Below, piece after piece: positions 1-64,000 of a DNA stretch of 64,000 bases (within the stretch, counting starts at the first letter, position 1; each line of letters starts with the position of its first letter). Origin of the DNA: Psychrobacter sanguinis. GTDB taxonomy: Bacteria > Pseudomonadota > Gammaproteobacteria > Pseudomonadales > Moraxellaceae. The notes under the pieces are model-generated. The model did not search any database. It saw only the letters and a program-made list of their open reading frames with translations, and was not told the origin of the DNA. The position numbers were made by a program, and so were the translations under genes. The DNA lies in NCBI RefSeq assembly GCF_020736705.1, contig NZ_CP085990.1:2914001-2978000 (forward strand), in the 5' to 3' direction.

Positions 1-809
1 TTAGGATTAAAACGCTCTAAATCAACGCCGCGTCCGACCTCATATAACCGCCTGAATCCTAAACAATCTAAATCATTAAATGTTTTTTTACTGGGAACGC
101 AGGTGGCTTTCGAGGCATTATGAAACCATTTAAAATAAGCCATCAATGGTCTGGCTAAGACACCAAGCCCAAAGTGACGGCTAAAGTCATGAAACTGGGT
201 GTGATAACCACTAGTTACAGTAATGTTCAAATGCTTAGCAGCTAACAAAGCCGCCAAACCTAATGGACCTTCTGTAGCAATATGGACCACATCAGGCTGT
301 AAATGCTGCAATTGTTTTTTAATTTTGAAATAAGCGGGCGAACCAAACTGTAAATCTGAATATTTAGGTATCGAGATACCTTTTACCTGTAAGTCGTTTT
401 TGATGATTGGCTTAACTAGAGGACATGCAGGTGTCGTATTTGTGTCACTAATCATTTGGCTGTTTTGAGCCTGATTGTCTCGAGAGTCAGAAGTACTTAA
501 AGCCAACTCTTGTCTTGGCTTAGGCCTTAACAAACTAATTTGATGTCCCTTTAAAGCCAATTGAGTCATTAATTGACCTAAACTCATGGCCACGCCATTA
601 ACTTCTGGCGACCAAGTTTCGGTGACCAATAAAATATGTAATGGCTTAGAATAGACAGAGATATTGGCTGGAGCATGTGAGCCAACCTGTACCGAGGTAT
701 GAGTTTGTAAGTCCATTAAAGGATCATGAACTTTTGCTCTCATGTTAATGAGTGGCTTCATTTGGCTGATTTCTATGCCGTCGCTACTACTGATGCTTTG
801 CTTTAGCAT
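1..809 (-). CDS. Glycosyltransferase family 4, 3' end cut by window edge
   Basis: About 269 codons are visible, running off the window at the C-terminal side. After a polar N-terminal stretch of about 55 residues comes the GT-B/GT4 N-terminal signature LLVTETWSPEVNGV (residues 60-73). Further on are HIATEGPLGLAA and VTSGYHTQFHDF, and the sequence breaks off at GRGVDLERFNP, the usual link to the C-terminal Rossmann domain. This pattern is typical of GDP-mannose- or UDP-sugar-dependent alpha-glycosyltransferases of the MgtA/SqdX type. The donor and acceptor cannot be told from the sequence. The ATG at 809 is preceded by a good ribosome site (AGAGGG). The gene is divergent from the tus operon. 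The UDP-sulfoquinovose branch of the family is possible but unproven. Confidence 0.85.
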   Translation of the reverse strand, partial: MLKQSISSSDGIEISQMKPLINMRAKVHDPLMDLQTHTSVQVGSHAPANISVYSKPLHILLVTETWSPEVNGVAMSLGQLMTQLALKGHQISLLRPKPRQELALSTSDSRDNQAQNSQMISDTNTTPACPLVKPIIKNDLQVKGISIPKYSDLQFGSPAYFKIKKQLQHLQPDVVHIATEGPLGLAALLAAKHLNITVTSGYHTQFHDFSRHFGLGVLARPLMAYFKWFHNASKATCVPSKKTFNDLDCLGFRRLYEVGRGVDLERFNP

Positions 810-1096
810 AATGCCCTCTACTTTTTTGTACTGAGTTAAATTACTTTTTGACTTAAACTTAACTTTAAAGAAAAGATTTGACACTTTTATTGCGTTTAAA
901 TCACAGTTTGATGACATTAACTTAAAAACACATAAGTTAATCCAATCTTAAAAATAGAAGTTATAAGTCGATGCTATAAGTAAAAGTACCTACTGTCAGC
1001 ATACCTCTTGTAAAATACGCTATAGCCCTAATCATGTATAATTAAATAGAGTTGATATCTTACCCTTCCTATAAATTCATTCAGATTGATGTGCTT
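810..1096. promoter_or_regulatory. Divergent promoter region, glycosyltransferase / tusD
   Basis: This 287-bp gap separates two divergent genes and must hold promoters for both. A perfect TATAAT lies at 1037-1042 on the plus strand, upstream of tusD. No convincing -35 box sits at standard spacing; TTGTAA at 1008-1013 is about 23 bp away. The -10 assignment is therefore tentative. Confidence 0.4.
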
Positions 1097-1504
1097 ATGA
1101 CGACTGCAAATACGCTATTATTGATTAACGTGGACCCTAGCCAGAGCATAGCTTGGCATGCCTATCGCTATGCGAAGGCTTTTTTAGAGAGTGTTGCAAA
1201 TAGTGATGATAAACCGCAGCTTAGTATCTTTTTTTATGGGGAAGCGGCGAATACAGGTAATGCTCTACGTTGGCAAACCGCAGACAGACAAAGCTTGACT
1301 CAATTATGGACACAGCTTAGCGAAGATTATCAGCTTAAACTGCCCATTTGTGTGAGTACCGCTTTGACTCGTGGCGTGACTGATGAAGAAAATGCGCGTC
1401 GTCATAAATTAGAAGGAGCCAACCTAGCAGCGGGCTTTGAATTAGTAGGTTTAGGCGAATTAGCACAGCAGTTTTCTGTGGCAGAAAAGGTAGTCACATT
1501 TTAG
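1097..1504 (+). CDS. tusD: Sulfurtransferase complex subunit TusD (DsrE family)
   Basis: A 135-residue DsrE-fold protein. TusD, with TusB and TusC, forms the cytoplasmic complex that takes persulfide sulfur from TusA and passes it to TusE and then MnmA for 2-thiolation of tRNA wobble uridine. The N-terminus has the expected TLLLINVDPSQS strand and loop. The conserved cysteine lies in LPICVSTALTRGV, where the persulfide-carrying Cys of TusD/DsrE is found, and the C-terminal AAGFELVGLGELAQ helix is typical. I chose ATG 1097 because family homology begins there; an in-frame TTG at 1052 would add 15 unlike residues. First gene of the tusDCBE cluster. MnmA, the final acceptor, is encoded at 18345-19565. 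Confidence 0.9.
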   Translation: MTTANTLLLINVDPSQSIAWHAYRYAKAFLESVANSDDKPQLSIFFYGEAANTGNALRWQTADRQSLTQLWTQLSEDYQLKLPICVSTALTRGVTDEENARRHKLEGANLAAGFELVGLGELAQQFSVAEKVVTF

Positions 1505-1593
1505 CTCTTCTGTTGTACGTCTATCCAAACGTCACTAACGGACAAACAAGCAAATAGAATAAAAAACGACTCAATAAAGAAAAAGGAAGATTT

Positions 1594-1917
1594 GTGTCAA
1601 TACTTATCCGATTAACCACAGCCACCGAACTGGCAACTTACGAAGGCTGCGCTCTGGCTTTAACTTTGGCAAGCTTTGGTCATGATGTACAGCTTATGCT
1701 GAGTAGTTCAGTATTTGGTATTCTAATGCAGCCAGAGAGCCGCCTACATGGCATGATTAAATCTTTGGATTTATATGATATTCCACCGGCATGGCTACCA
1801 GATGATGTATTTAGCAGTTGGATATTTGGTATGGTGCCTTCAGAGGTATCAAAGCAAATTGATTTTATTCCGGAAGACTTTGATTCTAATAAGTTTCAGC
1901 AAGTCTTTTCGTTTTAA
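1594..1917 (+). CDS. tusC: Sulfurtransferase complex subunit TusC (DsrF family)
   Basis: A 107-residue DsrE/F-like protein in the position expected for TusC between tusD and tusB. It starts with GTG at 1594, preceded by an AAGGAAG ribosome site. The segment TYEGCALALTLASFGHDVQL resembles the TusC/DsrF core, and the end YDIPPAWLPDDVF matches the family's C-terminal half. TusC is a structural part of the TusBCD hexamer and is not thought to carry the transferred sulfur. It is slightly shorter than usual (about 119 residues). Neighbouring tusD, tusB and tusE support the call. Confidence 0.85.
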   Translation: MSILIRLTTATELATYEGCALALTLASFGHDVQLMLSSSVFGILMQPESRLHGMIKSLDLYDIPPAWLPDDVFSSWIFGMVPSEVSKQIDFIPEDFDSNKFQQVFSF

Positions 1918-1920
1918 CAC

Positions 1921-2070
1921 CTAGTACTTCGAAAGTTATTATTTTAAAACTTAGTGCCTTAGAAGTTTTTAACTGAAAAACTCATGCCTTAGAAATTATT
2001 ACATTGAGACTTTTGCCTTTAAAATCTATTGTGTTAAGACTCACTGCATTTACAACCTATTACTATTACT
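1921..2070. repeat. Degenerate 30-bp tandem repeat between tusC and tusB
   Basis: Five consecutive 30-bp units (1921, 1951, 1981, 2011, 2041) share a pattern close to CTYAGTGCCTTARAAATTAT followed by an AT-rich stretch ending in RAC or AAA. The units are diverged but the phase is kept. No gene is seen. The array fills almost the whole tusC-tusB gap. Confidence 0.7.
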
Positions 2071-2101
2071 ATTACCTTTAAAGCCCATTAAGAGCCACCT
2101 T

Positions 2102-2449
2102 ATGTCTACTTTATTTCAAATACATGCCCCTATGAATACCCTAAAAGCCATGGTTAGAGAAATGGCGCCTCTTTGGCACTCGGGCGATAGCATACTATTA
2201 ATGGCAGAGACTACTGGTTATATTACTTGGCTAAAAGCATATATTGACGAGTTAAATTACGACGAGGAGTTGGGCGCGCGTATTGATAATATTGCCTCAA
2301 TATACGTATTAGAAGATGACGTCAATCAGTTGAATGAAAGTGCGAGAGAGAATACAGATTTTTCTAAAGTTAATCTTATTAACGATAAACAGTGGGTGGA
2401 ATTGACCCAGAAGGTTGATAGAGTGATTACCCTTAACTCACTTAGCTAA
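2102..2449 (+). CDS. tusB: Sulfurtransferase complex subunit TusB (DsrH family)
   Basis: A 115-residue protein of the DsrH/TusB type, the third subunit of the TusBCD sulfur relay complex. The early motif DSILLMAETTGY corresponds to the family's D-x-[IL]-LL-x-[DE]-x-GV region. The centre, IASIYVLEDDVNQLN, matches the L-x-D-D-x-x-x-RG region loosely. The usual cysteine near residue 20 is absent; TusB cysteines are not essential for relay in known members. It is longer than the typical 95 residues. Position between tusC and tusE is the main support. Confidence 0.8.
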   Translation: MSTLFQIHAPMNTLKAMVREMAPLWHSGDSILLMAETTGYITWLKAYIDELNYDEELGARIDNIASIYVLEDDVNQLNESARENTDFSKVNLINDKQWVELTQKVDRVITLNSLS

Positions 2450-2566
2450 GCGTTTTGACACTATGTGTGCGATGAATATACCAATAATATTGACCCAGTT
2501 TATTATCAGTATTGAATAATTCCTAATAGCTAATTTCTATAGCTGCCCATAAGTAATGAGCGAACC

Positions 2567-2998
2567 ATGACTAAATCTTCTGACCTTAATAGCCTTTCTA
2601 CTACGACCTCAAAGTCACCACGATCCTCAACAGCAACCTCATCTTCGGCCATTGACTCCAATAGTTTAACCGTAGATGAGGGCTCGGTTTTAGAGCTTGA
2701 TGAAGAAGGTCATCTGGTAGATCATACTCAATGGACTCCAGCAGTCGCCCAACAGCTTGCTGACACTTTATCGGTAACGTTGACTGACCGTCATTATCAG
2801 ATTTTGCAACAAGTCAGGGCGTTTCATGATGAGTTTAATCACCCCCCTTCTACCCGCCCCTTAATTAAGTATTTGATGAAAACTCTACCAGATATGGATA
2901 TCAGCAATCAGCAGCTACAACAGATTTTTAATACCGGATTGGTTGCCCGCCATGTCAATCGCATAGCGGGACTACCTAAACCACCAAACTGTCTATAA
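2567..2998 (+). CDS. tusE: Sulfurtransferase TusE (DsrC family)
   Basis: A 143-residue DsrC/TusE protein that receives sulfur from TusD and hands it to the MnmA-tRNA complex. The C-terminal half is well conserved: HYQILQQVRAFHDEF, STRPLIKYL, then the flexible arm ending PKPPNCL with the catalytic penultimate cysteine (Cys142). The second cysteine of dissimilatory DsrC is missing, which fits a TusE rather than a sulfite-reductase partner. The first 35 residues are Ser/Thr-rich and absent from E. coli TusE (109 residues), probably a disordered tail. Last gene of the tus cluster, convergent with trmL. Confidence 0.9.
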   Translation: MTKSSDLNSLSTTTSKSPRSSTATSSSAIDSNSLTVDEGSVLELDEEGHLVDHTQWTPAVAQQLADTLSVTLTDRHYQILQQVRAFHDEFNHPPSTRPLIKYLMKTLPDMDISNQQLQQIFNTGLVARHVNRIAGLPKPPNCL

Positions 2999-3055
2999 GC
3001 TCTTTTTTAAGAAATTTACTTTTTTTAGAAAAGCTGAATTGCTGACGTTTATTTA

Positions 3056-3601
3056 CTATTTTGGGTCGTAAGGGGTTAATTCGGTATAGCCTGTACTGCG
3101 ACCTTCATCACCGAAGAATCCTTGCTGACGCCACACTTCATATAAGCAAATACTGATACTATTGGCCAAATTTAAGCTACGTGAATCCGGTAGCATGGGC
3201 AATCTTAGCCAGTTATCCGCACCAATATCTTCACGAATATCGTCTGCCAATCCCGCTGTTTCTGAGCCAAATACCAAAGCAATATTTTCTTGCTGTGAAT
3301 CTTCATTACTAGAACTAAAGTCGTATTCATAAAAAGGATGACTTAATTTAGTGGTTAAGGCCACCATACGCTCACAGCCTGCTGCTTTTAATGCCTCTTT
3401 GGCTACTTGCCAATTTTTGTGCACCTTCATATTGGCATATTCATGATAATCCAGACCAGCACGGCGTAACTTCTTATCTTCTAAGTCAAAACCTAAAGGT
3501 TCAACCAAATGCAGCTGTGCCCCCGTATTTGCGCACAAGCGAATGGCACTGCCAGTATTATTAGGAATTCGTGGATGCACCAATACAATATGAATGGTCA
3601 T
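3056..3601 (-). CDS. trmL: tRNA (cytidine(34)-2'-O)-methyltransferase TrmL
   Basis: A 181-residue SPOUT methyltransferase that uses S-adenosylmethionine to methylate the 2'-hydroxyl of position 34 in tRNA-Leu isoacceptors. The family motifs are clear: the start IHIVLVHPRIPNNTGSAIRL (motif 1, with the catalytic Arg), LVFGSETAGL (motif 2) and LNLANSISICLYE (motif 3, trefoil knot). E. coli TrmL has 157 residues; the surplus is a Ser/Glu/Gln-rich loop near residue 100 and a short C-terminal tail. It is convergent with tusE, another wobble-position gene. The ATG at 3601 has AGGG upstream. Confidence 0.95.
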   Translation of the reverse strand: MTIHIVLVHPRIPNNTGSAIRLCANTGAQLHLVEPLGFDLEDKKLRRAGLDYHEYANMKVHKNWQVAKEALKAAGCERMVALTTKLSHPFYEYDFSSSNEDSQQENIALVFGSETAGLADDIREDIGADNWLRLPMLPDSRSLNLANSISICLYEVWRQQGFFGDEGRSTGYTELTPYDPK

Positions 3602-3978
3602 AGGATTCTGCCCTTATCAATCTATTTAAAATAATTTCTTTGAGATAATTGTAAAAATTAATTTCAAATTTACAATTCTATGACAGTTTTAGTCAAATTA
3701 CACACATTAATATGTTGTCGATTCCCTTCAAATTAATATACTATGTAATTAAGGATAACGCTTATGTTGCTGTAATGACGTAGTTAACCTTAAGTATTAC
3801 AAAGATTTTTTAAAGCTGACATTTTTCAAACCTAATGTTGGCTTAAAAGCTTTTAAAAAATTAATTGATTTTTGTTTAATACTTAATGTTTAGTACTGAA
3901 CACATTGCTGCATGACTTTATTCTTATCACTTTATGATAAATTTTTAGCATTTCTTTCGATCTTATTAAGGACTCAGT
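3602..3978. promoter_or_regulatory. Intergenic region with a 9-bp inverted repeat upstream of trmL
   Basis: A 377-bp AT-rich gap between divergent trmL and the entericidin gene. The only notable structure is a perfect inverted repeat, AATTGTAAA (3647-3655) and TTTACAATT (3669-3677), spaced 13 bp, about 45 bp upstream of trmL. It could be a regulator site. No gene or strong promoter is visible otherwise. Confidence 0.4.
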
Positions 3979-4119
3979 ATGAAAAAGTTAGCTTTCGCAT
4001 CTTTAACTGCATTAATCGTATTATCTGGTTGCAACACTTTCAAAGGCTTTGGTCAAGACGTTTCTAAAGCTGGCGACGGCGTAACTAAAACTGCTGACAA
4101 AGTAGAACAAAAGATCTAA
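3979..4119 (+). CDS. Entericidin-like small lipoprotein
   Basis: A 46-residue lipoprotein precursor. The signal peptide MKKLAFASLTALIVLSGC ends in the lipobox LSGC, with lipidated Cys18. The mature peptide, NTFKGFGQDVSKAGDGVTK and so on, has the short amphipathic pattern of the entericidin A/B family (G-x-D-[IV]-x-x-x-G). Family members are abundant envelope lipoproteins linked to stress responses. An antidote/toxin role has been proposed for E. coli EcnA/EcnB, but only one gene is present here. It stands alone with its own terminator. ATG 3979 has AAGGA upstream. Confidence 0.85.
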   Translation: MKKLAFASLTALIVLSGCNTFKGFGQDVSKAGDGVTKTADKVEQKI

Positions 4120-4219
4120 TTTTTTAACTTAGATTTTATATCAGAGCGAATATATATTTTAAGGATGGTAGGTAAGTAATATACCCCTTTTAAATTTATA
4201 TGAGTGATGGTCTAAAAAT

Positions 4220-4253
4220 AAAAGCTCACTTTTTAGTGGGCTTTTATTTTTTT
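4220..4253 (+). terminator. Rho-independent terminator of the entericidin gene
   Basis: An 11-bp stem (4220-4230 with 4235-4245, one G-T pair), a TTTT loop and a long T run. It lies about 100 bp after the stop codon. Confidence 0.85.
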
Positions 4254-4400
4254 GAGCATTTGTTTTTTAGGCTTTATCTTTTATATAGCAATTCTTAAAG
4301 TAATGGTTTTTTCTCTGTTGGAACGTATATATTTACTTAGTTATGCCGCATAAATATTATATCGACGGTGACAAATGTTAATTTGGAATATTCTCATAAC

Positions 4401-4428
4401 TTGGCATTCGAATAAAAGTTGTTATAAT
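4401..4428 (+). promoter_or_regulatory. Probable sigma-70 promoter of ppa
   Basis: TTGGCA (4401-4406) and TATAAT (4423-4428) are separated by 16 bp, close to consensus. Transcription would start near 4435, giving a leader of about 57 nt before ppa. Confidence 0.75.
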
Positions 4429-4491
4429 CAGCATGAAATTTAAAACTATTACAAATCAATGCTCTTTATTGAGCTTATAACGGAGAATAGA

Positions 4492-5022
4492 ATGGCAGAT
4501 TTTAACGTAATTTTAGATGCAGGCGATGTTGACGGCGGCGAAATCAACGTTGTGGTTGAGATTCCTACAGGCAGTAACCATAAAATCGAATGGAACCGTG
4601 AACTGGGTGTGTTTGAATTAGATCGTGTAGAGCCTGCTATTTTTGCTAAGCCATGTAACTATGGTTTTATTCCACAAACTCTTGATGAAGATGGCGATGA
4701 GCTTGATGCCTTAATCATCACTGAACAGCCACTAACTACTGGTATCTTCTTAAAAGCAAAAGTTATCGGTGTTATGAAATTTGTTGATGATGGTGAAGTT
4801 GATGATAAAGTAGTTGTGGTGCCTGCAGATGACCGTAATAACGGCAATGCTTACAACAGCTTAGAAGACCTTCCAAAACGTCTAATTGAGCAATTAGAGT
4901 TCCATTTCAGCCATTATAAAGACCTGAAAAAAGCAGGTACCACCGTGGTTCAATCTTGGGGTGATGCTGCTGAAGCCAAAGAAGTTATCAAAGAAGCTAT
5001 TCAGCGCTGGAAAGACAAATAA
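4492..5022 (+). CDS. ppa: Inorganic pyrophosphatase, family I
   Basis: A 176-residue cytoplasmic enzyme that hydrolyses pyrophosphate to two phosphates, pulling biosynthetic reactions forward; E. coli Ppa has 175 residues. Motifs seen are VVEIPTGSNHKIEW, FAKPCNYGFIPQT and the metal-binding signature DGDELDALIITEQP. The C-terminal ELEFHFSHYKDLKK-type helix is also present. The start is ATG 4492 with GGAG about 8 nt upstream; an in-frame upstream codon at 4459 would add 11 residues not found in the family. It has its own promoter and terminator and is monocistronic. Confidence 0.96.
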   Translation: MADFNVILDAGDVDGGEINVVVEIPTGSNHKIEWNRELGVFELDRVEPAIFAKPCNYGFIPQTLDEDGDELDALIITEQPLTTGIFLKAKVIGVMKFVDDGEVDDKVVVVPADDRNNGNAYNSLEDLPKRLIEQLEFHFSHYKDLKKAGTTVVQSWGDAAEAKEVIKEAIQRWKDK

Positions 5023-5060
5023 TCAAGACCTGGTCTTAATTTAGACCTATTGATTGCAAA

Positions 5061-5095
5061 AAAGCACTTTGATTCGTAGTCAAAGTGCTTTTTTT
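5061..5095 (+). terminator. Rho-independent terminator of ppa
   Basis: A perfect 12-bp stem (5061-5072 / 5080-5091) with a 7-nt loop, followed by a run of seven T residues. Confidence 0.9.
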
Positions 5096-5129
5096 ATATT
5101 ATTTTGAGTGACCAATCTATAATCCGTTT

Positions 5130-6320
5130 CTCTGCACACGACAAAAAAACAAAAAAGTCTGTTAAAGCAAAGGCATAATAGTAATTTTTAAGACGAATCA
5201 GACCATGCCAAACTTTAACAGACTTAGTGAAACTTTAACCCAAAACCTGAGCATGAACAAGGCAAGAATCAATTGTTTGAGCCTAATGATAATAGCCCTG
5301 ATTACTGCTCAAAGCAGTAGTCTTAAAAAAAATAGCAAGACACCTTCCTAAGGGTGGTAAAACCGACAGCCACTATCGCAGACTACAGCGATTTTTTGCC
5401 GAAGCGAGGATAGACTACGATCAACTGGCTTTGATGATATATCGACTATTTGGACTAGGCAAAGTCACCTTAACCATTGACCGCACCAACTGGAAATGGG
5501 GTAAAAGTAACCTCAACATCTTTATGCTAGGAGTGGTATATAAAGGGATAGCCATCCCCTTATACTGGCAAATGCTAGATAAGCGAGGTAATACAAACCA
5601 TCTTGAACGCTGTGAACTTATTGAGCGGTTTATCAAACAATTTGGCAAAGATAACCTTGAGATGATAGTAGCAGACAGAGAGTTTGTTGGCGAAAAATGG
5701 TTTAACTGGCTCACCAATAATCACATACCCTTTGCCATACGGATTAAGAAGAACAGTAAAGTTAGGAATCATCATGGCAAGCTGGTACAGATTAAAGAGT
5801 TATTGCGCCATGTTAGCCATCAAGAAACATATCGACATGGGCGAATACTGACTGTCGATGGTTGTTTGGTTCGAGTATTTGCCAAGCGTGATAAAGACTA
5901 TGGTTTAGTGATTGTCGCAACCAATCAACTAGAAACAGTGGATGCGATGACAAGCTATGCTAAGCGTTGGGAAATTGAGACTTTATTTGCTTGTCTAAAG
6001 GGGCGTGGCTTTAATCTTGAAGATACCCACTTAACCCATCTTGATCGGGTCAGTAAATTAGTCGCAGTGAACGCCTTAGCATTTTGTTGGGCTTATCATG
6101 TCGGTATTTATAAAGACAAAGATAAGCCGTTAAAACGCAAGTTAAAGTCAAACGCTCGACCTCAAGCCAGTTTGTTTGCGCTTGGCCTGGATTTATTGAT
6201 TGAAGGTCTTCGTTTGGTATTTTTTAACAATGATAAGACTGTATTTCGACAATTAGTTAGCTTTTTAACCCCTAAACCTATGAAAATCGGATGGGGATGA
6301 TTTTTTTGTCGTGTGCAGAG
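5130..6320 (+). mobile_element. IS4-family insertion sequence, ISAba1-like, with 9-bp target duplication
   Basis: A complete 1191-bp element. The ends are perfect 20-bp inverted repeats, CTCTGCACACGACAAAAAAA at 5130-5149 and its complement at 6301-6320. The 9-bp direct repeat AATCCGTTT flanks it at 5121-5129 and 6321-6329, so both ends and the target duplication are intact. The terminal sequence resembles that of ISAba1 of Acinetobacter, an IS4-family element that also makes 9-bp duplications; this comparison is from memory. It sits between ppa and a small membrane-protein gene and breaks no recognisable gene. Confidence 0.92.
5205..6300 (+). CDS. IS4-family transposase in two reading frames
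   Basis: DDE transposase of the IS4 family. The first frame runs from ATG 5205 to TAA 5349-5351 (48 residues). The main frame is open from 5302 and ends at 6300. They join at a run of eight A (5325-5332): omitting one A, or adding two, gives a 364-residue protein. The catalytic residues are visible: Asp in LTIDRTNW, Asp in IVADREFVG, and the YREK signature Y-AK-R-WEI-E-TLFACL-K. After the A run the second frame continues the family sequence (HLPKGGKTDSHYRRLQRFF) with no start codon before TTG 5431. So the enzyme needs slippage, or it is a one-base frameshift mutant. Confidence 0.85.
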
Positions 6321-6461
6321 AATCCGTTTATAATTGGCTGATAGAATTGGCCCTATACAATTGGTCTTAGTAATGGGTTTGCATGAAAAGTAGCTGATAT
6401 CCTATGTCGCTACCCTATTCCAATGACATCCTATCCTTCAATGTTTGAATAAGAGTTCTCT

Positions 6462-6869
6462 ATGTCTAATAACACGCCTACTAAACTGCCAAAGCACATT
6501 GCTCAAATGGTCGAAAAAAACAATCTGGTATTGGCCATCAAAACACTGTCTGAAGAACAAAATATTAGCATGGGTGAAGCCAAAGACCTTATTGATAGCT
6601 ATGAGGAAAACTTAAAACAACAGCAGACCAAAAAAGTTGAGGCAATCCACCAGAAACAACAAAAGAAAAATGCTGCAAAAGGAACTACCTCTACCCTGCC
6701 GGTTAAGGAAAATCCAAAGTTACAAGCGTTAAATAATGGTTTAGATGAGCGCTTAGAGACTATGGGATATAAAAAACCTGCGGTACCTTATTGGGTTAAG
6801 CGTGTTTTTATTATCCTTTTAATCATGGCTGTGCTTAGCTTTCTGTTTTGGCAATTAATGCCTTCATAA
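6462..6869 (+). CDS. Small membrane-anchored protein with an L7/L12-C-terminal-like N-terminus
   Basis: A 135-residue protein of unknown function. Residues about 13-45 contain VEKNNLVLAIKTLSEEQNI and GEAKDLIDSY, which resemble the helix pair of the ribosomal protein L7/L12 C-terminal domain, where the EAK-x-LV motif is typical. Next comes a Gln/Lys-rich, probably coiled or disordered stretch (48-75). One transmembrane helix lies near the C-terminus (about 113-131, VFIILLIMAVLSFLFW). The topology is probably cytoplasmic domain with a C-terminal anchor. No operon partner is evident. The likeness to L7/L12 is my pattern reading only. Confidence 0.65.
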   Translation: MSNNTPTKLPKHIAQMVEKNNLVLAIKTLSEEQNISMGEAKDLIDSYEENLKQQQTKKVEAIHQKQQKKNAAKGTTSTLPVKENPKLQALNNGLDERLETMGYKKPAVPYWVKRVFIILLIMAVLSFLFWQLMPS

Positions 6870-6930
6870 ACACCTTGATAAACGTCTAACCTTTTATAAA
6901 ATATTATTGTATTGGGTACAGGGCACCAGA

Positions 6931-8052
6931 TTATGAGGACTGATTTTTGAACTGCTCATAACCTGTCAGACGCTTCTGTTCATTCTCATTGAACATCTTC
7001 TGTTCTAACGCCTTTATTTGTTGTTGCTTGACCTCTTGACTGATATTAGAGCCATTAATTTTTTGCTTTTGCTGTTGATAACGCTCAAAACGGTGGTCAA
7101 AGTCTTGGTTTTGCTGATCTAAGGCGGCCAAGCGTTCTGCCGCCTCTACTCCCACAAGTTCAGTGCGCATTTCAAACAACTGACTCTCATCAGCGCCTGT
7201 TTTTTTCATTTGCTCAGTACGTATCATCAGCTGGTCTATATTGGCCTGTTGCTCAGCTTGCTTTTTAGTCAAAGACTCAGGCAAACGCTTTAGATAAGCC
7301 TGCTTCGCTTTTTGTTTTTCGGATGCTGACAACGACTTATCTTGGGCTATTTCTATCATTTGCTTATTATAGGCATGCAATTGGTCTTCAGTGCCAAAAA
7401 AAGCAGCCTGAACTTCTGAATTAAACAGCTGACTTCGTATCTGCTTTACCTGCTTTTGTTGTCGCTCAAGTGCTGCTAAATCCATCTTGCCTTGAGCCGT
7501 TTCTTGCAAACTTTTAACATCATTGATAGGTTTAGTCGGTGAGCCTTGAATCGCTGAGACCTGCTTGAGATAAGCTTGGTACTGATGGTAAAGCTTTAAT
7601 GCTTCACTTGCTGCAGGCTGCGGCGTGGTATTTAAAATATAAGCCTCTACCCGTGCATCGATAGTCTTCGTATCTTCCTCACCTAACGCAGAAAGAAAGT
7701 AATCAAATAAACGTCTTAAACCTCGAGTGGGCACCAACTGCTCTTCATCAGTAATGATGATTTCACCATCCACCTGCGTACCTTGTAAAGATTTAGGTAA
7801 CTGCTCAGTACCTGTAATAAACTTATCAGGCGTATAGGCTAAGTCCTCAATTGTGGTATCTGAGCCGTCCTCTAAAGCAGAACCGCTTGACTGGGTAGAT
7901 CGGATTGTAGCCTCATTAGCAGTCGGCTCAGTGTCGTCTTTTTTTGCTCCTAATTTTACAATTAGACCTAATATAAGTAACACCGCCAGCATAGTCAGCC
8001 CTGCCAGCAACAGCCATAACCCTTTGCGAGTAGGCTTATTTGTCATAGTCAT
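6931..8052 (-). CDS. Lipase-specific foldase (lipase chaperone)
   Basis: A 373-residue membrane-anchored steric chaperone that folds the secreted class I lipase in the periplasm. It has an N-terminal transmembrane anchor (about 11-32), a variable linker, then the Lif signature RRLFDYFLSALGE (from about residue 113), matching the family's RxxFDY(F/C)L(S/T)A. The rest is a long helical, Gln/Lys-rich domain that clasps the lipase. Starts at 8217 or nearby are rejected because they lie in another frame over the lipase C-terminus; ATG 8052 (or 8046) begins just before the anchor. It directly follows the lipase gene (95 bp). That gene is broken, so this chaperone probably has no client. Confidence 0.88.
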   Translation of the reverse strand: MTMTNKPTRKGLWLLLAGLTMLAVLLILGLIVKLGAKKDDTEPTANEATIRSTQSSGSALEDGSDTTIEDLAYTPDKFITGTEQLPKSLQGTQVDGEIIITDEEQLVPTRGLRRLFDYFLSALGEEDTKTIDARVEAYILNTTPQPAASEALKLYHQYQAYLKQVSAIQGSPTKPINDVKSLQETAQGKMDLAALERQQKQVKQIRSQLFNSEVQAAFFGTEDQLHAYNKQMIEIAQDKSLSASEKQKAKQAYLKRLPESLTKKQAEQQANIDQLMIRTEQMKKTGADESQLFEMRTELVGVEAAERLAALDQQNQDFDHRFERYQQQKQKINGSNISQEVKQQQIKALEQKMFNENEQKRLTGYEQFKNQSS

Positions 8053-8420
8053 TACCCATGGTTTTGTGCTCTTATTTTCTAACGAGGCGTTTTGTTCTAT
8101 TTTATCAAGACCTATCCGAGCAAGACCTACTTTGCTATGTAAACTCGTTATAACCCTTGATTTTTTAAGCGATTGACTTGGCTGCGATACACTGAAACTG
8201 GGTCGACTTCCCCCCAAGCTACCAAACCTATGAACTGATTAGTCGAGTCTAAATGGTTCATCTTATAATCATCACTAATCACATAGCCTAGACGGCTAGA
8301 ACAAGCAGAGACCAAACCATCATTGGCATCTCCTTTGTCAAAAGTACGTGAGGTTAAGGCCAGCAAATAATCTGTCGGATCGAGTCCATTGGTTATCGTA
8401 CCTACGCCACTAAAAGAATA

Positions 8421-9209
8421 GGTGGTGGTTCAAAAAGTAGGCTGAAAAAAAACAGGCTGAGAAATTGATAAAATAGTGAAATGCAAATCACACTATACAT
8501 CAAATGCCCAGCCTGTCTAAGTGACAGTATAAAGAAAAATGGCTTCAAAAGCTATGGTAAACAAAACTATAAATGCAAAGACTGCAAACGGCAGTTTATT
8601 GGCGACCATGCCTTAACGTACCAAGGCTGTCACTCCCAAAAAGATAGCAAAATACGCCATCTTATGGTTCGAGGCAGTGGCATAAAAGACATCGCTTGCG
8701 TTGAGAGAATCAGCAAAGGCAAAGTACTGGCCACCCTAAAAAAGTGTCACTACCAAATAACCCCCAAGCAAAGGCAATACGACTGTCTTGAAGTCGATGA
8801 GCTTTGGACATTCGTAGGCAAGAAGACCAACAAACAATGGCTAATTTATGCCTATCACCGTGACACAGGTGAAATTGTTGCCTATGTGTGGGGAAAACGA
8901 GACCTTAACACTGTCAAAAAGCTTAAAGCTAAACTGCAAGCCTTAGGCGTAAGTTGTGCTAGAATCGCTAGTGATACCTGGGATAGCTTTGTTACCGGTT
9001 TTAAGGGCTTTACCCAAGTCATTGGCAAGTTTTTCACGGTCGGTATTGAAGGTAATAATTGCACTATCAGACATCGAGTAAGGCGAGCATTTAGGCGAAG
9101 TTGTAACTTTTCTAAAAAGCTGGAAAATCACTTTAAAGCCTTTGATTTAGCTTTCTTTTACATCAATCATGGATATGTCTAATGTCAGCCTACTTTTTGA
9201 ACCACCACC
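8421..9209 (+). mobile_element. IS1-family insertion sequence inside the lipase gene
   Basis: A 789-bp element with perfect 24-bp inverted repeats: GGTGGTGGTTCAAAAAGTAG plus GCTG at 8421-8444 and the complement at 9186-9209. The 8-bp direct repeat AAAGAATA flanks it at 8413-8420 and 9210-9217. Size, short target duplication and transposase fit IS1. Its termini recur on the 135-bp element at 36057-36191. Confidence 0.95.
8481..9182 (+). CDS. IS1-family transposase, single uninterrupted frame
   Basis: A 233-residue transposase corresponding to InsA and InsB in one frame, without the frameshift of classical IS1. The N-terminal zinc-binding motif has CPAC at 9-12 and CKDC at 33-36, followed by a helix-turn-helix (about 55-85, GSGIKDIACVERISKGKV). 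The DDE domain begins at DELWTFVGKK and continues with IASDTWDSF. The last acidic or His-containing motif lies near ENHFKAFDLAFFYINHGY. The basic segment TIRHRVRRAFRRS matches the InsB R-x-N-R-x-x-RK-type region. The gene is intact, so the element may still be active and could act in trans on the MITE. Confidence 0.92.
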   Translation: MQITLYIKCPACLSDSIKKNGFKSYGKQNYKCKDCKRQFIGDHALTYQGCHSQKDSKIRHLMVRGSGIKDIACVERISKGKVLATLKKCHYQITPKQRQYDCLEVDELWTFVGKKTNKQWLIYAYHRDTGEIVAYVWGKRDLNTVKKLKAKLQALGVSCARIASDTWDSFVTGFKGFTQVIGKFFTVGIEGNNCTIRHRVRRAFRRSCNFSKKLENHFKAFDLAFFYINHGYV

Positions 9210-10059
9210 AAAGAATAGTAAGGAATGCCATTAACCACAAACTCTTTCGGCGGTTGCCCACAATATTAACTGGGCATGGCGGCGGGATACTTACGGTTAT
9301 AATAGTTGGTCATGTAATCAGTAGTAAGTCCCGTCGCCGCTTTTAGGGCATCTTGTTGCTGTAGCTGCTTTAGATTAATCCCTGACCCAAAGTCTATAAA
9401 CCTTCCAAAGAACTTATGCGAGGAAATCAGTGCCCTACCGAGCAAATTATACTCCCCCTCAGGATAGCCAGCTCGAGCACTGCCTTCAGTGATTAGATTA
9501 AGTACCCAATCCGCCATCTTTGAGCCTTGTTCAGGACTGGCCACAGCTGTCACTGACGCCACATGCTCGGGAGCAACAGCTGCCACATAGCGAATATCTA
9601 TACCGCCCAAACTGTGCCCTATTAAGTTGACTTTTTGTTTGCCTGTGACGGCCGTAATGGTCTGTACTTGCTGTAGTAATTGTTCACCTCGAAATTCTGC
9701 ATCATGAATGGCTGAGGTCTTTGTCACATAAACGTCTGACCCACCTTCCATAAGTGCTTGTGGGATACCGTTAAAATAGTCTAACACCCCAAATAGAGTA
9801 TTAAAGCCGTTTAGGCCATGTACCAATACCACTGGATACTGGGTCGCAGTTGAATCATCTTTGGGATCAATACTAGAGACCAGTTGACAGCCAGTAGGAT
9901 TGGAGCAGTTATAATAATCTGCCGCAGAAGCGATCTGCATCAGACCAAAAAAACTGACCACACTCAAAATGGCCAATTTCACTACAGAAGTAGTAAACTT
10001 GGCCAAAGTATTCATGACGAAATTTTGTGGAATTACGACAATTGAAGAACCCATAACCG

Positions 10060-10728
10060 TTAAAGTACCTTGGTTAACCATTGGCCAATTGCCTTAATCT
10101 GTGGCAGACAAACTTGGTGTGCCATGGGATAAGTATTAAAATCGACCGGATAACCCTGCTTAGTCAAAGTGTCATTGGCACGTTGACCTAAAATGACAGG
10201 TACAACTGGATCTTGAGTACCATGATCAATCTTAATCGGCAAATCTTTATTGATAGCGCTGTATTTAGAAGCATCATTGACTGCCAAATAAGTCGATAAA
10301 GCCATTAAACCGGCCAATCTTTGTGGATACGTTAACGCCACTTGATACGCCACCGCACCGCCTTGTGAAAACCCAGCAATCACAATATTCTCTGGATTAA
10401 CCCCTTGCTCAATTTCACGCTGAATCAAATCATTGATAGCCGCTGCTGATTCTTCAATTTGTGCCACATCTACTTTGCGATCCAGACTCATTTCTAAGAT
10501 ATCGTACCAAGCTGGCATCACCATACCACCATTAATCGTCACCGGAATATGCGGTGCATGTGGGAATACGAAACGTACTGCCATATCTGAACTAAGTCCT
10601 AGCTCAGGCACGATAGGCTCAAAATCATGGCCGTTAGCGCCTAAACCATGTAACCAGATTACCGATTTATCAATGCTTTTGTTTGAAGGGTTGTGCTCTA
10701 CAATCACACACTCTAAATATTGGGTCAT
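10060..10728 (-). CDS. Alpha/beta-hydrolase, carboxylesterase/phospholipase family
   Basis: A 222-residue cytoplasmic serine hydrolase of the carboxylesterase/phospholipase family (Pseudomonas EstB/CarboxylesteraseII type). Features in order are the oxyanion segment VIWLHGLGANGHDF, FPHAPHIPVTING, the nucleophile elbow GFSQGG (Ser about 118), the Asp loop HGTQDPVVP and the His in PMAHQVC. There is no signal peptide. The substrate is probably a short acyl ester, perhaps a lysophospholipid or acyl-protein; this is a family inference. It ends 44 bp before the lipase start on the same strand, so the two could have been co-transcribed. Confidence 0.88.
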   Translation of the reverse strand: MTQYLECVIVEHNPSNKSIDKSVIWLHGLGANGHDFEPIVPELGLSSDMAVRFVFPHAPHIPVTINGGMVMPAWYDILEMSLDRKVDVAQIEESAAAINDLIQREIEQGVNPENIVIAGFSQGGAVAYQVALTYPQRLAGLMALSTYLAVNDASKYSAINKDLPIKIDHGTQDPVVPVILGQRANDTLTKQGYPVDFNTYPMAHQVCLPQIKAIGQWLTKVL

Positions 10729-10803
10729 AACTGTCCTTAAATTTGTGTATCAAAATCTATTATCTAAATTAAAAACCGAATGTCATAAAACCGTCAATAA
10801 CTT

Positions 10804-10818
10804 CCGTTAATTTAACGG
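10804..10818. repeat. Perfect 7-bp palindrome, possible operator
   Basis: CCGTTAATTTAACGG is a perfect inverted repeat with a 1-nt centre, lying between the divergent esterase and glycerophosphodiesterase genes, 76 bp upstream of the esterase start. It could be a regulator site; the regulator is unknown. Confidence 0.4.
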
Positions 10819-10853
10819 CTTGAGTTATACACTTTGAGGCGAATAAAGTCGTG

Positions 10854-10925
10854 CCGCACCCTTTTAACCCCTTTTAACCGTAATGCTTAAAAATAATTAT
10901 TGAGCATCGAAAACTAAGGGTGCGG
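10854..10925. repeat. Long inverted repeat upstream of the glycerophosphodiesterase gene
   Basis: CCGCACCCTT (10854-10863) pairs perfectly with AAGGGTGCGG (10916-10925) across 52 nt. An inner weaker pair, ATGCTTAA with TTGAGCAT, lies near 10883-10905. It ends 42 bp before the start codon of the gene at 10968, so a leader hairpin is possible. Confidence 0.5.
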
Positions 10926-10967
10926 TTTAAGTCTAATATTAACATACCCATTCATAAGGAACTTTGA

Positions 10968-12368
10968 ATGTCTTATCATAAAAACACAGTACGTAAATCA
11001 TTTATTAGCGACTGTCATACTAATAACTATAAAGCACCTACCTCTAAAAGCAAAATAATAATATTAGCCAGTATGTGTTTGGGTTTGTCTAGTGTCGTCA
11101 TGAGCGGATGTAGCAATCTTTTGGCACAACCTAACGAAAATAATGTGCCTATCAGCTCCGCTCAATCCACTCCAATCATGAGTCCTGCCACAGATTCAAA
11201 GTCTATAGTAAGTTATGGTAGCCGGCCAATGTACTTGGTAGATGATATGGATGAGAGCCCTCTAAAAAAACAATTAAAATCATGCGAAGGGCAGATAGCT
11301 AAGAAAACTGACTTTTCAATCTCTCATCGCGGTGCCCCTTTACAATATCCTGAACACACGCTAGACGGCTATATGGCCGCGGCTCGTATGGGTGCCGGTG
11401 TCTTAGAATGCGATGTGGCATTTACCAAAGACAAGCAGTTGGTTTGTCGCCATGCTCAAAATGACTTACACACCACTACCAATATCCTCAGTACCCCGCT
11501 AGCCAAAAAATGTAGTACACCACCTAAAATAGATGCCAAGGGTAAATTAACCAATGCAGACAGTATTGAATGTCGAACCTCAGACCTTACTTTGGCTGAG
11601 TTTAAGTCCTTAAAAGGCAAGATGGATGCGGCAGATACCAAAGCCACCACGCTTAATGATTATATCAATGCTACCGCCCCTTGGCGTACTGAGCTTTATA
11701 ACCAAAACGGTAAATTGCTAAGCTTACAAGAACATATTGCCTTAACGAAAAGCTTAGGCTTAAAACATACCCCAGAGTTAAAAGCGCCAGTAGAAAAAAT
11801 GCCTTTTGGCGATTATACCCAAGATCAATATCGTAAACAGTTGATTGATACCTACAAAAAAGCGGGCGTGTCTGGCAGCGATGTTTATGCCCAATCTTTT
11901 GATATTGAAGATATAAAATACTGGATTAAAAACAATCCTGACTTTGCAAAAACCGCAGTATATCTTATCGAAGATAGCAATGAGACCGCAGAGGGCAAAA
12001 AGTTTGACAAGAATGATCCAAGAACTTGGAAACATTCTATGCAAGAATTAAAAGCCATGGGCGTTAATATCATTGCACCGGCAACCTGGATGCTCGTTAC
12101 TACAGATGGCAAAGGGCACATGATGCCTTCAGAATACGCTAAGCAAGCAAAACAAGCTGGGCTTAAGATGCTCACTTGGTCAATAGAGCGCTCGGGTCCT
12201 CTGGCTAATGGTGGTGGCTGGTACTATACTGGTTTAGAAGATGCGATTAATAACGATGGCGATCTGATGAACTACATTGATGTATTGGCACAAGACGTTG
12301 GGGTCATGGGTATTTTCTCAGATTGGCCAGCGACTGTGACCTATTACGCCAACTGTAAAGGCTTGTAG
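10968..12368 (+). CDS. Glycerophosphodiester phosphodiesterase, lipoprotein
   Basis: A 466-residue exported GDPD-family enzyme that splits glycerophosphodiesters into glycerol-3-phosphate and an alcohol. A polar N-terminus is followed by a hydrophobic stretch ending in the lipobox VMSGC (Cys48), so it is probably anchored to the envelope. The TIM-barrel starts with [18 protein letters not shown] (catalytic His-Arg and Glu), then ECDVAFTKD (metal Glu/Asp) and VCRHAQNDL (second His). It is longer than GlpQ (about 358) because of extended loops, one holding KKCSTPP and ECRTSD cysteines that may form disulfides. It belongs to the large bacterial GDPD group acting on secreted or periplasmic substrates. 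A terminator follows. Confidence 0.87.
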
Positions 12369-12446
12369 CTTATAGTTTTAAATAGTAACAGGCAGCAGCC
12401 ATAATCGGTTAAATTAATGCTTGTTTGAATAAATGTGATTTAATGC

Positions 12447-12484
12447 AAAGCTTTAGTCTAAAATTTTTGGGCTAAAGCTTTTTT
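12447..12484 (+). terminator. Terminator after the glycerophosphodiesterase gene
   Basis: AAAGCTTTAGTC and GGCTAAAGCTTT form a stem with one G-T pair around an AT-rich loop, followed by a T run. Confidence 0.75.
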
Positions 12485-12530
12485 GACTAAACCTCAGTAA
12501 CCCTTCTGATTTTATGATGGCCAAATATCC

Positions 12531-13313
12531 ATGTTAATGCTCATTAATTTCGTAACACTTATTGAGTCTATTCCGCTTTGGCATCTTGCCAGCTTATTTA
12601 TATTGGGTGTCTTAGCCTTTGTTATCTCTACCATCTCTGGCGGTGGCGGTGCTTTAATTTTAATTCCTGCCACCTCTGCTTTAATTGGTGCGCCGGCTGC
12701 CCCTCCTGTGATAAATTTAGGGACTTTTATATCCCGGCCCTCGCGCATGATTATGTTTTGGCATGATATCGATTGGGGACTCACTAAGTATTATGTGCCG
12801 AGTGCTATTGTCGGTGCGGGGCTTGCAGGCTTATTATTCAGTCAACTTAACGCCAGTTGGATACAACTTCTGGTCGGAATATTTTTAGTTTCTACTTTAT
12901 TTCAATACAAATTTGGCAAAATAGACAAAACCTTTAATATGCCCAAAGCAGGATTTATCCCACTGGGCTTTATTGTGGCGTTTATTAGTACTATTATCGG
13001 TGGTCTAGGCCCTGTATTAAATCCTTTTTATATGAATGCAGGCCTACAAAAAGAGGATTTAATTGCCACCAAAACAGCCAATTCTTTTTTTGTGGGTATT
13101 GCTCAAATCGGCAGCTATGCGTTTTTTGGAGTATTAACCGCTAAATTATGGATATATGGTTTGGTACTAGGCCTAGGTGCTGTACTGGGTAATTACATTG
13201 GTAAGCGGTTTCTAGCAGGTATGAGTGTGCAACAGTTCCGACTGTTATTGCTGATTCTTATGACTGTCAGTGGCTTGTATATGATTTATGAAAATATTGG
13301 CGTGTTGTTTTAA
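12531..13313 (+). CDS. TSUP (TauE/SafE) family membrane permease
   Basis: A 260-residue polytopic inner-membrane protein with 7-8 predicted helices. It belongs to the TauE/SafE family, which exports or takes up sulfite, sulfoacetate or related sulfur and carbon anions. The glycine-rich family repeat appears twice: FVISTISGGGGALILIPA near residue 30 and AFISTIIGGLGPVLNPFYM near residue 145. The end GKRFLAGMSVQQFRLLLLIL also matches the family. The substrate cannot be assigned. It stands alone between a terminator and creB. Confidence 0.85.
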   Translation: MLMLINFVTLIESIPLWHLASLFILGVLAFVISTISGGGGALILIPATSALIGAPAAPPVINLGTFISRPSRMIMFWHDIDWGLTKYYVPSAIVGAGLAGLLFSQLNASWIQLLVGIFLVSTLFQYKFGKIDKTFNMPKAGFIPLGFIVAFISTIIGGLGPVLNPFYMNAGLQKEDLIATKTANSFFVGIAQIGSYAFFGVLTAKLWIYGLVLGLGAVLGNYIGKRFLAGMSVQQFRLLLLILMTVSGLYMIYENIGVLF

Positions 13314-13589
13314 ACGATAATAGCCATACTTGAGTGAATTGTTGTTTTAATTATTTGGCTTTTACTGTCTCGATTTCATTGTCTATCCACTTGCTTTGTC
13401 CAGTGTGCTTTGGTTAGAGACTGGCCTGATTTACACCAAATAAATATTCATTAATTTTCCATATTCTCATCATCCGAAACACACCTCTTTTCACACCGGC
13501 TATGCTAGGATTATGACTATATTTTGACAAAATCCCTTTGTCCTAAATACTTTAGTTTACCCACCTTGCTCTATTAATCGGTATTCCTC

Positions 13590-14390
13590 ATGACTGCTAC
13601 TCAAAATGCATTAGCCACCAACACCCCTACGCCCCATATTTTAATTGTTGAAGACGATCCCGCTATTGCTACCTCGTTACGAGTGACTTTCAAACGCGAA
13701 GGCTGGCAAGTGACTTGGCTTGATAATGCCAGCAGCGTTATTCCTACGCTACAAAGCTTTAATCAACAAAACCACTCTATTTCAGGTATTGTACTGGATG
13801 TGGGATTACCAGATGGTGATGGGCTAAATTTGTGTCAAGATATCCGTCATTCCGATGAAATAGGCCTATTAAAACAATTGCCTATCATATTTTTGACCGC
13901 TCGTAGCGATGAGGTAGATAGAATCTTAGGGCTTGAAATGGGTGGTGATGACTATTGTCCCAAACCTTTTAGCCCCAGAGAGTTGGTCGCACGTCTTAAA
14001 GCGATTTGGCGCCGTGAGCAGTTAACCGCATCGAATATAGACAATCAGAATCTTGTAGCCGAAGATGGCTCAGCACCACAAATCTTTGAGCTTGAGTCAG
14101 GGGTGTGGCGTTATGAGCCACTGACCTACACCTTATACTGGAATGACAATAAACTAGAGCTGAGCAATACTGAGCGTAAACTGTTATTGGCTTTATTGGC
14201 CAACCCAGAGCGGGTGTTTAGTCGCGAGCAACTATTAAATTCTATCAGCGATTATCCCGACCACCGCTTGGCACGTACCATTGACAGTCATGTTAAGTCT
14301 ATTCGCAAGCAGTTGGCTCAAATAAGTGACGATGATCAAGAGATTATTCATACCCATCGTGGCCTAGGCTATGGACTCTGTGCCTCATGA
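13590..14390 (+). CDS. creB: CreB-like response regulator (OmpR/PhoB type)
   Basis: A 266-residue DNA-binding response regulator. The receiver domain shows ILIVEDDPAI (acidic pair), the phosphoacceptor Asp70 in IVLDVGLPDGDG, Thr103 and Lys125 in DDYCPKPFSPRELVARL. The C-terminal winged helix contains LELSNTERKLLLALL and the recognition end VKSIRKQLAQ...IHTHRGLGYGL. It lies immediately before a CreC-like kinase with a 4-bp ATGA overlap. CreBC responds to growth in minimal medium/fermentation state in enteric bacteria and to beta-lactam stress in Pseudomonas. The identification rests mainly on the CreC partner. Confidence 0.85.
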   Translation: MTATQNALATNTPTPHILIVEDDPAIATSLRVTFKREGWQVTWLDNASSVIPTLQSFNQQNHSISGIVLDVGLPDGDGLNLCQDIRHSDEIGLLKQLPIIFLTARSDEVDRILGLEMGGDDYCPKPFSPRELVARLKAIWRREQLTASNIDNQNLVAEDGSAPQIFELESGVWRYEPLTYTLYWNDNKLELSNTERKLLLALLANPERVFSREQLLNSISDYPDHRLARTIDSHVKSIRKQLAQISDDDQEIIHTHRGLGYGLCAS

Positions 14391-16342
14391 GTGATCGCAC
14401 TGATAATAATACTAAAAAGCGTACCAATGAAACCGCTAAACCATCCCTTAATTCAAATAATTGGTATGCGAAATTACACCCTATTGGTAAAGAAAACCCA
14501 CCTATTGTGCCGGACAATAAACCTAAAAAAATTCTTAACCTTAGTCTATTCTTCAGAATTTGGATAGCGGTTGGCATTATTGTTATTATTTCTGGCATTG
14601 TGGTTTTTAACCAGCTTTTTAACTATGTGCGTCCTATCACGCAGCAAGTGATTGAAGACACTTTGGTGGATACCTCGAAGTTGGTGGCAGCCAGCTTGCA
14701 AGCTGCGGTTGAATCAGGTGAGATTTATGATAAGCATTATCAGGCAATGCTCGACAATGCTTTTTTGGTGCCTGAACTGGATGCTAATAGCGACGCTGAC
14801 TCTAACAATACCTCTACTGACTCACACCCTAGTCATTCCCAACATCCTAGTGAGCTTGACGGCGGATGGTTAAGCTCGTCATTGCCGCTAGATGCTTGGT
14901 ACCATGAAAAAACCCACAGCAGTTTTCGAATATATATCACTGACAAACATGGCATTGTTATCTATGATTCACTGCCTAAAGAAGGCTCTACAAATCTTGT
15001 CGAAAGTAACGCTGAAGGACAAGATTACTCTAGCTGGAATGATGTCAATTTAACACTACAAGGCAAATATGGGGCGAGAACCACTCGCACTGACCCTGAA
15101 GATTCAACTTCATCTATCATGTACGTGGCCCAACCTATTTATAGCTCAAGTGACAATAAAGAGATTATTGGGGTGGTGAGTATAGGCAAACCTACTGCCA
15201 CTATACTGCCCTATCTGAATGCTACCCGTCAGCGGATGCTAACCGCGTCGCTCATCATTAGTATTCTCACCTTGTTGATGGCAGGTCTTATTGCGTGGTG
15301 GCTTCGTCAAAGCACCTTATTGGTTACCCGCTATACTCAGTCGCTGGCACAAGATACCAAAAAGCCTTATTTTTATTTAGGTAAGGAGCTCAATGAGCTG
15401 AGTGATACTATTGAGAGCATGAAACACCGTTTGGAAAATCGAGCTTATGTGACCGATTATGTACATACCCTCACTCATGAGTTAAAAAGTCCATTGACCG
15501 CTATTAGAGCCAGTGGCGAGCTGCTCGAAGAAACGGACTTAGACAGTGAAGACAGACTGATGCTTAGTCAAACCATTACTGAGCAAAGTATTAAGCTCCA
15601 GTCTTTAATTGATAGATTATTGCTATTGGCTAAAATCGAGCAGCCAACATTTAAGCTATCGATGCAGCCCATTAATCCAGACGCGTTAATGAAGACCTTG
15701 ATTGCAGGTTGTGAGATGCAACGTCAAAACCAACACATTCAAATTGACTATCAATGTCAGATTGCTCAGCCGCAAAACAAACCTATACTGGCAGATGAGT
15801 TTTGGATAACCCAAGCCCTGCAAAATGTATTGGACAATGCTCTATACTTCGCCAACAGCAAAGTTATCGTTTATTTATCTCTACAACACTTTAATAAAAT
15901 TGAATATATACAGTTATCTGTTATCAATAATGGCGACTTAATACCCGAATATGCCTTGGAAAAAGTCTTTGACCGTTATTTTAGCCTGTCGCATCAATAT
16001 CATCGCCAAGCTGTTAACTTAGCTCCAGCTGCTAGTCAAAGTAACTCTCAAAACGATAATACTGGATTAAATAAGGACAATGGTTTAAATAATAATGCGT
16101 TAAATCACGACTATACCTCTCAAGGTCAGTCTCAAAATCGCTCACAAGGGAAAAAAGGCACTGGATTAGGGCTGACCTTGGTAAAACAAGTTATTGAGCG
16201 ACATGGCGGTATGGTTACCATTCAAAACCTTGAATCTTTTCCGGAAGGAACTGATCAGCAATCTACCACAGGGGTGGAATTAATTATCTACTTACCGGTA
16301 GCGTTTATGGCTTTCAAAGATAAGAATATGGCAACACTATAG
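14387..16342 (+). CDS. creC: CreC-like sensor histidine kinase with polar insertions
   Basis: A 651-residue inner-membrane kinase (E. coli CreC has 474). TM1 is about 54-74, a periplasmic sensor 75-283 and TM2 284-306. The sensor holds the CreC-specific block YSSWNDVNLTLQGKYGART and SIMYVAQPI. The phosphorylated His364 is in HTLTHELKSPLTA. The N box is LQNVLDNALYF (about 479-489) and the G box KGTGLGLTLVK. Two insertions are unusual: a Ser/Asn/His-rich stretch (131-160) in the sensor and a 48-residue Asn/Gln/Ser-rich segment (541-588) inside the ATP-binding domain, between the F-box region and the G box. Translationally coupled to creB. A long polar N-terminal tail (1-50) is also extra. Confidence 0.88.
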   Translation: MSDRTDNNTKKRTNETAKPSLNSNNWYAKLHPIGKENPPIVPDNKPKKILNLSLFFRIWIAVGIIVIISGIVVFNQLFNYVRPITQQVIEDTLVDTSKLVAASLQAAVESGEIYDKHYQAMLDNAFLVPELDANSDADSNNTSTDSHPSHSQHPSELDGGWLSSSLPLDAWYHEKTHSSFRIYITDKHGIVIYDSLPKEGSTNLVESNAEGQDYSSWNDVNLTLQGKYGARTTRTDPEDSTSSIMYVAQPIYSSSDNKEIIGVVSIGKPTATILPYLNATRQRMLTASLIISILTLLMAGLIAWWLRQSTLLVTRYTQSLAQDTKKPYFYLGKELNELSDTIESMKHRLENRAYVTDYVHTLTHELKSPLTAIRASGELLEETDLDSEDRLMLSQTITEQSIKLQSLIDRLLLLAKIEQPTFKLSMQPINPDALMKTLIAGCEMQRQNQHIQIDYQCQIAQPQNKPILADEFWITQALQNVLDNALYFANSKVIVYLSLQHFNKIEYIQLSVINNGDLIPEYALEKVFDRYFSLSHQYHRQAVNLAPAASQSNSQNDNTGLNKDNGLNNNALNHDYTSQGQSQNRSQGKKGTGLGLTLVKQVIERHGGMVTIQNLESFPEGTDQQSTTGVELIIYLPVAFMAFKDKNMATL

Positions 16343-16481
16343 CCATAATGCGACAATATAAATAGCTATTGCCACTGTAAACAATAGCAAGCACAATAAC
16401 GCTATCAAATGTCTGTGTTAAGTAATAACTGTGACCAGTACTGTTGAATAACAGTCCTTTAAGCCTACTTTAATCAAAATG

Positions 16482-16517
16482 AAAAAAGCCCATGAAATTC
16501 ACTCATGGGCTTTTTTT
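16482..16517. terminator. Bidirectional terminator between creC and the gene at 16542
   Basis: A near-perfect 14-bp stem (GAAAAAAGCCCATGA with TCATGGGCTTTTTTT) flanked by A and T runs. It serves both convergent genes. Confidence 0.85.
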
Positions 16518-16541
16518 ATAAGGCTAGATTTAATTCTAAAA

Positions 16542-17027
16542 TTAACCTTCACTTAATGGCACAATGCGCTCTTTTTGGCCGCTACCTAAAATACTGTGAC
16601 TGCCAATACCTTCAGGATTTGCGTTTAAATAAGCCACCATCTCGGCAATTGACGCGGCATCACCACTCTCTACCACCTTCTGTTTAATCATCTCAACAGG
16701 AGGTACTGGTAGATTTTTCAATAATGACAATAACTGAGTGTTGTTACCTTTAGTCACTACTAGCTCAATTAATTGACGGGCATCAACCGGCAAATCTGAT
16801 GTCGATTGAGCCATCAATGCTAAATGATAAGCACCATGTGTATCTTGGTCTTCAATGATACGACGCTCGATAGCCGTATAGGTTTCGCTAGTCGCCCCAC
16901 CTGCCACGCTCAACAAATGAATACACTTAAGCGAAGATTGAGCTTCATTATCTGCAAGAGCCTTAATTTTTTCTGATTGTTGTTCTAATAGCTTACGTTT
17001 TTGGGCTAATTTTTCTGCTGAAGTCAT
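16542..17027 (-). CDS. Conserved hypothetical cytoplasmic protein
   Basis: A 161-residue protein I do not recognise. There is no signal peptide or membrane segment. The first 30 residues (KLAQKRKLLEQQSEKIKALA) look like a charged coiled coil. The rest is helical and hydrophilic, with repeated short helices (TYTAIERRIIEDQ, DARQLIELVVTKGNN, VEMIKQKVVESGD, ASIAEMVAYLNAN) that could form a small helical-repeat fold. The C-terminal tail SHSILGSGQKERIVPL is polar. The ATG at 17027 has GAAT/AGGAAT upstream. It is convergent with creC and lies downstream of grxD on the same strand, about 290 bp away. Confidence 0.65.
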   Translation of the reverse strand: MTSAEKLAQKRKLLEQQSEKIKALADNEAQSSLKCIHLLSVAGGATSETYTAIERRIIEDQDTHGAYHLALMAQSTSDLPVDARQLIELVVTKGNNTQLLSLLKNLPVPPVEMIKQKVVESGDAASIAEMVAYLNANPEGIGSHSILGSGQKERIVPLSEG

Positions 17028-17234
17028 GTTCTATTCCTATACTTATTAAATTTTTTTCACTTATCTGTTATATGGTGATAATTATCAATTTATAAAGCAG
17101 TGGCATACAAAAACATAACAGCTGCCTATTTATAGAATTACATTTCCCATTGAATCAGATTTACTATTAAACCGCATTCATCATCAAATCAGATTTTTCT
17201 CAAAGCTATCACCATCATCAAGTTAAAACTGTCA

Positions 17235-17264
17235 TAAAAAAAGCCCCAGATAACATCTGAGGCT
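17235..17264 (-). terminator. Terminator of grxD
   Basis: On the minus strand, AGCCTCAGAT and ATCTGGGGCT form a 10-bp stem (one wobble) with a 3-nt loop, followed by seven T residues. Confidence 0.85.
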
Positions 17265-17315
17265 CTGCAGCTTTACGCATTAATTTTGTATCACTGACTT
17301 TAACTAATGATTAGA

Positions 17316-17651
17316 TTAGTTGGCTGGGCTATGCTCTTCAACCAAAGGCTTAAGCTCACCAGATTGGTACATTTCTAGGATAATATCAGATCCGCCCATT
17401 AGCTCACCATTGATCCAAAGCTGTGGGAAAGTTGGCCAGTTAGCAATCTTTGGTAAGGTGGCACGGATTTCTGGATTTTCTAAAATATTAACAAACGCGA
17501 ATGGACGACCAATTTGAGTCAACACTTCGATGGCTTTAGCTGAGAAGCCACATTGTGGGAACTGTGGAGTGCCTTTCATATAAAGAAGTACTGGGTTTTC
17601 TTTAATTTGGTTACGGATTAGGGTTTCGATATCTTGATTTTGATCTGTCAT
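17316..17651 (-). CDS. grxD: Monothiol glutaredoxin GrxD
   Basis: A 111-residue monothiol glutaredoxin that holds a [2Fe-2S] cluster with glutathione and delivers Fe-S clusters, often with a BolA partner. The family motif is seen in KGTPQFPQCGFSAKAIEVL (CGFS, with active Cys). WPTFPQLWINGELMGGSDI holds the cis-Pro and the GG motif that binds glutathione. Length equals that of E. coli GrxD (115). It has its own terminator, and ispF lies upstream on the same strand 127 bp away, so either a shared or separate promoter is possible. Confidence 0.95.
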   Translation of the reverse strand: MTDQNQDIETLIRNQIKENPVLLYMKGTPQFPQCGFSAKAIEVLTQIGRPFAFVNILENPEIRATLPKIANWPTFPQLWINGELMGGSDIILEMYQSGELKPLVEEHSPAN

Positions 17652-17777
17652 AATAAATCCTTAATGGGAAGACACGTTTAAAAACTTCAGTTAGAGAAGT
17701 AAGGGCTATCAAAGTTTGTATTAACAATTAATGGGGATGGTCACAAAAAATACAACGTTAATGGCTATTCAAATAAA

Positions 17778-18290
17778 TCAGTCGTTGGTTACAAGTACCA
17801 CAGCACTGGCCAAGATGCCTTCTTGACGACCGACAAAGCCAAGTTTCTCAGTCGTGGTCGCTTTAACACTGATGTTATCCACGTCAGTCTCAAGATCTGC
17901 TGCAATGTTGGTGCGCATCGCCAAATTATGTTTGGCTAGCTTTGGGCGTTCACAGGCCACAGTAATATCAGCATTAACCAGTTTATAGCCTTTTTGCTGA
18001 ATTAAGCCATACACATGACGCAGCAATACTCTTGAATCTAGACCTGCATTGGCATCGTCTGTGTCAGGAAAGTGCTGACCAATATCACCTAAGCCTAAGG
18101 TGCCCAGTAAGGCATCTGCTAGAGCGTGCAATACAACATCGCCGTCAGAGTGAGCCAATAAGCTATGGCTATGCTCAATCTGCACGCCCGCTAAAGTAAC
18201 AAATTGCGAGCTTCCGCTATCATGGCTATTACTCTCTGCTGATTTGTCATAAAAAGCATGTACGTCAATACCTTGTCCAATTCTTATCAT
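17778..18290 (-). CDS. ispF: 2-C-methyl-D-erythritol 2,4-cyclodiphosphate synthase
   Basis: A 170-residue enzyme of the non-mevalonate isoprenoid pathway that cyclises CDP-ME-2-phosphate with release of CMP. Zinc ligands are visible in GIDVHAF (Asp and His) and in HSDGDVVLHALADALLG (second His). HFPDTDDANAG forms the substrate loop, and KATTTEKLGFVGRQEGI is the C-terminal signature. A polar insert, KSAESNSHDSGSSQ, lengthens the loop after the first motif (E. coli 159 residues). It is divergent from mnmA with only 54 bp between starts. Confidence 0.96.
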   Translation of the reverse strand: MIRIGQGIDVHAFYDKSAESNSHDSGSSQFVTLAGVQIEHSHSLLAHSDGDVVLHALADALLGTLGLGDIGQHFPDTDDANAGLDSRVLLRHVYGLIQQKGYKLVNADITVACERPKLAKHNLAMRTNIAADLETDVDNISVKATTTEKLGFVGRQEGILASAVVLVTND

Positions 18291-18317
18291 TATCAGCCTA
18301 TCGGTGTTATAATTTAG

Positions 18318-19565
<1,248 letters not shown>

Positions 19566-19673
19566 AGTGACCTACATAGAGGGCATCATATAAAATATTT
19601 TACCGTCAGTAGTGTATTTAATACTACTTTCACCCCGTTATCTGACTTTCAACATTCTATGAATGAGATAACT

Positions 19674-19682
19674 TGGTATAAT
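19674..19682 (+). promoter_or_regulatory. Extended -10 promoter element upstream of purB
   Basis: TGGTATAAT at 19674-19682 matches the extended -10 consensus (TGnTATAAT). The -35 region is weak, as usual for such promoters. It lies about 147 bp before the purB start; a second TATACT occurs near 19707. No repressor site was identified. Confidence 0.5.
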
Positions 19683-19819
19683 CCTCTCAGTATTTGCAAA
19701 AATCTACTATACTTATAGGGAACTCTGGTTCCCTTAATTTTTTAAGTTTGATTTGGTTTATTCTTTTTAAACTTTAAACTGCGTTTTTATTACTCTTTTT
19801 TATTAACCCACTGAGTTGA

Positions 19820-21232
<1,413 letters not shown>

Positions 21233-21280
21233 TTGTCGTCAATCGACTTAACTGGCCATGTCATTTGCTCTGTAAATAAG

Positions 21281-21361
21281 CTAAGCTTTTAAATGGCTAG
21301 CCTTCTAAATGACTATGCTTTTAAATGACTAAGTTTTTCAAATAACTAGGCTTCTAAAAAA
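21281..21361. repeat. Degenerate 16-bp tandem repeat
   Basis: Five adjacent units of 16-17 bp (from 21281, 21297, 21313, 21329 and 21346) share the pattern CTAGGCTTCTAAATGA. They lie between purB and the next gene and contain no obvious terminator. Confidence 0.65.
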
Positions 21362-21373
21362 GTACCTCAAAGT

Positions 21374-22084
21374 ATGGCAACTCTTAAAGAGCAAGCAGAT
21401 CCTAATTTAGACTGCAAAGGTAATCATTACCTTGTCATACTTTGTTTGATAGTTGTTTTAGCAGTTATGGTATTGGTGAGCATTTTGCCACTAAGTTTTC
21501 CATTAAACTGGCATGACTATTTGTTGCATCAGTTAGGCACCCTAGTGTTCATGGCTATAGTCTGGGCATGTTATCGATATCTTGCCAGCACAACGTTTTC
21601 GTTTGTGCTGGCAAGTTTGTTTATAGTGATACATATTATAGGGGCGAGATACCTATACTCTTATGTTCCCTATGATGAATGGACCCAAAATCTTTTGGGC
21701 TTTCGTTTGAATGAGGTGTTTGGCTGGCAACGCAATATGTATGATAGGCTGGTTCATTTTTGTTATGGCCTGCTATTACTGCCTTTAATGAAAGACGTTT
21801 TTCATTATTTAATGCCAACCCTATCTTTAAAAGTCATATTATTACTGGTGCTGCAATTTAATTTAGCCACCAGTGCTTTATATGAATTATTTGAATGGAT
21901 ATTGGGGGTTACCTTATCGCCTGAATCTGCTGAAGCCTATAATGGTCAACAGGGCGATATTTGGGATGCTCAAAAAGACATTCTATTAGCATTTATTGGT
22001 GCATTAATTAGTGCCATTATTATTTATCTAAAGCCACAAAGCTCAAATAATAAAAAAGCCGTCTATTCAAACGGCCTTAAATAA
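21374..22084 (+). CDS. YjdF-like inner-membrane protein (DUF2238)
   Basis: A 236-residue polytopic membrane protein with 6-7 hydrophobic helices. The DUF2238 signature is visible: NMYDRLVHFCYGLLLLPLMK, LYELFEWILG, and the acidic loop AYNGQQGDIWDAQKD before the last helix. The family's function is unknown. Conserved His, Glu and Asp residues near the membrane face suggest a catalytic or metal role, as I infer only from the pattern. It is convergent with the small lipoprotein gene, whose terminator lies inside the last codons of this gene. Confidence 0.85.
   Translation: MATLKEQADPNLDCKGNHYLVILCLIVVLAVMVLVSILPLSFPLNWHDYLLHQLGTLVFMAIVWACYRYLASTTFSFVLASLFIVIHIIGARYLYSYVPYDEWTQNLLGFRLNEVFGWQRNMYDRLVHFCYGLLLLPLMKDVFHYLMPTLSLKVILLLVLQFNLATSALYELFEWILGVTLSPESAEAYNGQQGDIWDAQKDILLAFIGALISAIIIYLKPQSSNNKKAVYSNGLK
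22052..22076 (-). terminator. Terminator of the small lipoprotein gene, inside the 3' end of the YjdF-like gene
   Basis: On the minus strand GGCCGT and ACGGCT pair around TTGAATAG and are followed by six T residues. On the plus strand the same bases code for the last residues of the convergent membrane protein. Confidence 0.65.
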
Positions 22085-22140
22085 AGATAACTGAAGCATG
22101 AAACTCTGTATTACAGTAGATTAGGTATTACAGTTGATGG

Positions 22141-22323
22141 TTAATCTTTTTTATCATCATCTTTGCCACCAGGTATAATGGCTTTACCAACGGCTACTGT
22201 TCCTTTCACTACCCCTTTGGTAGTTTTATAAGCTACTTTAACCGGTACAGTGACCAGTTTATGGACACACCCTTGAATCATAATGCTGCTAATAATAATG
22301 GTTAATAGCGTTAATTTTTTCAT
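22141..22323 (-). CDS. Small lipoprotein
   Basis: A 60-residue lipoprotein precursor. The signal peptide MKKLTLLTIIISSIMIQGC ends in the lipobox IQGC (Cys19). The mature part, VHKLVTVPVKVAYKTTKGVV, continues with a Gly/Ala-rich hydrophobic stretch (KGTVAVGKAIIPGG) and a charged end DDDKKD. It resembles a short lipoprotein family I recall from Acinetobacter and relatives (NF038104-type); function unknown. The start has AAGGTT upstream. Monocistronic, with a terminator overlapping the neighbouring gene. Confidence 0.8.
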   Translation of the reverse strand: MKKLTLLTIIISSIMIQGCVHKLVTVPVKVAYKTTKGVVKGTVAVGKAIIPGGKDDDKKD

Positions 22324-22512
22324 AACCTTCCTAAGAATTCTATAGATTCATTTCAGCGACAATCATAAAGCATTAAAATACAATACTAAAGGCAGATTTT
22401 ATATTTTTTATTTGACTGAATCTTACGGATTCAAAAACTAACGCTTAAACTAACTCATTAGTTACCTCATTAGCCTTTGCATAATATTTACTTAACAACC
22501 TCTGGATAATTT

Positions 22513-23679
22513 ATGACCTCTATTAATTTTTGTTTACCGGATAACCTTACCCCTGAACAATTTCTAGCTGAATATTGGCAAAAAAAGCCACTGCTTATTA
22601 AGCAGGGTTTACCTCAACTAAAAGACATGTTTGAACCGGATGACATCTTGGGACTTAGTCTTGATGAAGCCGCTACCTCTCGCCTAATCACCCAAAATAA
22701 CACCAATAATGGCGATCAATGGCAGCTGCAACAAAGCCCCTTGTCTGAGGAGATGTTTGATAATTTACCGGAACAATGGACGGTATTGGTTCAAAATTTA
22801 GAGCAATGGTCGCCAGAGCTTGGCCAACTGTGGAATGCGTTTAATTTTATACCGCAGTGGCAACGAGATGACATTATGGTGTCCTATGCCCCAAAAGGTG
22901 GCTCTGTGGGCAAGCATTATGACGAGTATGATGTGTTTTTGGCCCAAGGATTTGGCCATAGACGATGGCAATTGGGTAAATTCTGCAATGAAAGCACTGA
23001 ATTTATCGAAAATCAGCCCATTCGTATCTTCGATGATATGGGTGAGATTATTTTTGATGAAATTTTAGAGCCCGGTGACGTGCTTTATGTTCCCCCTAAA
23101 CTATCGCATTATGGCGTGGCTCAAGATGACTGTCTGACATTCTCGTTTGGCTTTAGACGTCCTAATCTAATGCAGGTGTTAGACAGTTTGGTCGATGCAG
23201 CAACGGGCGAACCGTCACTATTTGTACCTATGTTATTAGATCAACCGTTACAAACTGCTGGCAAGCTTGACCGTGATAGTATTACTCAGATTAAAGACCA
23301 ATTACTTGAGCTACTGAAGTCTGAACAAGGTGATGAGCTTATCACTCAAGCCGTGAGTGAAGTAGTGAGTAAACGTCAGTACGAACTTTTGGTACCAGAA
23401 GATGCCATCGATGAAGAAGACTTACAACAAGCATTAGAACAAGGGGCTGTAATACGTACCGATTATAGTAGCCGTATAATCTATACTGTACTTAATGATG
23501 AGATAACTATATTTGCTAACGGTCAATTGCTTGATGACATTAATGATTCTGAAGCGTCTCTTTTAAAGCGTTTGGCTGATGCAGAATCGTTAACGCTTGA
23601 AGATTTAACGCAGGCCAATGTTGCCACTGTAACCGTTCTGAGTTGGCTTGAAAATAGCTGGGTATGGTTAGACTTCTAA
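22513..23679 (+). CDS. roxA: Ribosomal protein uL16 arginine hydroxylase RoxA (cupin/JmjC oxygenase)
   Basis: A 388-residue Fe(II)/2-oxoglutarate oxygenase of the YcfD/RoxA (ROX) family that hydroxylates an arginine of ribosomal protein uL16. The N-terminal PEQFLAEYWQKKPLLIK is a typical opening. The iron ligands appear as His135-x-Asp137 in SVGKHYDEYDVFL and His199 in YVPPKLSHYGV. The C-terminal winged-helix region ends with VLSWLENSWVWLDF. E. coli YcfD has 373 residues. No operon partner; it is divergent from the small lipoprotein gene. Confidence 0.92.
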   Translation: MTSINFCLPDNLTPEQFLAEYWQKKPLLIKQGLPQLKDMFEPDDILGLSLDEAATSRLITQNNTNNGDQWQLQQSPLSEEMFDNLPEQWTVLVQNLEQWSPELGQLWNAFNFIPQWQRDDIMVSYAPKGGSVGKHYDEYDVFLAQGFGHRRWQLGKFCNESTEFIENQPIRIFDDMGEIIFDEILEPGDVLYVPPKLSHYGVAQDDCLTFSFGFRRPNLMQVLDSLVDAATGEPSLFVPMLLDQPLQTAGKLDRDSITQIKDQLLELLKSEQGDELITQAVSEVVSKRQYELLVPEDAIDEEDLQQALEQGAVIRTDYSSRIIYTVLNDEITIFANGQLLDDINDSEASLLKRLADAESLTLEDLTQANVATVTVLSWLENSWVWLDF

Positions 23680-23947
23680 TGATATGATGGGTTTTTCTGC
23701 TAGGACTAGATGTAGAAATTGCCAGTGAAATGACTATGGGCTTATCGACTTTTATGGTTAGTAATTGCGATTGCTTACAGCGATGACACAGTGGCTTGAA
23801 TATCAGTAATGATTTAACGGCATCTCATTATTAGTTTACATACGTAAACACAAAATGTTGGATTTACTTTTATAATGAAGATGAAAGCTTAGAGAATTTA
23901 TTCCACTCTACCCGCTCATTTACTGATAACAATAAAGGATGATCACT

Positions 23948-24106
23948 ATGTCAAACCCTACAGATAAAACTACGAAAATGGCACGCACTGATATCAATCA
24001 AGATCATTTAGAGAAAAAAGATCAGCAGCGTACTGATGATTCAGCTCTAGACATGATGCAAGGTATGCACGATCATGAAGAGCATGATACTCCAGAAGAA
24101 AAATAA
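23948..24106 (+). CDS. Small acidic hydrophilic protein
   Basis: A 52-residue protein with no signal peptide or membrane segment. It is rich in Asp, Glu, His and Gln (LEKKDQQRTDDSALDMMQGM, then HDHEEHDTPEEK), probably disordered. The His/Asp/Glu tail might bind metal; this is speculation. AAAGGATGATC before ATG 23948 is a good ribosome site, and a strong terminator follows at 24200, which supports a real gene. I recognise no family. Confidence 0.6.
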   Translation: MSNPTDKTTKMARTDINQDHLEKKDQQRTDDSALDMMQGMHDHEEHDTPEEK

Positions 24107-24199
24107 TCTCTTATGATTAACTGCTTTTACTATTAGTTAGTTCCTTATTTCATAAGAGAGATTATTTCTAGTATAAAACACGACCTGTTTATAACCCAT

Positions 24200-24231
24200 A
24201 AAAAAGACGCTTAAATTAAGCGTCTTTTTTT
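24200..24231 (+). terminator. Terminator after the small acidic protein gene
   Basis: A 14-bp stem (AAAAAGACGCTTA with TAAGCGTCTTTTT) around AAT, with a T run. It can act in both directions. Confidence 0.85.
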
Positions 24232-24294
24232 ATTTAAGCGGATAATTGGTTAAACTGTCACCGTTCATCTTACCTATAACTATAGTGAAAGAAC

Positions 24295-24843
24295 TTATAA
24301 ACTGTTACAAAGCCAAAGAAAATAAAAGAACAAAGTATCGATACACTGCAGACGCCAGTCTTTACGTTTACGCTTGATCCAAGCCCAGGCTTTTTCGATG
24401 GGATTTAAATCTGGGCTATAAGGTGGTAGCCATAAAATACAGTGTCCTGCATCATTAATAAGCTCTTGAATATCAAGTCTTTTATGAAAGGTGGCGTTGT
24501 CCATAACAACAACGCTGTTCTTAGGGAGGTTTGGCAGTAGCAATTGTGTCACCCAGCTATAGAAGACGTCGGCATTGACATTACAATCATAAAGGCCAAT
24601 AGCGAATAGTTGATTATTGTGAATAGCACCGATAGCATTGGTTTGATTCTTTAGTTGCCAGTTATAACTGCCAAAGCACGGTTTGCCTTTATAGGAATAG
24701 CCGTGTGGTCGGTTCTCATGAGACTTAAAACCACTTTCGTCTAAATAAATAATAGCTCTATCGCTTTCTTTAAACTCAGACAGTTGTTCAAGAAACAGAC
24801 GCCTTAGATCGTCATCTGCTTTAGGGTGATTTAGTGTCTTTTT
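24295..24843 (-). CDS. IS630 copy 1 transposase, second frame (OrfB)
   Basis: Catalytic DDE part of the transposase. The three acidic residues are in IIYLDESGF, VVVMDNATFH and YSPDLNPIEKAWAW. The frame is open from the A8 run (24846-24839) but has no usable start codon there; the first ATG is at 24552, after the first catalytic Asp. It therefore depends on joining to OrfA by a +1 (or -2) shift at AAAAAAAA. The ending LFFYFLWLCNSL matches copy 2. Confidence 0.82.
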   Translation of the reverse strand, partial: KKTLNHPKADDDLRRLFLEQLSEFKESDRAIIYLDESGFKSHENRPHGYSYKGKPCFGSYNWQLKNQTNAIGAIHNNQLFAIGLYDCNVNADVFYSWVTQLLLPNLPKNSVVVMDNATFHKRLDIQELINDAGHCILWLPPYSPDLNPIEKAWAWIKRKRKDWRLQCIDTLFFYFLWLCNSL

Positions 24844-25132
24844 TTTGAGTAATGCCGAGACGCTTGAGAGCTTTTCCTATGCCTCTGTCGCTACAGTTAA
24901 ATCGCCTTGCTCGTTCATAATGATAGTCATCAGGATAGGCTTTGACATCTGCTATAAGGGCATCGTTGTCTATCTTACTGGGGATTCGTTTGCATTGTTT
25001 GCGCTCAAGCCGTTTCTTCCAGTTTTGTATACTGGTTGGGCTAATTTGATACTCTTCGGCTAACTCTCGAAAGCTGTAGCCTTCGTCAAGTTTGCTAAGA
25101 ATCATTTGTCGGTAGTCTTTTGAATATGCCAT
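24821..25132 (-). CDS. IS630 copy 1 transposase, first frame (OrfA)
   Basis: A 103-residue DNA-binding part with a helix-turn-helix (EGYSFRELAEEYQISPTSIQ) and a second one near RARRFNCSDRGIGKALKRLG. The frame ends just past the A8 run, with QKKDTKSP. Together with OrfB it makes a full-length IS630 transposase only after frame shifting. Confidence 0.88.
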   Translation of the reverse strand: MAYSKDYRQMILSKLDEGYSFRELAEEYQISPTSIQNWKKRLERKQCKRIPSKIDNDALIADVKAYPDDYHYERARRFNCSDRGIGKALKRLGITQKKDTKSP

Positions 25133-25175
25133 AAGTTTTAGTGTACCACTTTATTCGTTCTTTGACTATATAAGT

Positions 25176-25985
25176 CTATTCTTCTTCACCTAAATGTAAC
25201 AGCTGCTCGCTGATACCCACAGTATTAAATCCCGCATCTACGAATAAGATTTCCCCAGTGATACCAGAAGCCCACGGAGACAATAAAAATAAAGCAGCAT
25301 TGCCCACTTCCATTTGATCAACATTACGCTGTAGGGGCGCAATCTTGGCATTAACGTCGAGCATTCTACGAAATGACTTAATGCCACTGGCTGCTAATGT
25401 GCGAATTGGGCCTGCCGAGATGGCATTGACTCTGATACCTTCACCCCCTAAAGAGGATGCCAAATAACGTACGCTGGCTTCTAGACTCGCCTTTGCCATG
25501 CCCATAACGTTATAGTTCGGAATAACGGCAGTGCTGCCTTGATAGGTTAGGGTTAATAAAGACCCTTGGCGTTTTGCCAGTAATTCACGTGAAGCGCGTG
25601 CCAAAGCGACGAAACTATAGGCCGAAATATCATGCGCGATGGCACTGCCTTCTCTACTCGTGACCTCGGTAAAGTCGCCGCTGAGCTCTTCGGCAGGCGC
25701 AAAGCCAATGGCATGCACCACCCCATCAATGCCATCTTCCCAGTGTTCAGCAACGGCAGCAAAGCAAGCTTCAATTTCTGCGTCAGAAGCAACATCACAT
25801 GGCAATACTAAGTCTGCAGAAAACTGTTCAGCAGCCATATCTACCCGTTTTTTCATCTTTTCGTTAGGATACGTTAAAATCAATGAGGCCCCTTCCCTGT
25901 GCAGTGCTTCTGCAATGGCCCAAGCGATAGACAGCTTACTAGCAATGCCTGTCACTACAAATCTTTTACCTTGTAATAATTTCAC
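25176..25985 (-). CDS. fabI: Enoyl-[acyl-carrier-protein] reductase (NADH)
   Basis: A 269-residue short-chain reductase that carries out the last step of each fatty-acid elongation cycle in the cytoplasm. The N-terminal [20 protein letters not shown] is the FabI nucleotide loop. [15 protein letters not shown] follows, and the catalytic Tyr-x6-Lys is in [33 protein letters not shown] and [15 protein letters not shown] complete the pattern. It is the target of triclosan-type inhibitors in other bacteria. IS630 copy 1 is inserted just after its stop codon and may affect its 3' end. Confidence 0.96.
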
Positions 25986-26219
25986 AAACTACTCCCTTAC
26001 TTTAATTTTTAATCCTCAAAACTAAAACATTTTTGAGGGGTGCCGTATTTTAACTCAATACTGGAAATAAACTAGTAAGCCAAAAACCAAATGTTATGCT
26101 CAATTATGAGGTTTTTTAACGCTTAACTGAAAAATACTCAGCAATTTTTTGACAAAGACCTTTACAATTTATTTGTAGCCGTTAAGCTATAGCATTCTTC
26201 TAATTTGCTACTTATAACT

Positions 26220-26825
26220 ATGTGTGATTCTAATTCAAACGCTTCAAATTCAAATCTAGATCCTAGACTACCCAGTCCTGATTTATATGCCAATCTTATC
26301 GCTTCTACCGGTGAAGATTTAAGTCGACCTGGTTTACTTGATACGCCTACCCGTGCCGCTAAAGCATTTGGTTATTTAACTCAAGGCTACCATCAGACGC
26401 TCGAAGAAGTAACCAACAATGCGGTGTTCCCAACGGATAACCCTGAATTGGTGCTTATCCATAATATTGAGTTTTACTCATTATGTGAGCACCATCTTCT
26501 GCCATTTCATGGGGTAGCTCATGTGGGCTACCTACCTGATGGTAAAGTGATAGGTTTATCAAAAGTGGCCCGTATTATCGATATGTACGCGCGTCGTTTA
26601 CAAATCCAAGAAAACTTAAGTCACCAAGTTGCTAGTGCCATTATGGAAGTGACAGGTTGCCGTGGTGTGGCTGTAGTGATGGATGCCTCGCATATGTGTA
26701 TGATGATGCGTGGGGTCAACAAACAGCTTTCTAGCACTCGTACAACTGCTATGTTAGGGGACTTCAAAACAGACATGCAAGCCCGTAATGAGTTCTTAGC
26801 TGCCGTTCCTGCTTCTAAAATTTAA
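26220..26825 (+). CDS. folE: GTP cyclohydrolase I, FolE1
   Basis: A 201-residue enzyme that converts GTP to 7,8-dihydroneopterin triphosphate, the first step of folate synthesis. The zinc ligands are in [17 protein letters not shown] (Cys and His) and HMCMMMRGV (Cys). [20 protein letters not shown] is the substrate-binding signature. The start is ATG 26220; a TTG at 26205 would add five residues. Divergent from fabI with 234 bp between. The zinc-dependent form (FolE1) is clear. Confidence 0.96.
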
Positions 26826-26889
26826 AACGGCTATAAAGGCCGATAGTTTATTAGATATTGGTCTATTGTTTAGAAATAACCTTATCAGT

Positions 26890-28530
26890 CTAGATAAACT
26901 GAGCAAAATCCTTACTCCGCACACTCGTTTCAATTAACAATTTTGAATACGGGTGCTGCGGCGCTCTAAATAAATCCTCAGTCGCCGCATATTCCACACA
27001 CTCGCCCGCCTTAATGACCATAATGTTCTGGCATAGTGCCTGCACCACGTTTAAATCATGACTAATAAAAATATAACTTATGCCATACTGCTGCTGAATA
27101 TCGCGCAGTAATTGCACTACGGCCACTTGATTACTGCTGTCTAATGCTGAGGTCGGCTCATCCAGGATAATGACTTTAGGGCGCATAATTAAAGCTCTTG
27201 CCAGTGCCACTCTTTGGCGCTGACCTCCAGACAATTCATGCGGATAGCGGTAGGCAAAACTCTCTGGCAAATGAACTGTCTTTAGAGCCTCCAAAACCGC
27301 CTTTTGTCGTTTAGGCTTTGACTCCCCTCTAATCAACAACCCCTCTTCGATAATCTGCATGATGCTAAATCGAGGGTTAATGCTAGCGAATGGATCTTGA
27401 AATACCATTTGGATGTTTGATCGAAATTGGCGAAGATTTTTATTGCTTAGGCTATTTATATCAACACCATCAACAATAATCTCCCCTTTTATTTCAGCTT
27501 GATTACTCAACAAGCGGCTCAAAGCTAAGGCAATGGTGGTTTTTCCAGATCCCGATTCGCCCACAATGCCCAATGAAGTGCCTTTTTGTAAGCTGAAACT
27601 TAAGGCCTTTACGGCTGTCATCCATTCGCTTACCCCGCCTAAGAGAGATTTCTTTTGAGGAAAAGCAATATTTAGCTGATTGACTGTAATGACAGGTGAG
27701 GTACTGATATCGTTATTAACTTTTAGAGGATCGCCAAAATCTTGGCTTATTAATGATTGAGTATAAGTGCTTTTAGGGTTGGTAAATATAGCGTTACTTG
27801 CCCCAGCTTCGACAACCTGTCCTTGCTGCATCACGATAATATTATTGCTATAACGGCGAACCAAGTTTAAGTCATGGCTAATCAGCAGCATTGCCATACC
27901 ATGCTGCTGTTTTAGCCTATTCAGCAGCTCTAATATCTCATGTTGCAAGCTAACATCTAAAGCAGTGGTAGGCTCATCAGCAATTAGTACATCTGGATTT
28001 TGAGCCAATGCCATGGCAATCATGACCCGCTGCCGCTGTCCCCCTGATAGCTCGTGAGGATATCGATTTAGCTTGGTATCAGGCGCTTTGATATTAACGT
28101 CATTTAACAGTTGAATGATTTTTTGTTTAATTTGTGATTTTGGGGTGCCTGCCAGACGCAAACTCTCGGCTATCTGCTTCCCCACTGTATGTAGCGGATT
28201 CAAAGCAGTCATCGGCTCTTGAAACACGATGGCTATTTTAGCCCCTCTTATCTGTTTTAGCTGCTTGTCAAATTTGGCGGTGTTATTGCGACTGTCAAAA
28301 TCTTGACCGATAGGCAGTACGCCTACCCCTCGCAATTCGACTTTACCTTGAACGCTTAGACTATCAGGCAACAATCCTAACAATGCTAGACTGGAAATAG
28401 ATTTGCCAGATCCGGACTCACCCACTATGGCCAGCGTTTCACCTTGATACAGTTGATACGAAAGGTTATGCACCAAAGTCTGCTGTTTGTTGGCAATGTT
28501 AAGATTAGAGACAGTCAATACAGGTTCCAT
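26890..28530 (-). CDS. ABC transporter, two fused ATPase domains (YejF/dipeptide type)
   Basis: A 546-residue cytoplasmic ATPase with two nucleotide-binding domains. The first has GESGSGKS, LSGGQRQRVMIAMALAQ and VLIADEPTTALD; the second GESGSGKT, LSGGQRQRVALARALIM and VIILDEPTSALD. Both end with the oligopeptide-importer helix (HPYSKLLIE in the second). Length and layout match E. coli YejF, the ATPase of an oligopeptide/microcin C importer. No permease or binding protein is within the visible neighbourhood, so partners must lie elsewhere. ATG 28530 is preferred because AGGAAATT precedes it; ATG 28614 would add 28 polar residues. Confidence 0.88.
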   Translation of the reverse strand: MEPVLTVSNLNIANKQQTLVHNLSYQLYQGETLAIVGESGSGKSISSLALLGLLPDSLSVQGKVELRGVGVLPIGQDFDSRNNTAKFDKQLKQIRGAKIAIVFQEPMTALNPLHTVGKQIAESLRLAGTPKSQIKQKIIQLLNDVNIKAPDTKLNRYPHELSGGQRQRVMIAMALAQNPDVLIADEPTTALDVSLQHEILELLNRLKQQHGMAMLLISHDLNLVRRYSNNIIVMQQGQVVEAGASNAIFTNPKSTYTQSLISQDFGDPLKVNNDISTSPVITVNQLNIAFPQKKSLLGGVSEWMTAVKALSFSLQKGTSLGIVGESGSGKTTIALALSRLLSNQAEIKGEIIVDGVDINSLSNKNLRQFRSNIQMVFQDPFASINPRFSIMQIIEEGLLIRGESKPKRQKAVLEALKTVHLPESFAYRYPHELSGGQRQRVALARALIMRPKVIILDEPTSALDSSNQVAVVQLLRDIQQQYGISYIFISHDLNVVQALCQNIMVIKAGECVEYAATEDLFRAPQHPYSKLLIETSVRSKDFAQFI

Positions 28531-28740
28531 AATTTCCTGCTGCTTCAATTTTTGGACGGCAGAGTCTGATAAACGGTGTCCCACTGAATTGCTTTTATTA
28601 TGACTGTTCAGCATAAAGTCTGTCTCAAAAATAGTCTTAACCGTAATTTACCTCAAATTGGCTTTATTTAATACCCGTAACAACCTAACTTATTTCAATC
28701 ACGGCTTTGGTACCTGCCCAAACCATTGTCTTACTATGGG

Positions 28741-29781
28741 CTAAGACTGAGTTTCCATAATACGCTGTGAAGATAGAAAGGTGTCTACCACTTTATATTG
28801 GCCTGACGTGGTTTCCTCTCCATACATCGCTTGCCTAAAGGCATTTGAGTCTTCAATTCCTGAGGTATACCAAGCAATGTGTTTGCGTGCAATACGACAC
28901 CCTGAATATTCACCATAAAAGTCATACAACTCTTCTAAATGAGTCAATACAATTTCTTTAAGCTGCTCTATATTTGGGCTTGGTAGCACCTCACCCGTTT
29001 GCAAATAATGAGCAATATCACGAAATAACCAAGGCTGACCTTGCGCTGCTCGTCCTATCATGATGGCATCGCAGCCCGTTTGGTTATACACTTCGATCGA
29101 TTTTTGTGGACTGTCGATATCACCATTGGCTATCACTGGAATATTAACCAGCTGTTTTACCTCTCGTATCAAATCATATCGGGCGTTACCGCCATACTTA
29201 TCTTCACGGGTACGACCATGAATGGCAATGGCTGCAATACCTGCTTCTTCGGCACGTTTAGCCACACGTAAAATATTCTCTTGTCCATTCTCATAACCCA
29301 GACGTGTTTTTAAAGTCACTGGGGCATCGACGGCAGCAACCGTCGCATCCAAAAGCCTAGCCACTAAGTCTTCGTCTTTTAGTAAAGCAGAGCCTGCCAG
29401 CTTACGACATACTTTTTTGGCCGGACAACCCATATTAATATCAATAATCTGTGCGCCGTTGTTGACTTGATACTGAGCTGCTTCTGCCAGTTTATCCACA
29501 TCAGCCCCAGCAATTTGAGCGGATATAGGGGCAATCTCCCCATCAAAGTTGGCTCTAAACAATGACTTTTTATGCGCATACAAAGTGGCATCTGCGGTCA
29601 TCATTTCACTCACAGCATGCCCTGCCCCAAATGACTTGCATAGGCGTCGAAACGGATTGTCGGTCACGCCCGCCATGGGAGCAACCATCAAGCGGTTTTT
29701 AATCTCTAATCCACCGATATAGAGCGGCTGTAATAAAGGATGGGTATTAGTTTCGGTATTCAAAGTCATTTTAGAGGCCAT
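28741..29781 (-). CDS. dusB: tRNA-dihydrouridine synthase DusB
   Basis: A 346-residue FMN enzyme that reduces uridine to dihydrouridine in tRNA. RLMVAPMAGVTDNPFRRLC is the FMN-binding opening. The catalytic cysteine is in INMGCPAKKVCRKLAGSALL, IAIHGRTREDKYGG is the phosphate/tRNA region and IPVIANGDI and DAIMIGRAAQGQPW are the barrel strands. DusB often precedes fis, but here no fis gene is adjacent. It lies downstream of betT-like gene with a terminator between them. Confidence 0.95.
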   Translation of the reverse strand: MASKMTLNTETNTHPLLQPLYIGGLEIKNRLMVAPMAGVTDNPFRRLCKSFGAGHAVSEMMTADATLYAHKKSLFRANFDGEIAPISAQIAGADVDKLAEAAQYQVNNGAQIIDINMGCPAKKVCRKLAGSALLKDEDLVARLLDATVAAVDAPVTLKTRLGYENGQENILRVAKRAEEAGIAAIAIHGRTREDKYGGNARYDLIREVKQLVNIPVIANGDIDSPQKSIEVYNQTGCDAIMIGRAAQGQPWLFRDIAHYLQTGEVLPSPNIEQLKEIVLTHLEELYDFYGEYSGCRIARKHIAWYTSGIEDSNAFRQAMYGEETTSGQYKVVDTFLSSQRIMETQS

Positions 29782-29853
29782 TTAACAGCTTGAGATAATG
29801 AGAGCTATCACCTGACATGCTGGTGATAAGCATAATTGCCAGTGATAAGTCTC

Positions 29854-29885
29854 AAAAAGGGCTTACTCTTATTCAGAGCAAGCCC
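29854..29885 (-). terminator. Terminator of the BCCT transporter gene
   Basis: On the minus strand GGGCTTGCTCT and AGAGTAAGCCC pair (one mismatch) around GAATA, followed by five T residues. Confidence 0.8.
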
Positions 29886-29945
29886 GTATTGTAAAGATTC
29901 ACCATTAAAACTCAAGTTTTAAAAGGTTAATCGACGCACGCTATG

Positions 29946-31988
29946 TTAGTCTTTATCAAATTCACTGGTAGACTCAACTATCAATCCTTCATCATGTTGC
30001 TCCATACGCCAAGGCAAGCTGTCAGGAGACACGTCAAGGAAGTGCAAGTATTTTTCAAACTGATCAATAATGTCATTGATAACTGCATCTGGCTGATAGC
30101 CATACAAGTCGTAAGTTTGACCCCCACGGCGAAGATAAACTTCAGCACGATAACGGTGAGACTGCGTCACTTTGTTATCAGTGTCGTCATAGTAACCTGG
30201 TATTTCGTGTTGCCCTAGGCGTACTTCATACCAGAAATCGACTTCATCACCACGTTTTAGCTCTAAATTAGCCCGGCTATTTACCTCATCAAACTCTGCA
30301 CTTGCCTCCCAGCCTGAGTCCATAAACTTACTGGCCACTTCTTGCATAGCGGGTTCGACAGTATTTTTAATATAGACTAATACCTCTTCTTTAGTAGGCT
30401 GCTTCGTTAAATAATCGATGCGATCACGCCAAGAGCTGGGGGCCAACAAATGAGGAGGTACCCGATTATCCTGAGCCAAGCTATCCGTACGGTGCTCTTC
30501 GATAATAAGGGCTCGCCACATGCCGCCCATTGAAATGAGTAAGATAATGGCAAACGGTAAAGCACTGACGATAGCCACTGTTTGAAGTGCTGTCAGACCA
30601 CCGGCTAATAATAACACCGAGGCCACAACACCTTGAATCACTACCCAGAAAGTACGTTGCCATGGCGGCGTAGGACGACCACCTGAAGCAATAGAATCAA
30701 TAACCAATGACCCAGAGTCCGAGGAAGTTACGAAGAACGTCATGATCAACAGTACCGTCAAATAAGACGCCACTTGGGTAAACGGCAATGCTTCAAATAG
30801 CTTAAATAACGCCACTGATTTATCAGCTTGAACATCACCAATCAAGGTGTCTAGCCCTTCAACCATGATTAGATTAAGTGCGGTGTCACCAAAGACAGCA
30901 AACCAGAAGAAGGTAAAGATAACCGGAACAAATAACACCCCAAGCACAAACTGACGGATGGTACGTCCACGGCTAATATTAGCAATAAAGGTACCCACAA
31001 AAGGTGACCACGCAATGGTCCACGCAAAAATAAATAAAGTCCAACTGGCTATCCAATCACTATGAACATAAGCCTGTAAACTAAAAGTACGTTCGACAAT
31101 ATTACTTAAATAACTGCCCGTATTTTCCATAAAGGCATTTAAGATAAAAACACTGGGTCCAGCGATAAACACAAATAGCATTAATGCCGTCGCCAATAAG
31201 ACGTTAAGCATGGACAACCGCTTAATGCCCTTATCCATACCTGCCAGTACTGAAAACAAAGCGGCCATCGTAATAATAGCAATTGTGATTATTTGTACTG
31301 TGGTACTAATGGGGATTGTATCAGGTAATAAATAATTTAATCCTGAGTTAATCTGTGATACCGATAGCCCAAGCGTAGTCGCGACCCCGAATATGGTGGC
31401 CAATAACGCAATGACATCGACGCCATGACCAATAGGCCCATAAATTTTATCGCCTATCAGCGGATATAAAGTAGATCGCATTGACAAGGGTAACCCATGT
31501 CTAAAACCAAAGTAAGCCAATACCAGACCGGCAAAGGTGTAAATTGCCCAAGTATGTAGCCCCCAGTGGAAATAAGCGATTTGCATCGCCTCTTTGGCAG
31601 CCGCCACAGTTTCAGGCGGCGAGTTTGGCGGTTGAGCAAAATGCATGACGGGCTCGGCAACCCCATAAAACAGCAAAGCAATACCATAGCCTGCCGAAAA
31701 CAACATCGCAAACCACTCACTGAACTTATAGTCAGGTTCTGAATGGTCAGGACCAAGTTTAATATTGCCGTAAGACGAGAATGCAAGAACTAAAATAAAG
31801 ATTAGAAACAGGGCCACCGCCAACATATAAAACCAACCAAAAGTAGTGGTAGTATAGTTGAGAACTTGGCCAAACAGCTCGTCCGCTGCTTCAGGATTAG
31901 AAATAGTACCAATGACCAATAGTACGAGTACAATGACAGCCGGTGCAAACACCGGCATTAGAATGGTTGATTTCCAGGATTTAGACAT
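29946..31988 (-). CDS. BCCT-family transporter, choline/betaine (BetT-like) with long C-terminal domain
   Basis: A 680-residue inner-membrane carrier with about 12 helices, of the betaine/choline/carnitine transporter family. The conserved tryptophan-rich helix-8 region is seen in FIFAWTIAWSPFVGTFIANI and ISRGRTIRQF, and the glycine-rich SAGYGIALLFYGVAEP is in the substrate helix. The C-terminal cytoplasmic domain of about 160 residues is long as in BetT, which is proton-coupled and often choline-specific. This tail is thought to sense osmotic state. No bet (choline oxidation) genes are seen in this window. The exact substrate is inferred. Confidence 0.87.
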   Translation of the reverse strand: MSKSWKSTILMPVFAPAVIVLVLLVIGTISNPEAADELFGQVLNYTTTTFGWFYMLAVALFLIFILVLAFSSYGNIKLGPDHSEPDYKFSEWFAMLFSAGYGIALLFYGVAEPVMHFAQPPNSPPETVAAAKEAMQIAYFHWGLHTWAIYTFAGLVLAYFGFRHGLPLSMRSTLYPLIGDKIYGPIGHGVDVIALLATIFGVATTLGLSVSQINSGLNYLLPDTIPISTTVQIITIAIITMAALFSVLAGMDKGIKRLSMLNVLLATALMLFVFIAGPSVFILNAFMENTGSYLSNIVERTFSLQAYVHSDWIASWTLFIFAWTIAWSPFVGTFIANISRGRTIRQFVLGVLFVPVIFTFFWFAVFGDTALNLIMVEGLDTLIGDVQADKSVALFKLFEALPFTQVASYLTVLLIMTFFVTSSDSGSLVIDSIASGGRPTPPWQRTFWVVIQGVVASVLLLAGGLTALQTVAIVSALPFAIILLISMGGMWRALIIEEHRTDSLAQDNRVPPHLLAPSSWRDRIDYLTKQPTKEEVLVYIKNTVEPAMQEVASKFMDSGWEASAEFDEVNSRANLELKRGDEVDFWYEVRLGQHEIPGYYDDTDNKVTQSHRYRAEVYLRRGGQTYDLYGYQPDAVINDIIDQFEKYLHFLDVSPDSLPWRMEQHDEGLIVESTSEFDKD

Positions 31989-32160
31989 AGTGACTTATAT
32001 TTTCTATTTTCTAAATTAAAATTACTGGATAAACCCTGATAGCAGTAAAAGGCCCAAAGTCCACCGTTAACCGAATGTTTAAACGGTGTCTTGGTTTTAA
32101 TAATTAGACCCCTATTCAACTACACAGAACTCTATCTTAGTAATGAATGGTGGTAAGTGT

Positions 32161-32218
32161 GTATCGCTTTTAGTATGGCCTATTGAGACATGTTGAGACC
32201 GTCACTCAAAAGCGATAC
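32161..32218. repeat. 11-bp inverted repeat in the betT-like / HIT gap
   Basis: GTATCGCTTTT (32161-32171) and AAAAGCGATAC (32208-32218) are perfect complements separated by 36 nt. It lies downstream of the HIT gene and 172 bp upstream of the transporter gene. It may terminate HIT transcription or be a protein site. Confidence 0.5.
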
Positions 32219-32276
32219 CTGAAAGAATGCAAGCAATAGTAACTACCACTACTTGCAAATATTGATGACAATGACA

Positions 32277-32708
32277 CTAAGCCTGTTCAATAGCCTCAGC
32301 AAGCTGCTTCGCTTGTTGGACAAGCTCAGCCATGTCTGCTTGCTTCGCAGCATGCTTACCGAGTTCATGAATATTAGTAGGTATAAGATGCACATGATAA
32401 TGGAAAACAGTTTGACCTGCCTCTGCCCCATTTAACTGCATCTGAATAATGCCTTCTCGATCAAACACTTTACGCTGCGCTTGCATTACTTTTTTGGCAG
32501 TCATTAATACTGCACTGGCATACTCAGGCTCTAGCTGCGACAATTCAACAGCTTTTTGTTTAGGAATAACCAATACATGGCCTTTGGCTTGTGGCATGAT
32601 GTCCATAAAGGCCAAAGTTTTATCGTCCTCATAGACCTTATGACAAGGAATCTCTCCCAATAGCATCTTGGCAAAAATATTGTCTTCCTGATACGCTTTT
32701 ACAGTCAT
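32277..32708 (-). CDS. HIT-family nucleotide hydrolase (HinT-like)
   Basis: A 143-residue histidine-triad protein. The triad is clear in TVFHYHVHLIP (H-Y-H-V-H). NIFAKMLLGEIPCHKVYEDD and AFMDIMPQAKGHVLVIPK are the family's N-terminal blocks. HinT proteins hydrolyse nucleoside phosphoramidates and acyl-adenylates. The C-terminal 25 residues are helical and Ala/Gln-rich. It is likely in its own transcription unit; the start ATG 32708 is followed by typical sequence. Confidence 0.92.
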   Translation of the reverse strand: MTVKAYQEDNIFAKMLLGEIPCHKVYEDDKTLAFMDIMPQAKGHVLVIPKQKAVELSQLEPEYASAVLMTAKKVMQAQRKVFDREGIIQMQLNGAEAGQTVFHYHVHLIPTNIHELGKHAAKQADMAELVQQAKQLAEAIEQA

Positions 32709-33011
32709 GCTTAAGTCCTTATATTATTTTGATGGTTTAACCATTTAATAGTTTAGTGCTTCAATTCAATAAGTTAAGTTCAATTGTTATCTATTCAGTA
32801 TGACACTGGACCAATAATTAATTTAGCTTAACTTATTTGCTTTTATTCAACACTAACTGCCGATAAGTTGCAACTTCAGTATCGGATTAACATAGAAATC
32901 TATATCATAAAAAAAGAGACCGCAATGCAGTCTCTTCTTATTTTGACAAGCCCCTGTTTTTAACGAGCTACAGTTTTAAAGGTCTCGTTTATACAGCTTG
33001 TTTGAGCTTGT
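32709..33011. other. Gap between HIT gene and sthA
   Basis: A 303-bp AT-rich stretch holding the sthA terminator (32909-32937). The HIT promoter must also be here; no strong -35/-10 pair stands out. Confidence 0.5.
32909..32937 (-). terminator. Terminator of sthA
   Basis: On the minus strand AGAGACTGC and GCGGTCTCT form the stem (6 strong pairs plus inner pairs), followed by seven T residues. Confidence 0.8.
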
Positions 33012-34652
33012 CTAAAACACTCGGTTCAAGCCATTTAAGGCTGCAACACGATAAGCTTCCGCCATAGTCGGATAGTTGAAAGTAGTATTCACGAAGTAGT
33101 CAAGTGTACCGTGAAGTTTCATTACCGCCTGACCAATATGAATAATCTCTGAAGCATGGTTACCGTAACAATGGATGCCCAAGATTTCTAATGTCTCGCG
33201 GTGGAATAAGATCTTCAATACCCCTGAGCGCTCTCCAATGATTTGAGCACGGGCCAAATGTTTAAAGAAAGCTTGTCCGACTTCATAAGGCACTTTCTCA
33301 TCGGTAAGCTCTTGCTCAGTTTTACCAATACTCGAAATCTCAGGAATGGTATAAATACCCGTTGGTACACTCGATACCGGCTCAGCATCTTTATCGCCTA
33401 CCATGAATGCCGCCGCACAACGGCCTTGGTCATAAGCGGCTGAAGCCAATGACGGCCAGCCAATAACATCCCCTGCTGCATAAATGTTATCGATTTCGGT
33501 GCAGTAAGTGTCATCAACCTTCAATTGACCACGATTATTCGCTTTAAGACCAATGGCTTCAAGATTCAAGCTTTCTGTATTTCCTGAACGGCCGTTCGAC
33601 CATAAGATAGCGTCAGACTTGATTTTCTTACCACTCTTCAAGTGCAGCACCACATAATCGTCATAGGTTTCTAGCTTCTCAATTTCTTCGTTATGTCTGA
33701 CTAATACACCAAACTGTCTAAAGTCATGTGCTAAAGCATCACTAATCTCTTTATCTAAGTAGCTTAATAACTCATCATGGTTATTGATTAAATCCACTTT
33801 GTAACCAAGACCTGTAAAGATTGATGCATATTCACAGCCAATGACACCGGCGCCATAAATAATAATCTTTCTGACCACATAATCCATTTGCAAGATTTTG
33901 TCAGAATCGAAAACACGAGGATGATCAAAATCTAGTAAATCAGGACGATAAGGACGGCTACCGACGGTGATAATGGCTTTGTTAAAGGAGATGGTTTCAT
34001 AGCCTGTACCATCCCCTAATTCAATATGAAGCGTGTGCTTATCTACGAAACTTGCCCAACCATGACGAACCTCAATTTGATTACGCTCATAAAAGCGGGT
34101 ATGGGTATCAACCTGAGTACGAATCACTTTACGCGCATTGGTTAATACCTTATTCAAAGGCACTTGATAATAATCTAAGCCCTGTGAAAATAGAGGATCA
34201 CGGCGATAGTTGATAAGGTTAAACACAGACTGACGTAATGCTTTACTTGGGATTGTTCCTACGTGAGCTGAGTTACCACCCACTTGGTTGCGCGGGTCAA
34301 CCACCACTACTTTTTTACCAGATTTTGCTAGCTTCATCGCGGCGGCTTCACCGGCTGGACCAGCACCAATAACGACGGCATCATATTCATATTCATGTTG
34401 GTCGGTTTTGATGCGTTCAGAGCCACTAATAAGGGTAGACTTGACACGAATACGGTCATTGTCTAAAGGACTAATTAAGTTAGGATGAAACAAATGATCG
34501 TCTTCTAGTGAAGCAGTACTTTGTCTAACCATAGATTGGTTCAGTGAAGGACCTACGCTTGGCGCACTACCACTGTCTTGATTAGATACTTCAATATCTT
34601 GTTTGTCGTCATTAATATCGTTGGTTTCATCACCTTTATGCTTCTTTGACAT
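33012..34652 (-). CDS. sthA: Soluble pyridine nucleotide transhydrogenase SthA
   Basis: A 546-residue FAD protein that moves hydride between NADPH and NAD(+) in the cytoplasm. The FAD motif [19 protein letters not shown] starts about residue 90; [17 protein letters not shown] is the NAD(P) fold. The C-terminal [20 protein letters not shown] strongly matches E. coli SthA. The disulfide-reductase site is [16 protein letters not shown]: the cysteine that E. coli SthA keeps (GGGCTHWGTIPSK) is replaced. About 85 N-terminal residues are polar and extra. ATG 34652 has AGAGGATGAT upstream; a start at 34721 lacks this. Confidence 0.93.
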
Positions 34653-34805
34653 ATCATCCTCTTTAATTTTGTATTGCTTAAGTTTTTCACGGGGTATTAC
34701 AATGGCCAAGCCACGAAACATAATATTTTCGCGCTTGGCTTAAGGTATTTCAAAAGTTTGGCGCTATTATAGCAACTTCAGCGCTTAAGGTCATTGCGAA
34801 AGTCA

Positions 34806-35702
34806 TTATCCAATACGACGTTTTAACCCTGTTATCTGTAAAATTCGCGTCGCAATCTCTTCCACTGACATTTCTGATACATTTAGACTAGGGATATTTT
34901 GAGTCATATAAATGGCCTGAATAGCACGCTGCTCTTCCTCACACTGTTTGTAACTGGCATATCGACTGCCTGCTCTACGCTCTTGACGGATTTTTTGTAG
35001 TCGCTCTGTGTCAATAATTAGACCAAATAACTTACCGCGGTACGGTTGTAACGCTTTAGGCAATTGGTTATCAAATAAATCGTCTTCGGTTAATGGATAG
35101 TTTGCAGCACGAATACCGAACTGTAGCGCCAGATATAAAGAGGTCGGTGTTTTACCCGAGCGAGACACCCCAATTAAGATAATATCCGCCATATCGTAGT
35201 GACGTGTACGCGCGCCATCATCGTTGTCTAGTGCAAAGTGCACCGCATCGATACGAGATTTATAAGTCTCTGAATCCACATCATCATGGGCATGACCTGA
35301 GTGGCCGTCAGGTTCCACCCCAATTTCATCAGTAATGCGGCCGATTAGGCCTTCATACATATCGAGATTACACGCCTGTGCTGAATTAACAATCTCACGG
35401 ATATCAGGGTCAACGATGGTATCGAATACCAACGGTAAAATACCGGTGTTTTGATAAGCTTTATTAATATGCTCGACCGCAGCTTGCGCAGTCTCTATAG
35501 TATCTACATAAGGAATGACACGGGTCTCAAACGGAACACTGGCGAATTGACTTAATATAGAACGCCCCAAAGTTTCAGCAGTAATGGCCGTGCCATCAGA
35601 TATGAAAAAAGCCACACGGATAACTTGTGGCTTATCTACGGCTAAAGCACTGCGGTTTTGGATGGTGGGTTTTGCAGATAACGTGTTAATTAGGTTTTCC
35701 AT
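34806..35702 (-). CDS. ppsR: PEP synthase regulatory protein, kinase/pyrophosphorylase (PpsR)
   Basis: A 298-residue bifunctional enzyme of the DUF299 family. It phosphorylates PEP synthase on a threonine using ADP, inactivating it, and removes the phosphate with Pi-dependent pyrophosphate release. The opening VAFFISDGTAITAETLGRS and the P-loop GVSRSGKTPTSLYLA are diagnostic, as is ANYPLTEDDLFDNQLP. The loop after residue 140 has extra Asp/His/Ser residues. ATG 35702 has AAGGAAATTT upstream; ATG 35723 lacks a site. It is divergent from its target gene ppsA across 880 bp that contain a MITE. Confidence 0.94.
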   Translation of the reverse strand: MENLINTLSAKPTIQNRSALAVDKPQVIRVAFFISDGTAITAETLGRSILSQFASVPFETRVIPYVDTIETAQAAVEHINKAYQNTGILPLVFDTIVDPDIREIVNSAQACNLDMYEGLIGRITDEIGVEPDGHSGHAHDDVDSETYKSRIDAVHFALDNDDGARTRHYDMADIILIGVSRSGKTPTSLYLALQFGIRAANYPLTEDDLFDNQLPKALQPYRGKLFGLIIDTERLQKIRQERRAGSRYASYKQCEEEQRAIQAIYMTQNIPSLNVSEMSVEEIATRILQITGLKRRIG

Positions 35703-36582
35703 AAATTTCCTTAACTGAATCATAAAGATTGATAACTAAAGTTTGAGCAGATAATATCTATGTATTGTTAGTTGTCATGTTATCAAAAAACACCGTACTA
35801 AGCTGTGTTATAACTTTAACAATGCTTAAATAATGCGTACTTTTAAACAATCGTTACTTTTTTAACCGCCTCTTTACTTGAGCAAATAGTTATTGTTACA
35901 ATCAAGTTTACTATAACAATATTAACTATCGACTGTGTCTAGATAATATTGAGCGTCAGCATTGTCGACTGTCGGTAAGTAGAACGTCACTACGGTTTAT
36001 TAAAGTTTATAGCCCCCTAAGAACCGAACATTAAAACAGGTCTGCTATATTTATTTGGTGGTGGTTCAAAAAGTAGGCTGATTAAAATTTGAACAATTTT
36101 TGAAGCTTTGAAAGCCATATAGAACCTGAGAACTTAGCATAGACTTCCTATTGACTTTTAGCACCAGCCTAATTTTTTTTAGAACACCACCATTTATTTT
36201 ACTAACAATATTCTATTTTTTCTTATAAAAAACCAATCAACAACTCACCATAGATATATAAAATACGATATATTTAATAAATAAATAGTCTTTTAGAATT
36301 ATGGTGCCACCCCTCCTAAAACATCACTTCTGTATTTTGCCTCATGGACTCCTAATTGAGTTAAATGTTATAGTCGCCTCACACCCGATTACCGTAGATA
36401 GCAATCATTAAAGTTTTGCCATTTTTAATACTTTCAAAGGCCTGTAATAAAGCACCCTATGAAAGCTTAAATGGGCATTTCTTTACTCATACAATCGAAT
36501 CGTATAATTCGTGCTTACCTATACACAAATTAGATGAATAGCGGTATAATTTAAAAAAATAACCTTATTTCCTGGAGTTATC
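35703..36582. promoter_or_regulatory. Long ppsR-ppsA intergenic region
   Basis: An 880-bp gap between divergent genes. It contains the 135-bp MITE (36057-36191), and otherwise AT-rich DNA with no recognisable gene. TATAAT occurs at 36545-36550, only about 33 bp before ppsA, and at 36503-36508; neither has a good -35 at normal spacing, so ppsA promoter assignment is open. Confidence 0.5.
36057..36191. mobile_element. 135-bp MITE with IS1-family termini
   Basis: Its left end, GGTGGTGGTTCAAAAAGTAG followed by GCTGA, is identical over 25 bp to the right end of the IS1-family element at 8421-9209 (read inward). Its right end, read inward, is GGTGGTGTTCTAAAAAAAAT followed by TAGGCTGG, a diverged version. 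The 8-bp direct repeats ATTTATTT flank it at 36049-36056 and 36192-36199, the same duplication length as for the IS1 element. It has no coding capacity. It was probably moved by that transposase and sits 391 bp upstream of ppsA. Confidence 0.88.
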
Positions 36583-38979
36583 ATGACAGCACCGCAAGTT
36601 ATTACCCTAGACAAGTTAGGCAAAAACGACGTCGATATCGTGGGCGGTAAAAACGCTTCACTAGGCGAAATGATTAGCCACTTATCAGACCTTGGGGTTA
36701 GCGTACCTGGCGGCTTTGCAACCACTGCCGATGCATTTAATAACTTTCTGACTGAAACTGGTCTTTTGGACAAAATCAACAACGAACTAAAAGCGTTAGA
36801 CGTTGATGATGTTAAAAAGTTAACTGAAACTGGTGAGAAGATTCGTAACTGGATCATCGAGCAAGAACTGCCTAAATCACTTGAGCAAGAAATCCGTGAT
36901 GCTTTTGAAGTGATGAGTGAAGGTGAAGATATTGCGGTTGCTGTTCGTTCATCTGCTACTGCAGAAGACTTACCAGACGCCTCATTCGCAGGTCAGCAAG
37001 AGACTTATCTAAACATCCGTGGTATTGAGAACGTTTTAATTGCGATTAAAGAAGTATTCTCTTCTTTATATAATGACCGCGCTATCGCATATCGTGTACA
37101 CCAAGGCTTTGAACATGCTGGTGTTGCTTTATCAGCAGGTATCCAGCGTATGGTTCGCTCAGAAACCGGTGCAGCGGGCGTTATGTTTACTCTAGACACT
37201 GAGAGTGGCTTTGATGAAGTAGTATTCATCACTTCAAGCTATGGTCTTGGTGAAATGGTTGTACAGGGTGCTGTTAACCCAGACGAATTCTATCTATCTA
37301 AAGCGTTATTAGCAGACAATAAGCCTGCGGTTATTCGCCGTAACTTAGGTAGTAAGCACCAGAAAATGATTTATGGTGACGAAGGCAGTACTACCCGCTC
37401 TGTTAAAACAGTGGAAGTTGAAAAAGAAGATCGTAACCAGTTCTCTTTAACCACTGAAGAGTTAACAGAACTTGCTAAGCAAGCATTGACTATTGAGAAG
37501 CACTACGGTCAGCCAATGGATATCGAGTGGGCCAAAGACGGTGACTCAGGTAAACTATTTATCGTTCAAGCACGTCCAGAGACTGTTAAGAGTCGTCAAG
37601 ACCGTAACGTGATGGAACGCTATATTATTCAAAGTAAAGATGCCAAAGTTCTTTGTGAAGGTCGTTCAATCGGTCAACGCGTAGGCTCAGGTAAAGTACG
37701 TGTTGTGAACAGTATTCATGAAATGGATAAAGTTCAAGTAGGTGACGTTCTTGTTTCTGATATGACTGACCCAGATTGGGAACCAGTTATGAAGCGTGCT
37801 TCAGCTATTATTACCAACCGTGGTGGTCGTACTTGTCACGCTGCAATTATCGCTCGTGAGCTAGGCGTACCAGCAATCGTTGGCTGTGGTAATGCTACTG
37901 AAGTATTGTCTGATGGCCAAGAAGTAACCGCATCATGTGCGGAAGGTGATACAGGCTTTATCTACGAAGGCATGCTAGATTTTGAAGTTCAAAGCAATTC
38001 TATTGATGCCATGCCAGAACTTCCTTTCAAAGTTATGATGAACGTGGGTAACCCAGACCGTGCTTTCTCATTTGCACAAATTCCAAACGCAGGTGTGGGT
38101 CTAGCCCGTTTAGAATTCATCATCAACCGTATGATTGGTGTGCATCCTAAAGCCCTATTAAACATGAATTCTTTACCACGTGAAGTGTCTCAAGCCATTA
38201 AAGAACGTATTTCAGGCTATGCTTCACCGGTTGATTTCTACGTTGATAAATTGGTTGAAGGTATTGCTACACTAGCCGTTGCTTTCAGAAAGCAGCCAGT
38301 TATCGTTCGTATGTCTGACTTTAAGTCTAACGAATACGCTAACTTGATTGGTGGTAAACTATACGAGCCTTCAGAAGAAAACCCAATGCTTGGTTTCCGT
38401 GGTGCGAGCCGCTATGTTTCTGATAACTTCCGTGACTGCTTTGAATTAGAGTGTCGTGCTCTAAAACGTGTTCGTGACGATATGGGCTTAACCAATGTTA
38501 AGATTATGATTCCATTCGTACGTACCACTAAAGAGGCTACTGAAGTAGTAGAAATCCTAGGTAAAAACGGCTTGAAGCGTGGCGAAAACGGTCTTGAGTT
38601 AATCATGATGTGTGAGCTACCAACTAACGCCCTATTGGCTGAAGAGTTCTTAGAGCACTTCGATGGTTTCTCAATCGGTTCAAACGACTTAACTCAGTTA
38701 ACACTAGGTCTAGACCGTGACTCAGGTATCGTATCTCACTTATTTGATGAGCGTGATGCTGCAGTTAAGAAACTATTGTCAATGGCTATCACTGAATGTC
38801 GTAAACAAGGCAAATATGTGGGTATCTGTGGCCAAGGCCCATCAGACCATCCAGATTTAGCTTACTGGTTAATGGAAAAGGGCATTAGCTCAGTATCATT
38901 AAACCCAGATTCAGTACTAGATACTTGGATGTTCTTAGCAAATGACGCCAACGCTAATGCCAACGTTGTTGCTAAATAA
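36583..38979 (+). CDS. ppsA: Phosphoenolpyruvate synthase
   Basis: A 798-residue enzyme that makes PEP, AMP and phosphate from pyruvate and ATP for gluconeogenesis. The N-terminal ATP-grasp-like domain has [15 protein letters not shown] and [20 protein letters not shown]. The phosphohistidine domain contains [17 protein letters not shown] (catalytic His in TCHA, with the regulatory Thr just before). The C-terminal PEP-binding barrel ends with [17 protein letters not shown]. Length equals E. coli PpsA (792). TGGAG precedes ATG 36583. PpsR, its regulator, is encoded divergently. Confidence 0.97.
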
Positions 38980-39040
38980 CCTCTAAAGACTTACTTTACT
39001 GTCTAAAATGAGGGTTATTGGTTATCAATAGCTCCTATAG

Positions 39041-39084
39041 CGGCCACAATTATCAACTTTCATTGATTATTGTGGTCGTTTTCA
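39041..39084 (+). terminator. Terminator of ppsA
   Basis: A 16-bp stem (39041-39056 / 39063-39078) with one wobble and one mismatch, a 6-nt loop and a T run. The rest of the 319-bp gap (38980-39298) shows only AT-rich DNA with the probable promoter of the next gene. Confidence 0.8.
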
Positions 39085-39298
39085 TTTAATATTCTAAATA
39101 AATATTAAAATTCATAATATTAAAATCTTTCTTTTTAGCTCAGTGTCATCAATTACTAATTAGCCTTAATTACTGTTTGATTTTTTAGCTATGATTAGCT
39201 TTATGATATTTATTATTTTGTGATAATTATTGTTTCATAAAAATCGTTCACTTTGCTTTTAAGTACAGATTTTAATTTTATAAAAGGTTGTTATACAA

Positions 39299-40138
39299 AT
39301 GCAGATTTATTTGGCTAGAAATCAGGTTCAAGCAGGCCCTTACACCCTTGCCGAGCTTAATAATATGCTTGCTACCGGACAGGTAGAATTGGGTGATCTT
39401 ATGTGGCATGCTGGTATGGAACAATGGAAGCCAGTGGGTGAAATGACCCAAGGTCAGTTTCACTATAATCCGAATGCTTCAGCCTCACCTAATACCCCGC
39501 CTAGAAGAGTCTCGGTTGCTGAGCTTTATGGCAAAAAAGAGCCCCAATCTGATCTAAAGCAAGTCACAGATCTTTCTAAATCCCCACCCGCCTCTGCCCA
39601 TAATAAAACTATTAAGGCACGGCCCTTTAATAATACAACAGATGAATTGGCCACCATTAGCAATCGAGTACTGGCTGTAATTATTGACTCTCTATTATTG
39701 ATGGCCTGCTATTTACCTTTCTTATCAGGATTAAATTACGATTTTGATAAAATAACTGCTACTGCGGGTGATATGGATAAAATGACCCAATTGGCACAGT
39801 CCGTACCTGAACATTTAAGTTCAATGAGCTCGCTTATGTTTTTGGCTCTATTTGCGGTTCAATTGGTTCTGCTATTAAGAAAAGGACAAACCATTGGCAA
39901 GCTAGTGATGGGTATTAGAATTGTCGATGTGCAAAGCAGAAGACTGGCCTCTGCTACCAATATTATTTTATGGCGTAGTCTTGTGACTTCTGCTTTATAT
40001 GTTCTACCTATGGTTGGCCCTATCATACTTATCGCTGATTTTGTCATAATGGTAACCAACAAACAGCGTCGTAGTCTTCATGATAAGTTTGCCAAAACGA
40101 TGGTAGTTAAAGCAAAGCCCGATCAGCTTAAAAAATAA
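39299..40138 (+). CDS. RDD-family membrane protein with N-terminal GYF_2 domain
   Basis: A 279-residue protein combining two modules. The N-terminal YLARNQVQAGPYTLAELNN and DLMWHAGMEQWKPVGEM form a GYF_2 domain (about 1-55), a cytoplasmic peptide-binding fold found on bacterial membrane proteins. A polar linker (56-115) follows. The RDD domain has the first Arg in ATISNRVLAVIIDSLLLMA and Asp residues, three transmembrane segments, KGQTIGKLVMGIRIVD and RRSLHDKFAKTMVV. RDD proteins may act in ion or small-molecule transport; the role is unknown. It stands alone between terminators. Confidence 0.85.
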   Translation: MQIYLARNQVQAGPYTLAELNNMLATGQVELGDLMWHAGMEQWKPVGEMTQGQFHYNPNASASPNTPPRRVSVAELYGKKEPQSDLKQVTDLSKSPPASAHNKTIKARPFNNTTDELATISNRVLAVIIDSLLLMACYLPFLSGLNYDFDKITATAGDMDKMTQLAQSVPEHLSSMSSLMFLALFAVQLVLLLRKGQTIGKLVMGIRIVDVQSRRLASATNIILWRSLVTSALYVLPMVGPIILIADFVIMVTNKQRRSLHDKFAKTMVVKAKPDQLKK

Positions 40139-40698
40139 GATACTTCGATAATAAAACCATGAAGGATTAATTTTAGCCATTGTTTACTGTTTAAATTATC
40201 TATTATTTGAATTATGTACTGCCTATAGTGTGTTTTTAACAATAGTAAGTCCTTTATCTGTCTAATACCGCTTGTTTCCAGTACTTTGTATTGTAATCTT
40301 GGCTTAAGTTTGTTAAAATTGTCCGCTTTAATTTGCACACAAATATAATATTCCAAATTTGTGTTGATGACGTTATTTAATGCCAGAGTATGCGTTTAAA
40401 CTGTTCTTAGAACAAGTTTAATCACCATACTCCTCTTGTTGAACTGGCTGCTTTAACAGGGCATAAATAACGTTACTATAGCTAACTTAAGCTAGCCAAT
40501 GGATAGTCTCAGATCCATAATGGCTAAAGTAGGCAAACTTATTATCCTCTAGCGTTAGATGGATTGATAAGTTTTGTGTAAATTTATAAATATAATTTTG
40601 AGTCGATCAGTTTTTACTATAAACTATTGATTTTTATATTCATCAGTATTTATTACTGAGTCCTAATTTAGTAATTAAACTCTACCAAGGAGACATCC
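40139..40698. other. Non-coding region upstream of rpsT
   Basis: A 560-bp stretch with no gene. It must contain the rpsT promoter, but I cannot assign one with confidence. The leader is AT-rich with no recognised riboswitch or attenuator. Confidence 0.5.
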
Positions 40699-40965
40699 GT
40701 GGCTAACTCAGCACAAGCTCGTAAACGCGCTCGTCAAAACAACACTCGTCGTCAGCACGCTGCATCACAGCGTTCAATGATCCGTACATACATCAAAAAA
40801 GTAGATGCCGCTATTCTTGCTGGTGACTACGAAGCAGCTACTGCCGCTTATAACAAAGCAGTACCTGTTATTGACCGTATGGCTGACAAAGGCGTTATCC
40901 ATAAGAACAAAGCTGCTCGTCATAAGAGCCGTTACAACAAAGCAATTAAAGCACTTAAAGCTTAA
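40699..40965 (+). CDS. rpsT: 30S ribosomal protein S20
   Basis: An 88-residue basic helical protein that binds 16S rRNA in the body of the 30S subunit. The opening [20 protein letters not shown] and the end [16 protein letters not shown] are typical. It begins with GTG at 40699, with AAGGAGA upstream. A non-ATG start is usual for this gene; in E. coli a UUG start helps autogenous control. A strong terminator follows at once. Monocistronic. Confidence 0.98.
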
Positions 40966-40984
40966 TTGATTCGTTGTAAATAAA

Positions 40985-41026
40985 AAGAAGCCCCTAACTC
41001 AGTGAGAGTTAGGGGCTTCTTTTTTA
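40985..41026 (+). terminator. Terminator of rpsT
   Basis: A near-perfect 16-bp GC-rich stem (40985-41000 / 41005-41020) with an AGTG loop and a T run. Confidence 0.95.
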
Positions 41027-41071
41027 TGTAGTGTTTTGAGTCTATATGATGTCTTGAGTTTATATAATGTT

Positions 41072-41971
41072 TTAAGGCAAGATTAAACGTTGTGTCGGCA
41101 CCTCAAACTTTTCACCCCGCCATATAAAGTTTGCAGTAGACTCTTCAAAAGGTTTGTCATCAAACCACAAAAACATCCCTTCCATCATCTTTGGCCAATC
41201 ATCCCAAGTGATTTGTTTGTGTTGTCGCATTACCCCCAAAAAGGCGGCCAGCAAAGTATCATGGCTAACTGCCAATGATAAGTGCCCAGGCTCTGGCTGA
41301 GACTGATATAGTAACGATAGTAAATCTAAGCCACCTTGCTTGGCAGGCTTGGTACTGCTCGACGTATCTTGCAAAAATGTATTGATGAAGTTTAAGGCCC
41401 CTATTCTCTTAAACTCCTCATTGGCTTGCTTGGCATCTGTGACCAAACTCCCTGGTTCTACCAATAATGGCTCATGGGAAATGGGCTGTCTAACTCCTGC
41501 GCCCTCTTGCATTAACTTTGCAGTATCGACACACCGCCAAATGGGGCTGGCAATACTTTGCGTATCTAAAGAATAAGGAAGATATTCTGCAAGCCAGCGT
41601 CCCCATGACTTGGCTAGTACTCGACCTTGTGGGGTTAACGGTAAATCGTAACTGGCAAAACCCTGCCCATTAGAGCGTTCACGCAATGAATGTCTAGTAA
41701 ATAAAATCAGCCTTTCATTATTATTGGGCAAATGCTTAACCGAATGCATCATACTAGGTGGTAAATGTGCCGGCATTGGGGCACGCAAGCGGGCCGCCTG
41801 ACCTGTAGTATTGGAAACAGTACCTGCTGTAAGCGGTGCGTCACCAAACTCAGGCTGCATTATTGCCTTGCCTGAAGTGGCAGGCACTATCAGGCTATCA
41901 GAGCTTGAATGAGTCTGATTTGTTGGACTGCCTATTGTATTGGCTGCCGTATTATTTGTTTTTTTAGTCAT
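41072..41971 (-). CDS. Histidine phosphatase superfamily protein
   Basis: A 299-residue protein whose first 85 residues are polar and low-complexity. The catalytic domain has LILFTRHSLRERSNGQG, where the usual RHG motif is RHS. DLPLTPQGRVLAKSWGRWLA and SPIWRCVDTAKLMQEG match the family, and the second catalytic His is in LAVSHDTLLAAFLGVM. The closest pattern is the acid phosphatase/phytase-like branch. It probably removes phosphate from a small molecule; the substrate is unknown. It ends 12 bp from the metallophosphoesterase gene start region on the same strand (41984), so the two are likely co-transcribed. Confidence 0.8.
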   Translation of the reverse strand: MTKKTNNTAANTIGSPTNQTHSSSDSLIVPATSGKAIMQPEFGDAPLTAGTVSNTTGQAARLRAPMPAHLPPSMMHSVKHLPNNNERLILFTRHSLRERSNGQGFASYDLPLTPQGRVLAKSWGRWLAEYLPYSLDTQSIASPIWRCVDTAKLMQEGAGVRQPISHEPLLVEPGSLVTDAKQANEEFKRIGALNFINTFLQDTSSSTKPAKQGGLDLLSLLYQSQPEPGHLSLAVSHDTLLAAFLGVMRQHKQITWDDWPKMMEGMFLWFDDKPFEESTANFIWRGEKFEVPTQRLILP

Positions 41972-41983
41972 GAGTCAACCGTA

Positions 41984-42778
41984 TCAAACTTCCACCACCT
42001 TTGACCAGTGAAATTCTAATTTTGTGCTGCTAATCTCACCGGGATAAGCACGAGGATTGACCACAACTCGCGTCTTGCCTTCGACATAATCAAACGCTTC
42101 ATGAGTATGCCCATGTAACCAAAACTTAGGCGCCCAAGATTCATGCATCCAAGCGCTCAGGTCTGAGACAAAGGCGGCATTACTGGGTTTATCTGCGTAC
42201 TGTTCAGACACTGACCGTGGTGTCACACTGTGATGAGTCATCACCACTACGGTCTTTTGTTGACTGTGCGCCTCAATCAAAGCTTGCCTTAGCCAAGCTC
42301 GGTGCTGATTATGAATCTCTATCGATATCTCAGGTGAGAATAAGTAATCACCGGCCATAATCTGACGATAATCGCGCATAAAAGACATCACCGACTCTCG
42401 GGTATCACTGGTGGCTTGAAACTGATAATCGGTCCAAAGCGTACAGCCTAAAATCCGAATATCACCCACGTCTATCTGCTGACACTGCAAAAACTTTAAG
42501 CCACTAAATGAATCCGCATCAAAGGTATCCCATTGACTAAGCTGATTATCAAACGACAGTATGTCTTCAGAAAAATACTCATGATTGCCAGCTATGGTAA
42601 TTAATGGTTTATTGTTCAACTCAGCTTGCTGCTGTAGCCAGGCCATACCTTTATCGCTATTTGCGGTATCTCCCGCTACTAGTATAACGTCTGCGTCTGT
42701 ATACGGAATACAGCCTATTAGCTGTTGCCGCTTGGCATAACTATCAATATGAAGATCACTTAATACTTGAAGTTTCAT
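41984..42778 (-). CDS. Calcineurin-like metallophosphoesterase
   Basis: A 264-residue phosphoesterase with a dinuclear metal centre. Ligand motifs in order are VLSDLHID (D-x-H), VILVAGDTANSD (GD), ITIAGNHEYF (GNHE), VVMTHHSVTP (H) and WLHGHTHEAFDY (GHxH). There is no signal peptide. The substrate could be a nucleotide or other phosphoester; not determinable. I use ATG 42778, since an in-frame TTG at 42790 has no ribosome site. It lies just upstream of the histidine phosphatase gene, which suggests a joint role in phosphate ester breakdown. Confidence 0.85.
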   Translation of the reverse strand: MKLQVLSDLHIDSYAKRQQLIGCIPYTDADVILVAGDTANSDKGMAWLQQQAELNNKPLITIAGNHEYFSEDILSFDNQLSQWDTFDADSFSGLKFLQCQQIDVGDIRILGCTLWTDYQFQATSDTRESVMSFMRDYRQIMAGDYLFSPEISIEIHNQHRAWLRQALIEAHSQQKTVVVMTHHSVTPRSVSEQYADKPSNAAFVSDLSAWMHESWAPKFWLHGHTHEAFDYVEGKTRVVVNPRAYPGEISSTKLEFHWSKVVEV

Positions 42779-42823
42779 AAGTTTTAACAAAACAATCCGG
42801 TTGAAGAAAATTTCAATTAACCA

Positions 42824-42868
42824 TCTTTTGGTTAACGGCTTGTGGGTTAACAGCTATTGGATTAACTG
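42824..42868. repeat. 15-bp degenerate tandem repeat, three units
   Basis: Units TCTTTTGGTTAACGG, CTTGTGGGTTAACAG and CTATTGGATTAACTG follow one another upstream of the metallophosphoesterase gene. Confidence 0.5.
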
Positions 42869-42980
42869 TCCCTACCAATGACTCATAGCCTTGGTAGCAC
42901 CTGTTATTTTAGTTTCCACTATTTTTACAGCTTACTGCTCTATAGTCTAATGTGATTAGGACTGCTATGTTCAAACAGCG

Positions 42981-43721
42981 CTACTTTAACGTCTCTAAGA
43001 TTTGCGTCATTTTCTTGATAGGATTCTCAGCATGAGTGATTGAGCGTCCAATAACCAAATAGTCTGAGCCATTTTGTATGGCTTGGCTTGGGGTACAGAT
43101 ACGCTTCTGATCATCTGCTGAATCTTCTGCCATCCGAATACCGGGAGTGATTAACTGAAAGGATTGACCACAAAGCTGTTTTAGACGACTGGCTTCTTGT
43201 GCAGAACATACCACGCCGTCCAGACCCGCCTCTTTGGTCAATAAGGCCAAACGCTCGACCTGTTCACTCACTGGAACGTTAATGCCCAAGCCTTGTAAGC
43301 CCTCTTCTGTCATTGAGGTCAATACAGTCACAGCAATAAGTAATGTCTCATGACCAGCATCTAGCAAACGCTTTTTGGACTCTTGCATCGCCACCAATCC
43401 AGCACTGGCATGTACATTGACCATCCATACGCCCATGTCCGCAGCTGCCAATACGGCTTGCGCAGTTGTATTTGGAATATCGTGGAATTTTAAATCTAAA
43501 AACACCTCAAAGCCGCGGCTATGTAGTTCATGAATGATTTGTGGACCACAACGTGTAAACAGCTCTTTACCTACTTTAACCCGACATAATTTGGGGTCTA
43601 ATTGATCTGCTAACGTTAACGCTTCCTTGATTGATGCTTTATCAAGTGCAACAACAATGGGAGAATTAGGACGGATTAATTGCTGTTTATGCGGTTGGTT
43701 GGTTTGCTGAAGGTCAGTCAC
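42981..43721 (-). CDS. pyrF: Orotidine 5'-phosphate decarboxylase
   Basis: A 246-residue TIM-barrel enzyme that makes UMP from OMP, the last step of pyrimidine synthesis. The active-site signature [12 protein letters not shown] (Asp-x-Lys-x-x-Asp) is intact; [12 protein letters not shown] opens the barrel, and QLITPGIRM and YLVIGRSIT bind the phosphate. I choose GTG 43721 because AGGAGA lies 4 nt upstream; ATG 43748 would add nine residues and has no ribosome site. It lies downstream of lapA as in other gamma-proteobacteria, but a 453-bp gap and a terminator separate them. Confidence 0.95.
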
Positions 43722-43905
43722 ATTGTCTCCTAAAAATAAAGGCTTCATTAGTAAGGGTAATGGAATAAGTAAAACAGATGAAAGAAAATAGATTTGGCTC
43801 AGTGTTATTGCATTGACGCCATTATATTTTATATATCGGTTATGGTTTATTGGCCTACTGTATTTACTTTATTTTATTAGCCAACAATCGTTTATTAACC
43901 GACAG

Positions 43906-43980
43906 TAGTTCATCAAATAGCTATTTATCGAACAACCGTTCATCGAATAACCGTTCATCAAATAGCTGTTGATCAAATAG
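43906..43980. repeat. 15-bp degenerate tandem repeat, five units
   Basis: Units start at 43906, 43921, 43936, 43951 and 43966 with the pattern CCGTTCATCAAATAG. Neighbouring units differ at 2-5 positions. It lies upstream of pyrF. Confidence 0.7.
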
Positions 43981-44083
43981 TATATAGGAGCGCCCTTAAA
44001 AGCGCTAAATTTAAAATTGCTAGATTTAACATTGCTCAAATTCAAAAGGCTACATTAATAGGTCATTAATTTTAGCATCAAGC

Positions 44084-44112
44084 ATAAAAAAACGACCCTA
44101 AAGTCGTTTTTC
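44084..44112 (-). terminator. Terminator of lapA
   Basis: On the minus strand AAAACGAC and GTCGTTTT form an 8-bp stem with a 6-nt loop and a T run. Confidence 0.75.
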
Positions 44113-44174
44113 ATCTACTGCTAACAGCAACTCATATCACAAGCGTACAAAGGCAATACCCGTACTAAATAAAG

Positions 44175-44549
44175 TTATCTCACTACCGTTGTGTCGATTG
44201 GATCAATATGAGGCTGTGAGTCACCGTATATTGTCTGATCAGCTGGGGTACCTTGAGACAGTCTTTGAATTTCGATATTAGATTGTGCCAACTCTTCTTG
44301 CAAACGTCTATTTTCTTTAGACAGTCGGCCAATCTCCCATTTGTTTTGGAAGACTTTGAACAATAGTAATGCCAATAAAATACCAATAAGCACCCCAAGG
44401 AAAATAGATAGGATTAACAGTAGTCCTAAACTCATTGCTGGCGCTTGGGTGAATAATAAATTAACGGCAACCTCATTGTTATTAGCCACAACCAAGCCTA
44501 ATGAGTAGCCAAAAATTAAAAACAATAAGACAAGAATAACAAAGCGCAT
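44175..44549 (-). CDS. lapA: LapA-domain protein (DUF1049)
   Basis: A 124-residue inner-membrane protein with two helices (about 2-22 and 40-65) and a cytoplasmic coiled coil (KENRRLQEELAQSNIEIQRL). LapA works with LapB (YciM) and FtsH to adjust LpxC and thus LPS synthesis. The motif VVANNNEVAVNLLF between helices is typical. The C-terminal tail (DQTIYGDSQPHIDPI) is polar. ATG 44549 is chosen because AGAGGTG lies upstream; GTG 44555 is an alternative. LapB is not encoded next to it. Confidence 0.85.
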   Translation of the reverse strand: MRFVILVLLFLIFGYSLGLVVANNNEVAVNLLFTQAPAMSLGLLLILSIFLGVLIGILLALLLFKVFQNKWEIGRLSKENRRLQEELAQSNIEIQRLSQGTPADQTIYGDSQPHIDPIDTTVVR

Positions 44550-44931
44550 AGTCACCTCTAAATAATGAAAGTAGAATTAAGGTAAGTATATTTTTATATA
44601 AGGTTTTATTAAATATACTAATGAACCAGATTATAACGTTATATTAGTGACTGTCGCTAGCTTTCATTTTGGCTAAAAAACGGTTTTTAACGATTAAAAG
44701 CCTTAATAGCCCCTATTCACTGTCTGTATTACAAGTAATAGTTATCAATGGCCCATTTTTTTGATACTATGCGTGTTAATTTATGATAACTATACCCATA
44801 TAGCTCAATACTTGGGTGCTCACTTATGACAGGGTCGTTAATTGATTGGTCCTTTGTGTCTAATCAAAGGCGTTAAGCCCATGTTATAGTGCCCTATTTG
44901 TGAATGTTATATAGCAATTTAAGGATTAAAT
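44550..44931. other. Gap between lapA and yajC
   Basis: A 382-bp AT-rich region between divergent genes that must hold both promoters. I see no assignable -35/-10 pair, RNA gene or repeat. Confidence 0.45.
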
Positions 44932-45261
44932 ATGAATTTATTCATCCAAGCAGCTCATGCTGCTCCAGAAGCTGCTGGCGGCACTGCTATGATTATGCAG
45001 TGGATTTTCCCATTGGCTATTTTTGCCATCTTTTACTTCTTAGTCATTAGACCTCAGTCTAAGCGTGCTAAAGAGCACCGCAATATGGTCAACTCTTTAA
45101 GCGTAGGCAACGAAGTTATTTTTGCTGGTGGCTTAATGGGCAAAATCAAATCAATCGAGGGTGACTACGCCGTTGTTGCTCTAAACGATAGAAATGATGT
45201 CATGATCCAGCGTGCTTCTGTAATCTCTGTATTGCCAAATGGTACTATTGACGGTTTGTAA
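44932..45261 (+). CDS. yajC: Preprotein translocase subunit YajC
   Basis: A 109-residue single-pass inner-membrane protein that associates with SecDF. The N-terminal helix is about 20-42 (IMQWIFPLAIFAIFYFLVI), followed by RPQSKRAKEHRNMVNSL, the family signature, and VGNEVIFAGGLMGKI and VALNDRNDVMIQRASV. It begins the yajC-secD-secF cluster, though 382 bp separate it from secD. Confidence 0.95.
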   Translation: MNLFIQAAHAAPEAAGGTAMIMQWIFPLAIFAIFYFLVIRPQSKRAKEHRNMVNSLSVGNEVIFAGGLMGKIKSIEGDYAVVALNDRNDVMIQRASVISVLPNGTIDGL

Positions 45262-45643
45262 TAACTTTATTGCATCCGTTTAATAATCCAAAAACTGAAC
45301 CTATTAAGAGTTAAAGGCTAGTCTTCATCTTCTTAGGGTTTGGTTTTTGGATTATCTGTTTTAATTAAATTAATTAGAGTGCGCTACCCCATAAAGCCCG
45401 TTGTATTGACCCGCTTTATGACACGATAGGGCTATTTTCAGATATCTTAATCGCGAAAGTTAGTATTCAATTTTGCGTAACTGTATTCAACTTTGTTAAG
45501 TTCTAAGGTCTTTATTATTGCCATAAATCGCAATAAATAAGGGCTAAAAAGACTTATCATGTCGTTTTATAGGTTCCTATCTATCGAAGATCGTCCATAG
45601 CGTAGCGTTCTACTGTTACCTTCCCTCAAGTGAAGAAGCTACT
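45262..45643. other. yajC-secD gap
   Basis: A 382-bp region with one strong inverted repeat (45283-45355) and no gene. A separate promoter for secD-secF is likely here, but I cannot place it. Confidence 0.5.
45283..45355. repeat. 13-bp inverted repeat between yajC and secD
   Basis: ATAATCCAAAAAC (45283-45295) and GTTTTTGGATTAT (45343-45355) are perfectly complementary, and pairing can extend inward to GAACC/GGGTT with bulges. It may act as an attenuator or transcript end. Confidence 0.6.
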
Positions 45644-47521
45644 ATGCATTACCCTGCCTGGAAATATTTCTTAATAGTCACCGTGCTCATCATCGCTGGG
45701 CTTTATGCTCTGCCCAATTTATATCCTGATGAGCCAGCGGTACAAATAACCAGTGCCTCAGCAGGTACCGAGCTTACTGATGATGTACTGACTCAATCGA
45801 AAAAACTTCTTGAAGAAGCGGGTATCGCTTATCACGACCCTACCTTCTCAGAAAACAGTGCGCTGTTGCGAGTGGAAGATGGTGCTGCGCAGCGTAAAGC
45901 TCAAGAAGTACTACGCCAACAACTTGGTAATGACTATGTTGTGGCTTTAAACCTGGCTCAGACTACCCCTGATTGGTTACGTAGTATCGGTGCTAAGCCA
46001 CTGAAACTGGGTCTAGACTTACGTGGTGGTGTGCGTTTTGTGCTTGAAGTGGACATGAATAAAGCCCTTGAGCAACGTTTAAAAACCACAAGTAATGATG
46101 TACGTAGCAGCTTACGCGGTGAGCGCATACCTGTAAAAGGCATCAATGTTATTGACCAAGGTTTACTGCTTCATTTTAAAGACACTGACTTACGTGATAA
46201 AGCACAGCGCATTATCCAACGTGACCAGGGTACGCAATTTGAAATGCAAGCACTAATGGATGATAACGGTCCAGCGCTACGTCTAAACTATAACGAAGCT
46301 ACCCTAAAAGAAATCAACGAATATGCCGTGGGTCAGAACTTAACCACACTGCGTAATCGTATTTCAGAATTAGGGGTTACTGAAGCGCTGGTTCAGTCTC
46401 AAGGTAGTAACCGTATTGTCGTGGAATTACCCGGTGTTCAAGATACCGCTGAAGCTAAGCGTGTTCTAGGTCGTACCGCTAACCTTGAGTTCCGTCTAGT
46501 GGCCGATGAGAATGCTAGTTATGCAGGCGGTGTGCCTCCTGCAGGTACTGAAGCTTTCCCTTATATGGCACTTGACGGTCCTCCATCACTTCTGAATCGT
46601 CAGCCTATTTTAACGGGTGAAAAAGTTCAGGGCGCTACTTCTGGTTTAGATGAAAATGGTTCTCCTGAAGTAAATATTACCCTTGATACTGCTGGTGGTA
46701 AGCTGATGCAAAACGCTACCAAAAATGCAGTGGGCAAACAAATGGCGGTTCTGTTTATTGAAAATAAACAGAAAGTGACTTACGACAAGGATCCAAAAAC
46801 TGGAGAGACTGTCGAAACTCGTACGCCTTATGCCGAAACTAAGATTATTAGTCAGGCGAACATTCAAGCAGTATTAGGCTCTTCTTTCCGTATTACTGGT
46901 TTAAACAGTAATGCAGAAGCTGCCGAATTGGCTTTATTGCTTCGCTCTGGTGCCCTTGCAGCGCCAATGTACTTCGTTGAAGAGCGTACCATTGGTCCTT
47001 CATTGGGTCAGAAAAATATTGATGACGGCTTGTTCTCTACCAAGGTAGGTTACTTACTGGTCTTCTTATTTATGATTGTTTTCTACCGTCTGTTTGGGGT
47101 AATTGCGAACATTGCTTTGGCCTTTAACTTAGTTATTATGGTGGCCGTACTCTCTATCCTAGGGGCTTCATTAACGTTACCTGGTATTGCCGGTATTGTA
47201 TTAACAATCGGTATGGCAGTAGATGCCAACGTACTGATTTTCGAGCGGATACGAGAAGAGATTGCCGAAGGTGTGAGACCCAAAACAGCTATTGTGGCTG
47301 GTTTTGATCGTGCCTTTAGTAGTATTTTTGATGGTAACATTACCACGTTATTGGTGGCCATCATCCTATTCTCTATTGGTTCTGGCCCAATCAAAGGGTT
47401 TGCTGTTACCCTTGCCATTGGTATTTTAAGCTCATTGTTTACCGCCATTGTGGTAACCCGTGCTTTGGTACATCTGGTTTATGGCAATCGTAAATCTGTC
47501 GATAAATTGAGCATAGGCTAG
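45644..47521 (+). CDS. secD: Protein translocase subunit SecD
   Basis: A 625-residue inner-membrane RND-type protein that uses the proton gradient with SecF to pull preproteins through SecYEG. TM1 is about 8-25 (FLIVTVLIIAGLYAL). The periplasmic P1 head contains KLGLDLRGGVRFVLEVDM and ISELGVTEALVQSQG. The C-terminal five helices carry LVFLFMIVFYRLFGVIANIA and IGMAVDANVLIFERIREE, with the conserved Asp needed for proton passage. Length is close to E. coli SecD (615). It overlaps the ribosome site of secF at its stop codon. Confidence 0.97.
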   Translation: MHYPAWKYFLIVTVLIIAGLYALPNLYPDEPAVQITSASAGTELTDDVLTQSKKLLEEAGIAYHDPTFSENSALLRVEDGAAQRKAQEVLRQQLGNDYVVALNLAQTTPDWLRSIGAKPLKLGLDLRGGVRFVLEVDMNKALEQRLKTTSNDVRSSLRGERIPVKGINVIDQGLLLHFKDTDLRDKAQRIIQRDQGTQFEMQALMDDNGPALRLNYNEATLKEINEYAVGQNLTTLRNRISELGVTEALVQSQGSNRIVVELPGVQDTAEAKRVLGRTANLEFRLVADENASYAGGVPPAGTEAFPYMALDGPPSLLNRQPILTGEKVQGATSGLDENGSPEVNITLDTAGGKLMQNATKNAVGKQMAVLFIENKQKVTYDKDPKTGETVETRTPYAETKIISQANIQAVLGSSFRITGLNSNAEAAELALLLRSGALAAPMYFVEERTIGPSLGQKNIDDGLFSTKVGYLLVFLFMIVFYRLFGVIANIALAFNLVIMVAVLSILGASLTLPGIAGIVLTIGMAVDANVLIFERIREEIAEGVRPKTAIVAGFDRAFSSIFDGNITTLLVAIILFSIGSGPIKGFAVTLAIGILSSLFTAIVVTRALVHLVYGNRKSVDKLSIG

Positions 47522-47530
47522 GAGAGAATA

Positions 47531-48733
47531 ATGTCTACTAATAATCAGAATGACAATCAAAATACAAACTCAGGAACGCCGCAAAGCTCAACACCTGCTT
47601 ATGTTGAAGGAGGCCGTCGTCGCAGACGTGGGCCTCGCCGTGATGGCAAAGGCAACAATACCGCTTTAAAAGCACCAAACGAAAAAACAGATCTTGATAA
47701 TACAGAGTTAATGAACCCTGTAGAGTTAGATTCTGATATTTATGAAGATGAAGCTGCTTTGGCAGAAGGTGGTATTAAGGCAGTAGGTTCTAAGCGAATC
47801 ATTCCATTTATGAAGCTTGAGAAGCCCATGGCAATTTTCTCAGCTATCATGATATTGGTTAGTATTGCTGCTATATTCATCAATGGTCTTAACTTAGGTC
47901 TCGACTTTACCGGTGGTGTTTCTGCCGATGTAAAGTATGAAAAATCTGTTGAACAGGCTGAAGTTATTCAGTCTCTAGAAAAAGCAGGCTTTGAAGATGC
48001 GGTTGTACAGTATCTAGGAGGTACGACAGAGCTGTTGGTTCGCCTCCCTCCTCAGTCTGATAACGTTGAAGGCTTGAATGAAAGTTTGGGCAAAGCGTTA
48101 GATTTACCCAATAACCATGCCAGTATTAGTAACGTTAATATTATTGGGAGTCAGGTAGGTGGCGAGGTTTATTTAAGCTCAATGCTTGCCATTTTGACCG
48201 CACTGGGCATGATGATGCTATATGTGGCAGTCCGCTTCCAGTTTAAGTTGGCGGTAGGCGCATTATTGGCTTTGGTCCATGATGCTGTTGTTACTGTGGG
48301 TATCTTCGCCCTATTTCAGTTCCCATTTGACCTAACAGTATTGGCGGCTATCCTAGCCTTAATCGGTTACTCATTAAACGATACCATTGTTGTCTTTGAC
48401 CGTATTCGTGAGAACTTTAGAAGGGTACGTGATGCCACGCCAAGACAGATTGTTGACTTGTCGTTAACTGAGACATTGCGTCGTACCATTATGACCGTGT
48501 CTACTGTATTGGTAGTGGTTTTAGCGATGTTATTCTTAGGAGGTGATGGCTTATTCTGGTTCTCAGTTGCCTTCTTCATCGGTCTAATTGCAGGTACTTA
48601 TTCTTCTACTTACATCTCAAGTTCAATTCCTTTAGCAATGGGCTTGTCTCGTGACGATTTTGTGGTGAAGATTAAACCTGAATTCCAAGAAGAAGTGGTG
48701 ACATTTAACGATCCTAAATCTTTTGAAGACTAA
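47531..48733 (+). CDS. secF: Protein translocase subunit SecF, with basic N-terminal extension
   Basis: A 400-residue partner of SecD; E. coli SecF has 323 residues. The first about 85 residues are extra and cytoplasmic: Asn/Gln/Ser-rich (1-25), then a strongly basic patch GGRRRRRGPRRDGKG (27-41), then an acidic part (EDEAALAEG). TM1 begins about 101. The core motifs are GLNLGLDFTGGVSADVKY and LIGYSLNDTIVVFDRIREN. The secD stop codon overlaps its ribosome site (TAGGAGAG), so the two are translationally linked. A long, perfect hairpin terminator ends the operon. Confidence 0.95.
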   Translation: MSTNNQNDNQNTNSGTPQSSTPAYVEGGRRRRRGPRRDGKGNNTALKAPNEKTDLDNTELMNPVELDSDIYEDEAALAEGGIKAVGSKRIIPFMKLEKPMAIFSAIMILVSIAAIFINGLNLGLDFTGGVSADVKYEKSVEQAEVIQSLEKAGFEDAVVQYLGGTTELLVRLPPQSDNVEGLNESLGKALDLPNNHASISNVNIIGSQVGGEVYLSSMLAILTALGMMMLYVAVRFQFKLAVGALLALVHDAVVTVGIFALFQFPFDLTVLAAILALIGYSLNDTIVVFDRIRENFRRVRDATPRQIVDLSLTETLRRTIMTVSTVLVVVLAMLFLGGDGLFWFSVAFFIGLIAGTYSSTYISSSIPLAMGLSRDDFVVKIKPEFQEEVVTFNDPKSFED

Positions 48734-48804
48734 GGGTATAAGTTAGTTTTTATTGATGGTTTGTTAAACCAAACACTGCTATATACTTGTGGTAGGATAT
48801 GAAA

Positions 48805-48840
48805 CAATAAAAAGCACCTTAGGGTGCTTTTTATTGTTTG
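48805..48840 (+). terminator. Terminator of secD-secF
   Basis: A perfect 14-bp stem (48805-48818 / 48823-48836) with loop TTAG, containing the usual T run. Confidence 0.92.
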
Positions 48841-48889
48841 AGCCTTTTATTTATTTTGAGCCATTTAACGTTATAAAAGTATTGAGTCT

Positions 48890-50290
48890 ATGAGTCATAT
48901 TAAACCTGCCCCATTAGATTTAAGCTATCGTCATATTATTGCGATTGCTGCCCCTGTTCTAATTGCCAATTTGGCCATGCCCTTGCAAGGCGCTATTGAT
49001 GTGGGTGTGGTGGGACACTTCCCTCAATCCTATCATTTGGCGGGGCTGGGTATCGCCTCCCAACTGTGGTTGTTGATACTGGTTAGTTTCAACTTTCTGC
49101 AGTATGCCTCATCTGGATTAGCGGCACAGGCTTTGGGAAGACAGGCAACAGGGAAAACTCATGCCACCGAGCTTGCTGATATTTTATACCGCTCACTGGG
49201 CCTCGCACTGATATTGGCAACAATACTGTGGTTATTTAAACCTCTCATTATAAGTTTAGGCTTGCAGCTATTAGGGGCGCAACCTGCCAGCAGTGAAGCG
49301 GCCCATACTTATTTAAGTGTACGCTACTATGGCATCGTTTTTGAGCTGATGAATTACGCTTTCATCGGCTGGTTCGCCGGACAAGGCAAGACCAATCAAA
49401 TGATGATGGTGCAACTGCTTATCTCTATTATTAACATTATTTTGACACTCACCTTTGTTTATCTCTTTGACATGGGATTACAGGGGGTGGCTCTAGGCAC
49501 GGTGATTGGATACGCTATCGGCTGCTTGACTGCCATTACTTTAGCCAAAAAGACACTTGCTATTGATTCAAGTGAGGCCACTGAGACTGTCATAAAAAAT
49601 ACTTTTTCAAAGCAAAGACTGTCAGAAATATATGCTTTTGACAAAATGCTCAGTCTTTTTTCTCTTAATAAAGACATTTTTATTCGGACTATTTTATTGA
49701 CGCTCAGCTTTGCCTGGATTACTCGTTTATCGGCCCAACAAGGCGATTTGGTAATGGCGACCAACGCTGTGTTGCTACAAGTATTAAGTATCTCAGCCTT
49801 TGCATTAGATGGTGTCGCCGTGGCCGCTGAGAGCCTATCTGGTCAAGCGGCTGCCCGTCAGTCACGACCGCAGTTTATGACCGCTGTGAAGCGTACAGGG
49901 GTGATTACTTTCGTACTGGCATTAAGTCTAACAATTATTTGGGCCTTTGCCCTACCTAGCTTTTTAGCACTTATGACCGATTTACCATCGGTTAATGAAC
50001 TGGCACTAGATTATCGTTATATCGCTACCTTACTGCCCTTAGTAGGTGCAGGCGCTTACTGGCTAGATGGCATAATGTTTGGCTTAACAGCAGGTGCTAA
50101 AATTCGTCAGGTAGCTATTATTGTATCTAGCATATTCTTCCCATTGACATATGTGGTCTATGAATTATATGGTGCACAGTATGCAATGCCCGTTGTTTGG
50201 TTTGCTGTTTATTGGTTACTGATATCTCGTTTCATAATCGCCGCTACTGTTCTATGGCGTAATCAACAAAGTCTTATTTATCATAAATAG
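48890..50290 (+). CDS. MATE-family efflux transporter
   Basis: A 466-residue inner-membrane antiporter with 12 predicted helices in two halves. The start HIIAIAAPVLIANLAMPLQG and DVGVVGHFPQSYHLAGLGIA match the MATE/DinF branch; the second half has AFALDGVAVAAESLSGQAAA and LDYRYIATLLPLVGAGAYWL. Such proteins expel drugs or metabolites using sodium or proton gradients. An interior loop (IDSSEATETVIKNTFSKQRL) between the halves is longer than usual. The substrate is unknown. No regulator gene is adjacent. Confidence 0.88.
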   Translation: MSHIKPAPLDLSYRHIIAIAAPVLIANLAMPLQGAIDVGVVGHFPQSYHLAGLGIASQLWLLILVSFNFLQYASSGLAAQALGRQATGKTHATELADILYRSLGLALILATILWLFKPLIISLGLQLLGAQPASSEAAHTYLSVRYYGIVFELMNYAFIGWFAGQGKTNQMMMVQLLISIINIILTLTFVYLFDMGLQGVALGTVIGYAIGCLTAITLAKKTLAIDSSEATETVIKNTFSKQRLSEIYAFDKMLSLFSLNKDIFIRTILLTLSFAWITRLSAQQGDLVMATNAVLLQVLSISAFALDGVAVAAESLSGQAAARQSRPQFMTAVKRTGVITFVLALSLTIIWAFALPSFLALMTDLPSVNELALDYRYIATLLPLVGAGAYWLDGIMFGLTAGAKIRQVAIIVSSIFFPLTYVVYELYGAQYAMPVVWFAVYWLLISRFIIAATVLWRNQQSLIYHK

Positions 50291-50388
50291 CCATAAGCAA
50301 CTTAATAAAAGTATAAAAGTAAGTATAAATATAAAAGTAAATAACACTTCGAATTTTTCTTTTGAATAATTAACTAAAAAGGCTTTTT

Positions 50389-51867
50389 ATGTCAGAACTC
50401 TCTGAAAAACTCCCTTTTAAGCCAATACCTACTCTATTGGCCATAGCCATTGGCTTTATTATTTGGTTTGTGATTCCCACCCCTGAGGGTGTGACTGACA
50501 ACGCTTGGCACTTATTAGCACTATTTGTGGCTACCATCGTGGCAATTATTGGTAAAGCTCTACCTATCGGGGCATTGGCTATTATAGCCATCTCTTTAGT
50601 GGCTTTAACCGGTGTCACGGCCGACACCCCAAAGCAGGCCATGCAGGACGCTTTGTCTAGTTTCTCTAGTCCTTTAATCTGGTTAATCGGTATAGCAGTA
50701 ATGATATCACGTGGCCTAATCAAAACAGGGCTAGGTTCGAGAATTGCTTATTACTTCATTTCAATATTTGGTAAAAAGACGCTAGGCATTGGCTATTCCT
50801 TGGCTGCAGCAGAATTAATGATTGCGCCTATTACGCCCTCAAATACTGCCCGAGGTGGCGGTATTATTCACCCTATCATGCGCTCAATCGCCTTAAGCTT
50901 TCACTCCACTCCTGAAGAAGGCACACAGAATAAAATAGGTCGTTATTTGGCGATGGTCAACTACCATGCCAACCCTATTACTTCTGGTATGTTTATTACC
51001 GCTACTGCCCCTAACCCTTTGGTGGTAGACCTAGTCAATAAGGCAACAGGCAGTCAAATACACCTATCTTGGACTACTTGGGCAGTGGCGATGTTCATTC
51101 CAGGGCTGCTTTGTCTTTTAGTTATGCCGTTGGTTATATATTTGGTATATCCGCCAGAAATTAAGCAAACCCCTGATGCTAAAGAGTATGCCACGGATAA
51201 CCTAGCAAAATTAGGATCAGTAACCAATCATGAAAAAATCATGTTGGCAGTGTTTACTTTAATGTTATTGCTTTGGGCCAACATTCCGGCGTTAATCTTT
51301 GGTGATCAATTTAGTGTCGATGCGACTGCGACTGCTTTCTTAGGTCTGTCAGTTTTGCTAATTGCTGGGGTATTAACGTGGGAAGATGTGCTTAAAGAGA
51401 AGTCTGCTTGGGACACTATTGTTTGGTTTGGTGCTTTAGTAATGATGGCAGACTTCCTCAATAAATTGGGACTGATTTCTTGGTTCTCGTCTAGTATTGA
51501 AAACGCCATTGGGTTAACTGGCGTAGGTTGGGTTGGCGCTGTTGTCATCCTGACACTGGTATATTTGTATATGCATTATTTATTTGCCAGTACTACCGCC
51601 CACATTACTGCTATGTTTGCTGCTTTTTATGCGGTAGGTTTGACCTTGGGTGCACCACCTATGTTATATGCCTTAATCCTAGCAGCCGCAGGCAATATTA
51701 TGATGACTTTAACCCATTACGCCACAGGGACTGCGCCTGTTATCTTCAACTCAGGCTATACCACGTTGCGTGAATGGTGGACTATTGGGGCTATTATGAG
51801 TGTGGTTAACCTTGTTATTTGGATTGGCTCTGGGTTAATCTGGTGGAAAGTACTGGGTTACTACTAA
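50389..51867 (+). CDS. DASS-family anion:sodium symporter (dicarboxylate transporter, CitT-like)
   Basis: A 492-residue inner-membrane protein with 11-13 helices, of the divalent anion:Na+ symporter family (SLC13/CitT/TtdT). Helical hairpin motifs are visible: LIAPITPSNTARGGGIIHP (helix-hairpin with SNT) and the second one ending in the family signature with SSTTAHITAMFAAFY, plus MTLTHYATGTAPVIFNSGY. The similarity to 2-oxoglutarate/malate translocators is strong. The substrate is probably a C4-C6 dicarboxylate or tricarboxylate. It is followed by a bidirectional terminator. Confidence 0.86.
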   Translation: MSELSEKLPFKPIPTLLAIAIGFIIWFVIPTPEGVTDNAWHLLALFVATIVAIIGKALPIGALAIIAISLVALTGVTADTPKQAMQDALSSFSSPLIWLIGIAVMISRGLIKTGLGSRIAYYFISIFGKKTLGIGYSLAAAELMIAPITPSNTARGGGIIHPIMRSIALSFHSTPEEGTQNKIGRYLAMVNYHANPITSGMFITATAPNPLVVDLVNKATGSQIHLSWTTWAVAMFIPGLLCLLVMPLVIYLVYPPEIKQTPDAKEYATDNLAKLGSVTNHEKIMLAVFTLMLLLWANIPALIFGDQFSVDATATAFLGLSVLLIAGVLTWEDVLKEKSAWDTIVWFGALVMMADFLNKLGLISWFSSSIENAIGLTGVGWVGAVVILTLVYLYMHYLFASTTAHITAMFAAFYAVGLTLGAPPMLYALILAAAGNIMMTLTHYATGTAPVIFNSGYTTLREWWTIGAIMSVVNLVIWIGSGLIWWKVLGYY

Positions 51868-51932
51868 ACCTACTGATTACCCTAATTGCCCTTATTATTA
51901 TGAATGTTGGGCAACGTTATAACCTCAAAAAT

Positions 51933-51971
51933 AAAAAAGTCGATAACTTTAATCCGTTATCGACTTTTTTT
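51933..51971. terminator. Bidirectional terminator between the DASS gene and ridA
   Basis: A perfect 15-bp stem (51933-51947 / 51956-51970) with an 8-nt loop and A/T runs on both sides. Confidence 0.92.
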
Positions 51972-52495
51972 TAGGTTTGGCACCATGTTCTGATCTCGGA
52001 AAATAACGAAACCTTATTTAACTGCCATACATTCAATTTCAACTTTCGCCCCCATTGCGAGATCTGCCACACCAAATGCCGAACGTACCGGATAAGGTTT
52101 GCTTAGTTTGGCCTTATAACCTTCGTTAAACGCTTCAAAATCCTTCATATCGGTTAGCATTACCATACATTTGACCAAATCTGATGATTGATAACCATAG
52201 CTCATCAATGTCTTATTGATATTGTCCAAAGCCTGTTCGGTCTCTTTTCGTACCCCACCTTCTACTAATTTGCCGTCTTTAAGACCTAGCTCACCTGAAA
52301 TATATAAAGTATTACCTGCCCTTACGGCTTTAGAGAAAGGCAGTTGTCCCTCAGTGCTATAAAAGATAGGTGTGGTTTTAGACTGGGTAGCAACACTCTT
52401 AACCGGTGTGGTATCAACTGTATTATCTTGATCGCTACTATATTGAGCACTTTGAACACTTTCATGTTGCTCAGCCTGTGCTATAGTCATAGCCC

Positions 52496-53059
52496 TTAAA
52501 AACAGTCACACAGCCAAAGAAAATAGAAGAATAACGTATCGATACAATCTATTCCCCAATCTTGACGCTTTTTCTTAACCCAAGCCCAAGTTTGCTCAAT
52601 AGGGTTTAAGTCAGGACTATAAGGCGGTAACCATAGAATAGTGTGTCCTGAATCTTCAATGGTTTTTTGAATATCAAGGCCCTTATGGAAAGTTGCATTA
52701 TCCATAACGATCACACTATTAAGGGGAAGTTGTGGTAATAACAGTTGCTGAGCCCAGCTATGGAATACATCACTATTAACACTACAGTCGTAAAGACCTA
52801 CTGCGAATAACTGATTATTGTAAATAGCACCTATAGCATTGGTTTGGTTTTTTAGTTGCCAGTTATGCTCGCCAAAGCACTTCTCACCTTTTTTGGCATA
52901 GCCGTAAGGTCTGTAATCATGTGCCTTGAAGCCACTTTCATCTAAGTAAACGACAGGACGGTTATCTTTTTCATACCAGGCTAACTGCTCAGCGAATAAC
53001 TGACGTTTTTCTTCATCTGATTTAGGATGATGCAGTGTCTTTTTTTTGAGTAATACCAA
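52496..53059 (-). CDS. IS630 copy 2 transposase, second frame (OrfB)
   Basis: Catalytic DDE part (about 187 residues from TTG 53059). The acidic triad is in VVYLDESGFKAHD, VIVMDNATFHKG and YSPDLNPIEQTWAWVKKK. The end LFFYFLWLCDCF lies 12 bp inside the left terminus. It overlaps OrfA and joins it by a +1 (or -2) shift at the A8 run 53047-53040. Confidence 0.88.
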   Translation of the reverse strand: MVLLKKKTLHHPKSDEEKRQLFAEQLAWYEKDNRPVVYLDESGFKAHDYRPYGYAKKGEKCFGEHNWQLKNQTNAIGAIYNNQLFAVGLYDCSVNSDVFHSWAQQLLLPQLPLNSVIVMDNATFHKGLDIQKTIEDSGHTILWLPPYSPDLNPIEQTWAWVKKKRQDWGIDCIDTLFFYFLWLCDCF

Positions 53060-53333
53060 GTCGCTTCAGTGCACGACTGATGCTTCTTTGGCTACAGTTA
53101 AGACGTCTTGCTCGTTCTATTTGATAAGCATCTGGATAAAGCTCAACATCTGCTTTAAGACTATCGCTATCCACCTTGTAAACAGTATAGACGTAAGCTT
53201 TACGCTCAATGTTCTTTTTCCAACGCTGAATTGTCGTTGTACTGATTTGATATTCTTCGGCAAGCTCTCGATAACTGTAACCTTCGTCAAGCTTGTCTAA
53301 TATCATTTGTCTGTAGTCTTTTGAATATGCCAT
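53022..53333 (-). CDS. IS630 copy 2 transposase, first frame (OrfA)
   Basis: A 103-residue DNA-binding half with helix-turn-helix motifs (EGYSYRELAEEYQISTTTIQ and ARRLNCSQRSISRALKRLG). It ends QKKDTASS just after the A8 slip site. About three-quarters of its residues match copy 1 by eye. Confidence 0.88.
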   Translation of the reverse strand: MAYSKDYRQMILDKLDEGYSYRELAEEYQISTTTIQRWKKNIERKAYVYTVYKVDSDSLKADVELYPDAYQIERARRLNCSQRSISRALKRLGITQKKDTASS

Positions 53334-53515
53334 CTTATCAGTGTATCTTATTTATGGGGCTATGACTATATAGAAGCGCTTAGCAAACCCAAACCTAAAA
53401 TCATAGAAGGTACAATTGTTTGCAGTATTGGCAGTTTCATAATATCTCCTGATAACTAGCTTATTAAAGCAATAAACACATTTCGTGCCAAAGCTTTCCA
53501 AGTTTTCTTATCTTC

Positions 53516-53562
53516 AAAAAAAAGGCAGGTCATGAGCCATTACTGCTCACAACCTGCCTTCA
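53516..53562 (-). terminator. Terminator of purF
   Basis: On the minus strand AAGGCAGGT-GTGAGC and GCTCAT-ACCTGCCTT form a 15-bp stem with one mismatch and an 8-nt loop, followed by seven T residues. Confidence 0.88.
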
Positions 53563-53643
53563 TAGTACCAATAATAACCTTTGGGCTCTCTGTTAAAGTG
53601 TATAAGATACTTTAAGCCGTTAAAGCGGTATTATTGAGCCCTA

Positions 53644-55182
53644 TTAATTCTCTTGAACGCCAGTCATATCCACGGGGGTGTCGGGCGTACTACCGATAAC
53701 TTCAACGCCACCGGCTTTGGCTTTATCATTGCGCTGTTCTTGTAAGTAATTTAAGTACTCTTCAGTGATAGTACCTGTAATGTACTTACCATCAAATACC
53801 GCACAGTCGAAACCTTCCACTTTACTGTGCTTGGTATCTTGAACCGCATCAATTAAATCATCTAAGTCTTGGAAAATCAGACGATCAGCACCGATAATTT
53901 GACGTACTTCTTCTACAGTATGTCCAGCAGCAATTAACTCATGGCGGACTGGCATATCAATACCATACACGTTAGGGTATTTCACTGGTGGCGCTGCGCT
54001 AGCAAAAAATACTTTATTGGCCCCAGCATCTCGTGCCATTTGGATAATCTCATGGCAGGTTGTACCACGTACAATTGAGTCATCAACCAACAGTACATTT
54101 TTATTTTTGAACTCTAAAGGTACCGCGTTTAGTTTTTGACGTACTGATTTTTTACGCTGCTGTTGACCTGGCATAATAAAAGTACGGCCGATATAACGGT
54201 TCTTCATAAAGCCTTCGCGGTACTTAACATTTAAGTTAAGCGCCAATTCCATCGCTGAGGTTCTTGACGTATCAGGAATAGGAATAACCACATCGATGCC
54301 ATGATCCTCACCCCATTCATTGCGAATCTTCTGTGCCAACTTCTCACCCATACGTAAACGGGCTTTATAGACAGAGATGTTGTCCATGATAGAGTCTGGA
54401 CGGGCAAAATAAACGTACTCAAACATACAAGGCGTATATTCTTTAGGCGGTGTGCATTGACGGGTGTGAAGCTGATTATTTAAATCAACAAAAATAGCTT
54501 CACCAGGTTTAACGTCACGCACCACTTTAAAGCCAGAGCCAGTTAATGCTACAGATTCTGACGCTACCATATATTCAGTGCGACCATCTGCTGACAAACG
54601 CTCGCCATAAATTAAAGGACGAATGCCGTTTGGATCTCTAAAAGCAATAAGGCCTTGACCTGTAATTAAGGCAACGACTGCATAAGCGCCCTCAATGCGG
54701 TTATACATTGAGCTAATAGCATCAAAAATATCTTCAGGCGTGGGTTGAGTCTTACGTAATGCTTGAATTTCGTGCGCTAACACGTTCAATAACACTTCAG
54801 AATCCGAGTTAGTATTTAGATGACGTAAGTCATCTTGATACAGCTCTTTAGCCAATTTTTCAGCATTGGTTAAATTACCATTATGCGCAAGAGTGATACC
54901 ATAAGGAGAGTTCACATAAAATGGCTGCGCTTCTGCACTACTTGAGGTGCCAGCGGTTGGGTATCTCACATGCCCCACACCAAACTCCCCTACTAGTCGC
55001 ATCATATGACGTGTCATAAACACATCACGCACCATGCCATTGTCTTTACGCAAGAAGAAGCGCCCATCTTTCATAGTCACGATACCAGCGGCATCTTGAC
55101 CACGGTGTTGAAGCACAGTTAATGCGTCATACAACACTTGGTTGACTGGTTCATGTGCTGCAACACCTACAACTCCACACAT
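53644..55182 (-). CDS. purF: Amidophosphoribosyltransferase PurF
   Basis: A 512-residue enzyme that makes phosphoribosylamine from PRPP and glutamine, the first committed step of purine synthesis. [21 protein letters not shown] shows the N-terminal Cys2 nucleophile, and [10 protein letters not shown] and [11 protein letters not shown] are glutaminase motifs. [17 protein letters not shown] is the PRPP-binding site. Length equals E. coli PurF (505). It lies downstream of cvpA on the same strand (121 bp), the usual cvpA-purF operon; regulation by PurR cannot be seen. Confidence 0.97.
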
Positions 55183-55302
55183 ACTCTATCCTTTTAAAAT
55201 AGTCTTTACTGGTTGAAAGATTCATTTAGTAGTGGCTAAATTACACTTATTCGCTGAATAATCAGCTTTTTACTTACCAACCTTTCAGCCGTTGTCTCAA
55301 TA

Positions 55303-55836
55303 TTATTGAGCAATGGCCTCTTGGTCCGTCTGTTGCGAATCAGGCACGTCAATTTGTTGCCATGCCTCTCCTAATACGTTTGTTGCAAATTCCTTAGCGA
55401 ACGGCGCATAAGGAAGTAATTCTGGGGCAATAACAGAGGACTGCCATAAAGAAGTATTTATAATAACCGGTGCAGACACGCTCAACATTACTAAGACCAC
55501 CAGTACGTTTTTAGCGGCCCCTAAGACGCCACCTGCCAGCTGGTCAATCAAGCCTAACTTCAGACCTTTTACAATGCCAGAGACCAGTACCGTCAATAGC
55601 TGAATAACAATCAGCACCATAAGCACAATGACTAAAAATCCTGCCCCCATCTGTAATACAGGGGAGCTCACGTAATTGGCCAAATAGGGAGCAACATCAT
55701 CCGCTAAGCGAGTGGCGGCCAAAAGCGCAATAAACCAGCCCACTAATGAGATTGAACTACGGATAAACCCTACGTTAAATCCTCGCCACAACCCTGCTAG
55801 CACCATGACTGCAATAATAATGTCTAAGAAGCCCAT
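55303..55836 (-). CDS. cvpA: CvpA-family membrane protein
   Basis: A 177-residue inner-membrane protein with four hydrophobic helices (about 2-22, 25-45, 62-85, 100-125). DIIIAVMVLAGLWRGFNVGF and LVGWFIALLAATRLAD are typical of CvpA, which is named for colicin V production but has a broader, poorly known envelope role. The C-terminal tail is polar and acidic (DSQQTDQEAIAQ). Operon with purF as in E. coli. Confidence 0.92.
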   Translation of the reverse strand: MGFLDIIIAVMVLAGLWRGFNVGFIRSSISLVGWFIALLAATRLADDVAPYLANYVSSPVLQMGAGFLVIVLMVLIVIQLLTVLVSGIVKGLKLGLIDQLAGGVLGAAKNVLVVLVMLSVSAPVIINTSLWQSSVIAPELLPYAPFAKEFATNVLGEAWQQIDVPDSQQTDQEAIAQ

Positions 55837-56011
55837 GCTGTAACCTTAGCTTGTATTCGATATCGAGTTTTAATAAAGAAGGCCTACTTTTTTGTTTTAA
55901 ACGTTTGGTATTAAAGACTGCTTATTCGAAGATAGTAAGGCAGTAGAAGATAGTAGCGTAATAAACGCCACTACTTATCTAACAAACCAACTCATTTAAT
56001 AACCAACCTTA

Positions 56012-57049
56012 TTAGTCGATAAACAGCGCATCACGATGACTGGTAATCGCTTCTACACACTGTTGAACCAGTCCAGGCCCTTTATAAATCATACCGCTAT
56101 ACAGCTGCACCATGCTTGCACCGGCTTCTAATTTACGTACCGCCTTCTCGCCACTGTCAATGCCACCGACACCTATGATAGGCAGTTTGCCTTCTAAGCG
56201 CTCATAGAATTGCTGAACGATCTCAGTGCTCAAGTGACCTACTGGACGACCTGATAGCCCACCTGCTTCATCCCCAAAGGGTAAGTCTTCTACCCCCGTT
56301 CTACTCAAGGTAGTATTGGTTGCAATCAGACCATCAATTTCAAATTCTATAAGCTGTTTTGCGATGTAATCGACTTGATCCTCTGATAAATCAGGGGCTA
56401 CTTTAAGCACCATAGGCACATAAAAGCCATAGTCTGTCGCTAATTGGTTATGACGATTTTTAATGTTGTCTAATAGCTCGGTCAACGCCTCTCCACTTTG
56501 TAAATCACGTAAATTTTTGGTGTTGGGAGAGGAGATATTTACAGTGATATAAGAAGCATGTGGATACACGCGGTCTAAGCAATATATGTAGTCATCCGCT
56601 GCATTTTCAACGGGCGTTGACGCATTTTTTCCGATATTAATACCGATATTGCCCTGATATTTGCAGTTTTTGACATTCTTAATTAGATTGTCAACGCCTA
56701 GGTTATTAAACCCCATACGGTTAATAATAGCGTCTGCCTCTTTTATTCTAAACAGCCTCGGCTTATCATTACCCGGCTGAGGTCTAGGCGTCACGGTCCC
56801 TACTTCGATAAACCCGAAACCTAGCTCTGCTAAGGCATCAATATATCGGCCGTTTTTATCTAACCCTGCCGCCAAACCGACCGGATTTGAAAACTGCAAT
56901 CCCATACACTCCGTTGGCAAGGACTGCTGAGAATAAATAAAACCTAGGGTATGTGTTTTATGCGCTTTTTCTAAAAGCTTAAGGGTCAAATCGTGAGCTT
57001 GCTCAGGGTCTAAATTAAATAAGAAAGGACGTAATAAGGCGTAGGACAT
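56012..57049 (-). CDS. pyrD: Dihydroorotate dehydrogenase (quinone), class 2
   Basis: A 345-residue FMN enzyme, membrane-associated, that oxidises dihydroorotate to orotate with quinone as electron acceptor. The N-terminal helix region [20 protein letters not shown] is the class 2 membrane/quinone tunnel. [19 protein letters not shown] and [16 protein letters not shown] carry FMN contacts and the catalytic serine. [20 protein letters not shown] and [14 protein letters not shown] complete the phosphate site. E. coli PyrD has 336 residues. Confidence 0.97.
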
Positions 57050-57252
57050 AACGCTAGATAACCTGCTATGAAGTAAGTAAATTTAGAGAATTGCGGTCAG
57101 GCACGACTCTTAGATAAAAACGATAATTCTATTCAAGATTAAGCTGTGTTCTACTCAGAAGCTGTTGATTATAACAGTATAATCATTGTAAATCATCGAT
57201 TAGTGTCAACTAATAAATGACTTATAAACACCCTGAGTATCACTCTAATCCA

Positions 57253-57792
57253 TTATTGAACCGGTCGTTTGTCACTTAGTGCTATCCAGCCTTTAACGAT
57301 GCGATAAATGTGCCAAATAAATGAAAATAAAATCATGATACCACCAAATGCGGCCAGTCCAGTCGAACCTAATGCCACATTTGAGCTGTCTGCAAATACA
57401 CCAAGACCCAGCCCGCCTAGACCGATGACCGCCAAAACAACACCGATAAAACCAAACACAATACTGTACCAAAAGGTTTTGATTTGCCAATCAAAATGAG
57501 TAGCAAGCCAAGTATGATTGGCCTGTTGACGACGGGCATAGTTCATTATGATAGGCACAATCCATAACAAACCTGCTGTAAAATAACTCAGCACATACAA
57601 TAAATAAGTGATGTGATTATAGCGAACCAAAGACTCTTCCTGTTCCTTACTGATAACAGGCGCATGGTTATAATCTGGCGTTTTAATAAGTTGGGAATAT
57701 TGCAAATTGGCATCACCCATACCGCCCACAGGTATCTTTAAATCAGGCTTTTCAAGCTCCGTGGTTCGCTGCATATCGCGATCATCCTGCAT
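57253..57792 (-). CDS. DUF4870-like membrane protein
   Basis: A 179-residue protein with a polar N-terminus (about 1-55), three or four hydrophobic helices (about 65-85, 107-130, 140-162) and a short basic end. HITYLLYVLSYFTAGLLWIV and the following ANHTWLATHFDWQIKTFWYS fit the DUF4870/Tic20-like pattern of small bacterial membrane proteins. Function is unknown. ATG 57792 is preferred because AAGGGGAAT lies upstream; ATG 57810 has none. Upstream lies an 18-bp repeat (57806-57841). Confidence 0.75.
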   Translation of the reverse strand: MQDDRDMQRTTELEKPDLKIPVGGMGDANLQYSQLIKTPDYNHAPVISKEQEESLVRYNHITYLLYVLSYFTAGLLWIVPIIMNYARRQQANHTWLATHFDWQIKTFWYSIVFGFIGVVLAVIGLGGLGLGVFADSSNVALGSTGLAAFGGIMILFSFIWHIYRIVKGWIALSDKRPVQ

Positions 57793-57805
57793 AATATTCC
57801 CCTTT

Positions 57806-57841
57806 ATCATTATTAGAGCAGTTATTATTGTTAGAGCAGTT
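57806..57841. repeat. Two 18-bp direct repeats upstream of the DUF4870-like gene
   Basis: ATCATTATTAGAGCAGTT and ATTATTGTTAGAGCAGTT are adjacent and share 16 of 18 bases. Their left end overlaps the first codons of the alternative upstream start. Confidence 0.55.
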
Positions 57842-58012
57842 ACTATTATATCTCTATGCTACTGCCACATAATTTTGTCATAGTCATAGCACTCACTATT
57901 GTGTTAATACTGGCTTAGCGTTATACATTGTCTTAGCGCTGCTCTACCAATTGATAGCCGTAGCAGTACTGTAAATAGTAGCATTATAAATAGCCGTGAT
58001 CTAAATAGAGTA

Positions 58013-58471
58013 CTACAAACTTAGCTCAGGCACATAACGGTCTACTTCATCACCCATGTCAGGCGCAATGAGCGATGCTTCAAAGACACGCGCTTCAGCC
58101 AAATGATAGGACTCAGGCATATCCGCAGTCAGTAAGCCAGCCATTTTCGCCACAATTGGCATATGACATACCACCACCACACACTCCCCTTCGACGTCCA
58201 TTAGACCGTGCAACCCCTGCATAGCGTCATCATCTGGCGTGATATTTGAATGCACTTTCACCGGCACATCAGGCTTAAGAGTGGTTAATGCTTGCAATGT
58301 CTGCTGCGCTCTAACATACGGGCTGACCACAAACATATCAGGCTTATAGTTCGCCATAATATATTCGGCAGTGGCCTCAGCTTGTTGCACGCCTAACGGA
58401 GTTAAATGACGTTCAGAATCTTGCTGAGTCTGACGCTCAGCTTCTCCATGACGCATTAAAATAATTTTCAT
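58013..58471 (-). CDS. sixA: Phosphohistidine phosphatase SixA
   Basis: A 152-residue histidine-phosphatase-family enzyme. It begins MKIILMRHGEAERQ, with the catalytic RHG, then HLTPLGVQQAEATAEYI, VVSPYVRAQQTLQAL and VVVCHMPIVAKMAGLL with the second catalytic His. SixA removes phosphate from phosphohistidines, for example on the nitrogen PTS protein NPr in E. coli. The start is ATG 58471, 7 bp after gpsA; an in-frame ATG at 58504 would overlap gpsA and is disfavoured. Cotranscribed with gpsA. Confidence 0.92.
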   Translation of the reverse strand: MKIILMRHGEAERQTQQDSERHLTPLGVQQAEATAEYIMANYKPDMFVVSPYVRAQQTLQALTTLKPDVPVKVHSNITPDDDAMQGLHGLMDVEGECVVVVCHMPIVAKMAGLLTADMPESYHLAEARVFEASLIAPDMGDEVDRYVPELSL

Positions 58472-58478
58472 AATTTTA

Positions 58479-59789
58479 TCAGTCCTGTTTATTTGAGGCA
58501 GCATCCATTTGCGCTTTTAAGGCCTCATTACTATATTCATGGGGCATAACAAATTCAACATCGCTTCTGAAACCTGACTCCATTAGATTCAGAGCAACCC
58601 CTAATGTGGCTTGATCATCAAAGATAACCGCATGTAGTGCATGGGTAATAGGCATATAGATACCAAGCTTGGTCGCTTTTTCATGCACCTGCTGAATGGT
58701 ATTTACCCCTTCTGCAGTTTGACCCAACTTCTTAATAGCGGCCTCCAAGCTCATGCCTTTACCTAACATATTCCCTATACGGTAGTTACGACTTAACTCT
58801 GAGCTACAGGTTGCATACAAATCTCCCACGCCCGATAAGCCTAAGAAGGTTAAAGGATTGGCACCTGAAGCCACGCCAAAGCGGCTCATCTCAGCCAACG
58901 CACGGGTCAACAGCATCGCTTTGGTGTTTTCGCCCACATTATATGAGGCAGCCATACCCATAGCGATGGCATAAATATTCTTTAACGCACCGCCAAGCTC
59001 AACGCCCTTGATGTCATCTGAGGCAAATATTCTAAAAAAGGCACTGTGTAATGCAGATTGCACAGCATGACGTAATAACTCTGAGTCACTGGCAATCACC
59101 GAAGCAGATGGCATATTCTGCATAATTTCAACTGCCAAGTTAGGCCCTGACATTACGCCAAAATTTACCTCAGGTAACTCTTCTTTAATGATGTCACTCA
59201 TCAAGCTAAATGTGTCTTTTTCCATACCTTTGGTCAATGACACAATAGACTGACCGCTCAGATACGGACGAATATTTTTTAGCGTTTCTCTAAATGCTGA
59301 GCTCGGAACCGCCACAAAAATAACATCTTTATTTTGCACCGCCTCTTTTAAATCATGCTCATATTTTAAACGCTCATCTAAGGTATAGCCTGGCAAATAT
59401 TTTTTATTAATACGCGTTTTTTGCAGCGACTTTACAGTGCGTTTATTACGAACCCATAAGGTAGAGTCGCACCCATTACGCGCCGCTAAATTAGACATAG
59501 CGGTACCGAAGCTACCACCGCCTAAGAAAGCCAGACGCAATTTATGAGGTGCTGCTATCCCTTGAGGTTTGTTCATGTTATTTAAGACTGCTTTTTCAAT
59601 CTCATCAGAGTCTAGCGGTGGGTTTTCACGCTTAGCTTTGGCACTCACTTTGGCCGCTCTGTCAAATAAGCTGGCCAAAAGTCCAGAGGTAAATACGGAC
59701 TTCTCTTCGTTAGAAGATGGATCTATAGGGGCTTCTGTCTGCTCCATGTCTTTATCTTCAACGTCCTTGTTCTTTTGTTCATCTGACAT
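58479..59789 (-). CDS. gpsA: Glycerol-3-phosphate dehydrogenase (NAD(P)+) GpsA, long N-terminal tail
   Basis: A 436-residue cytoplasmic enzyme that reduces dihydroxyacetone phosphate to sn-glycerol-3-phosphate for phospholipids; E. coli GpsA has 339. The first about 85 residues are extra and highly charged (NKDVEDKDMEQTEAPIDP and so on). The catalytic part begins LRLAFLGGGSFGTAMSNLA, with GVMSGPNLAVEI, VELGGALKNIYAIAMGMA (catalytic Lys) and GLSGVGDLYATCSSELSRN. First gene of the gpsA-sixA operon. Confidence 0.94.
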   Translation of the reverse strand: MSDEQKNKDVEDKDMEQTEAPIDPSSNEEKSVFTSGLLASLFDRAAKVSAKAKRENPPLDSDEIEKAVLNNMNKPQGIAAPHKLRLAFLGGGSFGTAMSNLAARNGCDSTLWVRNKRTVKSLQKTRINKKYLPGYTLDERLKYEHDLKEAVQNKDVIFVAVPSSAFRETLKNIRPYLSGQSIVSLTKGMEKDTFSLMSDIIKEELPEVNFGVMSGPNLAVEIMQNMPSASVIASDSELLRHAVQSALHSAFFRIFASDDIKGVELGGALKNIYAIAMGMAASYNVGENTKAMLLTRALAEMSRFGVASGANPLTFLGLSGVGDLYATCSSELSRNYRIGNMLGKGMSLEAAIKKLGQTAEGVNTIQQVHEKATKLGIYMPITHALHAVIFDDQATLGVALNLMESGFRSDVEFVMPHEYSNEALKAQMDAASNKQD

Positions 59790-59902
59790 AAGAATGCTCT
59801 CTATTTTTTAATAGGGTTAAATTTAACAGGTTAAATGAGTGGTCATAATTTTATTATAAACGGTTGGCTATCTTAATTCATGCTCCATACTCAACCAGTC
59901 AT

Positions 59903-60589
59903 TTATTCTGAGTCGTAGTGGATGAAATCAGCAGTCTCAATATCGCCACGACTCGGCATCACACAATGGCTAGTGCCCACATAGACAAATGCTGTAACAT
60001 AGTCCTCTGCACCGACATTAAAATAAGTCTTAACCGCAGGCTCATTTGCCAAAGGGCCCGTACGCCATACTGTACTAAATCCTTGTGCTTTTAACGCCAA
60101 AATTAAATTCTGTACCGCAGCACCTGCACTCAATAACTGCTCAAATTCAGGCACTTTTTCATGGTACTGCATGTTGGTAACCACCGTGATAATCATCGGC
60201 GCTCTTAACGGCATCTTTAAGGTCTTTTCTGCACTACGCTCATCAAGCTCTGTCCCTTCACGTAAGGCTTTTGCTTCTGCTGCTGCCAATAAAGCACGAC
60301 CTAAAGCATGCCTTTGCTGACCTTCTGTCACAATAAATCGCCAAGGTTGCAGTTTCTTATGATCAGGTGCGGTCATCGCACATCCTATAGCCACTTCAAG
60401 CTGATTTTTCTTTGGCGCAGGTATGGTCAAATTACCAATACTACGGCGTGATTTAATCCAGTTAATCACTTGTTCATCAGTGACTTTCACTGATTGGGTC
60501 GAATTTGAGTCTAGAACATCCTGTTCACTGTCATTATTATGGTCTAAATTATTAGGGTTTAAATTATCGGTCAAATTTTGTTCAGTCAT
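59903..60589 (-). CDS. Nitroreductase-family protein (YdjA-like)
   Basis: A 228-residue FMN-dependent oxidoreductase. The first 40 residues are polar and extra. The core has INWIKSRRSIGNLTIPAP (FMN Arg/Ser), MTAPDHKKLQPWRFIV, GAAVQNLILALKAQGFSTVW and GTSHCVMPSRGDI, matching E. coli YdjA (183 residues). The natural substrate is unknown. It starts upstream of a 480-bp non-coding gap. Note the near repeats of AAATAGTGTTTGT just 5' of the gene. Confidence 0.87.
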   Translation of the reverse strand: MTEQNLTDNLNPNNLDHNNDSEQDVLDSNSTQSVKVTDEQVINWIKSRRSIGNLTIPAPKKNQLEVAIGCAMTAPDHKKLQPWRFIVTEGQQRHALGRALLAAAEAKALREGTELDERSAEKTLKMPLRAPMIITVVTNMQYHEKVPEFEQLLSAGAAVQNLILALKAQGFSTVWRTGPLANEPAVKTYFNVGAEDYVTAFVYVGTSHCVMPSRGDIETADFIHYDSE

Positions 60590-61070
60590 AATATCCTCTA
60601 TTATAAATGGTGTTTGTCCTTAAATAGTGTTTGTTCCTAGCTTAGATAGTATTTGCCTTTAAGCAGGGTGCGTCTTTATTATGTTTATCCTAATTATGAA
60701 TTACGTCTTAATAAACAGGTCTTACTATCATATTTACTAGGCAACCTTTTAGACATCTGCCAATCTACTAAAATTATTGCTTAAAATAATTTATCTATGC
60801 GCTTAAGCTAGCAGGCTATTAAACTAATATTGGTACCCAAAGTATTTTTTACAATACTTATTACCAAACTGCTACTCAGCAGACAGTTTGAAAAGAGTTA
60901 TCGAATGAAAGGAGGTAGGTTAGAGTGTTTTAGATTAATAGTGGATCAGCTATCAGGCGAGGTATTTCAAAATCTACCATCCGCCACAATTGCTGCCGTT
61001 AAGCAGCAATTGTGGTTTTAACACCTTATTAACTATTTTATAAAATTGACACTTATAAACTTGGAGGTGT
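60590..61070. other. Non-coding gap with an orphan hairpin
   Basis: A 481-bp gap between the nitroreductase gene and aroC. It holds short 17-22 bp degenerate repeats (60605-60660), a perfect AAAGGAGGT motif at 60908-60916 with no obvious gene behind it, and a 13-bp perfect hairpin (60984-61015) followed by TTTT on the plus strand. A 38-codon reading frame from ATG 60904 ends in the hairpin and is not convincing. Confidence 0.5.
60984..61019 (+). terminator. Hairpin terminator-like structure
   Basis: A perfect 13-bp stem CCACAATTGCTGC / GCAGCAATTGTGG (60984-60996 / 61003-61015), loop CGTTAA, then TTTT. No plus-strand gene is known upstream; it may also serve as a minus-strand site for aroC, although no T run lies on that side. 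Confidence 0.55.
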
Positions 61071-62174
61071 CTAGGCTATGGCAGAGACAGGAGGCCGAAC
61101 ATCCGCATTCTGACCACGATGACGCAAATAATGATCAAGCAAAACGATGGCCAACATTGCTTCGGCAATAGGCGTTGCTCTCACACCCACACAGGGATCA
61201 TGGCGACCCTTAGTCAGCATATCTATAGAGTTTCCAGCCACATCAATACTTTTACCTGGCGTGGTGATACTAGAGGTAGGCTTTAAAGCAATGCTTACCT
61301 TAATATCTTGACCTGATGAAATGCCGCCTAAAATACCGCCTGAATGGTTGGCAGTGAAACCTTCTGGTGTCAACTCATCCCGTGAGGTATGACCGAATTG
61401 CTCAGCCACACTCATTCCGTCACCAATCTCCACCCCTTTAACCGCATTAATACTCATCATTGCATGGGCTATATCAGCATCAAGACGATCAAAAACAGGC
61501 TCACCCAAACCGACAGGAACGCCTGAAGCAATCACTTCAAGCTTAGCGCCACAACTGGTACCCTCTCTTCTTAAGCGTTCAATTAAGGCTTCAAATCTGG
61601 GAATGGCTTCAGCGTCCGCACAAAAGAAAGGATTGCTGTTGACAAACTGCCAATCAATTGCAGCCGAGTCTTGCAACGCAGCTTTCTCATTACCCATCTG
61701 CACCACATGACCGTGAATACTAACGCCTAGACGCTGCTTTAGGTATTTCTTTGCAATAGCACCTGCCGCCACTCGCATCGCCGTTTCACGCGCAGAAGAA
61801 CGGCCACCGCCACGATAGTCGCGAAATCCGTACTTCATGCTATAGGTATAATCGGCATGGCCCGGTCTAAACGTATCTTTGATATCGCTATAGTCTTTCG
61901 ACTTTTGATTGGTATTTCGAATTAACAAACCGATAGAGGTACCCGTGGTTTTGCCTTCGAACACCCCTGAAATAATTTCTACTTCATCAGGCTCTCGGCG
62001 CTGAGTGGCAAATTTGGAAGTACCTGGCTTACGGCGGTCTAAATCTACCTGTAAGTCCTCACTACTCAAAGCCACACCTGGCGGAATACCATCTACTATG
62101 GCCAATAATCCTTCACCATGTGATTCGCCACATGTGGTGACCCTAAACACCTGTCCAATACTATTCCCTGCCAT
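61071..62174 (-). CDS. aroC: Chorismate synthase
   Basis: A 367-residue enzyme that needs reduced FMN and converts EPSP to chorismate, the branch point to aromatic amino acids, folate and quinones. [38 protein letters not shown] region ([19 protein letters not shown]) and [22 protein letters not shown] are the three family signatures. Length equals E. coli AroC (361). It is downstream of prmB by 110 bp, the usual order. Confidence 0.97.
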
Positions 62175-62284
62175 AACTCTTGCTCAATCTTATTTTGGTT
62201 TATTTTGCTAAATGCTTGGGGCAACTTTAATTGCCCCATTTATAGCACTTTGCTGACTATCACTCACGGTTAGTTGCTATAGGC

Positions 62285-63493
62285 TTATGACTCTAATTGT
62301 GCCACTTGAGCGGCAAATAGATGACGGTTAGCGACCAGTTCATCACGATCTATAGCGAATACCCCATTGCCGCCTCGGGCAAAGCTTAACCAATTAAACT
62401 GAATTTCAGGATAGGCTTGACGTAAAGCCCAATCACTGTCACCCACCTCACAAACTAATAATCCTTCTGGAGAAAGATAATCGGCTGCTTCATTTAATAT
62501 CTTATGAACCAAATCTAAGCCATCTTGACCCGCTGCCAAAGCATGCTCAGGCTCATGAATAAATTCAGGAGGTAATTCAGCCATTGCAGCAGCATCGACA
62601 TAAGGAGGATTGGTCACAATCAATTCGTATTGATTTTCAGCCGGAATCTTATCAAATAAGTCTGATTCTATTAGATTTAATTGATGCTCCATACCGTGAT
62701 GCTCAACGTTCACTGCCGCTACTTCTAAAGCAGAGGTGTCAATGTCGGCTGCATCTACCAAAGCATCTCTAAATCTGCTGGCTAGCGCTATAGCAATACA
62801 GGCAGAACCAGTGCATAAATCTAGGATACGTTCTGGTTGGTAAAGCTGTTTGTTCTCAAGACCATGTAGATAAAAAGAAGGTAAGTCTGGGGTAGAGTCC
62901 GCACCCAATGGCTGTGCAACGCCATTGGTCTCGAAATAAGGATAAAATTGCTGACGAATCAGTTCGGCAATAGGCGATCTTGGAATAAGCACCCGCTCAT
63001 CGACATAAAAAGGTAGGTCGCAGAAATAGGCCAAATTAACTAGGTAGCTTAAAGGCTTACGGTACACAATACGTGACTGTAATAAAGCCAGCACTTCGCC
63101 CTTCTCTGAAGGCGTCAAGCGACAGTCTAAAATTTGCTCATCAGCAGACCAATCCAACGATAAAGTATGCAATACAATAGCGGCGGCTTCTGCAAAGACA
63201 TCATTGGTACCTTGTGCCACTACTACCTCATAGTTACGCAGCTGAGTCACACAAAAACGAATGAAGTCACGGATACTATAAAGCGACTGAGCGGCTTCCT
63301 CACAATCGGCTAACAAGCCATCAAATTCACCATCTAAGGGGCTAGCCATGACATCATCTGCTATGCCTGTGCCTTCTGAACCTTGGATTTGGGCAAGAAT
63401 GGCTTGGGCATCTAAAGAAGCCAACGAAGTACTTTGATTGGTCATTTCGTCTAAACTTGAACTGTCTATTGAGCTTGAGTTATCTGTTGACAT
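62285..63493 (-). CDS. prmB: Ribosomal protein uL3 N5-glutamine methyltransferase PrmB
   Basis: A 402-residue SAM-dependent methyltransferase; E. coli PrmB has 310. It methylates a glutamine of ribosomal protein uL3. The SAM site is ILDLCTGSACIAIALASRF and the catalytic motif VTNPPYVDAAAMAELPPEF; YVDERVLIPRSPIAELI is PrmB-specific compared with PrmC. The first 65 residues are Ser/Asp-rich and extra. It is followed by aroC on the same strand. Confidence 0.93.
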   Translation of the reverse strand: MSTDNSSSIDSSSLDEMTNQSTSLASLDAQAILAQIQGSEGTGIADDVMASPLDGEFDGLLADCEEAAQSLYSIRDFIRFCVTQLRNYEVVVAQGTNDVFAEAAAIVLHTLSLDWSADEQILDCRLTPSEKGEVLALLQSRIVYRKPLSYLVNLAYFCDLPFYVDERVLIPRSPIAELIRQQFYPYFETNGVAQPLGADSTPDLPSFYLHGLENKQLYQPERILDLCTGSACIAIALASRFRDALVDAADIDTSALEVAAVNVEHHGMEHQLNLIESDLFDKIPAENQYELIVTNPPYVDAAAMAELPPEFIHEPEHALAAGQDGLDLVHKILNEAADYLSPEGLLVCEVGDSDWALRQAYPEIQFNWLSFARGGNGVFAIDRDELVANRHLFAAQVAQLES

Positions 63494-63776
63494 AGTTAAT
63501 CTGCTATTCCCATTACTGAGTTAAATGCTAAAGTTAAATTGCTAATAAAACATTCTATATGATATTAATAAAAAAAATCAGGTTAGTTTTATGCACTTAC
63601 CCATTATAACCAACATTTCGCACTTGGCACTATCACCACCATAAATATCCCCCTCTATTTTTAACTGACTTAAATAGCACAATTGTTACGGTTACTTTAG
63701 AATTTGTGGTAAACATTTGCCAGTTGATACTTTTCGTCGCATAATAGCGACACCTCTTTTTATTGTGAATAACTGT

Positions 63777-64000
63777 ATGACTATGAACGCTAAACCTATC
63801 ACTACACAGATAACCGCTAAATTTGCTCCTAAATTACTTGCAGCGACTGTTGCGGCTACCTTATTTGCTTTTAGCAGCACAGCTATGGCAGAAACAGCAC
63901 CTAAAAAGCCCACTAAATCAGTGGATAGCCTTCAGCAGCTTATTAAAGATAAAAATACTGAGAGCGAGCAACAACGAGTTGCGGCTGAAAAAGCCCAGCA
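63777..64000 (+). CDS. Exported protein, 5' part, possible TonB-system ExbB-like (MotA/TolQ/ExbB) component
   Basis: Only about 74 residues are visible, cut by the window edge. A signal peptide of about 39 residues (with LLAATVAATLFAFSSTAMA) precedes ETAPKKPTKSVDSLQQLIKD and a charged helix KNTESEQQRVAAEKAQ. This pattern, SLxxLL followed by an E/Q-rich coiled coil, resembles the periplasmic front of large TtpC/ExbB-type proteins of TonB2 systems. It is a suggestion only, since the membrane part lies beyond the window. Confidence 0.5.
   Translation, partial: MTMNAKPITTQITAKFAPKLLAATVAATLFAFSSTAMAETAPKKPTKSVDSLQQLIKDKNTESEQQRVAAEKAQ

Follow-up and report, generated by a model that had tools for sequence, protein, structure and literature searches.

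A Psychrobacter MITE family with IS1-type ends and a possible change of helper transposase

The 135-bp sequence at 36057–36191 (forward strand) of the window, by which we mean the whole 64,000-nucleotide stretch of Psychrobacter sanguinis DNA that was analysed, is a MITE. Its ends match those of IS1-family elements, and comparison across the genus suggests that they carry the mark of two lineages of such elements, denoted IS-A (resident in the window) and IS-B. We consider it probable that the family originally had IS-B-type ends, that these were re-tuned to IS-A in the lineage to which the window genome belongs, and that the re-tuned form then transposed again. The more specific proposal is that the MITE switched helper between two IS1 transposases of ~62% identity, with position 20 of both ends acting as a determinant of specificity, before transposing once more; this we hold to be slightly better than an even bet.

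The element, its family and its insertion sites

The MITE in the window has the termini GGTGGTGGTTCAAAAAGTAGGCTGA...TTTTAGAACACCACC, which form imperfect inverted repeats of ~25 bp, and is bordered by two perfect copies of the octet ATTTATTT, identified from the sequence at 36049–36056 and 36192–36199 (no strand assigned). The left repeat (36057–36081, forward strand) equals both ends of the resident IS1-family element over 25 bp, and the right repeat (36164–36191, reverse strand) begins GGTGGTGTTCT and is of the IS-B type. The coordinates originally predicted for the 135-bp element, its 25 bp of resident IS end and its perfect 8-bp duplication proved exact. The element is non-coding, no entry of at least 80 aa in the window's list of open reading frames (ORFs) overlapping it, and neither an Rfam family nor a tRNA was found in the window. 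It exceeds the family norm of 132 bp because its right repeat contains three extra A:T pairs, and this repeat also has one changed base. Because of the 3-bp gain and the loss of a conserved base at its right end, this copy is probably immobile and would now be a poor substrate for transposition. Its duplication is still perfect, which points to a fairly recent arrival.

Two further copies reside in the window genome (94% and 92% identity), and matches at an E value of 1e-10 or lower were found in 42 of the 105 Psychrobacter genomes. Eleven genomes, including all five whose matches had hit the per-genome limit, were rescanned with a larger number of candidates scored, and copy numbers went up to 14. 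Across the taxonomic family, 45 of the 348 genomes searched with a query copy taken from another genome gave matches; of the 16 genera represented, only Psychrobacter contained them. An exact 31-base pattern likewise recovered 21 stretches in named records, every one from Psychrobacter; it had no match among viral contigs, and phage records gave no match to the MITE. Both plasmids found to carry the MITE are also from Psychrobacter. One of them, pP32BP2 of Psychrobacter sp. DAB_AL32B, holds an unannotated copy (NZ_MK422609.1 19058–19189); the paper describing this plasmid lists two complete transposable elements, the MITE copy not among them, and does not use the word MITE.

The 128 matches in the loci examined reduced to 120 distinct ones and, after removal of five partial matches, to 115 near-full-length copies comprising 64 different sequences. 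Of the 112 copies whose right end is clean, 102 are 132 bp long. When sequence alone was used to place the right end, the flanking octets agreed at 8/8 positions in 81 of 115 copies and at 7/8 in another seven; an earlier count, for which the right end was chosen partly by flank match and three copies lacking a clean end were omitted, gave the same 81. Clustering of the flanks resolves about 110 separate sites, and the octet is perfect at 81 of these. Cross-pairing the flanks of different copies yields 8/8 agreement in 0.14% of cases, which is the chance level; this rate and the two further copies in the window genome rule out chance. The 81 perfect duplications are 85% A+T and tend towards AAAWATTT. 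Six or fewer flanking bases match in 24 of the 112 copies scored, which counts against our reading; two of these copies (L061 and L186) resemble 9-bp or shifted duplications by eye.

Empty sites were recovered for several insertions. The joined flanks of the insertion in genome G062 are uninterrupted in 11 close relatives at 91–97% identity, and in G062 itself the two flank pieces overlap by 8 bases. For an insertion in G081 (Psychrobacter piechaudii) the joined site is uninterrupted in G005 (Psychrobacter pasteurii; 79%) and G023 (87%), and the insertion in G005 has an uninterrupted counterpart in G085 (71%), the support here being weaker. The joined site of the insertion in G089 includes a repeat that is widespread, and no clean empty site came out for it. 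At another locus (L059) the right flank holds a repeat of ~62 bp; G081 and G005 each have about 40 matches to it, G085 has about 20, and the window genome has about a dozen. Ten identical elements at distinct sites in G112 show a recent burst. One insertion, flanked by ATATAGTT / CTATCGTT, is common to G030, G101 and G096 (L043, L076, L202), so some copies are inherited vertically. A copy elsewhere in the window genome (L003 1501–1630; G000:C1:2987889–2988018) abuts an ORF of 440 aa, which may be lpxB from its appearance, and supplies its final residues (WWCSKK) and stop codon. The original prediction of a MITE related to IS1 elements is therefore upheld by many copies, 8-bp duplications (81 of 115 perfect), empty sites and insertion polymorphism across this genome and its relatives; the sequence is neither single-copy nor fixed at one site in every relative.

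A further arrangement occurs in genome G004, where two MITEs lie 589 bp apart in the same orientation (L037 780–1632; G004:C1:275216–276068). Neither has a duplication of its own, and the pair is bounded by a common outer octet, TAAAAATG. Among all pairs of MITEs from one genome that include at least one copy with no duplication of its own, no other pair shows a perfect match. The 589-bp cargo consists of pieces found apart in other genomes; its right-hand 281 bp stand beside a MITE in another setting in three other genomes. Two cargo ORFs (51 and 78 aa) gave no significant Pfam match, and no empty target of the composite was found among the loci examined. According to passages of a published account (PMC13367494), TIME-COMP similarly consists of two miniature elements that bound a cargo within one outer duplication, but has Tn3-type ends and 5- or 6-bp duplications, whereas the ends in G004 are IS1-type and the duplication is 8 bp. 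Lacking Tn3-type ends, the composite was rejected as a TIME-COMP member; by analogy, it may work in a like manner.

IS1-family lineages and the origin of the ends

The resident element IS-A is 789 bp long (8421–9209, forward strand), with the duplication AAAGAATA on both sides and two identical 25-bp ends, GGTGGTGGTTCAAAAAGTAGGCTGA. Its transposase gene (8481–9182, forward strand; 233 aa), the proposed trans-acting mover, had been described as intact, and the product indeed passes the NCBIfam IS1 cut-off (transpos_IS1, NF033558, 222 bits against 100) and also matches Pfam DDE_Tnp_IS1 (PF03400). In the window genome there are 17 matches to this transposase, all of at least 89% identity; 13 are full-length, essentially identical and intact, and the remainder are diverged or broken. 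Perfect 8-bp duplications flank 12 of the 18 IS-A copies for which both ends were found. Single-ORF IS1 elements of this type in Moraxellaceae presumably resemble ISAba3. Beyond Psychrobacter, IS-A has a 96.7% match on an 11.6-kb plasmid recorded as from avian Escherichia coli (NZ_CP116244.1 7284–8079) and an 88% match on a Moraxella osloensis plasmid, which may reflect transfer between genera. Elements on Acinetobacter plasmids, annotated as IS1 family transposase, are 74.8% identical to it.

IS-B, common in the genus, measures about 803 bp (799–809 bp), and its transposase is 60–64% identical to that of IS-A. Its ends are mostly GGTGGTGTATCA(A/G)AAAGTATGCTG and GGTGGTGTTCTAAAAAGTATGCTGG; among 29 copies, 22 have this left end, 24 have a right end that starts GGTGGTGTTCT, and 11 have perfect 8-bp duplications. 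IS-B was undetected in the window genome, which has no transposase match within the IS-B identity range. A third IS1 lineage, present in G085 and G022, shows 76% transposase identity and has GGTGGTGTTTCAAAAAGTATGCTGA at both ends.

Five of the 115 MITE copies differ from the rest at their ends; we refer to them as re-tuned and return to them below. In the other 110, the right end is invariably nearest to IS-B alone of the three IS1 lineages (110/110), and 82 of these right ends are exact to IS-B over 26 bp. The left end is nearest to IS-B alone in 35 copies, while in the other 75 the third lineage is as near as IS-B, so that the identification of IS-B as the first partner depends on the right end; these ties slightly lower our confidence in the reading as a whole. 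No left end among the 110 is nearest to IS-A. Taken with the uniform right ends, this makes IS-A an unlikely ancestral partner.

Re-tuned copies and a possible change of helper

Three of the five re-tuned copies are in the window genome, one is in G005 and one in G081. All have a left end nearest to IS-A and a right end nearest to IS-B. They occupy five different sites, with three perfect duplications and one of 7/8; the remaining copy, L002, has no duplication. The majority sequence of the five differs from the three nearest copies, in G114, at six columns, four of which (8, 9, 20 and 114, the last being position 20 of the right end) have changed to the IS-A state. The other two, 43 and 70, are interior, and column 43 has C in two of the three G114 copies and in 15 of the 110 other copies. 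Counted from the sequences, only one of the five positions that distinguish an IS-A from an IS-B-type right end has changed. The window copy has G at the position equivalent to 20 in its right repeat, which is the IS-A state, and departs from the majority of the group by its lengthened right end and base change and by two further changes. Random change reproduced the end changes in none of 2,000,000 simulations, a post hoc calculation in which the five substitutions are taken to be random and independent. In a tree built from interior columns, the five re-tuned copies fall within a group of 20 rows (SH-aLRT 97). The ends of the other 15 rows are of the IS-B type. Four of the re-tuned copies cluster together (84), and L003 is not placed with them.

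The simplest reading of the re-tuned ends is a change of helper transposase. Under the proposed mechanism the MITE, which has no gene, would move when an IS1-family transposase supplied from elsewhere binds and cuts both of its ends; AT-rich targets would be duplicated over 8 bp in the process. The MITEs would have spread in Psychrobacter with IS-B-type ends. In the lineage comprising the window genome, G005 and G081, in which IS-A is or was resident, re-tuning to IS-A would have been complete over 25 bp at the left end but confined to position 20 at the right. Further transposition of this form would then have given rise to the insertion between ppsR and ppsA. What the data show directly is the family, its duplications and empty sites, the sequences of the ends, and the grouping of re-tuned with IS-B-ended copies by their interiors. 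We infer that the IS-A transposase moves the re-tuned copies, that the end changes were selected, and that the steps took this order. Re-tuning is not automatic, since G114 and G067 contain IS-A-like elements together with MITEs that are not re-tuned. IS-A-like elements are also found in G075 and G013, which have no MITE match, and G081 carries one IS-B-ended MITE copy in addition to its re-tuned one. Further points against the reading are that the re-tuned copies number only five and that in G005 the IS-A transposase was found only as a fragment.

The most serious alternative, which we nevertheless regard as improbable, is that MITEs placed by IS-B acquired their IS-A letters through gene conversion or drift; IS-A would then never have been the mover, and IS-B would have been lost later. 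Such a loss is conceivable given the patchy occurrence of IS-B, and the damaged right end of the window copy also fits. G005 has a 60%-identity remnant with stops, which again agrees with loss. Against this, the same change is seen at both ends, the right-end change is common to all five re-tuned copies, which occupy five sites and come from three genomes, and the site of the re-tuned G081 insertion is uninterrupted in G005 and G023. The common change at five sites and the empty sites of the G081 insertion indicate that movement came after it, short of a separate in-place conversion of every copy.

According to the original prediction, the element carries the terminus of the resident IS1 element at its left end and a diverged copy of it at its right. 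The first part stands, the left 25 bp being identical to IS-A, but the right end is instead nearest to the IS-B right end in all five re-tuned copies. The window right end is unlike IS-A mainly because it is of this other-lineage type and, in addition, because of the 3-bp lengthening and base change specific to this copy. A decayed IS-A right end is ruled out by right ends nearest to IS-B in 115 of 115 copies. The same counts bear on the notion that the MITE arose from IS-A by simple internal deletion and has a decayed right end. That origin is favoured by the 25-bp identity of the left end and by the 13 near-identical intact IS-A transposase copies in the genome. Yet the right end starts GGTGGTGTTCT in 5/5 re-tuned copies, as in 24/29 IS-B right ends; an IS-A left end is present in 0/110 other copies; and, past the first 25 bp or so, the MITE looks by eye like neither IS-A nor IS-B. 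Derivation from IS-A by internal deletion is thus largely refuted, and we give it very little credence.

Genomic setting and relation to known elements

The window MITE lies between two divergent genes, ppsR, the PEP synthase regulator (34806–35723, reverse strand), and ppsA, PEP synthase (36583–38979, forward strand), at 333 bp before the former and 391 bp before the latter. A ppsR match is present in 104 of 105 genomes of the genus; among the matches listed, with coordinates compared by eye, a MITE within 5 kb of ppsR occurs in the window genome only (1/104). A comparison of ppsA–ppsR gaps had been suggested as a check. In G005 and G023 homologous blocks on both sides enclose a shorter gap without the MITE; a base-exact empty site was not obtained among relatives because the intergenic flanking DNA is too diverged. 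The placement of the MITE in the control region of the two genes found no backing. The best-conserved stretch upstream of ppsA among relatives is to the right of the MITE and outside it, and of the six promoter-like sites in the region, a number close to the 4.3 expected, none is inside the MITE. As a control element of ppsA/ppsR the MITE was accordingly rejected, its position not being common to relatives. A conserved, immobile hairpin or regulatory element of ppsA/ppsR, brought to mind by ends that pair into a hairpin (z −2.24) and by the location between divergent genes, has next to no probability, being refuted by the G062 empty sites and the duplication counts (about 110 separate sites, 81 with a perfect duplication) and opposed by the 103 of 104 genomes with no MITE within 5 kb of ppsR among the matches listed.

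Several described elements share features with this family. Passages of the report on MITEAba12 of Acinetobacter (Adams and Brown 2019, PMC6382973) describe a non-coding element, mostly 113 bp long, likewise from Moraxellaceae. Like the MITE here, it has the ends of a co-resident IS, target duplications and an interior unrelated to the IS. According to those passages, however, its ends are GGCTTTGTTGCACAAA / GGCTTTGTTGCATAAA, its duplications are 9 bp and its partner is ISAba12, whereas the present family has GGTGGTG... ends, 8-bp duplications and IS1-family partners. Without GGCTTTGTTGCAYAAA ends or a 9-bp duplication as given there, membership of MITEAba12 was rejected. Among single-ORF IS1-family elements of Moraxellaceae, IS-A has the terminal repeat and 8-bp duplication of the MITE, but such elements are about 790–803 bp long and contain a transposase gene, which the MITE lacks. 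The Sulfolobus MITEs SMN1 and SM3A, in the relevant passages of PMC3718332, are also non-autonomous and ascribed to named transposases acting in trans, but there the partners are ISC1733 and ISC1058, the hosts are archaeal and the lengths are 320 and 164 bp. A 187-nt MITE of Microcystis makes 8-nt duplications as here but, unlike the present family, is ascribed to an ISL3 partner and has GGCTCTTCG ends, as stated in passages of PMC11448079. No IS1-type MITE and no Psychrobacter MITE appeared among the matches listed from the open-licence literature, and in a 2024 review of prokaryotic MITEs neither Psychrobacter nor IS1 (as a whole word) occurs.

MITEs as a kind are already known; what merits an experiment here is the apparent helper switch. 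With its matched transposases and end types, the system offers a natural experiment that bears on how a parasite of a parasite keeps up with a switch of helper and on which end bases set transposase specificity. If the helper switch is true, the natural variants of both ends, together with the transposases, would make end recognition in the IS1 family directly testable.
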